Shown here one piece after another: positions 1 to 46,191 of a stretch of DNA of 46,191 nucleotides; positions within the stretch are counted from its first letter, which is position 1, and each line of letters begins with the position of its first letter. The position numbers and the translations under genes were made by a program. Location of the stretch: NCBI GenBank assembly GCA_002898355.1, contig BEHD01000004.1:70540-116730 (forward strand). Reading direction: 5' to 3'. The notes under the pieces are model-generated. The model searched no databases. It was not told the DNA's origin and saw only the letters and a program-made list of their open reading frames with translations. Source of the stretch: an archaeon HR01. GTDB lineage: Archaea; Thermoproteota; Nitrososphaeria_A; Caldarchaeales; Caldarchaeaceae.

Positions 1-1
1 C

Positions 2-1300
2 ATACTCATGGGCAAGGCGTGGGAGATAATACAGGCCGCAGGTGAGAGGATATATGTTGTGCCCCTGGAGAGCCTAGAGGGCGCCGTCCCCTCCTGGGTG
101 GGTGATGAGATACCTGTCCCCCTCGAGGTTGCCCAGGAGGTTGGAAGGATAAGGGGTGGGGCGGCTGAAGCATTCAGGGATGGGAGGCTAGAGGAATGGC
201 TGAAAGAGTTTACGGAGACCTACATGTGTGGAGAAGGGCTCGCCCTCGAATCCCTGAGGGAGGTCTCGGAGCATCTGCGGATGGGCCTTCCAGTTCCCAG
301 CGACAGGGTTGTGATGGTGGAGGAGACTCCGGAGTACGTGGTGGTCCATCTATGCGGTGGGCTGCGGGCCAACAGAACTATCTCAAGGGTTTTGGGGTCT
401 GAGCTTTCGAGGAGGGTTGGGGCACCCATAAGCGTGGTGCAGGACGCCTACAGGATAGTTCTGAGGTCGAGAAACATAGACGGCGAGATGGTGGAAAACC
501 TTCTGAGGGAGCTGGGCCAGACCCATGACTGGGAGAACCTCGTCAAAACAGCCGTTGAATCGTCGAACCTGTTCAGGAGGAGGCTGGTCCACACAGCCAG
601 AAAGATGGGTGTGATAAGCAGGGAGGCCAGCATCCTCGACATCAGCCTGGAGAAACTGGCCGAATCCCTCAAAGGCTCGGTTGTCTATGAGGAGGGGCTG
701 AACCACAGCCTCCAGACAGATTTTGCGGTGGAGACTGCAGGCCAGCTCCTGAAAGCTATAGCATCTGGGGCCACAGCGGTGGTGAGGGTGAGCGTTGACG
801 AGCCTACACCCCTCGCAAGGCTTACCATCGGAAGGCACGAGTCCGAGATAGATGTCATCGCAACGGACAGGCTTCAGAGGCTGGTGGCCAACGCCGTGAG
901 GGGGAGGCTCAACAGCGAAGCCGTAACCCTAGTCTGCTCCTCATGCTTCCAGTGGTATTCACGTCAGGCTGTCAGAGATGTATCCCAGAACCCCGCCTGC
1001 GGAAACTGCGGCTCCAACAGGCTGGGCGTACTCCACGAAGAACCGGAAGCCATACTACACCTCCTCTCCACCAGGGGAAGGCCGGCCAACAGAAGAGAGA
1101 AGAGCATCAAACGCCAGATTCTAAAAACGGCTAGACTGGTCGAGAGATATGGGAAGCCTGCGGTCTTCACCCTTGCCAGCCACTATCTCGACCCCGAGAC
1201 GGCTGAGGAGATACTCTCTAGGGAGAGCTCCCTAGGCATGCGCCTGATCGAGCTCATCATCGAGGAGGAGAAGAAGTCCCTCCAGAGGATGTTTCGGTAG
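2..1300 (+). CDS. lhr: Lhr-type superfamily 2 helicase, C-terminal part (5' truncated)
   Basis: The reading frame is open back to the first base, so the ATG at 8 is probably internal and the helicase core lies upstream of the window. What remains resembles the large C-terminal region of archaeal Lhr helicases, which unwind nucleic acid in repair or RNA metabolism. Visible features are a segment with IPVPLEVAQEVGRIR near residues 35-50, the block GGLRANRTISRVLG near 115-130, and a zinc ribbon with two CxxC pairs (CSSC and CGNC) near 310-335. The C-terminus is a charged helix. The last 44 bases overlap the convergent winged-helix gene at 1257-1868. The family call is fairly firm; which Lhr subgroup it belongs to cannot be said from this fragment. 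Confidence 0.75.
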   Translation: MLMGKAWEIIQAAGERIYVVPLESLEGAVPSWVGDEIPVPLEVAQEVGRIRGGAAEAFRDGRLEEWLKEFTETYMCGEGLALESLREVSEHLRMGLPVPSDRVVMVEETPEYVVVHLCGGLRANRTISRVLGSELSRRVGAPISVVQDAYRIVLRSRNIDGEMVENLLRELGQTHDWENLVKTAVESSNLFRRRLVHTARKMGVISREASILDISLEKLAESLKGSVVYEEGLNHSLQTDFAVETAGQLLKAIASGATAVVRVSVDEPTPLARLTIGRHESEIDVIATDRLQRLVANAVRGRLNSEAVTLVCSSCFQWYSRQAVRDVSQNPACGNCGSNRLGVLHEEPEAILHLLSTRGRPANRREKSIKRQILKTARLVERYGKPAVFTLASHYLDPETAEEILSRESSLGMRLIELIIEEEKKSLQRMFR

Positions 1301-1868
1301 GGCTTCTCTGCCCCGACTCGGCTGCCGCCCGCATCAGCTCCCTCTGGTCCACCTCGGCTAACGCCCTCCACCCCACATGGAGTATCCCGTCCTCATCCCT
1401 GAAAAGGTATCCCCTCCTGATAAACCTCTCCAGATAGGATTCTATCTTCCACTTGGGCATCTTGGTCTCCAGCACCTCCAAGACATCTTTGACGGGTGCC
1501 TTTCCGCCCCGGGAGAAGAGGAGGGAGAGGGAGGCCGAGAGGACGGCCAGCTCGTCTATACGCCATCCCGCAGCGACAATCTCGGAAAGTGTTAAGGGCT
1601 CGGCCAGAGTTATGAAGTATCTCGCCCGGTCATAGTCTTCAGGGCCTGAGCCTTCCGACCCGCCCTCGAAGAGGATTTTAACCCTGAGACCTAGCGGCTC
1701 CAGCCGGTGATTTAATGTCTCGATGACCTTGGGATAGTTTTTCCCCAGCCTCCTCCTCAACTCATACCCTCTCACGCCTGGGAGACGGTGGCTGCTGAAG
1801 AGGAGCATGGCGATAGCTGTTGACATCCGCCTCTTGGACCTGGTCTGCTCAGGTGTTGTCTCTCCCAT
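1257..1868 (-). CDS. MAGE/Nse3-like KITE winged-helix protein
   Basis: A 203-residue protein that I read as a tandem winged-helix KITE subunit of an SMC complex, closer to Nse3/MAGE than to ScpB. Residues 15-65 (MSTAIAMLLF, YELRRRLGKNYPKV, LNHRLEPLGLRV) match the first MAGE winged helix. Residues 108-133 (AVLSASLSLLFSRGGKAP, then VLEVL) match the MAGE pattern of a hydrophobic helix, a G-x-AP turn and the WEVL helix. Residues 145-173 (YLERFIRRGYL, GWRALAEVD) match the end of the second winged helix. The tail 184-203 is disordered and rich in Ser, Gly and Pro. Its start overlaps the kleisin-like gene by 20 nt, so the two are probably translationally coupled. M15 at 1826 is an alternative start. 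Family knowledge: Nse3 binds Nse4, DNA and the RING protein Nse1. Confidence 0.6.
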   Translation of the reverse strand: MGETTPEQTRSKRRMSTAIAMLLFSSHRLPGVRGYELRRRLGKNYPKVIETLNHRLEPLGLRVKILFEGGSEGSGPEDYDRARYFITLAEPLTLSEIVAAGWRIDELAVLSASLSLLFSRGGKAPVKDVLEVLETKMPKWKIESYLERFIRRGYLFRDEDGILHVGWRALAEVDQRELMRAAAESGQRSPTETSSGGTSSPPR

Positions 1869-2631
1869 CCCTCTTCACCGTGACCGTGATAGGTAGCGAG
1901 GTCACAGTTTTCCTATCCAGTTTCTCTCTGAAGGGCTGGAGGTATATCTCGCCTGTTAAAGGGTTTCTCAAAATTTCCGCCAACCCTTCGCTCACGATGA
2001 ACGAGACTAGGTAGGCCCTGTAAGGCCTATTCATCTCACCCTCTCTCGATATGAAATTGAAGTAGTCCAAGCGTCCTCCGTCGCCGGCCAGCTCCAGCAT
2101 CTCACCATGTATATTCCTGACCTCATCCTCCAAGGGTTTATCCTGTGAGAAGATGGGGAGAAGGTCCTGGATGGAGCCTGAGATATCGGATGCGGAGCTG
2201 GTGCCCTCCCTCGGCCCGGCCCTGGTGGGCAGGCCTAGAAAATATTCAAGCCCGTCCCTCACCATGCCGGCCGTCAGCTGCTCGCTGAATACTATGGGCC
2301 TCCAGCTGGATGCAAGCCATGAGGCGATATCCCGGAGGTCGGCTGAGAGAATCCTTACGGCGACTAGCTGGGAGTCGACGAAGAGTGAGGCCGCCCTGTC
2401 CCTGAGCCATTTATGCTGTAGGGCTATGACGATAGCTATCTTGTAGAGGGTTTCGGCGTCTACGAGGATTGTGTCGAAGGTTTTCTGGCTGTCAAGTATG
2501 TGTCTCAGCCTGTTGAGTAGGGATTTCACGTCTACGGTGAAGGGGTCCACACCCGACTTCTCTATACTCTCACATAGCTGGATTATTTTGAGCAGCTCCT
2601 CCCGCGCCATAGCCCGTGAACGGCTAGCCAT
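1849..2631 (-). CDS. Kleisin-like SMC partner, Nse4-like
   Basis: Start chosen at the ATG at 2631, which overlaps the end of the SMC-like gene by 8 nt and has a purine-rich GGAGGG stretch upstream; a longer frame reaches 2685. The 260-residue product has an N-terminal helical region (residues 10-105) with FDTILVDAETLYKIA and FVDSQLVAVRILSADL, a disordered middle (136-155) and a C-terminal winged-helix-like segment at 203-235 (RAYLVSFIVSEGLAEI, then EIYLQPF). That last segment resembles the Nse4 C-terminal domain, which begins with a similar VSF-V-DG-A pattern and closes SMC heads. Its position between an SMC ATPase and a KITE protein is the standard kleisin context. Sequence similarity of kleisins is weak, so context carries much of the call. 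An ScpA-type kleisin is the alternative. Confidence 0.55.
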   Translation of the reverse strand: MASRSRAMAREELLKIIQLCESIEKSGVDPFTVDVKSLLNRLRHILDSQKTFDTILVDAETLYKIAIVIALQHKWLRDRAASLFVDSQLVAVRILSADLRDIASWLASSWRPIVFSEQLTAGMVRDGLEYFLGLPTRAGPREGTSSASDISGSIQDLLPIFSQDKPLEDEVRNIHGEMLELAGDGGRLDYFNFISREGEMNRPYRAYLVSFIVSEGLAEILRNPLTGEIYLQPFREKLDRKTVTSLPITVTVKRDGRDNT

Positions 2632-4363
2632 CCGCCGACACCCTCCCCTCCACAGGCATGGCCACCAAAGACCTACCCTGAACACTCTGAACCACTATAA
2701 CGTTCATATCCTCGGTGAAGGTAACCCTCCCGGGGGTTATCATGATATACTGGATGCTGGGGTCCTGCCGGGCAGTGCTGGTGAGGATGTTTATGATTCT
2801 CTCCCTGTTGAGCGGGTCAAGATGAACGTCGAACTCGTCTATGGCCCTGAACGGTGATTTCACATATTTCTGCAACGCCAGGAGGAAGGCGAGCGTAGCA
2901 ACTATCCTCTCCCCCCCACTCTGGGTGTGCTCATTCAAAAGCGCTGGCTCAACACCTCTGAACCCCACAAATATCTCTATACTGGCCTTGGAGATGTCGT
3001 CGAGATTTCTCAACTCTATCCTACCAACACCGCCCACCAGCGATAGGATCTGCGAGTAGACCGGCTCCACCTCATTAATCAGAGACCTTATGAATGTCTT
3101 CCACGTCTCCTTCCTATACTCCACCTCCTCGAGGGCTTTCCTGACGTTGTCGCTTAGCTGCTGCGCCCTCAGCTCAGCCTCCCTATACTTGGACTCGGCT
3201 ATCAGGAACATGTCCTCGCTATCCTCCGAGACCTGCCCCAGCCCCGCTATCTGAAGGGCTGTCTGCTTTATCTCCTCAGCCAGCTCCTGAGGCTTCCTAG
3301 ATGTCTCCACCTCAGCACCCTTGCTCAGAGCCTCCTCGAGACGTTTGGAGAGCTCCTTCTCCAGCTGGCTCAGCTCCTGTCTAAGCTCGCCCACCCTAGA
3401 CTGGTAGGCCCTCATCCTCTCCTTATACATGCCCAGCAGGCCTGCATGGCTCACCAAGTTCTCAAGGGATGACCTCAGCCACGCCTCATCACTTTCACGG
3501 TAGCGGCCAAGTATCTCACCCAATATCCTGTCCACGTTTCTTCCCTCATCACCCACCCGGCCCTCCAGCTCCACCATCTTCTCCTCCAGCTCCCCGATCT
3601 TCTCCTCAACCCTGCTGACAGACCTCCTCGCCTCATTCACGAGGGACCAAGCATACTCCTTTTCAAGCTCGCCCCTCCTCCTCACCAGGTCCCTATATAT
3701 CGTCAGCTTCTGGTATTCCGAGCGCCAGAACTCGACAGCTGACCTCGCCTCCTCAAGGGTCTTCCTCAACACAGCCTCCTCAGCTGAGAGGGATGAGAGC
3801 TTTGTCTCTGCCTCCAGTATCTTCTCCCTCAGCCCCCGGGCCCCCACCGCCTCCTCGATCATGGAAAGCTTTTCACGGCTATCCCTCCCCACAAACTGCT
3901 CTATCATGTTCTGGTGCATAACTATCAGGAGGTTGTCAGGGTTGATGCCCATCCTGGCCAGGAAATGCTCCACCTCGGCCTTGGGCTTGAACCTGTTGTT
4001 GATGTAGTGCCAGTAGTCCCCGCTCTTCTTCATAAACCTCGTGATGGTGATGTTGTCGGAGTTGACCGATGGGATCGGCCTGACGCCGTTAACCGGCCTG
4101 TTGTCGAAGGTTACCGAGACGCGGGCTGCATCCGCCCCACGTCTAATGAGGTCGCTGAGCCTCTGACCCCTCTCGGTATATGACTGGCCGAGGGCCACGG
4201 AGATGGCTAGAAGTATCGATGATTTACCTGAGCCGTTGGGGCCTACAATTATGTTGAGGCCTCTGGAGAAGGATATCCGGCTATATTCATGGGACATGAA
4301 ATTCTCCAGCACCACCTCTCGGATATACGTCTTCGACTGCGGGGTCAGCCCAGGCTCTATCAC
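2624..4363 (-). CDS. Short SMC/Rad50-family ATPase, Smc5-like head
   Basis: A 579-residue ABC-type ATPase with split head. Walker A is GPNGSGKSS at residues 41-49, the Q-loop glutamine is in MHQN near 151, the signature motif SGGER is at 482-486 and Walker B is FRAIDEFD at 505-512 (D509, E510). The motif QYIMITP at 538-544 with the preceding CPFR-like SPFR block is very close to the C-terminal head of eukaryotic Smc5. Coiled coil fills roughly 165-300 and 315-425, far less than a canonical SMC (about 1150-1200 residues), and I see neither a hinge domain nor a CxxC zinc hook. The GTG start at 4363 lies 35 nt from a TATA-like stretch at 4394-4402. It heads a three-gene unit with kleisin-like and Nse3-like genes. 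Alternatives are other archaeal SMC-like proteins such as Sulfolobus coalescin or halobacterial Sph proteins. Confidence 0.7.
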   Translation of the reverse strand: MIEPGLTPQSKTYIREVVLENFMSHEYSRISFSRGLNIIVGPNGSGKSSILLAISVALGQSYTERGQRLSDLIRRGADAARVSVTFDNRPVNGVRPIPSVNSDNITITRFMKKSGDYWHYINNRFKPKAEVEHFLARMGINPDNLLIVMHQNMIEQFVGRDSREKLSMIEEAVGARGLREKILEAETKLSSLSAEEAVLRKTLEEARSAVEFWRSEYQKLTIYRDLVRRRGELEKEYAWSLVNEARRSVSRVEEKIGELEEKMVELEGRVGDEGRNVDRILGEILGRYRESDEAWLRSSLENLVSHAGLLGMYKERMRAYQSRVGELRQELSQLEKELSKRLEEALSKGAEVETSRKPQELAEEIKQTALQIAGLGQVSEDSEDMFLIAESKYREAELRAQQLSDNVRKALEEVEYRKETWKTFIRSLINEVEPVYSQILSLVGGVGRIELRNLDDISKASIEIFVGFRGVEPALLNEHTQSGGERIVATLAFLLALQKYVKSPFRAIDEFDVHLDPLNRERIINILTSTARQDPSIQYIMITPGRVTFTEDMNVIVVQSVQGRSLVAMPVEGRVSADG

Positions 4364-4461
4364 GGGGTTCAGCCGTCCATGGCCTCAAGACACGTGTATA
4401 TATGGGATAACCCGACACCCCGGTGTTAAACTTAAATTTTCTTCCCCTACCACCCCCCTAG
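4364..4461. promoter_or_regulatory. Divergent promoter region, SMC-like unit and L39e
   Basis: For the minus strand, a TATA-like stretch (CATATATAC) at 4394-4402 sits about 35 nt before the GTG at 4363. For the plus strand, CTTAAATTTT at 4431-4440 is centred about 26 nt before the L39e ATG at 4462, the distance expected for a leaderless transcript. No other element is apparent. Confidence 0.45.
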
Positions 4462-4611
4462 ATGGTTAAGGTATTACCTGTGAAGAAGAGACTGGCCAAA
4501 GAGATTAGGAGGGCTTGGTCTGTCCCCACATGGGTTATAGCCAGGACTAGAAGGGAGGTAAGGTTCTCCAACAGGCGTAGGTCGTGGAGGAGAACTAGGA
4601 TAAAGCCGTAG
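4462..4611 (+). CDS. rpl39e: Large-subunit ribosomal protein eL39 (L39e)
   Basis: A 49-residue, very basic protein. It contains KKRLAKEIRRAW, the typical VPTWVIARTRREVR stretch and the C-terminal RRRSWRRTRIKP, matching the invariant WRR-x(2)-K end of L39e; family length is about 50 residues. It lines the peptide exit tunnel of the large subunit. It heads a plus-strand run with L31e, aIF6, prefoldin and FtsY, all concerned with ribosome assembly, folding or targeting of nascent chains. The start ATG is about 26 nt downstream of an AT-rich box, consistent with leaderless transcription. Confidence 0.93.
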   Translation: MVKVLPVKKRLAKEIRRAWSVPTWVIARTRREVRFSNRRRSWRRTRIKP

Positions 4612-4654
4612 GTGGAAATCTTTAAAGAGAGCAGCGGCTGACGGCCAAATAGAT

Positions 4655-4927
4655 TTGAGCGAGAAAACAGTTCATACAATACCTTTGAGGGATGCGTGGA
4701 AGGGGTCGAGGCTTAGGAGGGCTAAGTCGGCCATGAGGATTCTGAGGGAGTATGCGCTGCGCCATACTGGCGCTAAGAGGGTGAAGATATCGGAGAGCAT
4801 CTCTAAGATGGTGTGGGCTAGGGGTATTCAGAACCCGCCGAGACGTATAAGGGTTGAGATAGTCCAGGAGGATGAGGAGACGGTCTCTCTGAGACTTGAG
4901 GGTGAGAAGGAAGAGGAAGAAGAGTAG
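4655..4927 (+). CDS. rpl31e: Large-subunit ribosomal protein eL31 (L31e)
   Basis: A 90-residue protein with the L31e pattern IPLRDAWKGSRLRRAKSAMRILREY, the segment VKISESISKMVWARGIQNPPRRIRV and an acidic C-terminal tail of glutamates. L31e sits near the exit tunnel where targeting factors dock. The frame begins at a TTG at 4655; no ATG precedes the conserved core, so TTG is the probable start. It is separated from L39e by 43 nt, with an AT-rich stretch (AATCTTTAAAGAG) at about 4617-4629 that may be its own promoter. The next gene, aIF6, begins 6 nt after the stop. Confidence 0.93.
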   Translation: MSEKTVHTIPLRDAWKGSRLRRAKSAMRILREYALRHTGAKRVKISESISKMVWARGIQNPPRRIRVEIVQEDEETVSLRLEGEKEEEEE

Positions 4928-4933
4928 GTTGTT

Positions 4934-5602
4934 ATGGTGGTCCGGCTTGAGTCAGTCCTAGGAACTGCCGAGGTAGGCCTATTCGCATTAGCCACCGACA
5001 GCTATATCATCATCTCCAAGGCCGTCAACCCATCCAAACGCAGGGTCTTCGAGGAGGTCCTCCAGGCGGAGCCACTATACATCTCGCCGGCCGGAAGCAT
5101 CCTAGTATCGCCATTCATGGCCGGCAACTCCAACGGACTAGTAGTCTCCAGCCTAGTCCTCGACGACGAGATAAGGGATATCAGAAGGAGACTCCCCAAC
5201 ATATCACTGGGAAGACTTGATACGAGATATACCGCTGTCGGGAACCTGATTCTATGCAACGATAAAGGCGCTATAGCGAGTCACATCCTTGGAAGAGAAA
5301 ACTTAAGGACTATCGCAGATATTCTAGGTGTTGAGGTTGTGCCAGCCAGACTTGCTAGGAGAAGCTATGTGGGGTCGCTGGCGGCTGTCACCAACGTCGG
5401 ATGCCTTGTCCATGTGGAGGCTGACGAGGATGAGATAGCCACAATCTCTAACATGCTCAAGGTCGATGTATCTGCTGGAACGGTGAACGGAGGCCTCCGA
5501 TACGTCAGGTCCAGCATAGTGGCCAACTCTAAGGGAGTTATAGTCGGCTCCAGAACCACAGGGCCCGAGCTGATGACTATAACAAGGGTTTTCGGCCAAT
5601 AA
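4934..5602 (+). CDS. eif6: Translation initiation factor aIF6
   Basis: A 222-residue protein of the IF6 family, which binds the large ribosomal subunit and prevents premature joining with the small subunit. The five-fold alpha/beta repeats of the pentein fold can be followed: EVGLFALATDSYIII near 14-28, the YISPAGSILVSPFMAGNSNGLVV block near 50-73, NLILCNDKGAI near 109-119, and the repeat SSIVANSKGVIVG near 193-206, ending ELMTITRVFG. Length fits the family. It follows L31e by 6 nt and precedes prefoldin alpha by 24 nt. In many archaea a ribosomal LX (L18a) gene stands between aIF6 and prefoldin; here there is no room for one. Confidence 0.95.
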   Translation: MVVRLESVLGTAEVGLFALATDSYIIISKAVNPSKRRVFEEVLQAEPLYISPAGSILVSPFMAGNSNGLVVSSLVLDDEIRDIRRRLPNISLGRLDTRYTAVGNLILCNDKGAIASHILGRENLRTIADILGVEVVPARLARRSYVGSLAAVTNVGCLVHVEADEDEIATISNMLKVDVSAGTVNGGLRYVRSSIVANSKGVIVGSRTTGPELMTITRVFGQ

Positions 5603-5626
5603 GAGTTATTAGACCGGATATGGTGG

Positions 5627-6064
5627 ATGGGATATATGTCATCGGATGAGAGGCTTGCCAGGGTCATTGCAGACCTGCAGACAGCCGAGCGGATAGTGGC
5701 CGACCTCAACCTTAGGATTCTCAACATAGAGAGGTCTATAGAAGAGCATGAAAACGCTGTGAGGTTTATTCAGGAGATAAAGAAGGGTTCAGGGCCCTAT
5801 AACCTTCTCATCCCCCTCGGAGCCGGTGTATTCGCTAGGGTTGAGCTGACTAGCCCCGACATCCTCCACGTCAATCTGGGCGCCCAGCTCTTCGCACAGA
5901 AAAGCCTTGAAGAGAGCGAGCAGATACTTACAAGGCGGAGCCAGAGCCTTCAGCAGGCTAGGGACAACCTCTCCAGGCGGGCTGCCGAATATATGTCAAG
6001 GGTTGAGGAGCTGAGGAGGTTCATTAACGCGATGCTTTCCCAGCAGCAACAAGCAGGTAGGTGA
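5627..6064 (+). CDS. pfdA: Prefoldin alpha subunit
   Basis: A 145-residue protein with long N- and C-terminal coiled coils (residues 5-50 and 95-140) flanking a short beta-hairpin region containing YNLLIPLGAGVFARVEL and ILHVNLGAQLFAQKS, the standard prefoldin alpha pattern. Prefoldin holds unfolded proteins for delivery to the thermosome. The ATG at 5636 (fourth residue) is an equally good start, preceded by GGTGG and GGATGGG purine stretches. The stop overlaps the GTG start of ftsY, so the two are coupled. Confidence 0.9.
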   Translation: MGYMSSDERLARVIADLQTAERIVADLNLRILNIERSIEEHENAVRFIQEIKKGSGPYNLLIPLGAGVFARVELTSPDILHVNLGAQLFAQKSLEESEQILTRRSQSLQQARDNLSRRAAEYMSRVEELRRFINAMLSQQQQAGR

Positions 6065-6975
6065 TAATGCTTCAGGGACTTAAGAAAGTTTTTCAGGACA
6101 TAGCTGAGAAAATTAGGACGACAACCCTCTCGGATGAGGAGGTGGAGAAAACCCTTCAGACATTTTTCAGCCAGCTAGTATCCAACGACGTAGCTGTTGA
6201 GACAGCCGAGTCCATAGTCTCCGGGCTGAGGGAGGAGCTGAAGAGGGTAAGGGTGGGAAGATTTAACGGCGACCGGGCGGTTGTAAGACAGATACTTAGG
6301 CGGGCTGTGGAGGACAAGATTAAGCAGGCCGATGCGAGGATATTGCTGGAGAGGGCTGAGAGGAACATGGGTGCGGGTAGGCCCACCGTGATAATGTTTG
6401 TAGGGCCCAACGGCTCGGGTAAGACGACGACTGTGGTGAAGCTTGCCACATACCTGCGGAGCCATGGCTATTCCGTCATCCTGGCATCCGCCGACACCTT
6501 TAGGGCTGGTGCGATAGAGCAGCTGGAGACCCTCGGGGAGAGGGAAGGCTTCATAGTGGTTAAGCAGGGATATGGGGCGGACGCCACAGCGGTGGCGGTG
6601 GATGCCGTAAACAGGGCGAGGTCCATGAGGGCCCATTTCGTTCTCGTGGACACGGCGGGTAGGACTGAGACGGATAGGGGCCTGCTGGAGGAGATGAAGA
6701 AGATGAAAAGGGTTCTAAACCCTGACTTCGTCATCTACGTCGGAGATGCCCTGACCGGGAACGCGGCGGTTGAGCAGGCCAGACAGTTCAACTCGGTGGT
6801 GGGGATAGACTACGTCATCCTCGCCAAGCTGGACGCAGACGCAAGGGGTGGCTCAGCCCTATCTATAGCCCACGCCACAGGGAAACCCCTCATCTTCGCC
6901 GGAGTCGGACAGGATATGAAGGACCTGGATGACTCTCCGAGGGAGAGGGTTTTATCTAGCCTTGACCTGGCATAG
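6061..6975 (+). CDS. ftsY: Signal recognition particle receptor FtsY
   Basis: A 304-residue SRP GTPase. It shows the N-domain helices, then the G-domain motifs: G1 GPNGSGKTTT near 119-128, DTFRAGA (G2 region) near 146-152, DTAGR (G3) near 200-204, and AKLD in place of the usual TKLD (G4) near 260-263, then DARGGSALS and the closing GVGQDMKDL segment. FtsY docks SRP-ribosome complexes at the membrane translocon. The GTG start overlaps the prefoldin stop by 4 nt. There is no long acidic A domain, as usual for archaeal FtsY. Confidence 0.95.
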   Translation: MIMLQGLKKVFQDIAEKIRTTTLSDEEVEKTLQTFFSQLVSNDVAVETAESIVSGLREELKRVRVGRFNGDRAVVRQILRRAVEDKIKQADARILLERAERNMGAGRPTVIMFVGPNGSGKTTTVVKLATYLRSHGYSVILASADTFRAGAIEQLETLGEREGFIVVKQGYGADATAVAVDAVNRARSMRAHFVLVDTAGRTETDRGLLEEMKKMKRVLNPDFVIYVGDALTGNAAVEQARQFNSVVGIDYVILAKLDADARGGSALSIAHATGKPLIFAGVGQDMKDLDDSPRERVLSSLDLA

Positions 6976-6982
6976 ATAGAGT

Positions 6983-7612
6983 ATGTCGGATGAGAGCCGG
7001 CTACTGGATTCCCTGCTGAAGATGGGCGATGTAAAAGGCCCCACACCCGCCTTCACCCACGTCCACATGATATACGCCCTCACCCTCCTCCACCAGCTGG
7101 GTAGGGCTGGCAGAAAAAGACTCTCCGAACTCCTTTCCCTAGGTGAGGGCTCGGTGAGAACCCTCCTCCAGAAGCTCCTCAGCCTCACCCTTGTAAAATC
7201 TGATAGGGGTGGATACCGGCTGACCGAGAAGGGTATGAGATTGCTGACCAGGCTGGGGGCTATGGTCAGCCCGTTAACAGAGCTTGATTTTCCCATGCCC
7301 TGGAGGTCTGAGCAGAACATTGCGGTGGTGGTTTCCGGCGTTAAAGGGCTTAAGGGTACGGGTGTGGAGCAGAGGGATGTAGCAATCAGGTACGGCGCAT
7401 CCGAGGCGATGGTCCTAACATATGAGAGGGATGGCCTACATATGCCCAAGGTGGCCAACCTCTCGGTGGAGAGGCCTGAGTTCTCATCCAAGATAATAAA
7501 CCGTCTAAGACCCAAGCCGGGCGACATCATAATTATCACAGGCTCACCCGACCTAGCCACCTCCAAATACTCAGCGCTGGGGGCGGCGCTATCTCTGATA
7601 CGCAGACGGTAA
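6983..7612 (+). CDS. DUF4443-type winged-helix transcriptional regulator
   Basis: A 209-residue protein. Residues 20-95 form a winged helix (LTLLHQLGRAGRKRLSELL, GEGSVRTLLQKL, GYRLTEKGMRLL). Residues 108-209 form an alpha/beta domain with NIAVVVSGVKGLKGTGVEQRD and the closing RPKPGDIIIITGSPDLATS, matching the archaeal DUF4443 domain that follows such DNA-binding modules. It begins 7 nt after ftsY and is likely co-transcribed. The effector is unknown; the C-terminal domain looks like a small-molecule-binding module. HMG-CoA reductase follows by 44 nt. Confidence 0.7.
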   Translation: MSDESRLLDSLLKMGDVKGPTPAFTHVHMIYALTLLHQLGRAGRKRLSELLSLGEGSVRTLLQKLLSLTLVKSDRGGYRLTEKGMRLLTRLGAMVSPLTELDFPMPWRSEQNIAVVVSGVKGLKGTGVEQRDVAIRYGASEAMVLTYERDGLHMPKVANLSVERPEFSSKIINRLRPKPGDIIIITGSPDLATSKYSALGAALSLIRRR

Positions 7613-7656
7613 ATCTTATATCTGTATGTAAAACATCAACACCGAGATGATGTGTA

Positions 7657-8928
7657 TTGGTTAGGACATCTAGGATAGCGGGCTTCTACAAGCTGGACGC
7701 TGATGCGAGGCTGAGGTTTGTGGCTGAGCAGGCGGGTCTGACGGAGGATGAGGTCAACGCTCTGAGAGGTGGTGGAATGGACCTGCCAACAGCCACCCGC
7801 ATGATAGAAAACGTGATAGGTATCTTCCCCATGCCCCTCGGCATCGCCGTCAACTTCCTCATCAACGGCGTGGACTATCTGATACCGATGGTCGTGGAGG
7901 AGCCTTCGGTGGTGGCTGCGGCCTCAAACGCTGCAAGGATGGCCAGGGAACGTGGCGGGGTCCAAGCCCTTTCAGGAGACCAGCTGATGATAGGCCAGGT
8001 CCAGCTGGTGGATGTGAAGAAGCCTGCCACGGCGAGGATGGAGATACTGAAGAACAGGGATGAGATTCTTAGAATAGCCAACGAGAGAGACCCCGTCTTA
8101 GTGGGTCTCGGCGGGGGAGCTAAGGACTTGGAGGTGAGGGAGATCTCCACACCTGCAGGGACGATGTTGATTACACATCTTATCGTGGATGTTAAAGATG
8201 CCATGGGGGCCAACGCTGTGAATACTATGTGCGAGGCTGTGGCGCCTACACTGGCCAGAATCGCAGGTGGGAGGTTTAGGTTGAGGATACTGTCCAATCT
8301 GGCTGACCGCCGTATCGTCAGGGCTTGGACGAGGGTCTCACCCGAGTCGTTGGGCGGTAGCGAGGTGGTCAGGGGCATATACGAGGCCTACGCCTTTGCG
8401 AAGGCAGACCCCTACAGGGCAGCCACCCACAACAAGGGGATTATGAACGGCATCGACGCAGTAGCCATAGCCACCGGGAACGACTGGAGGGCTATAGAGG
8501 CTGGCGCCCACTCATATGCCTCGAGATATGGGAGATACGAGCCCTTGACGACGTGGGAGGTGGGGCCGGACGGCGACCTCTACGGCAGTATAGAGTTGCC
8601 GCTGGCTGTGGGTATTGTGGGCGGTGCCACAAGGACCAACCCCCTGGCCAGGATATGTCTCAAGATTTTAGGGGTTAAGACAGCTAGGGAGCTGGCTGAG
8701 GTTATGGCCTCGGTCGGTCTCATACAGAACCTGGCAGCCCTACGGGCCCTGGCTGACGAGGGCATCCAAGCCGGCCACATGTCGCTCCACGCCAAAAATA
8801 TAGCGGTGATGGCTGGCGCAGAGGGTGAGGAGATAGACTTGGTAGCGGAGGAGATGGTAAGGGAGAAGATGGTTAGAGTGGACAAGGCCAAGGAGATTCT
8901 AGCACGTTTGAGAGGTGGGAAAACCTAG
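7657..8928 (+). CDS. Hydroxymethylglutaryl-CoA reductase, class II type
   Basis: A 423-residue enzyme converting HMG-CoA to mevalonate. Class II character shows in the segment ENVIGIFPMPLGIAVNF near residues 51-67 with the catalytic glutamate, in THNKGIMNGID carrying the catalytic lysine near 251, in GATRTNP near 326, and in GHMSLHAKN with the catalytic histidine near 383. Start is the TTG at 7657; an in-frame stop at 7648-7650 and the lack of ATG before the conserved core force this choice. Most archaea use a class I reductase; class II enzymes in archaea are usually explained by transfer from bacteria. HMG-CoA synthase and a thiolase-like gene lie at 27.4-29.6 kb. Its 3' end abuts, and overlaps by 4 nt, the convergent MazG-like gene. 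Confidence 0.9.
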   Translation: MVRTSRIAGFYKLDADARLRFVAEQAGLTEDEVNALRGGGMDLPTATRMIENVIGIFPMPLGIAVNFLINGVDYLIPMVVEEPSVVAAASNAARMARERGGVQALSGDQLMIGQVQLVDVKKPATARMEILKNRDEILRIANERDPVLVGLGGGAKDLEVREISTPAGTMLITHLIVDVKDAMGANAVNTMCEAVAPTLARIAGGRFRLRILSNLADRRIVRAWTRVSPESLGGSEVVRGIYEAYAFAKADPYRAATHNKGIMNGIDAVAIATGNDWRAIEAGAHSYASRYGRYEPLTTWEVGPDGDLYGSIELPLAVGIVGGATRTNPLARICLKILGVKTARELAEVMASVGLIQNLAALRALADEGIQAGHMSLHAKNIAVMAGAEGEEIDLVAEEMVREKMVRVDKAKEILARLRGGKT

Positions 8929-9278
8929 CCCCCACCCTCCCCCTTTAATGCGTCCCTCCAGAGCTCGGGTGGAAAACGCTTCTCCATCTTGGGTATCTCA
9001 ACCTCCAAAGCCTTCTCCAAGTCGACATCAAACCTGTTGGCCAGCTGTACAAGTAGTGTGAGGACTTGGGCGAACTCCGAGCCTATGTCGTCCTGGTTTG
9101 TAGAGTGGCCCAGCCCAGGCCTCTTATAGCCCTCCCTCTCCAGTATAAACCTACCTATCTCCGTTACCTCCTCGATTAGGTGGGCGTAGATTAGGGAGTC
9201 CCTAAACTTGTCCCATGACCTCCGCCTCTCAAAATCTCTAATCCTCTCCTGTAGCTGCGAGAGCCTCATAATCCTCAA
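8925..9278 (-). CDS. MazG-like nucleotide pyrophosphohydrolase
   Basis: A 117-residue all-helical protein with the MazG pattern: HLIEEVTEIGRFIL near residues 34-46 supplies the EExxE metal site, and EFAQVLTLLVQLANRFDVDLEKAL near 68-91 supplies the second half. Such enzymes hydrolyse (d)NTPs to monophosphates and act in nucleotide-pool cleaning. It follows the DUF424 gene by 4 nt in the same direction. Substrate cannot be told from sequence; the second acidic motif looks degenerate compared with classical MazG. Confidence 0.65.
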   Translation of the reverse strand: MRIMRLSQLQERIRDFERRRSWDKFRDSLIYAHLIEEVTEIGRFILEREGYKRPGLGHSTNQDDIGSEFAQVLTLLVQLANRFDVDLEKALEVEIPKMEKRFPPELWRDALKGEGGG

Positions 9279-9282
9279 TACT

Positions 9283-9597
9283 TCATAGATAAACCTGAAT
9301 ATGTGGTATGCCGTCCACGTTCATGACGGTGTTGGTGGGGACAAGCCCGGTCTTTAATGCGTAGCCAACGCATCGCTCACCTAGCATGTTTATAATGGTT
9401 GCCTTCGAGATGTATTTGTCCAGCTCATCCACCGGAACTTGGACACCTCCGTAGAATGCTTTGTCAACTTTAACTGTGTGGCCGCCCCCGATTCTCAGCT
9501 GCCTGCCCAGAAGCTCGCTGTCGCATATCGCCACCACTATCTCGCCGGTCTTCGAAAAATGTATCTTAACCCAGCATGTGTCCAAGCTCTCCCACAT
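9283..9597 (-). CDS. DUF424 family protein
   Basis: A 104-residue archaeal protein recognisable from GEIVVAICDSELLGRQLR near 18-35, the FYGG motif near 68-71, IINMLGERCVGYALKTGLV and the closing GIPHIQVYL. DUF424 genes are widely next to aIF2-beta in archaea, as here (31 nt downstream of it), which suggests a role linked to translation, but no biochemical function is established. Starts at an ATG at 9597. Confidence 0.8.
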   Translation of the reverse strand: MWESLDTCWVKIHFSKTGEIVVAICDSELLGRQLRIGGGHTVKVDKAFYGGVQVPVDELDKYISKATIINMLGERCVGYALKTGLVPTNTVMNVDGIPHIQVYL

Positions 9598-9628
9598 CTA
9601 CTGACCACCGCTAGTTTAAAACTGTTGG

Positions 9629-10087
9629 CTATATCCTCCTCACAGGGTTTCTGGCCCCGCATGCATCACAGACCAGAAACCTAAACCTTTTCTCCGCCAC
9701 AATCCTAGTATCTATACCGCCGCAGGTGGGGCATCTCACAAACTCTTTCAGATACACGTCTAGGAGCCTCCGCACCTCCTCGGAGGATATTGTCCCCTGC
9801 ACCGCAAGCCTCTCACCTTCAAGGGTTCCGGCCCTACCCGTCTCCTTAAGGATGAAACGCGACACATGCTCGGGGTCTCTGTTGAGGGTTTTGGCCAGCT
9901 GCCCGAGGTTTGTGACGTAGGTGTTCTTCGCCGAGACAACAACCTGAGGCCTCAGCTCGAGAAACCTGTCCCCAGACCTAACGGCGCTCCGGGATACTTG
10001 GGCGAGGACGTTATCTAGCAGCCGCAGATACATCTCCTTGAAGCTGTCTCCACCCGCCAAACCGCCTGACTTTCCGCGTCGCCGCAT
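9629..10087 (-). CDS. Translation initiation factor aIF2 beta subunit
   Basis: A 152-residue protein. Residues 14-45 hold the N-terminal helix that contacts aIF2 gamma; 46-110 the alpha/beta core (VVSAKNTYVTNLGQLAKTLNRDPEHV, FILKETGRAGTLEGERLAVQG), and 111-152 the zinc ribbon with C119, C122, C140 and C143. aIF2 brings initiator tRNA to the small subunit. Followed by DUF424 and MazG-like genes in a probable operon. Length is slightly longer than the typical 135-140 because of a Gly-rich N-terminus. Confidence 0.93.
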   Translation of the reverse strand: MRRRGKSGGLAGGDSFKEMYLRLLDNVLAQVSRSAVRSGDRFLELRPQVVVSAKNTYVTNLGQLAKTLNRDPEHVSRFILKETGRAGTLEGERLAVQGTISSEEVRRLLDVYLKEFVRCPTCGGIDTRIVAEKRFRFLVCDACGARNPVRRI

Positions 10088-10288
10088 TTAAGGGTGAAGG
10101 CTGTCTGAGCATCTGTGGGGAGAACATCCTAGGAGAGGACGGAGGGAAGTAAGAGCATGCTGAGCCGTTTTCATCTCTTGAAGTAGCCAGAATGAATAAA
10201 GATATTTCAGCAGTTTAGGCTGGAGAGGTGGCGGTCAGTAGGCGTCTTTGAAATAAACATATAACGTTGGCGGATGGTTTAAGGGGTT
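10088..10288. other. 201-base gap without a recognised gene
   Basis: Longest gap in the window, lying between the divergent aIF2-beta and SAH hydrolase genes. I see no tRNA fold, no convincing C/D box pair and no open frame with coding character. AT-richer stretches at 10190-10210 and 10250-10265 (AAATAAACATATAACG) could serve the plus-strand gene; the latter is about 30 nt before its GTG. Confidence 0.4.
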
Positions 10289-11605
10289 GTGCAGCCAACA
10301 TGGGTTCGTGACCCCTCCCTTGCGGGTGAGGGGGTGCAGAAGATAGAGTTGGCCGAATCCCTTATGCCGGTTCTGAACATGGTTAGGGCTAGGCTTGCGG
10401 TGGAGAAGCCTTTCAAAGGGATAACAATCGCTGCATGTCTCCATGTGACCAAGGAGACAGCGGTACTGCTTAGGGCTTTAAGGGATGGAGGAGCCAAAGT
10501 CGCCATAGCGGCATCCAACCCCTTAAGCACTCAAGATGATGTGGCCGCCGCCCTAGCTGCTGAGGGGTTTCACGTATACGCCTTCAAGGGTATGTCAACT
10601 GAGGAATACTATACCGCCATAGGCTATGTCCTAAACCACAACCCCGATATAACAGTGGATGACGGCGCCGACCTGGTCAGCACACTCCATAAAATCTATC
10701 ATGGGAGGATGGATTCCACATCCTCTATAGCGGCAGGGGTTGTCGGTGTGGAGAAGGTGCGGCAGATAGCCCGTAAGGTATTGGGTGGGACAGAGGAGAC
10801 CACGACCGGGGTTATAAGGCTTAAGGCCTTGGCGAGGGAGGGGATGCTTCTCTACCCCGTGGTGGCCGTCAACGATGCAAGGTCCAAAAGCCTTTTCGAC
10901 AACCCCCTAGGGACAGGGCAGTCAACCCTTGACGGAATCATGAGGAGCACAAACATTCTTCTAGCGGGGAAGAATCTGGTGGTCTGTGGCTATGGAAGGG
11001 TGGGCTCCGGCATAGCGGAGAGGGCTAGGGGGATGGGCGCCCGTGTGACAATTGTAGAGCCAGACCCCATCAAGGCATTACAGGCCTATATGGCCGGCTA
11101 CCAGGTTACGACCATGGCGAAGGCAGCCACATACGGCGACATATTCATCACCGCCACAGGAGACATTAACGTGATAAGAAGGGAGCACATCGAGAAGATG
11201 AGGGATGGAGCCATACTCGCCAACGCAGGCCATATGGATGTTGAGATAGATAAGGAGGGGCTTAGGAAGATGGCTGTCTCCGTGGACAGGCCGAGACCAT
11301 GTATGGAGGTTTATAGAATGGCTGACGGCCGGCACATCATCCTCCTCGGTGAGGGCCGCCTCGTCAACCTAGTCTGCGCCGAAGGCCACCCCTCTGAGGT
11401 GATGGACCTATCCTTCAGCATCCAGGCCGAATCCATCAGATACATAGTCGAGAACCATGAAAACCTGGCCCCAGAGGTCTATGATGTTCCATCCGAGGTG
11501 GATAAGGGGGTGGCATATCTTAAGCTAAAGAGCGTGGGTGTTGAGCTGGAGGAGCTCACAGACCAGCAGAAGACCTACCTTTCTGCGTGGTTCTACGGGA
11601 CTTGA
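10289..11605 (+). CDS. ahcY: S-adenosylhomocysteine hydrolase
   Basis: A 438-residue enzyme splitting S-adenosylhomocysteine into adenosine and homocysteine, keeping methylation going. Recognisable blocks are GITIAACLHVTKETAVL near 43-59, DDGADLVSTLH near 130-140, the NAD-binding Rossmann motif CGYGRVGSGIAERARGMGARV near 231-251 and the C-terminal VDKGVAYLKLKSVGVELEELT with KTYLSAW. The start is a GTG at 10289. Two bases separate its stop from the RPA-like gene, so these are co-transcribed. Length fits the archaeal enzyme. Confidence 0.95.
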   Translation: MQPTWVRDPSLAGEGVQKIELAESLMPVLNMVRARLAVEKPFKGITIAACLHVTKETAVLLRALRDGGAKVAIAASNPLSTQDDVAAALAAEGFHVYAFKGMSTEEYYTAIGYVLNHNPDITVDDGADLVSTLHKIYHGRMDSTSSIAAGVVGVEKVRQIARKVLGGTEETTTGVIRLKALAREGMLLYPVVAVNDARSKSLFDNPLGTGQSTLDGIMRSTNILLAGKNLVVCGYGRVGSGIAERARGMGARVTIVEPDPIKALQAYMAGYQVTTMAKAATYGDIFITATGDINVIRREHIEKMRDGAILANAGHMDVEIDKEGLRKMAVSVDRPRPCMEVYRMADGRHIILLGEGRLVNLVCAEGHPSEVMDLSFSIQAESIRYIVENHENLAPEVYDVPSEVDKGVAYLKLKSVGVELEELTDQQKTYLSAWFYGT

Positions 11606-11607
11606 AT

Positions 11608-12954
11608 ATGCTCTCGGAGGAATACCTGATAAAGACCATCCTCAGCAAGAGGCAGGATATGACCCTCGAACAGCTCATGGAGGAAGTTAATCGGAGGATG
11701 GAGCAGAACCCATTCCTGACGAGGGCCGGCGCCCTCCTCATAATCCTTGAGGAGGAGAGGCTGCTGGAGGAGCTGGAGACGAGGCAGGAGGACTTCACCA
11801 CAACATTGATTGGAAACCTCAAAGCAGGTCTGAAACATCTCACGGTGAAAGGGCGTGTCCTCGGCCTCAGAAGTTTAAGCCCCGGGGAGAGGCTGGCAGT
11901 CCTGCGGATAGGGGACCGGACAGGTGCCGCCACAGTTCTCCTATGGGATGAGCATTCGGAGCTGGTGAAGAACATGTCGCCGGGGCAGGTGGTAAGGCTC
12001 ACGGACCTGGCAGTGTCGGAGAACCGGGTCACAGGAGCCTTAGAGCTTACACCCAGCCAGAACACCGTATCGGAGACCGTTGAAGACGATGAATCCATCC
12101 CACCACTGGCTAGTTTCTTCAGAACACCCAGCCAGATACCGTGGGAGGATGGCAGACCCCACGATGTGAAATGCGTCCTACTCTTCCCATGGGAGTGGGG
12201 TTCTTCGAAGGCTGGCAACCCACAGCATCTAGTCGTCGGTGACGGCTTAACAAACTACATCCTCCGCCTCTGGGATATCCCTGCGTTAAGCCCGGGTGAA
12301 ATCAAACAGGGCGATGTATTGCTATTGACATCGGTCAGTAAGAGGGAGGACTTCCTCAGCTCCACATCGAGGACGACCTTGGGGAGGGCTGAGGGTGAGG
12401 CGGAGCTTGCGGAGAAGGCCCTGAAAAGCCTACAGCCCGAGAGGGACCTGCTGGTGGCGTACTCCGACGGCTTGAAGACCATCTGCGTAGATGAGACTGG
12501 GCCCTTCATCATGGTGGGGCCGCAGAACTTCTCCCAGAACGAGGTGGTCAGGGTTTTCAACTCAGCGGCCGTCAGCTATCGGGGAAGGCCTAGACTTTTC
12601 TTCCAGAAGGCTGTGCCAGTAAAGCCCGAGAACCCCCCTAGGATACAGGCAGTTCAAAACCTTGAGGAGAGGCATCTGGGCAGGCACGACCTCATACTGG
12701 ACTGCCAGCTCCTCCGAACTGGCCATGTATCCGAGGCATCTACAAGGTATGGTGTTAGGCCGCTGGCCAGTATTTGGCTCAGGATAGGCGGGAGTACATA
12801 TCCTGCCACCGTGTGGGGTGAGACAGCCTATAGGATGGCTGAGATATCTGAGGGGTCAGCCCTCAGACTATACATGGCTACTGCAAGGAGAAACAGGTAC
12901 GGCGAGGTGGAGATAATAGTGGACGATGAGACAGGTGTGGTCTTTAGGGAATGA
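11608..12954 (+). CDS. RPA-like single-stranded DNA-binding protein
   Basis: A 448-residue protein. The ATG at 11608 is preferred over the longer frame (11587) because it falls just after the ahcY stop. An N-terminal helical region (LEQLMEEVNRRM, LTRAGALLIILEEE) typical of archaeal RPA is followed by several OB folds: one near residues 65-150 (LTVKGRVLGLRSL, GAATVLLWDE, GQVVRLTDL), further ones near 170-270, 285-345 and 355-440. I see no zinc finger of the large euryarchaeal RPA. Function: protects ssDNA in replication and repair. Orthology to a particular archaeal RPA subunit is not certain. Confidence 0.75.
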   Translation: MLSEEYLIKTILSKRQDMTLEQLMEEVNRRMEQNPFLTRAGALLIILEEERLLEELETRQEDFTTTLIGNLKAGLKHLTVKGRVLGLRSLSPGERLAVLRIGDRTGAATVLLWDEHSELVKNMSPGQVVRLTDLAVSENRVTGALELTPSQNTVSETVEDDESIPPLASFFRTPSQIPWEDGRPHDVKCVLLFPWEWGSSKAGNPQHLVVGDGLTNYILRLWDIPALSPGEIKQGDVLLLTSVSKREDFLSSTSRTTLGRAEGEAELAEKALKSLQPERDLLVAYSDGLKTICVDETGPFIMVGPQNFSQNEVVRVFNSAAVSYRGRPRLFFQKAVPVKPENPPRIQAVQNLEERHLGRHDLILDCQLLRTGHVSEASTRYGVRPLASIWLRIGGSTYPATVWGETAYRMAEISEGSALRLYMATARRNRYGEVEIIVDDETGVVFRE

Positions 12955-12992
12955 GTTTAAGTAGTGACTATAAATAAGGTTTTCGGGTTTAG

Positions 12993-14216
12993 ATGCTCAT
13001 AGTAGTGCTGATAAAAGGGGTTCCGGCCAGGACCACTCAGGTCTTAACCGTATCCGGGGTTCTAAAAAGGGAGGAGATGGAGCTAGTCCTAAACCCCCAC
13101 GACGCAAGAGCCCTAGAGGCTGCCTTCTACCTGAAGAGGGTTGTGGGGGGAAAGATCATCTGTTTGAGCATGGGCCCAGAGCCTAAGATATCACCTATAA
13201 TGAAGGAGCTCTTCGAGCCGAAGGAGGAGAGCAGGCTGGTACCACGTATAATATTCCCAGGCGTAGACCACTGCATCCTCCTCAGCGACAGAAGGATGGC
13301 TGGAGCTGATACATGGGCCACCTCATACACGCTGGCCAAGGGGATTGAGAAGATACTTCAAATCCATAGGGAGGCCGTTGAGAGACTTGAGAAAGCCATT
13401 GGGAGCGATGAGCTCTACGAGATAGCTAAAACCCTCTACCACAACGGGCTGATACCCCATGAGATCTATTCCGAGCTTCCCACCATCAGAGACTCCCTTC
13501 TGGCCCGTTACAGAAGCGGCCAGATAGACGAGGCAGGGCTTAGGGATGGGCTGAGAAGGTATAAGGATGGGCTGGGAAGATTCATCATCTTGGCAGGCAT
13601 GAAGACTACAGACGGCGAGACAGGGAATACAGGCCCCCAGACCGCTGAGGCTTTGGGTCAGATGATGGGTGAGATTATTCCCAGCGTTGCCTTTGTACGG
13701 GAGATGGAGATAGACCCGAGCGGGGAATATGTTGTAGTTCTACGGGCTCTGGGCAGAATTATACAGAAGCTGTTAGTTCCTCTGCCCTGCCTCCTCACAC
13801 TACATACCGAGTACGAGCCAAAGATACCCAGCCCCGTCCATCTAAAGAAGGCCAGATACGCCAACTACATCCCGCAAAAGTCTAGGATAGATGTGTGGAA
13901 TGCGGAGTTCATCGGCGCCGACCCATCCAAGCTGGGGTTGATGGGTTCGCCTACGATAGTTGGGCCTGGATATGAGGTGGGTAGGCCCCAGGCCCAGAAG
14001 GTTATCGGTGAGTCTCTGGTCTTCGCCAGGGATGTTGAGAGGTTTGAATGGGGTGGGAAGACCTATGGGCCTTTCAAGGCGGGAGACCTAGCGCCGGAGC
14101 TACCTGTCGAGCTCTTGAGGGAGATGAGGGCCAAAGGATGGGTGAGGGTTTTCACCTTGGAGGATATGTTGAACGAGCTTTTCGGAGGGTTGAAGGTTGT
14201 CTCTAGAACAGTATAA
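12993..14216 (+). CDS. etfB: Electron transfer flavoprotein beta subunit with insertion
   Basis: A 407-residue EtfB/FixA, much longer than the usual 250-290. The N-terminal half (LIVVLIKGVPA, LNPHDARALEAA, KIICLSMGPE, ADTWATSYTLAKGIEKI) leads to about 75 extra residues at roughly 122-196 (helical, charged), and the fold resumes with FIILAGMKTTDGETGNTGPQTAEALG near 197-222, the nucleotide-binding part. The C-terminus overlaps the etfA TTG start by 20 nt. EtfAB dimers pass electrons from dehydrogenases to a quinone oxidoreductase, or bifurcate them. A 38-nt gap with AT-rich DNA precedes it. Confidence 0.88.
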   Translation: MLIVVLIKGVPARTTQVLTVSGVLKREEMELVLNPHDARALEAAFYLKRVVGGKIICLSMGPEPKISPIMKELFEPKEESRLVPRIIFPGVDHCILLSDRRMAGADTWATSYTLAKGIEKILQIHREAVERLEKAIGSDELYEIAKTLYHNGLIPHEIYSELPTIRDSLLARYRSGQIDEAGLRDGLRRYKDGLGRFIILAGMKTTDGETGNTGPQTAEALGQMMGEIIPSVAFVREMEIDPSGEYVVVLRALGRIIQKLLVPLPCLLTLHTEYEPKIPSPVHLKKARYANYIPQKSRIDVWNAEFIGADPSKLGLMGSPTIVGPGYEVGRPQAQKVIGESLVFARDVERFEWGGKTYGPFKAGDLAPELPVELLREMRAKGWVRVFTLEDMLNELFGGLKVVSRTV

Positions 14217-15282
14217 GGACGTCTGGGCCTACTGTGTAAGGGAGGGCGACAGCCTCACCAGGCCTAGCTTGGAGATATTGGCTGCGGCTAGAAAGGTGGC
14301 TGATAAGATCGGTCAGAAGGCTGTGGCGGTTATTCTTGGCTATGGTTTAGATAGGGTTGTAGAGAACGCCATAGCCCACGGCGCGGATGCGGTGGTTTAT
14401 GCCGACGAGCCCTGGCTTGAGAAGTACCAGTGCCTCCCCTACACTAGGGTGTTATGTGAGATGGCTGAGAAGATGAAGCCCTACGCTTTCCTCTTCGTGG
14501 CTGATGAGCTGGGTAGGGATTTGTCGCCTAGGGTGGCATACCGCCTCAACACCGGACTGGCGACAGACAACATAGACCTCGCCGTGGAAGACTACTACTT
14601 CGGACCCACCAACACCACATACAGGAACATCCTAGCCCAGATAAGGCCCGACTTCGCCACACGGGTCGCCAAGATCTACACACCGAGACACAGGCCCCAG
14701 ATGGCCAGCATAAGACCGGGCAATTTCGAGCCCCTTAGGAGGGACCCGTCAAGACGTGGGGAGCTTATCAGGTTTAGACCCACCCCTGTCGAGGAAGATT
14801 TCAAGGTGAAGATTTTGGAGGAAGCTATTCAGAGGAAGAGCCAGATAGACCTCGAGGGTGCAGACATCATCATAAGTCTGGGGATGGGCATATTGAGGGA
14901 TGGTGAGGGTAACCCGAGGAATCCGAGGGAGGCGTTCACGCTGGTTTCAGAGATACTGGAGCTTATCAGGAGGAACTACGGTTTGAAAGGCGAGATAGGC
15001 GCCACCAGGGCCCTGATATATTCTGAATTAAAGGAGTTGGAGGGGCTTATAACATCGGAGAGGCAGGTGGGGCAGACAGGCAGGACGGTGGCGCCTCAGA
15101 TATACATAGCGGTCGGCATCAGCGGCGCAGTCCAGCATAAGGTGGGTATGATAAAGTCCAAGAAGATAGTGGCTATAAACTCCGATAGGGACGCACCCAT
15201 CTTCGAACTGGCCCACTACGCCATAAAGGATGACTTGTACAAGGTTCTGCCTCGACTCCGCTCCCTACTGGCGGGGGGATGA
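14197..15282 (+). CDS. etfA: Electron transfer flavoprotein alpha subunit
   Basis: A 361-residue EtfA/FixB. The FAD-binding C-terminal domain is clear: SERQVGQTGRTVAPQIYIAVGISGAVQHKVGMIKSKKIVAINSD-type motifs from about residue 285, followed by DAPIFELAHYAIKDDLYKVLP. The N-terminal half has VWAYCVREGDSL and LAAARKVADKIGQ. The start is a TTG at 14197 inside etfB, overlapping by 20 nt; the stop overlaps the FixC start by 4 nt. The tight three-gene packing argues for one complex with EtfB and the FixC-FixX fusion. Confidence 0.93.
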   Translation: MSLEQYKDVWAYCVREGDSLTRPSLEILAAARKVADKIGQKAVAVILGYGLDRVVENAIAHGADAVVYADEPWLEKYQCLPYTRVLCEMAEKMKPYAFLFVADELGRDLSPRVAYRLNTGLATDNIDLAVEDYYFGPTNTTYRNILAQIRPDFATRVAKIYTPRHRPQMASIRPGNFEPLRRDPSRRGELIRFRPTPVEEDFKVKILEEAIQRKSQIDLEGADIIISLGMGILRDGEGNPRNPREAFTLVSEILELIRRNYGLKGEIGATRALIYSELKELEGLITSERQVGQTGRTVAPQIYIAVGISGAVQHKVGMIKSKKIVAINSDRDAPIFELAHYAIKDDLYKVLPRLRSLLAGG

Positions 15283-16985
15283 ATATGGCTGAAAAGTTTG
15301 ACGTAATAGTTGTTGGAGCCGGCCCTGCGGGCTCAGCCGCCGCCATAACCCTTGCCAGAGAAGGCGTTGATGTGATAGTCTTGGAGAAGAGCCAGCTGCC
15401 GGGCCATAGAAACGTCACAGGCGGGGTGTTGTACGGCGGGTTTATCAAGGGGTTGGGGATGATAGACCTTGTCCCCGAATTCGAGTCTGAGGCGCCGCTG
15501 GAGAGGAAGGCTGTCTCCCACGAGCTCTACTATCTTGGAGACCACATTAGAGAGGATGGCTCATACAGCTATCGGGTTCTAAGGCTGGATAAGAACTCCC
15601 TACCCACAAAGCTGGGCCTCACAAAGCTGGACGCCACCACAGGACACGACTACACCGTTCTAAGGGCGAGATTCGACAGGTGGCTGGCTTTCAAGGCCGC
15701 AGATGAGGGGGCCATGCTCTCACTATCAACAACGGTGGAGGACCTTATCTGGAGAGACGGCAAGGTCGCAGGCGTCATAACCCAGAACGACGAGCTATAC
15801 GCCGACCTAGTCATCGACTGCGGAGGTGTTACATCCAATCTGCCGGTTAAGGCGGGGATAAGGGGGAAGCTTGAGCCCCACCAGGTCTATCACGGTGTAA
15901 AACATGTGTATAAGCTGAAGAGCGATAGGATAGAGGAGCTCTTCGGGGTGGATGGTGTTGCCAGAGTCTTCTACCTCCTCGGCGGATTCATGAAAGGTGT
16001 GATCGGTGGAGGCTTCATCTACCCCAACAGAGAGAGCCTCTCGGTGGGTCTGGTCCTAGATCTCCAGTCGGCCGCTGAAAGGTTTAAAGAGATACCATAT
16101 GAGATAGGTAAGCCTTTGGACCTTCTGGAGGAGATGGAGAGGCACCCCTTCGTCGCCCAACTTCTCGAAGGAGCGGTGAGGGTTGAATACTCTGCCCATA
16201 ACATTCCGAGGGGATACAAATGCCTACCCGAGAGACCTTACGCTCCAGGCTTCCTGATGGCCGGTGACTCGCTGGGTGTCTTCACCAAGATAGGTGCGCT
16301 CATCGACGGTATGAGGCCGGCCATAGCGTCGGGGATTCTTGCGGCGAGGATGTATCTGCAGGCTAGGAAGGCGGGCGACTTCTCAGCTGGCAAGCTCTCC
16401 CAGTACCGGACCCTGCTGCAGCCCCTCTACGATGCGGTGGCTAGTTCGAAGAGGAATAGCATGCTGTTGGAGAGCAGGCTCGTCTACCATAGGATACCGC
16501 CTCTAGCCTTAAAGCTGGGACTGGGCCGCCTGCAGAGATATGATGGCCCTCTACCCCCGAGGGATGAGCGGGACGCAGTCCAGAGAATCCAGGAGAGGAC
16601 AGGTATCCTGGACTACCACGAGGATAAGAAGCGCTCCCATATAGAGGTCAACTTTGAGAAGGCATCCAACAACCCCTACAAACCCTGGATACCCCTATGC
16701 CCTGTGAACTGCTACACCCTAGCCACGGACAAGGGTGTCTTCGCATCCTTCAGAGACCTCTACAGGTATAACCTGGAGATTCTTAGGAGGACTTTCAACG
16801 GTACGGAGGATGCTTTGACCTCTGAAGCTCTGAAGATGACTTGGGATGATATCCGGAGGGGTAGTCTAAAGTTTGACCATGTGGCGTGTGTCGCATGCGG
16901 GACCTGTGGTGTGCTGGGCCCGGGGGATGTTATAAGCTTCGGCCATGAGCGGGATGGCCATGGTGTCAGGTTTAGGTATGGATGA
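15279..16985 (+). CDS. fixC: FixC-FixX fusion, ETF:quinone oxidoreductase-like
   Basis: A 568-residue fusion. Residues 1-430 form a FixC-type flavoprotein: FAD motif VVGAGPAGSAAAI near 10-22, GGVLYGGFIKG near 47-57, and AGDSLGVFTKIGALIDGMRPAIASG near 325-350. Residues about 455-568 form a FixX-type ferredoxin: C474 in LCPVNCY, then C537, C540 and C543 in CVACGTCG, giving the four ligands of one iron-sulfur cluster. In most genomes FixC and FixX are separate. Established knowledge: the EtfABCX complex of Pyrobaculum bifurcates electrons from NADH to ferredoxin and menaquinone; whether this one bifurcates or only feeds quinone cannot be read directly. Confidence 0.88.
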   Translation: MNMAEKFDVIVVGAGPAGSAAAITLAREGVDVIVLEKSQLPGHRNVTGGVLYGGFIKGLGMIDLVPEFESEAPLERKAVSHELYYLGDHIREDGSYSYRVLRLDKNSLPTKLGLTKLDATTGHDYTVLRARFDRWLAFKAADEGAMLSLSTTVEDLIWRDGKVAGVITQNDELYADLVIDCGGVTSNLPVKAGIRGKLEPHQVYHGVKHVYKLKSDRIEELFGVDGVARVFYLLGGFMKGVIGGGFIYPNRESLSVGLVLDLQSAAERFKEIPYEIGKPLDLLEEMERHPFVAQLLEGAVRVEYSAHNIPRGYKCLPERPYAPGFLMAGDSLGVFTKIGALIDGMRPAIASGILAARMYLQARKAGDFSAGKLSQYRTLLQPLYDAVASSKRNSMLLESRLVYHRIPPLALKLGLGRLQRYDGPLPPRDERDAVQRIQERTGILDYHEDKKRSHIEVNFEKASNNPYKPWIPLCPVNCYTLATDKGVFASFRDLYRYNLEILRRTFNGTEDALTSEALKMTWDDIRRGSLKFDHVACVACGTCGVLGPGDVISFGHERDGHGVRFRYG

Positions 16986-17036
16986 TGTGTTTGTAATATG
17001 GAGAGGTTTATATTGAGCTAATATCTGACAAATATC
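16986..17036 (+). promoter_or_regulatory. Promoter of the rhodanese gene
   Basis: A TATA-like box (GTTTATATT) is centred near 17010, 27 nt before the ATG at 17037, the spacing expected when transcription begins at or within a base or two of the start codon. No Shine-Dalgarno sequence is present, in agreement with a leaderless transcript. Confidence 0.6.
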
Positions 17037-17888
17037 ATGACCTATGCAAATCCCAACGTATTGGTAGAGGTTGACTGGCTGAAGAACAACCTCAAAACAC
17101 CCGGAATAAGGATAGTGGAGGTGGACTACGACCCAAAGCTCGCATATGAGCAGGGCCACATACCTGGAGCCGTCCTGATAGACTGGCGGAAGGATATGAA
17201 TAACCCGCAGGAACGGGACATCATAGACGCCGAGGGCTTCCAGAAACTGATGTCCAGGCTGGGCATATCAAACGATTCACGTGTAATACTGTACGGAGAC
17301 TACAACAACTGGTTCGCCACATTCGCCTTCTGGGTCTTTACCCTATACAACCACCAAAACGTCCAGATATTGAACGGAGGTAGGAAGAAATGGATAGATT
17401 CAGGCGGGGAGCTGACGACAGAGGTGCCGAAGGTTCAGCCAACAACATACGTTGTACAGAAGATAAATCTAGAGCAGAGGGTTTTCCTCCAGGACCTTCT
17501 CAAGCTGAAGGCGGCTAATCCCTCGCTGGCGTTGGTGGATGTCCGCTCACCCGCCGAGTTTAAAGGCGAGATTACGGCGCCACCCGAGTATCCGGATGAG
17601 CACGCCCAGAGGGGCGGGCATATACCTGGAGCAGTCAACATACCTTGGGGTCAGGCGGTCAGAGAGGATGGGACCTTCAAATCCGCAGAGGAGCTGAGGC
17701 AGCTCTACCAGTCCAAAAACGTAACACCGGATAAAACAGTTGTGACATACTGTAGAATTGGTGAGAGAGCAAGCCACACATGGTTTGTTCTCAAACACCT
17801 CCTCGGCTATCCAGATGTAAGGGTTTACGACGGCAGCTGGACAGAGTGGGGCAACCTAGTAAGATTCCCAATAGTCAAGGAGAAATAG
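17037..17888 (+). CDS. Thiosulfate sulfurtransferase, two-domain rhodanese
   Basis: A 283-residue tandem rhodanese. The N-terminal inactive domain (residues 8-125) carries YEQGHIPGAVLIDW and the C-terminal active domain (140-280) carries LVDVRSPAEFKGE, GGHIPGAVNIPW and the active-site loop YCRIGERASHTW with the persulfide-bearing cysteine near 240. The loop sequence CRIGERA fits thiosulfate rather than mercaptopyruvate sulfurtransferases. It makes a protein persulfide that can be passed to sulfur carriers; the next gene 21 nt downstream encodes a TusA-like module, so the pair probably works in sulfur relay. Confidence 0.93.
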   Translation: MTYANPNVLVEVDWLKNNLKTPGIRIVEVDYDPKLAYEQGHIPGAVLIDWRKDMNNPQERDIIDAEGFQKLMSRLGISNDSRVILYGDYNNWFATFAFWVFTLYNHQNVQILNGGRKKWIDSGGELTTEVPKVQPTTYVVQKINLEQRVFLQDLLKLKAANPSLALVDVRSPAEFKGEITAPPEYPDEHAQRGGHIPGAVNIPWGQAVREDGTFKSAEELRQLYQSKNVTPDKTVVTYCRIGERASHTWFVLKHLLGYPDVRVYDGSWTEWGNLVRFPIVKEK

Positions 17889-17909
17889 CCCCATCCCACA
17901 ATTTTTCCC

Positions 17910-18569
17910 ATGCAATACGACTGCCAGCTACCCGGGGACAGACTCTACCACGTAGGCCGTGATATCTGGTTCCAGCCAGCGGGCGGAAGGTTCTACAGGG
18001 TAGGCGTCACACAGCCCCTATGCCTTATGGCCGGATACTTCACCACCGTCAGACCCAGGCCAGTGAACACATTCATCAGACGTGACACGCCGATAGCTCT
18101 GATAGTATCCAGGAAGTATGAGGGGGCTTTAATCACGCCAGCAGATGTGAAGATAGTAGGCATCAACGAGTCTGTGCTGGAGAACCCGAGGATAGTCTGT
18201 ATCGACCCCTATGGCTCCGGCTGGCTGGCCGAGGTGGAGATACAGGAAGACCCGGGGGCGGCTGGGCTTGTCGAATCGAGCAGGGCTGAAACGCTTTACC
18301 GTGAAAAGAACCAGCGCAACGGTATCGTATGCCTGAAGGTAGTCCCCGACTACAGCCGGAAGATATTCGGAGAATCATGTAACATGATACTGACCGAGAT
18401 AGGAGATTTCATGGAGAAGTATGTTGGGAGGGGTGAGACCCTCCACGTGATTACTAAGGACCCTGTCACAGAGCCCGACCTCCTCAACATGGCGACAACC
18501 CACGGATATCAGATAGTGGATTTGGGCAGGGCCGGAGACCTTATCCACGTAATCTTTAGGAAAAGCTAG
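17910..18569 (+). CDS. GcvH/LbpA-like lipoyl carrier fused to a TusA-like domain
   Basis: A 219-residue two-domain protein. Residues 12-112 resemble the glycine cleavage H protein fold: RFYRVGVTQPL, then ALIVSRKYEGALITPAD with K69 at the place of the lipoylated lysine, and ENPRIVCIDPYGSGWLAEVEI. Residues 138-219 resemble TusA/SirA: C157 at the sulfur-carrying position (CNMI instead of CPEP), RGETLHVITKDPVTEPDLLNMA, then HGYQIVDL and the final strand. Both are known partners in sulfur metabolism: LbpA-type lipoyl proteins in the sulfur-oxidising sHdr system and TusA as a sulfur carrier. The fusion and the rhodanese upstream suggest a lipoate-linked persulfide relay. The proline loss next to C157 is unusual. 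I do not know of this fusion being characterised. Confidence 0.65.
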   Translation: MQYDCQLPGDRLYHVGRDIWFQPAGGRFYRVGVTQPLCLMAGYFTTVRPRPVNTFIRRDTPIALIVSRKYEGALITPADVKIVGINESVLENPRIVCIDPYGSGWLAEVEIQEDPGAAGLVESSRAETLYREKNQRNGIVCLKVVPDYSRKIFGESCNMILTEIGDFMEKYVGRGETLHVITKDPVTEPDLLNMATTHGYQIVDLGRAGDLIHVIFRKS

Positions 18570-19108
18570 GCCTTCCACCATTCAAAAAGTGCGTAAACAA
18601 TTTTTTCCGAGTTCTGCGGGACAGCTATTGTGAAATGTTTCCTTACCGAGGTGGCAAGCCTCCCCGACCTCACTATCTCCAATGCGGAGATCTTGGAGGA
18701 TGAGTCCTTGACCTGGATGATGAAGGGTGCGTGGTCTATGCCTGGGCCATGCTTGTAGACTGCGAAGTCGCTTCCGAACTTCAGTCCGGGGGTTACAATA
18801 AAGCCCCTACGCCTCAAATCCCTGTAGACCTGATATTTGTTGGCGAAGCCCTCCTCACCAGAGCTCCCGACCTCGTAGAGTTCTTCAAAGCTCACCTCTA
18901 CACCGGCTCTAACCACCTTAAGGGCTCGCTGCTCCATAAGGTATAGAGCCTCGATAATGCTCAGAACCAACGGAGAGTCGAAGTTGGCGTCCCTAGGCTT
19001 CGGGATTCCTAGAGGCTTACCGTAGAACCCATCCCGGAAAAGCCTCCTAGCAGCCTCTACATCCCAGACGACAACGCTGTCTCTTAACAGCTCACCCACC
19101 GGAGTCAT
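18566..19108 (-). CDS. endA: tRNA-splicing endonuclease
   Basis: A 180-residue EndA subunit. The C-terminal catalytic domain has RRRGFIVTPGLKFGSDFAVY with the catalytic tyrosine Y118, the histidine H126 in DHAPFIIQV and the lysine K157 in SVRKHF, the Tyr-His-Lys triad of the family. It cuts bulge-helix-bulge introns from tRNA precursors. The length fits the short archaeal type that forms homotetramers or pairs with a structural subunit. The 3' end overlaps the convergent lipoyl/TusA gene by 4 nt; the DUF47 gene lies 9 nt upstream in the same direction. Confidence 0.9.
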   Translation of the reverse strand: MTPVGELLRDSVVVWDVEAARRLFRDGFYGKPLGIPKPRDANFDSPLVLSIIEALYLMEQRALKVVRAGVEVSFEELYEVGSSGEEGFANKYQVYRDLRRRGFIVTPGLKFGSDFAVYKHGPGIDHAPFIIQVKDSSSKISALEIVRSGRLATSVRKHFTIAVPQNSEKIVYALFEWWKA

Positions 19109-19117
19109 GTCGGCCGT

Positions 19118-19783
19118 CTACAATATCACAAAGGAGAGAACCCTGAGAGTCTCAACGGTCTCCTCAGCCTTGTCGGCTATATCCTCCAGCATCGCCACAA
19201 TCTCCCTCGAGAGAAGCATCTGAGGTATCCTCATCTCGCTCTGAAGTATCTGGAAGTCGATATTCCTGTAGAGCTCATCCACATATCTCTCGGCATCCTC
19301 GGTCTCCTTAACCTTCTGGGTAAATGTTTCACTGTTTAATGTCACGGCCAGTATCGCCTCCCTGAGACGGTTCACAGTGGCTAAAACCCTGTCACCCAGC
19401 TCTACCATAGCGCTTAGAATCTCCTTGTTTATCTTCAGTTTCGCCCTGGCAAGTCCCAGGATTCGAAAGGCGACACCCTCGGCGATATCCGCTATCCTAT
19501 CAACACTGTTGATGAGGCGTAGGAAATCCTCCCTATTGGTTAGAATTGCTCCTATGTTGGAGACCTCCACCTCAACCATTCTCTTAGACTCGCGGGCCGC
19601 CTCATCAGACTTCAAGACAGAGCTGTAGAGCTCTTCGAACTTCTTCACATCATTTTCTTTCGATAACTGTTCAAGCATCTGGAGGGTTTTACGTAGGACC
19701 TCCAACACATTCCTAATCTGGTCTTGGGCTAGATTTAGAAGCCTTGTCCTATACTCCTCCTCTCTATCTCTGGCAGGAAACAT
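19118..19783 (-). CDS. DUF47/PhoU-like helical protein
   Basis: A 221-residue all-helical protein with the repeated PhoU-like pattern: LRKTLQMLEQLSKEND, a SDEAARESKRMVEVEVSNIG stretch supplying acidic metal ligands, a central SVDRIADIAEGVAFRILGLA, and TEDAERYVDELYRNIDFQI near the end followed by EDIADKAEETVETLRVL. DUF47 proteins are phosphate-transport accessory factors, usually beside a PitA-type transporter. No transporter is seen here; GlyRS is upstream and EndA downstream. An AT-rich stretch (GTGTATATG) near 19797-19806 lies just before the start. Confidence 0.75.
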   Translation of the reverse strand: MFPARDREEEYRTRLLNLAQDQIRNVLEVLRKTLQMLEQLSKENDVKKFEELYSSVLKSDEAARESKRMVEVEVSNIGAILTNREDFLRLINSVDRIADIAEGVAFRILGLARAKLKINKEILSAMVELGDRVLATVNRLREAILAVTLNSETFTQKVKETEDAERYVDELYRNIDFQILQSEMRIPQMLLSREIVAMLEDIADKAEETVETLRVLSFVIL

Positions 19784-19839
19784 GAGGCATCAATACCCTA
19801 CATATACACTATCATGTTAAACTATAAACGTTTTCACCC

Positions 19840-21297
19840 TCAGATTCTCATAGCCTTGGAGATGTACTCGGCCAGCCGGGTTATGGGGAGCCTTTCCTGA
19901 CCCATCGTGTCACGGTCCCTCACCGTCACCGTGTCATCTTTCAGGGTCTCAAAGTCAATCGTTATGCAGTAGGGCGTCCCTATCTCATCCTGTCTCCTAT
20001 ATCTCCGTCCTATGGAGCCGCTGGTGTCAAAGAAGACGTCGAAGTCCAGTCTAAGCATGTCGTAAACCTGCCTCGCCTTCGAAACCAGCTCGTCCCTGTC
20101 CAGTAATGGGAGGATGGCCGCTGTGTAGGGGGATAGAGACGGGTGCATCTTAAGTATCCGTCTCCCACCCTTCTCCGCATATCCGATGTCGAGGAGTGCT
20201 AGTATGCTCCTGTCTACTCCCATGGAGAGTTCGAAGATGTGGGGGAGCACCTTGACGCCGTCCTCCGTGACCGTTAGGTCTGCCCCGCTAACCCGTCCAT
20301 GCCCAGACAGGTCGTAGTCGCCTCTGTTGTTGCATGCCACCAGCTCAACCCATCCTGCGCTGGTTAAAACCTCAAGGTCCCAACCCTCCCTAGCGTAGAA
20401 AGCCTTCTCGGCCTCACCAAGCCTCCTGAGCCTCAACCTCTCAGGCGGGATGCCGAGCTTCAGATAGAATGACTGGATAAGACCTAGGTAGTATCCCACC
20501 AGCCTGCTGGACACTATCCCCCTACCCACCGCATCGCCGCACGTCATTCTCACATCCTCCCCATCTATGGATATCTGAAGGTGGTAATCCCTAAAGACAT
20601 CGAATTTTTCGAAATCATCAGCCTTGGAGGGGTTGAAAAAGACCTCCACCTCAGCCTGGGTAAACTCCCTCATACGCAGCAGGGACTGCCTCGGCGATAT
20701 CTCATTCCTGAAACTCTTGCCCAGCTGGGCGAAGGCTATCGGAAGCTTCCTCCTCGATATCTTGTAAAGCCTGGGAAAGTCTATGAAGATATTTTGGCAG
20801 GTCTCGGGCCTCAGATATGCCTCCTCACCAGCTCCACCAACCCGCAGCCCAAACATCATGTTGAAAAGCGAGACCGGCGATAGTTCTCCACCACATGAAG
20901 GACATCTAAAATTGTTAACTCTTATTATCGCATCTATCTCCTCCGGGGGCGTTCTCTCAGGAACCTTAACCCCGAGATGCTCCTCGAGAAGACGGTCTAT
21001 CCTGTAGATTGTATTGCATCGTGTGCATGATGAGATTGGGTCTGCAAAGGTCTCGAGGTGGCCGGAGGCTACGAATACATCCCGTGGAAGGATTTGGGAC
21101 CCATCTATGAGGAGCATCTCGTCACGTCTAACTATCTCTCTGAGCCAGGCCTCGACAAATTTTCTCTTTAGCTGGGTTCCCAGCGGCCCGTACTCCCAGA
21201 AACCGGCTGGAGCCCTCGGATATATCTCGGCTGTTGGGAAGAAGTAGCCACGTTCAAGGGCTAGCCTAACCACATCCTCTATAGCCATATGAACCAC
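19840..21297 (-). CDS. glyS: Glycyl-tRNA synthetase
   Basis: A 485-residue class II synthetase of the archaeal/eukaryotic dimeric type. Motif 1 region PAGFWEYGPLGTQLKRKF is near residues 30-47; zinc-type cysteines CTRC and CPSC lie near 91-94 and 132-135; motif 2 is seen in FAQLGKSFRNEISPRQSLLRMREFTQAE near 189-216; motif 3 in PHIFELSMGVDRSILALL near 347-364; the anticodon-binding domain covers 390-485. Somewhat shorter than the usual 550-600. Its start abuts the stop of the membrane RING gene upstream (21298), so the two are transcribed together. Confidence 0.95.
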   Translation of the reverse strand: MVHMAIEDVVRLALERGYFFPTAEIYPRAPAGFWEYGPLGTQLKRKFVEAWLREIVRRDEMLLIDGSQILPRDVFVASGHLETFADPISSCTRCNTIYRIDRLLEEHLGVKVPERTPPEEIDAIIRVNNFRCPSCGGELSPVSLFNMMFGLRVGGAGEEAYLRPETCQNIFIDFPRLYKISRRKLPIAFAQLGKSFRNEISPRQSLLRMREFTQAEVEVFFNPSKADDFEKFDVFRDYHLQISIDGEDVRMTCGDAVGRGIVSSRLVGYYLGLIQSFYLKLGIPPERLRLRRLGEAEKAFYAREGWDLEVLTSAGWVELVACNNRGDYDLSGHGRVSGADLTVTEDGVKVLPHIFELSMGVDRSILALLDIGYAEKGGRRILKMHPSLSPYTAAILPLLDRDELVSKARQVYDMLRLDFDVFFDTSGSIGRRYRRQDEIGTPYCITIDFETLKDDTVTVRDRDTMGQERLPITRLAEYISKAMRI

Positions 21298-22005
21298 TTA
21301 CCCGACTCTTCTCTGGCAGTTGGGGCAGGACCTATTCAAATCAACCCACGTATCTAAGCATCCGGAATGGTATATAACACCGCATGAAGAGCATTTAACC
21401 GCACTCTCCACATCCATTTCAAGATAGCATATTGGACATTTCAAACCCTCGTCCACAGAATCCACCGGAACGAACGAGGTTTCTTCAGATACAGCACCCT
21501 CACCCTCAGGGGATGGGAGGGGAGTATAACCGTATGGGTACTGTCTTTCTATCTTGACCCTCGTCGCCGCCGCCACCCCGCTAACACCTAGGATGGCCAC
21601 GGCTGTGAAGATGGATGCGAAAAACCCCAGCTCCAGCCGGCCGCTGACGCTGAGCCTAGGGATTGTAATGGAGACCATGAAGATGGGTGAGGTGAGGGCT
21701 ACGAGTCCTCCTATGATACCCATAACCATCAAAACAGCCCTAACAGTTCTGATATTTTTGCTGGCCGATGAGGCTGCCAGGGCTACTCCAGCGATTACAC
21801 CGCCAGCGACCGAGAGCAGCAGCGTCTCAGTGTTTATGTAGCCTGATATCCTGCTTATGGCTACAGTATCCGTGATAGTCTCATACCAGGGCAGTAGGAG
21901 GCTCAACATATGCAGGCTGGCCACAAGTGATAGGAATGACCCTATCTTGAAGAAGCGGGCCAGCACCTTCTCCTCAGTAATATCCACAGTCATCCCAGCC
22001 AACAC
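21298..22005 (-). CDS. Membrane-anchored RING-finger protein
   Basis: A 235-residue protein with four hydrophobic helices (about 22-41, 62-80, 89-112 and 127-147), a Pro/Ser/Glu-rich linker and a C-terminal RING with ligands C190, C193, C205, C208, H213, C216, C227 and C230. W220 after the sixth ligand and CPNC at the end resemble E2-binding RINGs. The ligand spacing is identical to that of the small RING protein at 23299-23553, and both share the LEM residues after the second cysteine. I infer a membrane ubiquitin-ligase candidate working with the E2 at 24705. The GTG start at 22005 is the longest; an ATG at 21993 lies 27 nt from a TATA-like box and may be the true start. It precedes glyS without a gap. 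Confidence 0.72.
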   Translation of the reverse strand: MLAGMTVDITEEKVLARFFKIGSFLSLVASLHMLSLLLPWYETITDTVAISRISGYINTETLLLSVAGGVIAGVALAASSASKNIRTVRAVLMVMGIIGGLVALTSPIFMVSITIPRLSVSGRLELGFFASIFTAVAILGVSGVAAATRVKIERQYPYGYTPLPSPEGEGAVSEETSFVPVDSVDEGLKCPICYLEMDVESAVKCSSCGVIYHSGCLDTWVDLNRSCPNCQRRVG

Positions 22006-22130
22006 CTAGAGTATCCCTTTTATTAAAAGCCTATCTTTACAGGTTTTCCCCAAACCAGCCAGGCTCCCGTTTTTTGGCCCTTCGAGAAAAATAAATAGAT
22101 AGACTTTATAGTCTCCCCACAACTCCTAAT
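22006..22130. promoter_or_regulatory. Divergent promoter region
   Basis: For the minus strand, CTTTTAATAAAAG near 22014-22027 is centred 27 nt before the ATG at 21993 of the membrane RING gene. For the plus strand, ACTTTATAGTC near 22103-22113 is centred about 24 nt before the ATG at 22131 of the coiled-coil gene. Both distances suggest transcripts with almost no leader. GC-rich DNA lies between. Confidence 0.5.
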
Positions 22131-22964
22131 ATGCTGGATATGGGTATACTCAGTAGGAAAACCGACAGCATTGCAGATGTCCGTAAAGAGGTAGCGGCGC
22201 TTAGGGTTCAGATCTTGAACTCCCTTGAGGAGAGGATAACCCTTGTGGAGGAGGCTTTAGCGGGGCTTAAGGAGGATATTAGAGCCCTCACCTCGGACCC
22301 TTTAAGACTCTCGGGAAGCTTCCAGACAATTCTTGCGAGGGCTGAATCGCTCGTCCAAACACTGGGTGAGATACAGAATTTCAAGGAGGAAGTCTTCACC
22401 CTCAGGGATGGGTTGAAGGAGGCTGTAGAGCTGCTGACTAGAAAAATCGACGAGATAAGCAACGAGTCCAACAAGATTGTGGAGGAGAGGGAGAGCCTCT
22501 CCCGTCTGAGGGCTGAGGTGGACAGTTGGAGGCTGGAGCTGGAGCAGAAGGAGCGCCAGATTATAGAGGCTCAGGAGATGCTAAAGAACCTGGAGCTGAG
22601 ACGGGAAAAACTGGAGGAAGAGATTAGGGTCATGTCGGAGAGATATTCTGCCATGTTTAGCGAGGCGACGAAGAGGCTTGAGGAATACATCAGGGAGCTG
22701 GAGAAGAAGTCTAGGCTTAGGGAGGTGCTTGTTCAGAGGCTTATCAAGAAGGAGCAGGAGCTGACCTCGAGGCTCGAGTCCCTTGAGTCGAAGAAGGCGG
22801 AGGTGGAGAGATTACTGGCGGATGCGGAAAAGCTCAAGGAGGAGGTGCGCAGGCTGGAGTCCCGTAGAGACAGCCTCAGAAATGAGATCTCCCAGATGGA
22901 GAAGCGTAGGGCTGAGCTTACAGAGCTACTCAGCGAGGCTAGAAAGGCATTCCTAACATCATAG
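22131..22964 (+). CDS. Long coiled-coil protein of unknown function
   Basis: A 277-residue protein, nearly all predicted coiled coil: heptad-like runs extend from about residue 85 to the end, rich in Glu, Arg, Lys and Leu (for example ERESLSRLRAEVDSW and LRREKLEEEIRVMSERY). The first 80 residues are helical with fewer charges. There is no signal peptide, membrane helix, PRC barrel or ATPase motif, so it is not CdvA or an SMC protein on this evidence. It converges with the ubiquitin operon: its 3' end overlaps the coiled-coil gene at 22959 by 6 nt. A structural or scaffolding role is a guess. Confidence 0.7.
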   Translation: MLDMGILSRKTDSIADVRKEVAALRVQILNSLEERITLVEEALAGLKEDIRALTSDPLRLSGSFQTILARAESLVQTLGEIQNFKEEVFTLRDGLKEAVELLTRKIDEISNESNKIVEERESLSRLRAEVDSWRLELEQKERQIIEAQEMLKNLELRREKLEEEIRVMSERYSAMFSEATKRLEEYIRELEKKSRLREVLVQRLIKKEQELTSRLESLESKKAEVERLLADAEKLKEEVRRLESRRDSLRNEISQMEKRRAELTELLSEARKAFLTS

Positions 22965-23297
22965 CCTAGCCCTTATCTCCCCGATATCCTTCTTCACAGC
23001 GGCCACGGTAGCCGAGAGCTGCTGCACGGCATCGATTAATATAGACACCTTCTCATCCAGCTCCTCAACAACACTGCTGAGTGTCTCAAATTTAGCGGAT
23101 AGGTCCTGGATTATGCTGCTATCCACAGGCTGCTGAGCCAACTCTTGGAACTTCTTCTTCAGCGACTCGTTATCCTGTTGGATCATATCTATGAGCTTTA
23201 TCACCTGTTGGAGACTCTCCAAAGTGACCACCTGCCCCTTAGGAGTGTCTATGACACTTAAGTTCAGCTCGAATACTTCTTCATTCTCCTCTGACAC
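22959..23297 (-). CDS. Small coiled-coil protein at the end of the ubiquitin operon
   Basis: A 112-residue protein starting with GTG one base after the stop of the small RING gene, so it is almost certainly the last gene of the Ub-E2-E1-RING unit. Residues 1-25 include a short beta-prone segment (VFELNLSVIDTPKGQVVTL), then helices with heptads from 26-56 and 65-112 (FETLSSVVEELDEKVSILIDAVQQLSATV). It is acidic. I do not recognise the family. It could be a RING cofactor, an oligomerisation partner or a substrate adaptor. Confidence 0.7.
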   Translation of the reverse strand: MSEENEEVFELNLSVIDTPKGQVVTLESLQQVIKLIDMIQQDNESLKKKFQELAQQPVDSSIIQDLSAKFETLSSVVEELDEKVSILIDAVQQLSATVAAVKKDIGEIRARL

Positions 23298-23298
23298 G

Positions 23299-23553
23299 TC
23301 AGACCGCCTCCGCAGCTATGACCCTCCTACATAGTGGGCATGTCTTCTTAATCATGAGCCATCCGTCGAAACAGGTTGAATGGCCAACGCAGCCGCAGTG
23401 TGGGCAGGTGTATCTGCCACCACCCACCATCTCCAACCCGCATATAACGCAGGTCTCCAGCTTCTCCTCTTTCGGCCTCTCCTCTTTCGGCTTCTCCTCC
23501 TTCCTGAAGGGGTCCCAAAACCCTACAACCTCTGTCCTAACTACGATCCTCAA
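23299..23553 (-). CDS. Small RING-finger protein, putative ubiquitin E3 ligase
   Basis: An 84-residue protein. A short N-terminal strand and a charged repeat-like linker (KEEKPKEERPKEEK, residues 18-31) lead to a RING with C35, C38, C50, C53, H58, C61, C72 and C75, a C4HC3 order. W65 lies where RINGs contact E2. This is the small RING finger protein of the Caldiarchaeum ubiquitin cluster, for which E1-E2-RING reconstitution has been reported. The start is a TTG at 23553 overlapping the E1 gene by 17 nt; no ATG or GTG is available before the linker except internal ones. The coiled-coil gene follows after one base. Confidence 0.88.
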   Translation of the reverse strand: MRIVVRTEVVGFWDPFRKEEKPKEERPKEEKLETCVICGLEMVGGGRYTCPHCGCVGHSTCFDGWLMIKKTCPLCRRVIAAEAV

Positions 23554-24760
23554 CTATCTTCACCCTAATCTCCAGCGGGTTGAATCTTCTGGAGGTGTGC
23601 AGGTATATGATGTCTCCATCAGATAGGGGAACTTCATGCACCCTGAGATTGTCATTTAATAGTCTTGCCTCTTTCTGAATCTCTATATCAGGGTACATAA
23701 ACTTTGCGGCCAGCCTCTTCTTCAAATCCAGCACAGACTCTCCGGGGCTGACCTCTAAAACCAACCCTTCATCTATGGATTCCCCGCAGACGAAGCAGTT
23801 CTCGTTTCTCCTTAGGTAGACCCTTGAAACCCTTCCCGAGAGACTGTCGTAGACGGTGAGGCCGGGCCTGGGATGGCCCAGCGTCCCTCCATGGAGTATT
23901 CTCACGACCTCGAAGGCTGCCATGCCTGAAATAGCCGCTGATATGCACTGTAGGGCGGGCATCTTAGGTGTCAGGGCCTCCCTGAACTCGAGGACGAGAC
24001 CACGTATGTCGTGGGGTAGGGTTTCAAGCCTGAAGAGGGGTGTGTATTTTATGTCGAAGACCGTCTTAATGCCTGCCTGCATAAGAATCTCGGCCGTCTG
24101 GATGTCTATTTTGAGGCCCTTCTCAGATAGCTCAGCCACTAGGTCTTCAGGCCTTTTCCTCCTGAGGGTGCATTCGGCCGCCTGGACCTCTCGAGGTATC
24201 AACGCCTCGGCATGGCATTCAATACACGATGTCTGCATAGGTATGACGACCTGTATGTTGGCGTAGAAACCATCCATCGAGACATCCACCAGGGGTTTCT
24301 TCAGCTCTACGGCCAACGAGTTAATCCATCGCCGTGTTGGCCAGTTATCAACACAGGATACCAGGATGTCAACATCCTCGAGGATTCGGGCCGACATCTT
24401 CCTAACATCCCCCTGGAACGCCTTCACCGCCACGTCGGGGTTCATCCTCTCAAGTTTTTCCTTGGCCGCTATGCTTTTGGGCCTCCCGATATCCTCGTCG
24501 GTGAAGAGCATCTGCCTACTCAGGTTGGAGAGTTCAACGGCGTCGCTGTCCACGAGGATTATCTCGCCCACACCCATCAAGGCTAAATTTTTTGAGACCT
24601 CACAGCCTAAAGCTCCAACACCGACAACACCTATGCTGGCATCTTGAAGCCTGGCCTGACTCCATCCCTCAAGCCTTAGCTGTCTCTCATATCTCTCCAA
24701 GCTTCTAGTAGAGCGGATATCTCCTTCTAGCATGTCTAAAGGCCTGCTCGGGGGTGGCAT
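23537..24760 (-). CDS. Ubiquitin-activating E1-like enzyme
   Basis: A 407-residue E1. The adenylation domain shows GVGALG at 47-52, the acidic D71/D73 loop and NLSR at 79-82. Zinc cysteines are C179/C182 and C322/C325. C197 in ECTLRRKRP corresponds to the catalytic cysteine in the crossover region of eukaryotic E1s (CTxR-x-P). Residues 333-407 form a ubiquitin-fold-like domain (SPGESVLDLKKRL, PLSDGDIIYL) for E2 recruitment. The UFD and catalytic cysteine separate it from bacterial MoeB/ThiF. Overlaps E2 by 56 nt from M1 or 29 nt if M10 (24733) is the start. Activates the ubiquitin-like protein with ATP and passes it to the E2. Confidence 0.92.
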   Translation of the reverse strand: MPPPSRPLDMLEGDIRSTRSLERYERQLRLEGWSQARLQDASIGVVGVGALGCEVSKNLALMGVGEIILVDSDAVELSNLSRQMLFTDEDIGRPKSIAAKEKLERMNPDVAVKAFQGDVRKMSARILEDVDILVSCVDNWPTRRWINSLAVELKKPLVDVSMDGFYANIQVVIPMQTSCIECHAEALIPREVQAAECTLRRKRPEDLVAELSEKGLKIDIQTAEILMQAGIKTVFDIKYTPLFRLETLPHDIRGLVLEFREALTPKMPALQCISAAISGMAAFEVVRILHGGTLGHPRPGLTVYDSLSGRVSRVYLRRNENCFVCGESIDEGLVLEVSPGESVLDLKKRLAAKFMYPDIEIQKEARLLNDNLRVHEVPLSDGDIIYLHTSRRFNPLEIRVKIVEDRS

Positions 24761-25223
24761 AGGTCATAACAAACTCTCTAACCCTGGCCTCGAATATATC
24801 CGGCCTTGTCCTCATCTCGAAGGCGGCCACAGCGTTTAACGGGTCGTCGGGGTTGGGATTGTTCAAGAGACTCCGTAGAGACTCTATTACAGCCACAACC
24901 CTTAGAGAAGGCGACCAGTGGTCCTTGAGTACGGACTCGCAGGGTCTTGCCGGAATCTCATCTGAGAAGTTGGGATGCCATATCCTAGTATGCCAGATTA
25001 CCTCCGGCGGGTGATAGGGGTAGGAGCGGGGCAGTATTATCTCCACCCTGAAGAAGCCTCCCTGGTAAAGCCCTGTACCGAGTATAACTCCTTCGTAATG
25101 TGTTAGGTCTCCGTCGACGGCGTCAAAGTTGGGCTCGTGCTCCTGTATTAGAGAATACTCTAGCGCCAGTCTCTTATGCCATACAGGGTCCGGAAGCTCA
25201 ACGTAGATATTCTCCGCCTCCAA
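24705..25223 (-). CDS. Ubiquitin-conjugating E2-like enzyme
   Basis: A 172-residue E2 fold. The segment SYPYHPPEVIWHTRIWHPNF (about 67-86) contains the HPN motif H83-P84-N85, followed by the catalytic cysteine C95 in RPCESVL and by the helix VVAVIESLRSLLNNPNPDDPLN. A C-terminal basic helix ends YPLY. The start is the TTG at 25223, overlapping the ubiquitin gene by 26 nt; the purine-rich codons for the modifier's Gly-Gly (77-78) lie just upstream and can act as its ribosome-binding site. Accepts the modifier from E1 and works with RING proteins. Confidence 0.92.
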   Translation of the reverse strand: MEAENIYVELPDPVWHKRLALEYSLIQEHEPNFDAVDGDLTHYEGVILGTGLYQGGFFRVEIILPRSYPYHPPEVIWHTRIWHPNFSDEIPARPCESVLKDHWSPSLRVVAVIESLRSLLNNPNPDDPLNAVAAFEMRTRPDIFEARVREFVMTYATPEQAFRHARRRYPLY

Positions 25224-25458
25224 CTCCTCCCACCGTCCTAGTTATAAGTACAAACTTATCCCCATCCTGGGCTCCTATGCTCTCTAAGGTCTCCGTATCT
25301 TTTAAAGCCCTGCCCTTGTAAGTGAGCCTAGTAGTGTCAGGTGGAAGCTTCTTGATAGCGCTGACCTTAGTCCTCACAGCTCCTATAGTGGCGTTCGGCG
25401 ATACCTCCAGCTCAAGCGGTGTACCTCCACCAACTGCAGGAACTATCTTGATTTTCAT
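25198..25458 (-). CDS. Ubiquitin-like modifier (pro-form)
   Basis: An 86-residue beta-grasp protein. MKIKIVPAVGG, the helix GAVRTKVSAIKKL, LTYKGRALKDTETLESIGAQDGD and FVLITRTVGG follow the ubiquitin pattern strand by strand. The mature end is probably G77-G78, aligned with ubiquitin G75-G76, leaving an eight-residue tail (VGGGEYLR); a second Gly-Gly at 81-82 is possible. The tail must be removed before activation, a job assigned to the JAMM protease encoded divergently. The ATG is 27 nt from a TATA-like box at 25482-25488, consistent with leaderless transcription. It heads the unit Ub, E2, E1, RING, coiled-coil. Confidence 0.92.
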   Translation of the reverse strand: MKIKIVPAVGGGTPLELEVSPNATIGAVRTKVSAIKKLPPDTTRLTYKGRALKDTETLESIGAQDGDKFVLITRTVGGVGGGEYLR

Positions 25459-25499
25459 CCTCTTTTCAAGTCAAGCCAAGCATATATAAGGTTTAATCT
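25459..25499. promoter_or_regulatory. Compact bidirectional promoter, ubiquitin operon and JAMM gene
   Basis: Only 41 bp separate the two divergent starts. One nearly palindromic TATA box (ATATATA, 25482-25488) is centred 27 nt from the ubiquitin ATG, an ideal leaderless spacing. It is only about 15 nt from the JAMM GTG at 25500, so if it also serves the plus strand, transcription would begin near 25511, inside the annotated frame. Shared use would tie expression of protease and conjugation genes. Confidence 0.5.
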
Positions 25500-26237
25500 G
25501 TGGTAAAACATCGAATAACATCCCGTGAAGACCTCGAGAAGCTTATAGCATTTTTTCAGCCCGGGCCACATCTAACTCTTAATAGAAGCCTCCACATGTT
25601 TATCCCGATGCGTGTTAGGATATATCCGCTGGCCCTCGGCAAAATAATAAAGCATAGCGCCTCAAGCCCCAACAGGGAAGTGGCGGGCCTACTAGTAGGT
25701 AAAAGCCATTACAGTATCTTGGAGGTTTGGGACGCTGTCACAGGAGAGCAGCATGGGACGCCGGCCTTCGTCCACCTAGATGAGGCCGTGATGGCCAGCG
25801 TCGCCGAGCAGCTCTCCCAGTCGGACGCCGGCCTCTACATCGTTGGCTGGTATCACTCGCATCCCGGGCTTGATGTATTTCTATCACCCACAGATGTAGA
25901 CACCCAACGCAGGTATCAGCTACTATATCCGAAGGCTGTCGCACTAGTCATCGACCCAATAGAGTATGTGAGAACTAGGAAGATAGCGAGTCTCAAGTTT
26001 AAGGTCTTCCACTTATCCAAGGATGGGAAAGTAGTCACACTTCCTGTATCAATAGGGATAAACAAGTCCAAGCTTTTGGAAAGCACTGTTCACGGGCTAA
26101 ACACCTACGACCAATCAAAAACCAACAACATCCAACAGACTAACAACGAGCACTCCATCAGAGTTGGACTCTTTGAGAGGGCTAAGAAGCTTTTAAGACC
26201 TCAGAGGGAAGAGACAACGGCAGGTGATATCCGGTAA
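25500..26237 (+). CDS. Rpn11-like JAMM deubiquitinase
   Basis: A 245-residue metalloprotease. E60 in REVAGLLVG, then H119, H121 and D132 in YHSHPGLDVFLSPTD, form the JAMM zinc site; the surrounding VGWYHSHPG and YPKAVALVIDP are Rpn11-like. It matures the ubiquitin-like protein and probably removes it from substrates. The C-terminal 50 residues are polar and unrelated to Rpn11. The GTG at 25500 is the longest start; the ATG at 25596 (M33) just before the JAMM domain is plausible because the promoter predicts a transcript start downstream of 25500. The following coiled-coil gene begins one base after the stop. Confidence 0.9.
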   Translation: MVKHRITSREDLEKLIAFFQPGPHLTLNRSLHMFIPMRVRIYPLALGKIIKHSASSPNREVAGLLVGKSHYSILEVWDAVTGEQHGTPAFVHLDEAVMASVAEQLSQSDAGLYIVGWYHSHPGLDVFLSPTDVDTQRRYQLLYPKAVALVIDPIEYVRTRKIASLKFKVFHLSKDGKVVTLPVSIGINKSKLLESTVHGLNTYDQSKTNNIQQTNNEHSIRVGLFERAKKLLRPQREETTAGDIR

Positions 26238-26238
26238 G

Positions 26239-27048
26239 ATGCCTAGGAAAATAGTCGTCAAGATTTCTGGGGAGCCTAAGAAGGCGTCGGAGCAGCAGCC
26301 TGAAAAGGAGGTCATCCCCACCGTCGAACCGGAGGAACAGCCCAAACCAGCCGAAATCCTAGAGGAGACACCCTCCGTGGAGGAGCCGGAGCCTGCCCAG
26401 CTTGGCGAGGAGGACATGCTCGAAAAAGCTTTAAAACAATATGATGAGCTTCAGATGGAAATTCAGAGACAACGTGATAAGGATAGGAAATTTCAGGAAT
26501 TCTGTATAGCCCAAGAGGTAGAGCCTAGAATTATCAGGAACATTCTGTCCCGTTTCTCGGAGGAGAGGAAGAAGCTGCTTCAGAAGGCTGAGGAGGTCTT
26601 GAGGATTATGCGTGAGGCCAAGGAGGCGTTAGACGCCAAGTTTGCCAAGGTTGAGGAGGAGCTGATCTGGGCTACTATCGAGCTCAACACTATGCAGATA
26701 GAGCCTGGAAAGAACACTAAATCGGTTACCATGAAGGAGGAGCTGGAGGCCCGCATAAGCCAGCTACGTAAAGAGCTTCCAGTGCTGAGGAACCGTGTTA
26801 AAGCTTTTGAGGAGAAGATACGTGAGCTTGCGGAGATACCGAAGACTGTGGTGGATTTAACCACCGAGAAGGAGATAGCTGGGAAGATTTTTGAGGATGC
26901 TAGGAAGAAGTTTATTCTGGTTCATGGCCCTAAAGCGGATGCCATGCTACGTGCAGAGATAGAGAAGACAGCCCAGTCGGAGAATATCCCTAGGGAATAC
27001 GCTACGATACTGGTTTGGAGGAGGTTTTCAGCCGGTTCCTCTCAGTGA
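26239..27048 (+). CDS. Coiled-coil protein coupled to the JAMM gene
   Basis: A 269-residue protein; the ATG at 26239 is one base after the JAMM stop and is preferred over a GTG at 26224. It opens with RKIVVKISGEPKK, then a disordered Glu/Pro-rich stretch (about 20-60), then helices with heptads from 60 to 225 (LEKALKQYDELQMEIQRQRDKD, EERKKLLQKAEEVLRIM, ISQLRKELPVLRNRVKAFEEKIREL), and a compact helical end. No known domain is recognised. Its fixed position after the deubiquitinase suggests a partner, perhaps recruiting substrate or regulating the protease. The 3' end overlaps the convergent DUF35 gene by 7 nt. Confidence 0.75.
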   Translation: MPRKIVVKISGEPKKASEQQPEKEVIPTVEPEEQPKPAEILEETPSVEEPEPAQLGEEDMLEKALKQYDELQMEIQRQRDKDRKFQEFCIAQEVEPRIIRNILSRFSEERKKLLQKAEEVLRIMREAKEALDAKFAKVEEELIWATIELNTMQIEPGKNTKSVTMKEELEARISQLRKELPVLRNRVKAFEEKIRELAEIPKTVVDLTTEKEIAGKIFEDARKKFILVHGPKADAMLRAEIEKTAQSENIPREYATILVWRRFSAGSSQ

Positions 27049-27449
27049 ATCTCTGGGCGGAACTTGTAGCCGTAGACTATTATGTTGGCGTCTCCGTCCA
27101 CTCCAATCCTCCTGAAGGTTGTCTCCAGCTCCATCCCTGGGGCTAGGTCTTCGGGTTCACAGTCGGTTATCTGACCCAATATCTTCACACCATCCGGTGT
27201 TTCCACAAGACCGACGATGAAGGGTAGGTTGTCTTCGTTATTCCGAGTGGCCTGGTGGACAACTGTGTAGTCTACTAATCTGACACGTGTGGGCAGCCTC
27301 TCTAGGGTTAACTCCCTAGACCTGCATCTCCTGCATACATACCTCGAGTGGGTGTGGAACTCGCCGCATCTGCTACATCTATAGCCCTCCAACCTGTATA
27401 GGAATCTCTTAGCCCTCCAGATGCTTGGTATCCTTATCCTGAAGCTCAT
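27042..27449 (-). CDS. DUF35 zinc-ribbon/OB-fold acyl-CoA-associated protein
   Basis: A 135-residue protein: N-terminal helix, zinc ribbon with CSRC and CRRC near 24-27 and 39-42, and an OB fold (VRLVDYTVVHQATRN, PFIVGLVETPDGVKILGQITDCEPEDLAPGMELE). In archaea, DUF35 bridges thiolase and HMG-CoA synthase in one complex that channels acetoacetyl-CoA; here all three genes are adjacent in the order HMGS, thiolase, DUF35, separated by one to three bases. It is one base downstream of the thiolase-like gene. Confidence 0.9.
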   Translation of the reverse strand: MSFRIRIPSIWRAKRFLYRLEGYRCSRCGEFHTHSRYVCRRCRSRELTLERLPTRVRLVDYTVVHQATRNNEDNLPFIVGLVETPDGVKILGQITDCEPEDLAPGMELETTFRRIGVDGDANIIVYGYKFRPEIH

Positions 27450-28598
27450 CTACTCCGCCTCCAGGACCACCGCCCCAGCCCCGGCACCAAGGCCGGCTAG
27501 GGATTGGACCATGGCCGTCTTCACACCGTAGACCTGATTTTTTCCAGCCTGCTCCGTGATTTGTAGGTAGGCCTCCGCCAGCTGGTATACACCCGTCGCA
27601 CCTATCGGATGGCCACGGGCCTTTAAGCCGCCGAAAGTGTTGACGGGTGTCTGGCCGGAGAGTGTATAGGCTTCCTTTGCAGCGTATTTACATGCCATTC
27701 CGGCGGGTGCGAATCCGGAGGCCTCCAAAGAAAGGGGGGCCAGGATGCTAAAGCAGTCATAAAGTTCAAGCATCCTCACATCGCTTCTGGTAACCTTGGC
27801 CATCTTCAAAGCCTTCTCAACCGCAATCTTCAACGCCCTCAACTCAATCGGGTCCTCCCTATCGGTGGGGACGGGGTAGTCTGTGGCAAATCCGAGCCCA
27901 GATATTAGGCATCTAGGGCTTGAAAGCTTCACATCGCCGTCGCATATGAGAACTGCAGCAGCACCGTCGGCTGGCGCTGTCGTCTCCAGCCTACGGATGG
28001 GCTCGGCCACGTAGGGTGAGTCTAGGATGTTCTCCAGCTTGATTTTAAAGGGGAATTGGGCGTGGGACGATGTGGAGCCGTGCTCGTGGTCCATTATGGG
28101 GAATAGGGCTATCTCCTCCTGACTCACTCGGTAACGCCTCATATACTCCTTGTAGAGTAGGGAGGCCTCCGCGGAGACTGTTACACCTATCTTGCCGAGG
28201 TAGTCACATCTCTCCTCCGCCACGCTTAAGCTATTTATCTCCTCGGCTGATGCGTCCGACATCTTCTCCACACCCACCACCAGAACAGAGTTGGCCTGGC
28301 CAGATACAACAGCTTGATAAGCTGCAGCTAGAGCATAGAGAGATGAAACGCCGCCAGCCTCAACCCTGTAGGCCGGCACACCAGAGAGTCCAAGCTCTTC
28401 AGCCGCTATAGAGCCGAGGTTGGCCTGCTCTTGAAATACTTCACCAAATAGGTTGGAGACGATTATCTGGTCAACATGGGATACGGATGACGCATCTAGA
28501 CATTTGACAGCGGATTCCGATAATAGATTCTCCAAGCTCTTATCCCAATGCTCTCCCACCTTTGTTAGAGATACACCGCCAATGTATACATTCCCCAA
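27450..28598 (-). CDS. Thiolase-family protein lacking the nucleophilic cysteine
   Basis: A 382-residue SCP2/thiolase-type protein. The conserved TTAPADGAAAVLICD (206-220) and the histidine motif GGLKARGHPIGATG (323-336, H330) are present, but the region that normally reads VEAACASG reads VEAGGVSSL at 79-87, so the acyl-accepting cysteine is absent. The DNA at 28321-28380 confirms this reading. By position it is the acetoacetyl-CoA thiolase of the mevalonate complex, standing between HMG-CoA synthase and DUF35. Either another cysteine or thiolase acts, or this is a structural subunit. It starts three bases after the HMGS stop. Confidence 0.8.
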   Translation of the reverse strand: MGNVYIGGVSLTKVGEHWDKSLENLLSESAVKCLDASSVSHVDQIIVSNLFGEVFQEQANLGSIAAEELGLSGVPAYRVEAGGVSSLYALAAAYQAVVSGQANSVLVVGVEKMSDASAEEINSLSVAEERCDYLGKIGVTVSAEASLLYKEYMRRYRVSQEEIALFPIMDHEHGSTSSHAQFPFKIKLENILDSPYVAEPIRRLETTAPADGAAAVLICDGDVKLSSPRCLISGLGFATDYPVPTDREDPIELRALKIAVEKALKMAKVTRSDVRMLELYDCFSILAPLSLEASGFAPAGMACKYAAKEAYTLSGQTPVNTFGGLKARGHPIGATGVYQLAEAYLQITEQAGKNQVYGVKTAMVQSLAGLGAGAGAVVLEAE

Positions 28599-28601
28599 CT
28601 T

Positions 28602-29648
28602 TCACACCCTCACCTTGTCACGGTTCTTCAGGTATATGGCGTAGTCGATCTCCACCCTTCTTCTCAGGAGCTGTTCGTATCTTGGCGCCTTGTCCCTTCT
28701 CTCCACTATGCCGTCGGCTACCGATAGTATGAATGAGTCACTTCCGGCGCCTGAGCCGTATGAGGTCAGCAGTATCCTCTGCCCAGGTGATGCGATATCC
28801 AACACCTTGCTAAGGCCTATGAGCGAGCATGCTGCATATGTGTTCCCTATCTCACCAGCCACAATTGCCGGCTCAACCTTCGACATAGGTATCCCTAGGA
28901 CTTTTGCTGCGGTGAGGGGGAACTTGACATTGGGCTGGTGGAAGACGAAATAGTCTATGTCTGATACGCTGTATCCGTTCTCCATAAGTATGTTTCTGGC
29001 CGAGGAGAGAGTGTGGTAGAAGTAGGCTGGCTCCCCGGTGAACCTGCCCGTGTGCACTGGATATCTTTCATAGCTTCTCCTCCAGAAGTCGGGGGTGTCG
29101 GTGACGAATGAGAAGGAGTGTTCTATGTTGGCTACGTTATTGCTGGACGGTGGGCCTACGAGGAGGGCTGCGGCGCCGCTGGCAGCGGTGAATTCGAGGG
29201 CGTCGTTCGGCCGGCCCTGTGCCGTGTCTGCCCCGATGGCTAGCCCATATTTTATACGGCCTGAGCCGACTAGTGATGAGACTATGTGTAGGGCCTCTGT
29301 GCCTGCCTTGCATGCGAATTCTAGGTCGGCCGATGTCGTGGTTGGAGGTATGCCGAGTATCTCCGCCACTATTGTGCCGCTGGGTTTCACAGCATATGGT
29401 TTTGACTCTGTCCCGATGTGTATGGCGCCGATCTGTCTCGGCTCTATCCCCGCCCTCCATATAGCATATCTGGCCGCCTCAGCCGACATGGTTATGGTGT
29501 CCTCATCCATTGCTGCCACCGCCTTCTCTTTTATGGGGAGTTCGGCCTTGTCTCTCCCCCATACCCTCGCTATCTCCGAAGCCTTGATACGGTAGCGGGG
29601 TATGTAGCATCCATACCCTACTATTCCTGAGTCGACGTGGCGTGGCAT
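28602..29648 (-). CDS. Hydroxymethylglutaryl-CoA synthase
   Basis: A 348-residue enzyme joining acetyl-CoA and acetoacetyl-CoA. The nucleophile is C113 in DLEFACKAGTEA; E81 is in IGTESKPYAVKPSG; the catalytic histidine is in YFVFHQPNVKFP near 237; and GEIGNTYAACSLIGL and LLTSYGSGAGSD complete the archaeal HMGS pattern. It begins the unit with the thiolase-like and DUF35 genes, and its product feeds the HMG-CoA reductase at 7657-8928. An AT-richer stretch (CTCTTTAAG) near 29676-29685 is a possible promoter about 30 nt upstream. Confidence 0.94.
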   Translation of the reverse strand: MPRHVDSGIVGYGCYIPRYRIKASEIARVWGRDKAELPIKEKAVAAMDEDTITMSAEAARYAIWRAGIEPRQIGAIHIGTESKPYAVKPSGTIVAEILGIPPTTTSADLEFACKAGTEALHIVSSLVGSGRIKYGLAIGADTAQGRPNDALEFTAASGAAALLVGPPSSNNVANIEHSFSFVTDTPDFWRRSYERYPVHTGRFTGEPAYFYHTLSSARNILMENGYSVSDIDYFVFHQPNVKFPLTAAKVLGIPMSKVEPAIVAGEIGNTYAACSLIGLSKVLDIASPGQRILLTSYGSGAGSDSFILSVADGIVERRDKAPRYEQLLRRRVEIDYAIYLKNRDKVRV

Positions 29649-29761
29649 TTGCCGTTTCTGTTGGTGGCTTGGCTTAAAGAGTTTTTCCTTGTGCCTAACA
29701 GAGATTCGTCAACTGTCGAACTTACATAAGAATTATAAATTTAAAAAAGAGAGAACCAGCC
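29649..29761. promoter_or_regulatory. Divergent promoter region, HMGS and Lrp regulator
   Basis: The plus-strand box AATTATAAATTTAAAAAA near 29731-29748 is centred about 26 nt before the GTG at 29762, as for a leaderless transcript. The minus-strand box is weaker. Because an Lrp-family gene borders this region, it may regulate itself or HMGS from here, but no clear inverted repeat is seen. Confidence 0.5.
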
Positions 29762-30211
29762 GTGAACGAGGTCCAGCTCGACGACAGAGATTTGAGGATT
29801 CTTAAAGAGCTAGCCGACGATTCAAGCCAGAGCATCACATCAATCGCTGACAAGTTGAAGATGCCTAGAACAACGGTCCAGGAGAGAATTAAGAGGTTAC
29901 GGACCCTAGGCGTTATAACGAAGTTCACGGTGCAGCTGGATTACTCCAAGCTCGGGAAACCCGTCACAGCATTCATACTGGTGTCCGTGGGTATGGGCAG
30001 CAACATACCTCAGAAAGTCCTAGCCCAGGAGATTGCAAAGCTACCCGATGTGGTGGAGGTCCATATCATTGCAGGTGAGTGGGATATTATCGTGAAGGTG
30101 AGGAGCGACTCTATGCAGACTATAGGCTCGCTTGTCGTGGATAAGCTCCGCTCCATGGATGGAGTTGCTAGAACAGTAACATGTGTCTCCTTCCAAGCCA
30201 TTAAGGAGTAG
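29762..30211 (+). CDS. Lrp/AsnC-family transcriptional regulator
   Basis: A 149-residue regulator: N-terminal HTH (LDDRDLRILKELADDSSQSITSIADKLKMPRTTVQERIKRLRTLGVI in residues 5-52) and C-terminal RAM domain (LGKPVTAFILVSVGMGS, VVEVHIIAGEWDIIVKVRSDS). Such proteins form dimers or octamers and sense amino acids or other small molecules. The start is a GTG with a TATA box 26 nt upstream and no ribosome-binding site. It is divergent from the HMGS unit and upstream of cdvC by about 100 nt. The target is unknown. Confidence 0.9.
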   Translation: MNEVQLDDRDLRILKELADDSSQSITSIADKLKMPRTTVQERIKRLRTLGVITKFTVQLDYSKLGKPVTAFILVSVGMGSNIPQKVLAQEIAKLPDVVEVHIIAGEWDIIVKVRSDSMQTIGSLVVDKLRSMDGVARTVTCVSFQAIKE

Positions 30212-30315
30212 AGCCATCCATCTTCTCCAGGTATATACCGACAAATCCGCCTGTAATAGGGCCACGGGATTAAGGGCTAGCGTATATAGACTTCCTTCAC
30301 AGACCTGGCACGGGT

Positions 30316-31425
30316 ATGTCACAGGAGCTGGAGAGGATAGCGGCGGGAAGGGCTAAAGAGGCTGTCTACTACGACAGGATAGGCCAGAAAAGCAAGGCCG
30401 TCAAGGTATACCGTGAAGTGATAGAGATTCTATGGCGGATTTACAGCCTGACCACAGACCCAACCCTGAAGAAGGTCTACCAGGATAAAATCAGGGAGTA
30501 CCAGGAGAGGATAGACTTCCTCACATCGGACTCCGACACAATAGCTTCAACCCCGAAGACAACTATGAATGATGCGGTCCTAACTCAGAAGCCTCAGGTG
30601 AAGTGGGATGACATAGTAAACCTTGAAGATGCAAAAAAAGCGATTAGGGAGAGCATAGTCTACCCCACCAAGAGGCCCGACCTATTCCCACTCGGCTGGC
30701 CTAGGGGGATACTTCTATTCGGGCCGCCGGGTTGCGGCAAAACACTTCTAGCAGCCGCTGCCGCAAGCGAGATCGACGCCTCATTCCACATCTTGGACGC
30801 CGCAACTATAATGTCCAAGTGGCTGGGCGAGTCGGAGAGAAATGTCTCGAGGATATTCAATCAGTGCAGGCAGGCTGCGAGGTCCGGTAAGCCAGCCATC
30901 ATCTTCATCGACGAGGTGGACTCTCTCACGGCTGAAAGGCCTCTTGAGGTGGGAGGTGAAGCACGTGTTCGCAACCAGCTGCTGAAGGAGATGGACAGCA
31001 TACTCGATAAGGGTAGGAAAGACTACATCTACGTAATAGCAGCCACCAACAAGCCCTGGCTCCTAGACGAGCCATTCATAAGACGTTTCCAGAAGAGAAT
31101 CTATGTATCTCTCCCAGACCTGGCCTCACGTAGGAGACTCTTCGAAATGTATACACGGGGACTTAATATGGATAGCTCGGTCGAGCTGAACCAGATGGCC
31201 ATAATCACAGACGGATACTCCGCATCAGATATCCACGATATCTGCATGGAGGTACAGCTTAAAGTGGTGAGCGAGTTTTTCAGCTCAGGCGGCGGAGAAA
31301 ACGGCGCACCCCGGCCCATAACGATGGAGGACTTTTCAGAGGTTATCAAGAGGCGGAAGCCATCCATCTCCCTCGAAAACATGAAGAGACTCCTAGAGTG
31401 GCAGGCTAAACACGCTACTGGCTGA
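30316..31425 (+). CDS. cdvC: CdvC, Vps4-type AAA ATPase
   Basis: A 369-residue ATPase that remodels ESCRT-III filaments in archaeal cell division. Residues 5-70 form an MIT domain of three helices. The AAA module has Walker A GPPGCGKT at 136-143, Walker B IIFIDE at 195-200, sensor asparagine N245 in AATNKP and arginine finger residues R256/R257; pore residues MSKWLGESE at 166-174 match Vps4. A TATA-like box (GTATATAG) near 30282-30289 is about 30 nt before the ATG. The gene is convergent with cdvB, overlapping it by 11 nt, whereas Sulfolobus has cdvA, cdvB and cdvC in one direction. Confidence 0.93.
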   Translation: MSQELERIAAGRAKEAVYYDRIGQKSKAVKVYREVIEILWRIYSLTTDPTLKKVYQDKIREYQERIDFLTSDSDTIASTPKTTMNDAVLTQKPQVKWDDIVNLEDAKKAIRESIVYPTKRPDLFPLGWPRGILLFGPPGCGKTLLAAAAASEIDASFHILDAATIMSKWLGESERNVSRIFNQCRQAARSGKPAIIFIDEVDSLTAERPLEVGGEARVRNQLLKEMDSILDKGRKDYIYVIAATNKPWLLDEPFIRRFQKRIYVSLPDLASRRRLFEMYTRGLNMDSSVELNQMAIITDGYSASDIHDICMEVQLKVVSEFFSSGGGENGAPRPITMEDFSEVIKRRKPSISLENMKRLLEWQAKHATG

Positions 31426-32191
31426 CCATCTCAAGCTCTATCAAGCCCTTCTGATGGAGGCTTTTCAGAGCCTCCGTCACCTTATCCACATCGATGTTTA
31501 GAGCTGTGGAACACTCCTCCAGGTCCAGCTCATCGCTGCTGGTCTTGGAGAGATAGGAGTAGACGGCCCTCTCATGGTCTGTCAGCTGAGGCGCCTCCGG
31601 AAAGCTTGCCTTAACATTCTCAGCTGCGATTCTTTTTGCCTCCTCCATTATGAAGAGGGCCTCATCGGAGACCTGTGTTGCCGGCTCGGATGTTGGTGAA
31701 TACCCCGTACTGCTTACAAAGCCCTCTATCATAACCATGAGGGCTTTCAGATGCTCCGACGCCTCCGGAGCCACGTCGTCAATCTCGACCATCACATTCT
31801 GGAGAAGCTGTGTCAGAGGCCTTATCAGCGAGATAGCTTCACCCAACTCCAATATACTCTCCAACCTTATCTTCACCTGGAGAAGAAGCAGCTGGCTGTG
31901 TACGATTATGTTGGCAAGCTTCCTAATCTCAGCGATCTCTGAAGCATATATCTTGGCCCTCTCATCATCCTTGGCTATCAGAGCTTCCACACATCTATCG
32001 AAATAGAGCTTACTCCTGTCCACCATCTCCCTATACTTGTTGGACAGTCTCTCTATATGGCCGGCTAGGCTGGAGATGGCTTTCTCTATCCTAACCGACA
32101 TGGGGTCGTCTAACAGCACGTCATCCCAAGTGTGGGGGTCTCCGGCACTCCAGTCACCAAACCTTCTGACAGTCAATCCTTTCCCGGTCAC
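31415..32191 (-). CDS. cdvB: CdvB, ESCRT-III-like division protein
   Basis: A 258-residue Snf7-type protein. Basic helices from 31 to 115 (RIEKAISSLAGHIERLSNKYREM, RAKIYASEIAEIRKLANIIVHSQ) form the ESCRT-III hairpin; further helices extend to 160; FPEAPQL at 197-203 fits a MIM2-like motif that binds the CdvC MIT domain; residues 205-258 form a winged helix (HERAVYSYLSKTS, DKVTEALKSLHQKGLIELE) as in Sulfolobus CdvB, where it contacts CdvA. No cdvA is in this window. The start is a GTG at 32191; M31 is an alternative. Upstream, a TATA-like GCATATATTC lies about 18-20 nt away. Confidence 0.9.
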   Translation of the reverse strand: MTGKGLTVRRFGDWSAGDPHTWDDVLLDDPMSVRIEKAISSLAGHIERLSNKYREMVDRSKLYFDRCVEALIAKDDERAKIYASEIAEIRKLANIIVHSQLLLLQVKIRLESILELGEAISLIRPLTQLLQNVMVEIDDVAPEASEHLKALMVMIEGFVSSTGYSPTSEPATQVSDEALFIMEEAKRIAAENVKASFPEAPQLTDHERAVYSYLSKTSSDELDLEECSTALNIDVDKVTEALKSLHQKGLIELEMVSQ

Positions 32192-32280
32192 TTGTTTAGT
32201 TGGGCGAATATATGCTTCAAAGGATTATTGACCTAGGGTATTCCTCAACTAATATCCGGTGTTATACATAGCGCTTAGTT

Positions 32281-32694
32281 CTAGGAACACCTCATCTCGA
32301 AGATGTCCTCCCTCTCATACTCCGCCTGCCACATATCCTTGCTGCTAGTCTTCAGCCTAAGCCCTATCAGCTTAAACCCCTCAGGTGCGGACTCGAGGGC
32401 CATCCCCAAAGCCGACTGAATATCTGCAGACTTGATCTCTCTCATAGCCCGCTTCTCACCTGTTTCACGCTCCCGCCTGTAACATGTTAGGCACAGGCTT
32501 CTACCCCTCAATACAGTCAGCGTCATCCTCCTAACTTTAGCACCGCATGAGTCGCATTCAACACCCTGTATGCCGCAGCTATGGCAGACATACCCGAACC
32601 CTGTGATATAGTGGAACTGCTCACCCTTCCGCATCTCTTTGCCGCAGACCCTACAGGATGCTCCCGCCTCCGGTTTTGAGAGATGGCCTAGCAC
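32281..32694 (-). CDS. Double zinc-finger protein of unknown function
   Basis: A 137-residue protein with eight cysteines in four CxxC pairs: C14/C17, C37/C40, C47/C50 and C68/C71, enough for two zinc sites in a LIM-like or treble-clef pair. Residues 75-137 form a separate small domain (REIKSADIQSALGMALESAPEGFKLIGLRL) of alpha/beta character. I do not recognise a family. It is divergent from the MobA/MocA-like gene, whose ATG is 59 nt away, and lies 90 nt beyond the cdvB start. Confidence 0.65.
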   Translation of the reverse strand: MLGHLSKPEAGASCRVCGKEMRKGEQFHYITGFGYVCHSCGIQGVECDSCGAKVRRMTLTVLRGRSLCLTCYRRERETGEKRAMREIKSADIQSALGMALESAPEGFKLIGLRLKTSSKDMWQAEYEREDIFEMRCS

Positions 32695-32752
32695 GGGTTT
32701 AAGATGTTGCGGCCGTTTAAATATATGTAATCAACTGTGGTGGGTGGTGGAT

Positions 32753-33334
32753 ATGATAGCTGGCACGGTTCTGGCGGCTGGTTTTTCCAAGAGGTTCGGC
32801 TCCGACAAGCTCCTACAGAGGATAGGTGGGAAAACAATCTTGGAGCGGAGCCTATCAGCTATAAAAGATTTGGATTATAGGGCGGTTGTTCTCAGACCCG
32901 ATGACCCTAAAAAATCCCTTATCCCCAAAGACTTCGCCATACTGGTTAACACCCACGCATCTGAGGGTTTGAGCAGCTCGGTAAGGCTGGCCGCCAGCTG
33001 GACCCCAAGGGATGCTGAGGCGCTTCTCCTAGTCCTTGGAGACCAGCCACTGGCCGGGCTTGTAACACCGATTCTTGTCAAAGAGTTTCAGTCCGGTGAA
33101 TATCTAGGTGTCACAGCCTTCTACGGAGAAACCCCAGTAAATCCCACCATCTTCTCGAGACATATACTCCATGAGCTGTTGTTGCTGGATGGCGATACAG
33201 GAGCCAGAAAAGTAGTCCTCAAATATCTAGATAGGTTCAAGAGGGTGGAGGTTGACAAGGACGTGATACTGGACTGCGATACCCAGGATTCTCTCGATAG
33301 GCTGGCCCAAGCATTAGCCCGGCACCAGCTCTAA
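32753..33334 (+). CDS. MobA/MocA-like nucleotidyltransferase
   Basis: Start set at the ATG at 32753, directly after a GGTGGGTGGTGG stretch; the longer frame to 32639 runs back into the divergent gene and has no family similarity. The 193-residue product opens with AGTVLAAGFSKRFGSDKLL, the pyrophosphorylase loop of molybdenum-cofactor cytidylyl/guanylyltransferases, followed by ALLLVLGDQPLAG and TAFYGETPVNPTIFSRHI, then GDTGARKVV. These match MocA-type enzymes that add CMP to molybdopterin. No other molybdenum gene is nearby. The 3' end overlaps the convergent HTH gene by 21 nt. Confidence 0.85.
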   Translation: MIAGTVLAAGFSKRFGSDKLLQRIGGKTILERSLSAIKDLDYRAVVLRPDDPKKSLIPKDFAILVNTHASEGLSSSVRLAASWTPRDAEALLLVLGDQPLAGLVTPILVKEFQSGEYLGVTAFYGETPVNPTIFSRHILHELLLLDGDTGARKVVLKYLDRFKRVEVDKDVILDCDTQDSLDRLAQALARHQL

Positions 33335-34249
33335 GATGTCTGTGCTATCTATTCTTCCGTCACCATCCAAATCTCTTCCCTGTATTATGGCTGCCCACCT
33401 CTCCTCGCCACGGTAGCTATCCAGTAGCCTCTCGTAGTCGGCTGTTAGCATCATCACGGCAGCCTTCGTCCCCACAGACCTAAGCCCGGCGAGAACGATG
33501 ATCGTCCTTCCCTCAGAGAATGGGTTGGGAATCTTAACAATTAGTCCTGTGAACTCGTTGGTGTAGATGCGGCTAGGTGATGTTATCCCCGCCCAGTAGT
33601 TAGACTCCATGAACGAGGCCGGCATGTACTTGTTAATCATGGCGGTAACCACGTTGGTTCCCGGCCCACCGAGCAGAACCATATTCTCACCATATAGCCG
33701 TTCAGCCTTCACATCCACATCAAGCCTCACCTTGAACTCTCTAGGTATACGCACGTAGCGGCCTAGAAAGAGGCCTAGCTGGAATCCGTAGTGGCCGTCG
33801 GAGGCCGTGGCTTGTAGGGGGCCGTGTGGATGTGGGGAGCCTACAACGATAAGGCCGTTAAGCGTTCCATTCTCCACCAAGGAACCCAGAAAACTGGCCA
33901 GATTTCTGTCTAGAGGCTGGGAGCCAAGAGTCTTGGCCCATCCCTTTCTATCTATCACTATCGCTGCAGCCCTTACATTGGACCGGTAGAGCGTGGCCCT
34001 ACCCCCTCTAATCTCCCTCTCACCAACTTTATCGATAAGGCCGGCATTGAACATCCTTCTAACATAGGTGGAGACCAACTGCTTGCTAACACCAAGAGTT
34101 TCTGCGATATCTGCTGGATATGCTGTTTTTTTGTTCAGGAGCTTTAGGATCTCCACACCTGTTTTTGATGATAGAAGTTTTAAGGTCTCTGGGTCCACCA
34201 ACACGGTGTCGATTTCCAGCCCGTCACGGTAGAGTTTTGCAGCCCTCAT
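33314..34249 (-). CDS. HTH regulator with S-layer-like domain and EF-hand tail
   Basis: A 311-residue protein. Residues 20-95 are an ArsR-like winged helix (LKLLSSKTGVEILKLLNKK, AETLGVSKQLVSTYVRRMF). The middle (100-285) is an alpha/beta region with NLIVVG-like and VLLGGPGTNVVTAMINKYM segments, seen otherwise in archaeal S-layer-type proteins and related regulators. The C-terminus holds a perfect EF-hand or dockerin-like calcium loop, D293, D295, D297, D301 and D304 in DLDGDGRIDSTD. There is no signal peptide or membrane helix, so it should be cytoplasmic. Direct GGTCAA repeats in its upstream region may be its operator. Confidence 0.72.
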   Translation of the reverse strand: MRAAKLYRDGLEIDTVLVDPETLKLLSSKTGVEILKLLNKKTAYPADIAETLGVSKQLVSTYVRRMFNAGLIDKVGEREIRGGRATLYRSNVRAAAIVIDRKGWAKTLGSQPLDRNLASFLGSLVENGTLNGLIVVGSPHPHGPLQATASDGHYGFQLGLFLGRYVRIPREFKVRLDVDVKAERLYGENMVLLGGPGTNVVTAMINKYMPASFMESNYWAGITSPSRIYTNEFTGLIVKIPNPFSEGRTIIVLAGLRSVGTKAAVMMLTADYERLLDSYRGEERWAAIIQGRDLDGDGRIDSTDILELVPG

Positions 34250-34325
34250 ATCTGGTCAAGGAAATGTTTACCGGTCAATATATGGTTCAACCGTATTTAT
34301 AAATCAGCATCCCCCGCCTGATGCC
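34250..34325. promoter_or_regulatory. Divergent promoter with GGTCAA repeats, HTH regulator and glmS
   Basis: For glmS, TTTATAAA at about 34296-34303 is centred 26 nt before the ATG at 34326, a leaderless spacing. For the regulator, a box at about 34277-34284 lies some 31 nt before its ATG at 34249. GGTCAA occurs at 34254-34259 and 34273-34278, 19 bp apart, and a related GGTTCAACC follows at 34284-34292, placing the copies on either side of the regulator's TATA box. Confidence 0.5.
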
Positions 34326-36143
34326 ATGTGCGGTATAGCTGGCTATATCGGGCCGGGTAGGGCGGCGCCCATCCTACTAAAGGCGTTGTCCAGGCTGGAG
34401 TATAGGGGCTATGACTCGGCGGGTATATGCACGATATTTGGTGGGAGGGTTTTGACGAGGAAAGATGTGGGCAAGGTTGCCGAGATAAATTCTAGGCTTA
34501 GGATGGATGAGCTCCCTGGAAATATAGGGATAGCCCACACACGCTGGGCGACCCACGGAGCGCCTTCACAGGTCAACGCCCACCCCCACACGGATTGTAC
34601 CGGCAGGATAGCCGTAGTCCATAATGGTGTAATAGAGAACTTTATGGCTCTAAAGAAAGAATTGGTGGAGGCGGGCCATCTCTTCTCCTCTAAAACGGAT
34701 ACTGAATTAATACCTCACATGGTCGAGGAATATTTGAAGAGAGGCAGCGACCTGACAGAGGCCTTTATGCGGACTCTTCAAAGGCTGGAGGGCAGCTACG
34801 CCCTGGCCCTACTGGATGCTGGCAGCCCAGACATTCTACTTGTGGCTAGGAAGGAGTCACCTCTAGTGATAGGTATAGGCCCCGACTTTAAGATGGTGGC
34901 ATCCGATATCACAGCACTTCTAGATCTGACTAGGGATGTTGTTTTCCTCCAGAACGGTGAGGCGGCCTTCATCCGATCTGACGGTGTTAAGATATTGAGG
35001 GTGGATACGGGTGCTGAGATATTCAGAGAGCCGACAAGGCTGGATATTACGGTGGAGATGGCGGAGAAGCAGGGCTATCCCCATTACATGTTGAAAGAGA
35101 TATATGAGCAGCCTGAGAGTTTGAAAAATGCTCTCCGTATCCAGGAAGTATATGCTGACTTGGTGGCGGAGCTGCTTGACCGTGGCCGCCAGATATTCCT
35201 GCTCGGCGCCGGGACCTCCTATAATTCATGCCTTGCTGCATCTTATGCGTTCTCCAGCCTAGCCAGAGCCGCCACATACCCCGTTATAGCCTCCGAGTTT
35301 ATCAGTAACTACGGCGCCTCAATCGGCGCCGACACCGTTATTTTGGCGGTGAGCCAGTCGGGTGAGACAGCGGATGTCTTGAACGCCCTCGAATACGCCC
35401 GGTTAAGGGCCTGCACGATCTTGGGGATAACAAACACTGTCGGCTCCACCCTGACAAGAATCTCGAGGGCCTACATTCTCCAGAACTCTGGGCCGGAGAT
35501 AGGTGTGGCCGCCACCAAGACCTTCACCTCACAGGTTCTGGTTCTCTCCCAGCTGGCCCTCCGTCTGGCAAAGCTGAGGGGGAAGATAGCCCAGTACGAG
35601 ATAGATGAGATAAAGTCTGGGCTGAAGAAAGTTCCCGAGATGGCCGGAGAGGTTCTGGACTCTGTCAGGCTTAAGATGAGGGAGGTGGCGGAGAAGCTGG
35701 CCGATAAAAACACCATCTTCCTGCTGGGTAGGGGGCCTGCCTACAGTGTGGCGGCCGAGGGCCGGCTTAAGATTATGGAGCTATCCTACACACCTTGTAT
35801 CGCATACCCGGCGGGGGAGAGCAAGCATGGGCCGATAAGCGTGATACAGGAGGGGACCCCCGTAATATTCATCGCACCCTACGACGATAACAGACGCCTC
35901 AACATCGGGAGCATGATGGAGATGAAGGCTAGGGGAGCTACGATAATCTCCATAGCCGATAGGGACGACCGTGAGATAGAGGAGATCTCCGACATCTTTG
36001 TTGGGCTGCCGAGGGTCCACCCGCTCCTGACACCGATAATCTATGTTCTACCCTTCCAGCTCCTCGCATACTATATGGCTCTGGTGAAGGGGCATGACCC
36101 AGACAAGCCTAGAAATCTCGCTAAATCCGTGACCGTGCTATAA
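34326..36143 (+). CDS. glmS: Glutamine:fructose-6-phosphate aminotransferase
   Basis: A 605-residue enzyme making glucosamine-6-phosphate for glycan and sugar-nucleotide synthesis. The N-terminal glutaminase domain starts MCGIAGYIG with the catalytic Cys2; RWATHGAPSQVNAHPHTD near 73-90 completes the site. Two SIS domains follow (FLLGAGTSYNSCLAASYAF near 295-313, SQSGETADVLNAL near 345-357, FLLGRGPAYSVAAEGRLKIMEL near 465-486) and the protein ends NLAKSVTVL, the typical GlmS terminus. Length is as expected. Confidence 0.96.
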   Translation: MCGIAGYIGPGRAAPILLKALSRLEYRGYDSAGICTIFGGRVLTRKDVGKVAEINSRLRMDELPGNIGIAHTRWATHGAPSQVNAHPHTDCTGRIAVVHNGVIENFMALKKELVEAGHLFSSKTDTELIPHMVEEYLKRGSDLTEAFMRTLQRLEGSYALALLDAGSPDILLVARKESPLVIGIGPDFKMVASDITALLDLTRDVVFLQNGEAAFIRSDGVKILRVDTGAEIFREPTRLDITVEMAEKQGYPHYMLKEIYEQPESLKNALRIQEVYADLVAELLDRGRQIFLLGAGTSYNSCLAASYAFSSLARAATYPVIASEFISNYGASIGADTVILAVSQSGETADVLNALEYARLRACTILGITNTVGSTLTRISRAYILQNSGPEIGVAATKTFTSQVLVLSQLALRLAKLRGKIAQYEIDEIKSGLKKVPEMAGEVLDSVRLKMREVAEKLADKNTIFLLGRGPAYSVAAEGRLKIMELSYTPCIAYPAGESKHGPISVIQEGTPVIFIAPYDDNRRLNIGSMMEMKARGATIISIADRDDREIEEISDIFVGLPRVHPLLTPIIYVLPFQLLAYYMALVKGHDPDKPRNLAKSVTVL

Positions 36144-36177
36144 AAAATTTATAACCCTTCAGACTCGATATATAACT
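36144..36177 (+). promoter_or_regulatory. Promoter of the EVE-domain gene
   Basis: AAAATTTATAAC at 36144-36155 is centred about 27 nt before the GTG at 36178. It sits directly after the glmS stop, so the EVE gene can be transcribed independently in spite of the 34-nt gap. The T-rich part may also serve as a glmS terminator. Confidence 0.5.
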
Positions 36178-36636
36178 GTGAACTACTGGATATTTGTTGT
36201 CAAAGACCATCTTGAGGCGGGTAGGAAGATACCTGTGGAGGAGATACTGGATATCCGTGCAAGGGAGAGGTTCTGGCTTCTAAGCAGTAGAGCCGCTAGA
36301 ACCCGCAACATGGAGGAGGGTGACGAAGTTATCTTCTACACCACAGGTGAGAGGGGGAGGTTCTTCGCAGGAAGGGCGAGGCTACACTCTAAACCCAAGC
36401 CGATAACGGATAGTATAAGATTTTATATAAGGGGGTCGCCCTCAGAAGCCCTCACCCACTACGTAGAACTAGATAGCGTAGAGCTGTGGAAGAACCCTCT
36501 GAACGCCGAGGAGGTAGCCCCCAGCCTCTCCTTCATCAAAAAGAAGGAGAAATGGCCGATGGCTTTTCGGGGCTCCATAAGACGCATATCAGAGGAGGAC
36601 TACAACAGGATACTGGAGAGGGCTGTCCAGGCCTAG
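36178..36636 (+). CDS. EVE-domain protein
   Basis: A 152-residue PUA-like EVE protein: YWIFVVKDHLEAGRKIPVEE, the RTRNMEEGDEVIFYTTGERGRFFAGRARLHSKP core (about residues 40-75), and the closing SFIKKKEKWPMAFRGSIRRISEEDY. EVE domains bind modified bases in DNA or RNA and often accompany restriction or RNA-modification systems. No such partner is seen nearby. Its stop overlaps the convergent gene by 4 nt. The start is a GTG. Confidence 0.85.
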   Translation: MNYWIFVVKDHLEAGRKIPVEEILDIRARERFWLLSSRAARTRNMEEGDEVIFYTTGERGRFFAGRARLHSKPKPITDSIRFYIRGSPSEALTHYVELDSVELWKNPLNAEEVAPSLSFIKKKEKWPMAFRGSIRRISEEDYNRILERAVQA

Positions 36637-37991
36637 TCGTATATGTGCTGTATCCCTAGGCCGCGGGCTAACTCCCTATCCACCGCTGCCAAGTCCTCGT
36701 CTGAGACCATGGATACGTCATATTTACCCAGCGCAGATACAAGCATCATTATCTCCAGCCTTAATGATTCGAGGTAGTTCAGCACCCCTTCTTCACCGTT
36801 GCTGTAGGCGGCTAGAACTATGGGTCTTCCTAGACCTGCGGCCCTAGCCCCTAAGGCTAAAACCTTCACTATGTCGCCGCCGTCCACAAGTCTCCCGGAG
36901 CAGACTATATCGAGGCTTCCTCCAGTATTTCTTCTCACCCTCGCCATGCATGCCAGCAGTGGGAGACCTAGATCCTTCAACGCTGTGATGGGGCTGAGGC
37001 CTGTGCCGCCCTCCTTCCCGTCGATACAGAAGGCGTCAACCCCCTCCCCCGCTGATAGTTTGGCGACATCAGATATATCTCTGAAGGGGCCGCACTTCAA
37101 CCAGAGCCTGGCACGGGGGTAGTTGTTCCTCATAAGTCTTATCATGCTTCGCAGGATATCGGGTGTGAAGGTGCCTGGAGCCGAGTGTCTCTCATAGAGG
37201 GGTTTCGCAACCTTCTCCGGGTCGCTGTCGAAGGCGTATTTTCTCGACAGCCTTAGAGCCTGCTCCCTGCCAACAAAGGTCTCGCCCCCCAGTCCTGGCT
37301 TGGCGCCCTGCCCAAGTTTTATTTCAAAGCCAACCCTCCCCTCAGCTATGTATGGCTCAATGTCTGGGTCTGAATAGACTCTATTCCAGAGCTCGTCGTA
37401 GGCATCCTCGACGCTCTGCTGTATAACAACCCCTCCAAACCCCTCTTCGCAGCTACCCAGATAGGTCATGACCCTTTCCTTGAAGCATGGCTGTGAGGGT
37501 TTTACACGTCTACCGTACCCCCATACCGTCGCCACATTCTCACCAACACCCATGGGTATTCCGGCTTTAGCGGCAGCCCGAGCGGACTCTAACGAGACCT
37601 TGTTGAACACGTCAGTCGAGCCCATGGACGCCATTACAACCGGCATACTTGCTGTGAACCCACCCACCCTTACAGATGTCTTCACATCTGTGAAGAGGGG
37701 CTCACGCATAAGCTCCTCCATCTTCTTGAGCCGGTGGGGTGTGTAGAGTGGTGGGACGAGAAGTATCCTTGAGAGAATATCAAACCTGAGCGGGGCTCTT
37801 TCATATACTGGCCCACCCAAAAGGGCTCTCCCAAACTCGTCAACACCCTTCAAGGGGAAGACGGAATATCTACCGCTTCTCGCCCTATTCACCACGTCTT
37901 CTACAGGGTATTCTTGGATGAAGCGGGAGGCTGCGGATAGGCCTCCACCACTTAGGAGCCGGATGAGGGTGGAGAAGATTCTCAGCGACAT
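36633..37991 (-). CDS. Glutamate synthase-like FMN domain protein
   Basis: A 452-residue protein resembling the FMN-binding synthase domain of glutamate synthase (GltB domain 2): VVMASMGSTDVFNKVSLESARAAAKAG near 113-139, GVGENV near 147-152, KLGQGAKPGLGG near 222-233, WLKCGPFRDISDVAKL near 297-312, and DAFCIDGKEGGTGLSP near 319-334. There are no ferredoxin CxxCxxC clusters and no glutaminase domain, so it is a stand-alone archaeal version. Reaction uncertain: the substrate may be 2-oxoglutarate plus ammonia or something else. It starts 10 nt downstream of the AsnRS-like gene. Confidence 0.8.
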   Translation of the reverse strand: MSLRIFSTLIRLLSGGGLSAASRFIQEYPVEDVVNRARSGRYSVFPLKGVDEFGRALLGGPVYERAPLRFDILSRILLVPPLYTPHRLKKMEELMREPLFTDVKTSVRVGGFTASMPVVMASMGSTDVFNKVSLESARAAAKAGIPMGVGENVATVWGYGRRVKPSQPCFKERVMTYLGSCEEGFGGVVIQQSVEDAYDELWNRVYSDPDIEPYIAEGRVGFEIKLGQGAKPGLGGETFVGREQALRLSRKYAFDSDPEKVAKPLYERHSAPGTFTPDILRSMIRLMRNNYPRARLWLKCGPFRDISDVAKLSAGEGVDAFCIDGKEGGTGLSPITALKDLGLPLLACMARVRRNTGGSLDIVCSGRLVDGGDIVKVLALGARAAGLGRPIVLAAYSNGEEGVLNYLESLRLEIMMLVSALGKYDVSMVSDEDLAAVDRELARGLGIQHIYD

Positions 37992-38000
37992 CGGGGTTGG

Positions 38001-39029
38001 TCACGGTGAGTATATACCGGCCAGCTTAGGGTAGGGTCTCGCCTCCCAGACGGCGGTCAAGCCGCAGAGATATCGGGTTAGCCTCTCAACACCTATCCCG
38101 AAACCTGCGCTGGGCGGAACCCCATCTCTCAGCATCTCCTGATACCAGCCGTACTTGGCGGGGTTTTCACCGGTCTCCCTCAGCCTCGCCAATATTTTGG
38201 AGTATTCGTACTCCCTCTCAGCGCCCGATGCGGCCTCACCAAACCCTTCAGGGTATAGGAGGTCGAAGTCACGTAGTATCCCTGGACGGGCTGGGTCCTC
38301 CCTGTCGTAAAACCCTCTCGCACCCTTCGGATAGTCGGTGATAAAGAATGGCTCGCCAATCGCCCGGGACAGCTTCTCCTCTAGGGGCCACGGTATCTCT
38401 GTGTTGGGATTGGCCTTTTCACCCATCTTCCATAGCATCTCCACAACCTCTGCATGAGTGAATCTCTTGTAGGGAGGTTTAAAGGGTCTCAGCTCCCTAC
38501 CCAGCTCCTCAAGCTCTCTATATCCATTCTCCGCCACGGATGAGATGATGTGGCTGAGAAGGTTTTCGGCGGTATGCATGGCGTCGTGATATGAAGCCTC
38601 AGCCATCTCCAAATCCAGCTGGACAAACTCCACCAGATGCCTGCCAGTATACGCCGAGTCCAAAGGCTCAAGCCGGATGTTAGGTGAGAAGAAATAGATT
38701 TTAGGTATTCCTGAAACAAGCATCTGCTTGTATAGTATGGCACTGCTCATCACCTTATACTCCCTACCATAGAAATCCACGGTGGCCTGTTTCGCACCCC
38801 TAATCCCCGGGTCTGTGACAGGCCCTATTATCGGTGGAAGCATTTCTAGGAAACCCTGGCTATCCAGCCACTCCCTCGCACTTCTGGCCGCCAGAGCCTG
38901 TATCCTTAGAACTAGCTTCATCCGTCTATCCCTCACAAGCCTGTATGACCTCTCCAGGGTCTGGGCTAAAGTTTCCAACATCTCTTTCTGATTTCTAATT
39001 TTGCGATTAATAAGCATTATTACGGACAT
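38001..39029 (-). CDS. AsnRS-derived protein, probable archaeal asparagine synthetase
   Basis: A 342-residue class II synthetase catalytic core. Motif 1 region FLEMLPPIIGPVTDPG is near 61-76, motif 2 NIRLEPLDSAYTGRHLVEFVQLDLEM is near 117-142 and motif 3 FGIGVERLTRYLCGL is near 318-332. The N-terminal anticodon-binding OB fold of AsnRS is missing; instead there is a short helix. In Pyrococcus a protein of this build makes asparagine from aspartate (AS-AR), so I infer asparagine synthesis rather than tRNA charging. Start M1 at 39029 is the longest; M5 is an alternative. It overlaps no neighbour and is 10 nt upstream of the FMN protein gene. Confidence 0.78.
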   Translation of the reverse strand: MSVIMLINRKIRNQKEMLETLAQTLERSYRLVRDRRMKLVLRIQALAARSAREWLDSQGFLEMLPPIIGPVTDPGIRGAKQATVDFYGREYKVMSSAILYKQMLVSGIPKIYFFSPNIRLEPLDSAYTGRHLVEFVQLDLEMAEASYHDAMHTAENLLSHIISSVAENGYRELEELGRELRPFKPPYKRFTHAEVVEMLWKMGEKANPNTEIPWPLEEKLSRAIGEPFFITDYPKGARGFYDREDPARPGILRDFDLLYPEGFGEAASGAEREYEYSKILARLRETGENPAKYGWYQEMLRDGVPPSAGFGIGVERLTRYLCGLTAVWEARPYPKLAGIYSP

Positions 39030-39104
39030 ACTCGGGTATCTTTGTCTAAATGACGCATAACCCTATATTATTTGGTAATCTTGACATATTTAAGTCAGGG
39101 AATT

Positions 39105-40007
39105 TCACCCATCAATCCCGAACTCCTCTTGGAGGATGGGGATTATCTTCGAGAGCTTTTTGCATCCCTCAACCGGGTCTGGGGCTATTGGGTGGCCGAA
39201 GCATATGTGGGAGACGCCGGCCCTCAACAGTCTAGCGGCCTTCTCCAGTATGTCGTCCACCGAGCCGTAGACGGCGAAGCATTCCAAGACCCTCCTCCTC
39301 ACCCTGTCATCATCCCTGGCCAGGTCTTCAACGGTCAGGCCTGCAAATTTCATCATAGGCGAGCCGTCGACAAGTTCAACAACATACCTCTTCAACTCCT
39401 TGTAAAACAGGCTCCAAACCATGTCCGGGTCATCCGATAAAAACGTGAAGGGTCTTGCCACAAGCTCCTTATCCTTCCCACCAGCCTCATCCAGGGTTCT
39501 CCGCATCTCGGATGCGTATCCGGGGTTTGCAAGGTTGTCAACCACTATGCCAGTCACCTCAGCCACCCTTGATGCAGCCTTGGCGAGAATCGGGCCGCTG
39601 GTCCCGACGTATATTATGGGGTTGAAAGGCCTGGCCCACGTTATCCTCCTTAGCTCAGCCACCGTCTCCACGACCTTCCCAACCACATCCCTAATTGACG
39701 CCCTTCCAGTATAGGCTCCACGTGAGATACCTAGGACAGCTCCCGGCCCGATTGATTGCAGGTAGGCCAGAAACCTAGCGTTGACCGATGGGGTGTAGAG
39801 GTTTGCTGGGACAGTTACAGGCCCCAGCAAGACATTTTTTACATGGGATGCTACGATGAAGGAGGTCCCCCACGCAGGCCTATACGGAGTATGCTCGTAA
39901 AACTGCATGGAGTAGAAGCCTGCACCATCCACAACCCTGGCTATGGATAGATATGTCTCAACTTGTTTATCACCCTCCAAGACAACGCTGAACCGCACCA
40001 CAGTCAA
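39105..40007 (-). CDS. F420-dependent luciferase-like (LLM) oxidoreductase
   Basis: A 300-residue TIM-barrel oxidoreductase of the luciferase-like family, resembling methylene-tetrahydromethanopterin reductase (Mer): RFSVVLEGDKQVETYLSIARVVDGAGFYSMQFYEH at the start, LLGPVTVPANLYTPSVNARFLAYLQSIGPGAVLGISRGAY near 61-98, and the cofactor strand PIIYVGTSGPILAKAASRVAEVTGIVVDN near 129-157. Substrate unknown. A short TATA-like segment lies upstream in the 32-bp gap. It is downstream of the archaellum genes but probably not part of that operon. Confidence 0.8.
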   Translation of the reverse strand: MTVVRFSVVLEGDKQVETYLSIARVVDGAGFYSMQFYEHTPYRPAWGTSFIVASHVKNVLLGPVTVPANLYTPSVNARFLAYLQSIGPGAVLGISRGAYTGRASIRDVVGKVVETVAELRRITWARPFNPIIYVGTSGPILAKAASRVAEVTGIVVDNLANPGYASEMRRTLDEAGGKDKELVARPFTFLSDDPDMVWSLFYKELKRYVVELVDGSPMMKFAGLTVEDLARDDDRVRRRVLECFAVYGSVDDILEKAARLLRAGVSHICFGHPIAPDPVEGCKKLSKIIPILQEEFGIDG

Positions 40008-40039
40008 CCCACCAAATATCTTGGTGGATACAAAAAGTT

Positions 40040-40528
40040 TTACCTGGAGACCTCCACCTGCTTTGAGATAAGCCTTGAAAGCTCTTTCTTCAACTCCTCG
40101 GCTAGGGTTAAGAACTCCTGTGCCTCAGCCTCCAAAACAGCGTCAACATCCACCACCACCTCCTCCCCCCTAGGTTCCGATGTTTTAGCCTGCTGGGGTT
40201 TCTTCAGCTGGGCGTCAAGCATCTTGAGTATCTCATCTATTTTTGTGATGCGTTCCTCTATTGCAGCCGTCTGGGGCTTCTGCCCCTCAACCACCACAGT
40301 CTTCACGGTAGGTGATGGAGGCTGTGTCAGAACCCGTCTTGGATTTGGGGGAGGCCTTGGCGGCGCCTGTGATGCAAACCTCCTCTCAGCCCACAGAATC
40401 AATACTGTGTAGAGTATCACAACCCCAACCACTATAGAAGTAAGAAAGATGTTGTCAGGTCCTCCCTGGGGGATGAGGGCGATTTTACCAGCGCCAGCCG
40501 TAGCATGCATATCATCCACCTCCGGCAA
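40040..40528 (-). CDS. ArlX-like membrane coiled-coil protein
   Basis: A 162-residue protein with one membrane helix (about residues 27-46), a Pro-rich linker (55-75) and a C-terminal coiled coil (90-160). Its build recalls crenarchaeal ArlX (FlaX), the scaffold ring around the archaellum motor, which also has one membrane helix and a long coiled coil. It overlaps the arlJ stop by 17 nt, so it belongs to the archaellum operon, but it stands after arlJ rather than beside arlB as in Sulfolobus. No sequence similarity to ArlX can be shown by eye. Confidence 0.6.
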   Translation of the reverse strand: MPEVDDMHATAGAGKIALIPQGGPDNIFLTSIVVGVVILYTVLILWAERRFASQAPPRPPPNPRRVLTQPPSPTVKTVVVEGQKPQTAAIEERITKIDEILKMLDAQLKKPQQAKTSEPRGEEVVVDVDAVLEAEAQEFLTLAEELKKELSRLISKQVEVSR

Positions 40529-42020
40529 GTCCTGAGATCGACTCTGTCAGACGGCTGAATGACGAGAGTATGTTGTGGCTGACCGTGGACATAGCTAGGA
40601 ATGTAACTCCTCCGACCAGGAGTAGCAGCCCAAAGTAAAAAGTGAATGTGAAGACCGAGTCTCCGTCGGCGAGCAGGATATTAACTGATGTAATGAATGA
40701 GATTCCCACCAAGATTATGTAGAAGTAATCGGTTGCAAGCGATACGTCCAAGGGATTTATCAGAACTATCCTCACCGCAAGCAGTGACGCAATATCTGAG
40801 ATGATTTCCATTAACGTACCCATCAATGCGAGAATAGCTGCTAGTGTTGCGTGGAGGGGGACGGACATCCACTTGAGGGATGAGGTGACCTGCCTCCGCC
40901 TCTTATCCATGGCAAGCGTATAAGCTACATAATCGCTCAGTATTCCACCTGTCTCCGAGGGCTTACTTCCAGCCTCCAGCATCTCACCCATCATCCTTAA
41001 AATCCTGTGTCCAAGGTTGCTCAACGTCTCAACACCGAGCATTTTTAGGGATAGGGCGTGGTTGATACCGGCCCGAACCCTCACCTCCATCCTAGCCAGT
41101 AGATTGTTGAGGGGGCCGAAGTCGTTGAGGAGCATAAGCTTCGAGGCTGACCTGAGGGAGCCGGAGACAGCTATATAGTCTCCCAAACTCCTGATGAGGA
41201 TGGAGAGGCTCTCCTCAATATTCCCCACTTTCTTATGCCATCTCCTCCCTAGGAATCCGTGAATTAAGACTGGTCCGCCACCTAAGGCGCTGTAGAAGAG
41301 TATTGAGAAGCCCCGGTTTTCCAACGGATTTGGGTAGACGAACTTAAAAGCCAGTGTAAAGAATGAGAGGATTAGCAGGGGTATGGTCAGCCTTTCCAAG
41401 ATATAGAGAGACTCGGGCCGTGTTGCCTCCCTGTGAAAAAGCCTACGCCTGAGATTTGTAGTCAAAAAAAGAAGTGAAGAGGAGGAGAGTGTGGACAGGA
41501 TTACGGCAGCGGATATCTCCAGAATCTCAGAGGGGTCTGAGGTGCCGAAAATAATGGATATCAGGAGGAATGAGACAGCCAGCAGTGAAGTCGTGCTAAG
41601 AAGTGTCGTATAGGCCTCCACGATTCTCTTCAGCTTCTCCAAATTCTTCTCAAACTCTACCTGCGATAGGGCAAGATATTTCTGAAACTCTATCTTGGCG
41701 AAGTCCTTTACCGAGACACCGGCCTTAACCGCGTAATCAAGCCTTTTGAAAAGCTCGCTCACTAACCTGTTGCCCGAGTTTTTGACGATGTGTTGGAGGG
41801 ATTCGCTATGTCCATAGCCCCACCGCCTCATAAGGTCAAGGGCCTCCCTAACAGTCTTTGTTATACCGGCTAAACTGTGTTCAGCGTCGGCCATGACTCT
41901 CAGAATACTGTTCAGGGACATCTGTGAAGCTCCGAGGCAAGACATGTAGAGTATTATGTTGGTGTAGGGTGATTCGCCTTCAAAAGCATTGATGACCCTC
42001 GAAATCAGCGTCTTAGCCAT
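40512..42020 (-). CDS. arlJ: Archaellum membrane platform protein ArlJ (FlaJ)
   Basis: A 502-residue polytopic membrane protein with a cytoplasmic segment (about 20-140), a pair of membrane helices (145-195), a further pair (210-260), a large cytoplasmic loop (260-380) with SGSLRSASKLM and KPSETGGILSDYVAY, and three C-terminal helices (390-490). This matches ArlJ/TadC-type platform proteins. It starts within the arlI stop region (16-nt overlap). It anchors the ArlI motor. Confidence 0.9.
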   Translation of the reverse strand: MAKTLISRVINAFEGESPYTNIILYMSCLGASQMSLNSILRVMADAEHSLAGITKTVREALDLMRRWGYGHSESLQHIVKNSGNRLVSELFKRLDYAVKAGVSVKDFAKIEFQKYLALSQVEFEKNLEKLKRIVEAYTTLLSTTSLLAVSFLLISIIFGTSDPSEILEISAAVILSTLSSSSLLFLTTNLRRRLFHREATRPESLYILERLTIPLLILSFFTLAFKFVYPNPLENRGFSILFYSALGGGPVLIHGFLGRRWHKKVGNIEESLSILIRSLGDYIAVSGSLRSASKLMLLNDFGPLNNLLARMEVRVRAGINHALSLKMLGVETLSNLGHRILRMMGEMLEAGSKPSETGGILSDYVAYTLAMDKRRRQVTSSLKWMSVPLHATLAAILALMGTLMEIISDIASLLAVRIVLINPLDVSLATDYFYIILVGISFITSVNILLADGDSVFTFTFYFGLLLLVGGVTFLAMSTVSHNILSSFSRLTESISGLAGGG

Positions 42021-43702
42021 ATCTTCTCACCGCCCTCAATCCTCTCCAGTGTTTTTTCAGTACCTACCTCGTAAGCCAGCTTAACCATATTCCAGACCTC
42101 ATCATATGATAGAGCACCCTTCTCCAGCATCAGCTCCAAGATCCTAGCCCTCCTAGACAACTCCTCGTACACCTTTCTGACGTTTCTACTGGAGAGCCCC
42201 ATCATCGTCAGGATCTTATTCTCCAGGAGGTAGCTGTTGCCCTCCCCCCTAAACTCGTGGAGATCCCTTACAGAGTCCCAGGAGAAGAGCTCGATATAGT
42301 CGAACCTTTTGGAGCTGGGGTCGTATCCCACGATCTCGTTAATGCTTAGGAACCTCCGCTCAACCCTTCCGGTCTCCGGGATTCTGACAGCGCTCTGGAT
42401 AACAACGGCGTTTAGAATGTCTATGTAGGTCTTGGGTATGTTTATTGGGTCTCCGGTTAGCCTCTGGATAAGCTTCTCCACCGAGCCTGCGTGGAACGTG
42501 GACAAGACCATGTGGCCGGTTTGGATGGCTTGGAAAGCCACCGATGCCTCCTGACCTCTGATCTCCCCTACTATGATCGTGTTGGGCCTCTGACGGAGCG
42601 CCGCCTTCAGTAGCTCGAAGAGTGTTATCTCCCCGCCTCCACCCTCACCTGGCCGGGTTACCTCTCTAACCCAGTTGTCATGTGGGACAACTATCTCGGG
42701 GGTGTCTTCTATGCTTACAATCTTGGACTTCGGGTTTAGAAATACGCTTGCAGCCCTTAACGCCGTGGTTTTTCCCGACGCCGTCTCACCACAGAACCAT
42801 ACGCTCATTCCATACTCCATGAGAAGCCAGAGATAGGCGGCCTCCAGCGAGCTGAGGGTCTTCCAAGAGATCAGCTCTAAAATGCTGACAGGCTTCTCGG
42901 AGAATTTTCTGATGGTGAAGTTACTTCCACGCCTACTAATATCACTTCCGTAGACTATGTTGATTCTCGAGCCGTCGGGCAGGGAGGCGTCAACTATCGG
43001 TCTCCTATAATTGACCTGGTTGCCTATCTTCTCCGATAGCTTTAGGACGAACCGGTCCAGATCTTCCGGCTCCCTGAAGACTATGTTGGATTCGCAGCTC
43101 CCGAATATTTTGTGTTCGACGAAGAGGGGGCCGACGCCGTCGCAGGATATGTCCTCTATATACGGGTCTCTGAGCAGTGGCTCCAAGACACCCATATACA
43201 CCTTATCCAGGATGAGGGCGTAGCTGGCAGCTTCTGCCGTGTAGCTGTTCATGCGGATGGCGGTCGGAGTCCCCCTCCTGGATACAACCAAGTATTCGAA
43301 ATCCTCCAGTGCATCGTCAAGGACTACGAGCGTATCCAGAACCTCCCTCAAAATTTTTTCCTGCTCCTCCTTAGTTTCAAAATCTTTATGCACGCCTAAA
43401 TGGGGCGCTATCAAGGTTTCGAGAATATGGACAATCTCCCCGGGAACATCTACAGCTGGGTTTACCGCCGTATAGAGTGACCTCTCCCTACCCCGGGACC
43501 TGATATGGATGAATAGAGACCGTCCAACAGGGTAGACTATGTTGAACTCCCTCTGATTTCTCAACTGCCTTGAAAGAGTCTCAAGATAGACTAGGCTGTT
43601 TCTTACCTGGGGTTCCAGGCTGAGAACGTACTTCCTCAGATGCTGCTCCCGACTCAGGACCCGTGGAGGTATCCCTGACATTGTGATGGTCTGGGATGAC
43701 AT
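42005..43702 (-). CDS. arlI: Archaellum motor ATPase ArlI (FlaI)
   Basis: A 565-residue secretion-type ATPase. Walker A GETASGKTTA is near 307-316, the Asp box SIEDTPEIVVPHDNW near 334-348, Walker B TIIVGEIRGQEA near 377-388, and the His box GHMVLSTFHAGSVEKLIQRL near 395-415. The N-terminal part YMGVLEPLLRDPYIEDISCDGVGPLFVEH is standard for the family. It powers archaellum assembly and rotation. One base overlaps with arlH upstream. Confidence 0.95.
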   Translation of the reverse strand: MSSQTITMSGIPPRVLSREQHLRKYVLSLEPQVRNSLVYLETLSRQLRNQREFNIVYPVGRSLFIHIRSRGRERSLYTAVNPAVDVPGEIVHILETLIAPHLGVHKDFETKEEQEKILREVLDTLVVLDDALEDFEYLVVSRRGTPTAIRMNSYTAEAASYALILDKVYMGVLEPLLRDPYIEDISCDGVGPLFVEHKIFGSCESNIVFREPEDLDRFVLKLSEKIGNQVNYRRPIVDASLPDGSRINIVYGSDISRRGSNFTIRKFSEKPVSILELISWKTLSSLEAAYLWLLMEYGMSVWFCGETASGKTTALRAASVFLNPKSKIVSIEDTPEIVVPHDNWVREVTRPGEGGGGEITLFELLKAALRQRPNTIIVGEIRGQEASVAFQAIQTGHMVLSTFHAGSVEKLIQRLTGDPINIPKTYIDILNAVVIQSAVRIPETGRVERRFLSINEIVGYDPSSKRFDYIELFSWDSVRDLHEFRGEGNSYLLENKILTMMGLSSRNVRKVYEELSRRARILELMLEKGALSYDEVWNMVKLAYEVGTEKTLERIEGGEKIWLRR

Positions 43703-44409
43703 TATGCCTTCGCCTGCGAAAATGGGAGAACACGAATCCCGAAGACCTGGTCTATCTCGAAGGCTATCATTAGGCCGCTCTTCTCAGCCCCCTTCTGTTT
43801 CAGAACCTGGAGAATTCTGACTATCCTATCCCCCATCTCCTTGATGGATAATATGAAATGGATGTCTGAGATCGACCTCAACCTCAGAAACATGTCCTGC
43901 TCTATAGCGTGGGTATGAATGGTCAGGATTACTGTTTTCTCATATCTGTCGACTATGTTTCTCAGATGTGTGAAAAAGTTGAGGATATTATTCGGAGTGG
44001 TGTTGGTGAGGAGGTATGTCATAGAGTCTATCACGAACAGCTCTGTGTCGTTCCTTTTCTCGATGAATGAACCGATTAGGCCGAGAATGCGTTTTGAATC
44101 GCTGGAACTCCACATCGTGTTTTTAACATGCATCTCAGCTATCTTCAACTGCCCCATGTTGATGAAATGTGTTACATCCCAGGACAGGTTCTTCATGCTC
44201 TCCCTCAGACCACGAAAGCTTGTCTCAGTCGTCACAAAGTAGCAGCTGAAGCCATCTTTTAATGCGCCGTAGCAATACTGCATCGAGACCACAGATTTCC
44301 CCGAATCATTAGGGCCCTCTATCAGGAATAGGGCTGGTGTGCTTATGGGGCCTACCTTACGGTCGAGCTCGCTGTTGTAGCTCTTAAATGCCCTACCATT
44401 CTCCCTCAT
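43702..44409 (-). CDS. arlH: Archaellum regulatory ATP-binding protein ArlH (FlaH)
   Basis: A 235-residue RecA/KaiC-fold protein. Walker A is GPNDSGKSV near 35-43, Walker B is ELFVIDSMTYL near 122-132, and the flanking LFLIEGPND and FVTTETSFRGLRESMKNL fit FlaH. ArlH binds ATP and regulates ArlI in the motor complex. The start overlaps arlF by 4 nt. Confidence 0.92.
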   Translation of the reverse strand: MRENGRAFKSYNSELDRKVGPISTPALFLIEGPNDSGKSVVSMQYCYGALKDGFSCYFVTTETSFRGLRESMKNLSWDVTHFINMGQLKIAEMHVKNTMWSSSDSKRILGLIGSFIEKRNDTELFVIDSMTYLLTNTTPNNILNFFTHLRNIVDRYEKTVILTIHTHAIEQDMFLRLRSISDIHFILSIKEMGDRIVRILQVLKQKGAEKSGLMIAFEIDQVFGIRVLPFSQAKA

Positions 44410-44912
44410 GTAACCACCACCAGTTTGGCTAGGATAGGGACTGATGCGTTAGGCGCTCTACTCAGCCTCAACTCCGCGACGAGCGTTTCTCCAATATTCC
44501 ACACGCCAGCCATACCCGTGGATATGTCAATAGGGTCCAAAAGCTCCGCTGGATAGTCCCCAGTTTTTACACCGGCTATCCTCCATCCCGGCCCCTCTCC
44601 GTTGGGGCTGTACCTTAAGAGCTCATATTCTACAGAGCCAGCCATATCTACATAGGTTACGACAAGGTCTGAATAGTTAAGCATCCCCACGCTCACATCC
44701 TTAGAGCTGTGGTTACGGATTTCGGCGAAGACAGTATTGCTGTTGACACCCACTATGTCAACATGGAAAAATAGGGCCCTCTCTATCCTAGAGCTTATGG
44801 GCAGAGATATCGATGTCTCCAGAAATGTTGAAGTCATTAAAACCATTTCAAGGATTATGAAAGCCGTAAACCATAGTCCCACTACCACAGACACGCCCGA
44901 CATATCGCTCAC
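44406..44912 (-). CDS. arlF: Archaellum stator subunit ArlF (FlaF)
   Basis: A 168-residue protein with one N-terminal membrane helix (about 10-30) followed by a beta-sandwich domain (VDIVGVNSNTVFAEIRNHSSKDVSVGMLNYSDLVVTYVD and WNIGETLVAELRL), the build of ArlF and ArlG. I assign it ArlF from position (between the other such protein and arlH), as in the Sulfolobus order G, F, H, I, J. The beta domain sits outside and contacts the S-layer. Confidence 0.75.
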   Translation of the reverse strand: MSDMSGVSVVVGLWFTAFIILEMVLMTSTFLETSISLPISSRIERALFFHVDIVGVNSNTVFAEIRNHSSKDVSVGMLNYSDLVVTYVDMAGSVEYELLRYSPNGEGPGWRIAGVKTGDYPAELLDPIDISTGMAGVWNIGETLVAELRLSRAPNASVPILAKLVVVT

Positions 44913-45388
44913 CCGACTGAGAAGAGATACTCAGCCCTAGTCTGGCCTACCACCAGCCTGGCCACATACTCTCCAGATGGCAGGGGTTCTGTCAAGGCGG
45001 CGTAGATCACTATTGTCTCGCCTCTACTCCAAACTCCATCACCGTTGATATCGTATGCGATACTGTAGTTCCACCCCGGCGGAGTATTCGAATATCTAAG
45101 GTATTGGTAGGTTCTACGACCTATGAGGAACAGGTCTGAAGATTTTAAGACTCCAGGGCTAATATCTCCTTCCCCGGTGTTCTTAGCCCATATGACGACA
45201 CCATCACTGGCCACAGCGAATATTATGGTGACGTCATTCTGTATCGATTCCTTCAGACGGTTTAACCTCATTTTCTCAGCTTGCTGGATATCCTGAAACG
45301 CAGCCATTATGGTAGTTGAGAAGAATGATACCGCCAGGAGTACTGTGATGATGAAGATAGACTCCACAACGATGTATTCTCCGGCCAT
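44909..45388 (-). CDS. arlG: Archaellum stator subunit ArlG (FlaG)
   Basis: A 159-residue protein with an N-terminal membrane helix (about 5-28), a helical stretch and a beta-rich domain (DVTIIFAVASDGVVIWAKNTGEGDI, SSDLFLIG, GVWSRGETIVIYAAL). It pairs with the ArlF-like gene, overlapping it by 4 nt. DINGDGVWSRGE near residues 113-124 looks like a calcium-binding loop. The G versus F assignment relies on gene order. Confidence 0.72.
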   Translation of the reverse strand: MAGEYIVVESIFIITVLLAVSFFSTTIMAAFQDIQQAEKMRLNRLKESIQNDVTIIFAVASDGVVIWAKNTGEGDISPGVLKSSDLFLIGRRTYQYLRYSNTPPGWNYSIAYDINGDGVWSRGETIVIYAALTEPLPSGEYVARLVVGQTRAEYLFSVG

Positions 45389-46021
45389 CTAGCCTCCACC
45401 CCCACCCCATCCCTTCAGCTCTAGAAACCTTCGTATCGGCTCGTAGGCAAATAGCAAAACAGTGATAAAGGAGTCGTCGGAGTCTCTGGCTATCTTTGAT
45501 ATCAGATACATCACGGTTATAATATCTGTTATGGCCGGCGGATTTCTCTGCGGGGAGAGGGGCTTTAGACCCAGCTCAGGACTTGTGAGAAAAGCCATCG
45601 CCTCCCTGATAATCTCGGCCAGCTCCTTATCCAGCAAATTTTTCCATGTAAGTAAATTGATGAGGCTCTGCAGCTGTTCACGGCCAACCAAGAGAATCAT
45701 GAGATTAACTGCGGTTAGGACGTTGACGAACCTGTTGAGACTACCGTAGGACCCAAAACTCCTATCTTCACGCTCCAATCTTGCTCTAGCATCATTTTGG
45801 CCACCAGCTTCCCGGAACTCCTCTCTCCTCTGGGTAACGTTTTTGCCCTCGCTGTAACTGGCGTCAGAGAAGATCAGGTTGAATGGGTTCTCAACAGAAT
45901 TGATTAGACCCCTTACATCCAGAAGTGTCTTCTCCAACGGGTCTTTGAGCTTTTTAAACTCCTCCTCCAACTGCTTCAGCCGTTTATCCAAGACACCCGA
46001 AGACGAGGGAGATTCCTCCAC
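45389..46021 (-). CDS. ArlCDE-like archaellum accessory protein
   Basis: A 210-residue soluble protein at the head of the archaellum unit, ending directly before arlG. The N-terminal helix KRLKQLEEEFKKLKDPLEKTL and the ENPFN segment near residue 46, then a charged disordered linker (60-90), then a helical domain (SLNRFVNVLTAVNLMILLVGREQLQSLINLL, residues 94-124) recall the ArlC/D/E family that links the motor to chemotaxis. The match is partial. The GTG start follows GGGGTGA, a good ribosome-binding site, 8 nt away. The archaellin gene is not seen in the window. Confidence 0.5.
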   Translation of the reverse strand: MEESPSSSGVLDKRLKQLEEEFKKLKDPLEKTLLDVRGLINSVENPFNLIFSDASYSEGKNVTQRREEFREAGGQNDARARLEREDRSFGSYGSLNRFVNVLTAVNLMILLVGREQLQSLINLLTWKNLLDKELAEIIREAMAFLTSPELGLKPLSPQRNPPAITDIITVMYLISKIARDSDDSFITVLLFAYEPIRRFLELKGWGGGGG

Positions 46022-46163
46022 CCACTTTCACCCCATGTCCTATTCAGGCTTTGTGTAGCAATAATATAAATCTCTTACTAGAATAATTTTGAAATCTTAT
46101 TCATGTCTGATTTTTGTCTGAAAAAACTTATCTGCAGGAGGTTGAATATAAGCTTGAGGAAAA
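46022..46163. promoter_or_regulatory. Upstream region of the archaellum operon
   Basis: AT-rich DNA. On the minus strand a TATA-like stretch (TTTATATTATT) near 46059-46070 is about 45 nt before the GTG at 46021, leaving a leader of about 20 nt that contains GGGGTGA. On the plus strand, GAATATAAG near 46144-46152 and GAGGA at 46156-46160 precede a possible start codon at 46164. Confidence 0.4.
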
Positions 46164-46191
46164 ATGCGGTGGAACAACAAGGCGGCAAAAC
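46164..46191 (+). CDS. Possible start of a gene cut by the window edge
   Basis: An ATG at 46164 is preceded by GAGGA at a spacing of 3-5 nt and begins the basic peptide MRWNNKAAK before the window ends. A short positively charged start is found in archaellins and other class III signal peptides, and this gene would be divergent from the archaellum operon, but nine codons cannot identify it. Confidence 0.25.

Follow-up and report, generated by a model that had tools for sequence, protein, structure and literature searches.

Is the overlapping gene unit near the start of a 46,191-nucleotide stretch of the archaeon HR01 genome (contig BEHD01000004.1, positions 70,540 to 116,730; this whole stretch is referred to as the window) an archaeal form of the eukaryotic Smc5/6 complex? 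A preliminary description had claimed that it is, citing motifs in the three encoded proteins. Here, each protein is compared with its candidate relatives, and the rival identities are weighed.

An overlapping SMC-kleisin-KITE gene unit

The claim of an overlapping three-gene unit with named motifs held. Three minus-strand open reading frames, encoding an SMC head, a kleisin, and a KITE protein, were found with neighbors overlapping by 8 and 20 bases, and the cited motifs (SPFRAIDEF, QYIMITP, YLVSFIVSEGLAEI, SLSLLFSRGGKAP, and GWRALAEVD) are all present in the translations. The features are as follows:

2624-4363, minus strand: SMC ATPase head, 579 aa, GTG start
4220-4243, minus strand: Walker A GPNGSGKS of the head, residues 41-48
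3119-3838, minus strand: coiled-coil hairpin linking the two ATPase lobes of the head, about residues 176-415, judged from the length and the low Pro/Gly content of 33 heads
2909-2920, minus strand: ABC signature SGGE of the head, residues 482-485
2831-2848, minus strand: Walker B RAIDEF of the head, residues 506-511
2732-2752, minus strand: QYIMITP motif of the head, residues 538-544
1849-2631, minus strand: Nse4-like kleisin, 260 aa, ATG start
2383-2628, minus strand: kleisin N-terminal helical domain, residues 2-83 (AlphaFold2 helices 2-26, 35-48, and 52-83)
1933-2133, minus strand: kleisin C-terminal winged helix, Nse4_C-like, residues 167-233 (profile and AlphaFold2)
1257-1868, minus strand: KITE protein, tandem winged helix, MAGE/NSE1-like, 203 aa
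1356-1562, minus strand: second winged helix of the KITE, residues 103-171, holding most of GWRALAEVD
21301-22005: RING protein
23540-24760: ThiF/E1-like protein
25500-26234: JAB protease

The coiled-coil limits were set by eye. The longest frame for the kleisin (1849-2685) has an earlier start than the ATG call. The cited motifs exceed chance because the Nse4-like block sits in the alignment of the kleisin profile to Nse4/EID3 and GWRALAEVD falls inside the KITE stretch matched by the Nse1 and MAGE models. A further claim, that the genome has ubiquitin-type conjugation, was borne out by the last three genes listed.

The head resembles Smc5/6 and has no detectable hinge

The window head belongs to the SMC_N family (Pfam, 5e-39) and matches SMC_prok_A (NCBIfam) at 194.5 bits (2e-57). 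As a single sequence, its best PDB match is Smc5 (phmmer, 7.5e-39); the head family profile finds Smc6 (5e-63) and Smc5 (4e-62) ahead of prokaryotic Smc (2e-51). The Walker B region aligns to PFRVVDE of Smc5 and PFRCLDEFDV of SMC6, and the ITP of QYIMITP is common to the head, Smc5, and Smc6 but missing at that place in the canonical Smc sequences compared.

In the phylogeny, heads group with Smc5 and Smc6 (UFBoot 93, FastTree 0.975); FastTree support for the head clade itself is 0.2. The tree sampled 18 of the 33 heads, chosen for spread; eukaryotes were represented by three sequences, of which two share a species, and Smc1-4 by none. In AU tests, a split joining heads with Rad50 was rejected (0.019), whereas heads with canonical Smc was not (p 0.197). 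Profile and tree both place the head in the Smc5/6 clade, with the latter p value as a caveat.

No SMC_hinge was present among the 23 families matching the window head, and a CxxC zinc hook was found in 0 of 33 aligned heads. Because these heads are only 555-680 aa long and their single coil aligns to both Smc6 arms (family profile versus PDB), we infer, from sequence alone, that neither a hinge nor long arms could be accommodated and that the arms span about 120 residues. The preliminary description must be corrected in this respect. One short head gene is present in the window's own genome; extra head-type matches elsewhere are 1167- and 1207-aa frames (G007 and G038) and a gene in two pieces (G040).

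The kleisin and KITE families match Nse4 and MAGE/Nse1

The kleisin family profile matched Nse4 (5.4e-5) and EID3 (6.2e-5) in the PDB; ScpA appeared in the same search only weakly and over the N-terminal part (E 0.12). Foldseek with the kleisin AlphaFold2 model also returned Nse4 (9.3e-5). Pfam Nse4_C matches 17 of 33 family members but not the window's own kleisin as a single sequence; assignment as an Nse4-type kleisin is shown by the family, not by the window sequence alone. When the eukaryotic Nse4_C model was run against 44 genomes of the class at E<=1, it matched in 27, and in 26 of these the match was the present kleisin by position. Nothing was found in the other 17 genomes at this threshold. 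The kleisin of the window's own genome was missed, and the model also matched in 2 of 14 control genomes. By inference, with no binding data, the N-terminal helical domain would be expected on the SMC neck and the C-terminal winged helix on the SMC head.

For the KITE, the window protein alone gave weak Pfam matches (Nse1, E 0.03; MAGE, E 0.16). Within the family of 32, MAGE matches 13 members and SMC_Nse1 11, and the family profile matched MAGE (0.01) and NSE1 (0.019) in the PDB. The AlphaFold2 model (pLDDT 89) matched the Nse1-Nse3-Nse4 complex in Foldseek (6e-7), and it also matched a JetABC chain (8dk1_F, 1.5e-4) and MukE (2.3e-3). The MAGE model found a match in 30 of the 44 genomes, all of them the present KITE (28 by position and 2 by profile). 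Its one match in the window's own genome is likewise the present KITE, the only KITE gene in the unit. No RING was found for the KITE, a result covering all families of the window KITE and 25 of the 27 families listed for its relatives. A search of a viral fold library with the KITE returned cullins and phage proteins.

A separate Smc-ScpA-ScpB operon serves as a control

The window's own genome has a separate operon for a full-length Smc (1126 aa) and distinct ScpA and ScpB. Families built from the ScpA and ScpB sequences of the same lineages were run as a control and matched ScpA/Rad21 and ScpB, with no Nse4 or MAGE match; these families had four sequences each, so their profiles are thinner than those of the present kleisin and KITE. 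In profile-profile comparison, the present kleisin aligned with ScpA over 175 columns at a probability of 80%, and the KITE-ScpB link was weak (probability 1.5%, E 0.033). The two systems are alike in their three-part plan, and kleisin homology covers both ends, but the canonical one combines a full-length, hinge-bearing Smc with ScpA and ScpB, and the present unit fits neither part of that description. The preliminary description had named two outcomes that would refute it. Partners identified as ScpA/ScpB did not occur in profile searches, and neither did a head inside the Rad50 or coalescin clade, although grouping with canonical Smc is still not rejected.

The unit is widespread and usually contiguous

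Among 398 genomes of the phylum, a count that leaves out Asgard genomes, the head was found in 157, the kleisin in 156, and both in 153, with 7 carrying one alone. Nearly all genomes of the class have the unit (42 of 44), and it also occurs in loci titled Hadesarchaea, Geothermarchaeota, Methanodesulfokora, Methanomethylicota, and Thermoproteota; it is therefore no rarity of one lineage.

The kleisin adjoins the head in 52 of 54 named loci and the KITE in 49. Three of the exceptions fall at contig ends (L020, L042, and L052), and two are true separations (L034 and L035). In genome G011, with a head at nearly the contig position of L034, the KITE lies on another contig; a KITE is present in G010 too. 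Of the 141 genomes with positions listed for both genes, 4 have head and kleisin separated within a single contig, and 8 have them on two contigs. A candidate second complex in G020 and G021 was rejected: it consists of the sole kleisin and KITE, with two genes between them, 5-9 kb from the head.

Gene order with an Lhr helicase is common to 29 of 43 loci. The conserved upstream neighbor of the unit (226-251 aa) had no significant match in Pfam (two members), NCBIfam, or PDB. A viral origin was also considered and rejected; the viral-contig scan, which stopped at 600 rows with at least 80 loci kept, gave at best 24% identity (E 5e-13).

Discussion

We conclude that the three genes likely encode one SMC-kleisin-KITE complex, an archaeal sister of Smc5/6-Nse4-Nse1/Nse3; complex formation, the clamp mechanism, and a repair role are inferred, and nothing has been measured. 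The claim of an archaeal Smc5/6-Nse4-Nse3 largely held, with the Smc5/6 head, Nse4 kleisin, and MAGE/Nse1 KITE matches all obtained. Of known systems, the eukaryotic Smc5/6 core (Smc5, Smc6, Nse4, Nse1, and Nse3) is the nearest, sharing the head's Walker B and ITP motif, an Nse4-like kleisin, and a MAGE/Nse1-like KITE. It differs in having two different SMCs and two KITEs, a hinge with long arms (their absence here being inferred), and a RING on Nse1. The present unit has one SMC and one KITE and is therefore a homomeric relative rather than Smc5/6 itself; we regard it as a homomeric sister complex without a hinge.

The most serious alternative is a reduced paralogue of Smc-ScpA-ScpB, duplicated within archaea, whose head lost its arms and hinge and whose likeness to Smc5/6 is shared drift; the unit would then serve chromosome compaction. 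This is favored by the AU result for canonical Smc and by the kleisin-ScpA link, including the N-terminal ScpA match. We nevertheless consider it unlikely: the three subunits each independently favor Smc5/6 parts over Smc, ScpA, and ScpB, the KITE-ScpB link is weak, the control families are canonical, and heads join Smc5/6 at UFBoot 93.

There is little to recommend a Rad50-like or coalescin-like end-tethering ATPase, with the neighboring genes as regulators, that would replace a Mre11-Rad50 patchy in the class. Coalescins and other ASRPs (ClsN and Sph) are short archaeal SMC-type ATPases like the present head, the Rad50_Sulf model matches the head N-lobe (2e-19), and at E<=1e-25 that model finds Rad50 in just 20 of 44 genomes. 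However, a zinc hook is present in the vast majority of ASRPs (PMC9389158) and in none of the 33 heads, the ASRP model (NCBIfam) stops at 64.5 bits, below its cut-off of 300, whereas SMC_prok_A reaches 194.5, and the split joining heads with Rad50 was rejected; a Rad50 or coalescin identity of the head was accordingly discarded. An antiviral or anti-plasmid system of the Wadjet, MukBEF-like, or Lamassu type is similarly remote. Eukaryotic Smc5/6 acts as a viral restriction factor, and a defense role would fit both this and the short head. In PADLOC-DB, the head matched mad3 (4.8e-33) and LmuB (9e-24), the 611-position Lamassu LmuB model aligning across nearly the whole head (residues 11-543), and the KITE fold resembles the JetABC and MukE chains. 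Against this, those scores fall below SMC_N and SMC_prok_A, the kleisin and KITE (one sequence each) matched 0 PADLOC-DB families at E<=1, and no nuclease family is among those listed for either. The unit is also chromosomal with conserved gene order in most loci and nearly universal in the class, unlike a sporadic defense island.

Returning to the sister-complex reading, two identical heads would dimerize on two ATPs, and the kleisin would bridge them asymmetrically, its helical domain contacting one neck and its C-terminal winged helix the other head. The middle of the kleisin would carry a KITE dimer that touches DNA. With predicted arms of about 120 residues and no hinge, the complex could not form the tall Smc5/6 ring. 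It would most likely act at the heads as a compact, ATP-gated clamp or bridge for DNA, not as a long-step loop extruder, and may hold recombination or replication-fork structures.

The claim that no description was known held only in part. A link between archaeal SMC heads and SMC5/6 has already been published (PMC9389158, which cites Yoshinaga and Inagaki 2021); their "SMC5/6-related" SMC forms a clade with SMC5 and SMC6 (support 100/0.99; PMC9389158). It is archaeal and joined with SMC5 and SMC6, like the present head, but its identity with the present short family is not established. The main text of PMC9389158 does not contain "kleisin," "ScpA," "ScpB," or "Nse," and we found no description of the present kleisin and KITE in the literature searched, which did not cover van Hooff et al. 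2024 (bioRxiv). The KITE is also relevant to the view that Smc complexes of archaea have, as a rule, none (PMC7055376); the same paper reports that six archaeal ScpA proteins tested do not bind ScpB.

On a bolder reading, which could as easily prove wrong as right, the unit is a present-day, homomeric equivalent of the complex from which eukaryotic Smc5/6 arose. Eukaryotes would have inherited the head, the kleisin, and the KITE jointly from archaea, and doubling would then have given Smc5 and Smc6 from the head and Nse1 and Nse3 from the KITE. The hinge and distal arms would have been lost in the archaeal line, and an Smc5/6-type engine could work as a minimal ATP-gated clamp with no hinge. 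The origin of eukaryotic Smc5/6 is an open question, and with a complete three-part relative in archaea it becomes possible to test whether a single head preceded two and a single KITE preceded two. The unit raises the question of which functions are possible for an SMC lacking a hinge and long arms, and it offers a small, probably heat-stable complex for structural and single-molecule work. The presence of three core Smc5/6 parts side by side suggests that they already worked jointly in archaea.

Three overlapping genes encode an SMC-type unit

Three minus-strand genes encode, in order, a short SMC ATPase (the head), an Nse4-like protein (the kleisin), and a tandem winged-helix MAGE/Nse1-like protein (the KITE), with overlaps of 8 bases and then 20 bases.

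2624–4363, minus strand: head, 579 aa
1849–2631, minus strand: kleisin, 260 aa
1257–1868, minus strand: KITE, 203 aa

The motifs cited in the preliminary description, which proposed an archaeal relative of Smc5/6-Nse4-Nse3, were all found in the three proteins. The assembly is 1.76 Mb with 93% completeness, and its head is closest, among named relatives, to those of Candidatus Caldarchaeum and Pelearchaeum (62–64% identity).

The head is most similar to Smc5/6

The head has Walker A, signature, and Walker B motifs. Against PDB chains, the single sequence matched Smc5 best (7.5e-39), then Smc6, then prokaryotic Smc; a 33-member profile matched Smc6 (5.4e-63), Smc5 (4.2e-62), prokaryotic Smc (2.3e-51), Smc2 (8e-45), and Rad50 (8e-16). 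SPFR-x-x-DEFDV is common to the head and human SMC6, and QY-x-x-ITP to the head and Smc5, whereas a canonical Smc of a related archaeon has FYIFDEVDAHMD and QIIIVSL at those positions. Archaeal "SMC5/6-related" SMC proteins form a clade with SMC5 and SMC6 with support of 100/0.99 (PMC9389158, citing Yoshinaga and Inagaki 2021 for these proteins).

The phylogeny proposed in the preliminary description was run without Smc1–4, using both lobes of 35 sequences (18 of the 33 heads, 3 eukaryotic Smc5/6, 8 canonical Smc, and 6 Rad50). Heads grouped with Smc5/6 (UFBoot 93, FastTree 0.975); the heads-only clade was supported by UFBoot (98) but merely 0.2 by FastTree, and canonical Smc received 99. In an AU test of unrooted splits, grouping of heads with Rad50 was rejected (0.019) but grouping with canonical Smc was not (0.197); placement with Smc5/6 is therefore favored but unproven. 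The head also matched the PADLOC-DB defense models mad3 (4.8e-33) and LmuB (9e-24), the latter a 611-position model of a short defense ATPase that aligned across nearly the whole head, almost at full length. No PADLOC-DB model matched the kleisin or KITE. Separately, the Rad50_Sulf profile (E ≤ 1e-25) matched only 20 of the class's 44 genomes, compared with 42 for the short head, which was itself the best Rad50_Sulf match in the window's own genome.

The kleisin and KITE resemble Nse4 and MAGE/Nse1

The kleisin is helical in its N-terminal part and has a winged helix at the C-terminal end. Its family profile matched Nse4 (5.4e-5) and EID3 (6.2e-5) in the PDB, both over the winged helix, followed by ScpA (0.12) over the N-terminal part. 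The Nse4_C match expected in the preliminary description held for the family (17 of 33 members, best 1.7e-4) but failed for the window's own kleisin, in which none was found. Across the 44 whole genomes, the eukaryotic Nse4_C model gave a match at E ≤ 1 in 27, with the kleisin found in 26 and the Pfam cut-off exceeded in 2; 2 of 14 control genomes matched, neither above cut-off. Match positions, compared with kleisin places by eye, showed that the top 16 were all kleisins and that 6 of the 32 listed were not, including the sole match in the window's own genome. A fold search with the AF2 model (pLDDT 82, pTM 0.42) returned Nse4 first (9.3e-5, 2.4e-4) and cohesin kleisin next (2e-3). Global TM-scores were low (0.25), as expected of an extended protein.

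The KITE family profile matched MAGE (0.01), NSE1 (0.019), and then MotA (0.3), and individual members matched MAGE (13/32) and SMC_Nse1 (11/32); the window's own KITE matched MAGE at 0.155. The MAGE model had matches at E ≤ 1 in 30 of 44 genomes and in none of 14 controls. All 30 include the KITE: 28 by position (beside the kleisin or within a frame already known to encode a KITE, judged by eye; the window's own is among them) and 2 by profile match (G010 and G011, 1e-69 to 3e-72), the G011 KITE lying away from the head. Two extra matches (G008:C7 and G028:C18) were not KITEs. With the AF2 model (pLDDT 89), the fold search gave the Nse1-Nse3-Nse4 complex (6.0e-7) and NSE1 (6.7e-7), with MAGEs, a JetABC chain, and MukE after these. 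The anticipated MAGE match thus held by family profile, Pfam, and fold.

The same genome has a second, canonical operon, with Smc (1126 aa), ScpA (4.7e-6, above cut-off), and ScpB (4.6e-37); a six-frame SMC_ScpA search overlooked this ScpA. Control families, each of four sequences taken from four genomes and thinner than those of the kleisin and KITE, matched ScpA and Rad21 for ScpA, and ScpB for ScpB, with neither Nse4 nor MAGE among their matches. In profile-profile comparisons, the Nse4-like kleisin was related to ScpA across 175 columns (probability 80%), and the KITE was hardly related to ScpB (probability 1.5%, E 0.033). The preference for Smc5/6 parts therefore belongs to the three-gene unit and is not general to archaeal kleisins.

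The head has short arms and no hinge counterpart

The 33 aligned heads are 555–680 aa long. Profile positions 8–446 align to Smc6 76–524 and positions 179–561 to Smc6 720–1088; one head coil corresponds to both Smc6 arms, with no counterpart of the hinge. Proline and glycine are scarce at positions 180–440, and CxxC occurs in none of the 33. SMC_hinge was not among the 23 families matched by the window's head, nor among the 25 listed of the 155 matched across the 33 heads. Whole-genome SMC_hinge matches numbered 15, of which 14 were in 1138–1207-aa frames and 1 in a 780-aa frame on a different contig from the head. Silence of this model alone proves little because it also overlooks the hinge of the own-genome canonical Smc.

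The three genes are widely linked

One scan of genome contigs gave 54 named loci with a head, whose record titles include Caldarchaeum and relatives, Hadesarchaea, Geothermarchaeota, Methanodesulfokora, Methanomethylicota, and others. The kleisin adjoins at 52 and the KITE at 49, with intergene spacings of −95 to +72 and −92 to +93 bases when each frame is taken to begin at its first start codon. Missing neighbors reflect contig ends in L020, L042, and L052; L034 and L035 have no KITE at the site. By eye, a short frame and then a family-B DNA polymerase-like gene follow the kleisin in L034 (3693–5876).

Of the 44 class genomes, 42 encode the head. Across a 398-genome sample of the phylum, head matches (E ≤ 1e-40) occur in 157, kleisin matches (E ≤ 1e-6) in 156, and both in 153 (Fisher p 2.5e-101, kinship not corrected for). 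Four have the head alone (G042, G074, G117, G203) and three the kleisin alone (G002, G099, G326); completeness is 97% in G074 and ≤84% in the other six. Placement was compared in 141 genomes with both positions, from 150 listed places per gene. The kleisin starts ≤700 bases downstream of the head on the same strand in 117 and 893–1197 bases from it in 12, where the listed head match is an N-terminal piece only; the two genes share a contig but are separated in 4 (G020, G021, G049, G078) and lie on different contigs in 8. In G020 and G021, two genes separate kleisin from KITE, and the head is 5–9 kb off; by eye, the intervening genes (L098:8065–9691) have archaellin- or pilin-like N-termini. 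The head match in G098 and G158, both of genus g50, contains one internal TAG, which could reflect recoding or match overrun.

Genomic neighborhood

The C-terminal part of an Lhr-type helicase (8–1300, plus strand; PF08494 match at 8–1297) is convergent with the KITE gene. Of the 43 named loci with >1 kb beyond the KITE, 29 carry a helicase of this type there, on the opposite strand, and 14 do not; the titles of the 29 cover several different archaeal phyla. The helicase may be a functional partner of the unit, and the face-to-face arrangement is a hint of a repair role, nothing more.

A conserved protein of unknown function (226–251 aa; L036:5237–5992 and 12 other loci, L098:17516–18202, G000:C12:3641–4321) was also observed. 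At 12 of the 13 loci it lies ≤1.6 kb upstream of the head gene in divergent orientation, and L098 has it on the same strand as the head; it occurs in 42 of 44 class genomes, including the window's own, there on a different contig. Nothing significant was found for it in Pfam (two members), NCBIfam, or PDB.

The claim of a ubiquitin-type system in this genome held, with three genes within the window:

21301–22005: RING protein
23540–24760: ThiF/E1-like protein
25500–26234: JAB protease

A Vps4-type AAA ATPase with a MIT domain is encoded at 30316–31422.

A probable sister complex of Smc5/6

Three homology criteria are met, one for each protein, but the SMC heterodimer, hinge, KITE pair, and RING of eukaryotic Smc5/6 are not; we therefore classify the unit as a likely sister complex of Smc5/6. 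The literature listings searched showed no description of Nse4-like kleisins or MAGE-like KITEs from archaea, and no paper in the literature searched combined "Asgard" and "Nse4"; archaeal kleisin and KITE proteins of Smc5/6 type thus appear undescribed, a novelty that we claim with reserve.

In kleisin-SMC complexes, the kleisin forms an asymmetric bridge between neck and head, as stated for ScpA (PMC7055376), and its middle is occupied by KITEs. The unit is inferred to be a 2:1:2 complex that would clamp DNA at the heads with ATP bound. A tall ring, or loop extrusion in long steps, would be unlikely because the hinge is absent and the arms are only ~120 residues. Inferred from sequence, without functional data, the best-fitting role would be clamping or bridging forks and recombination structures.
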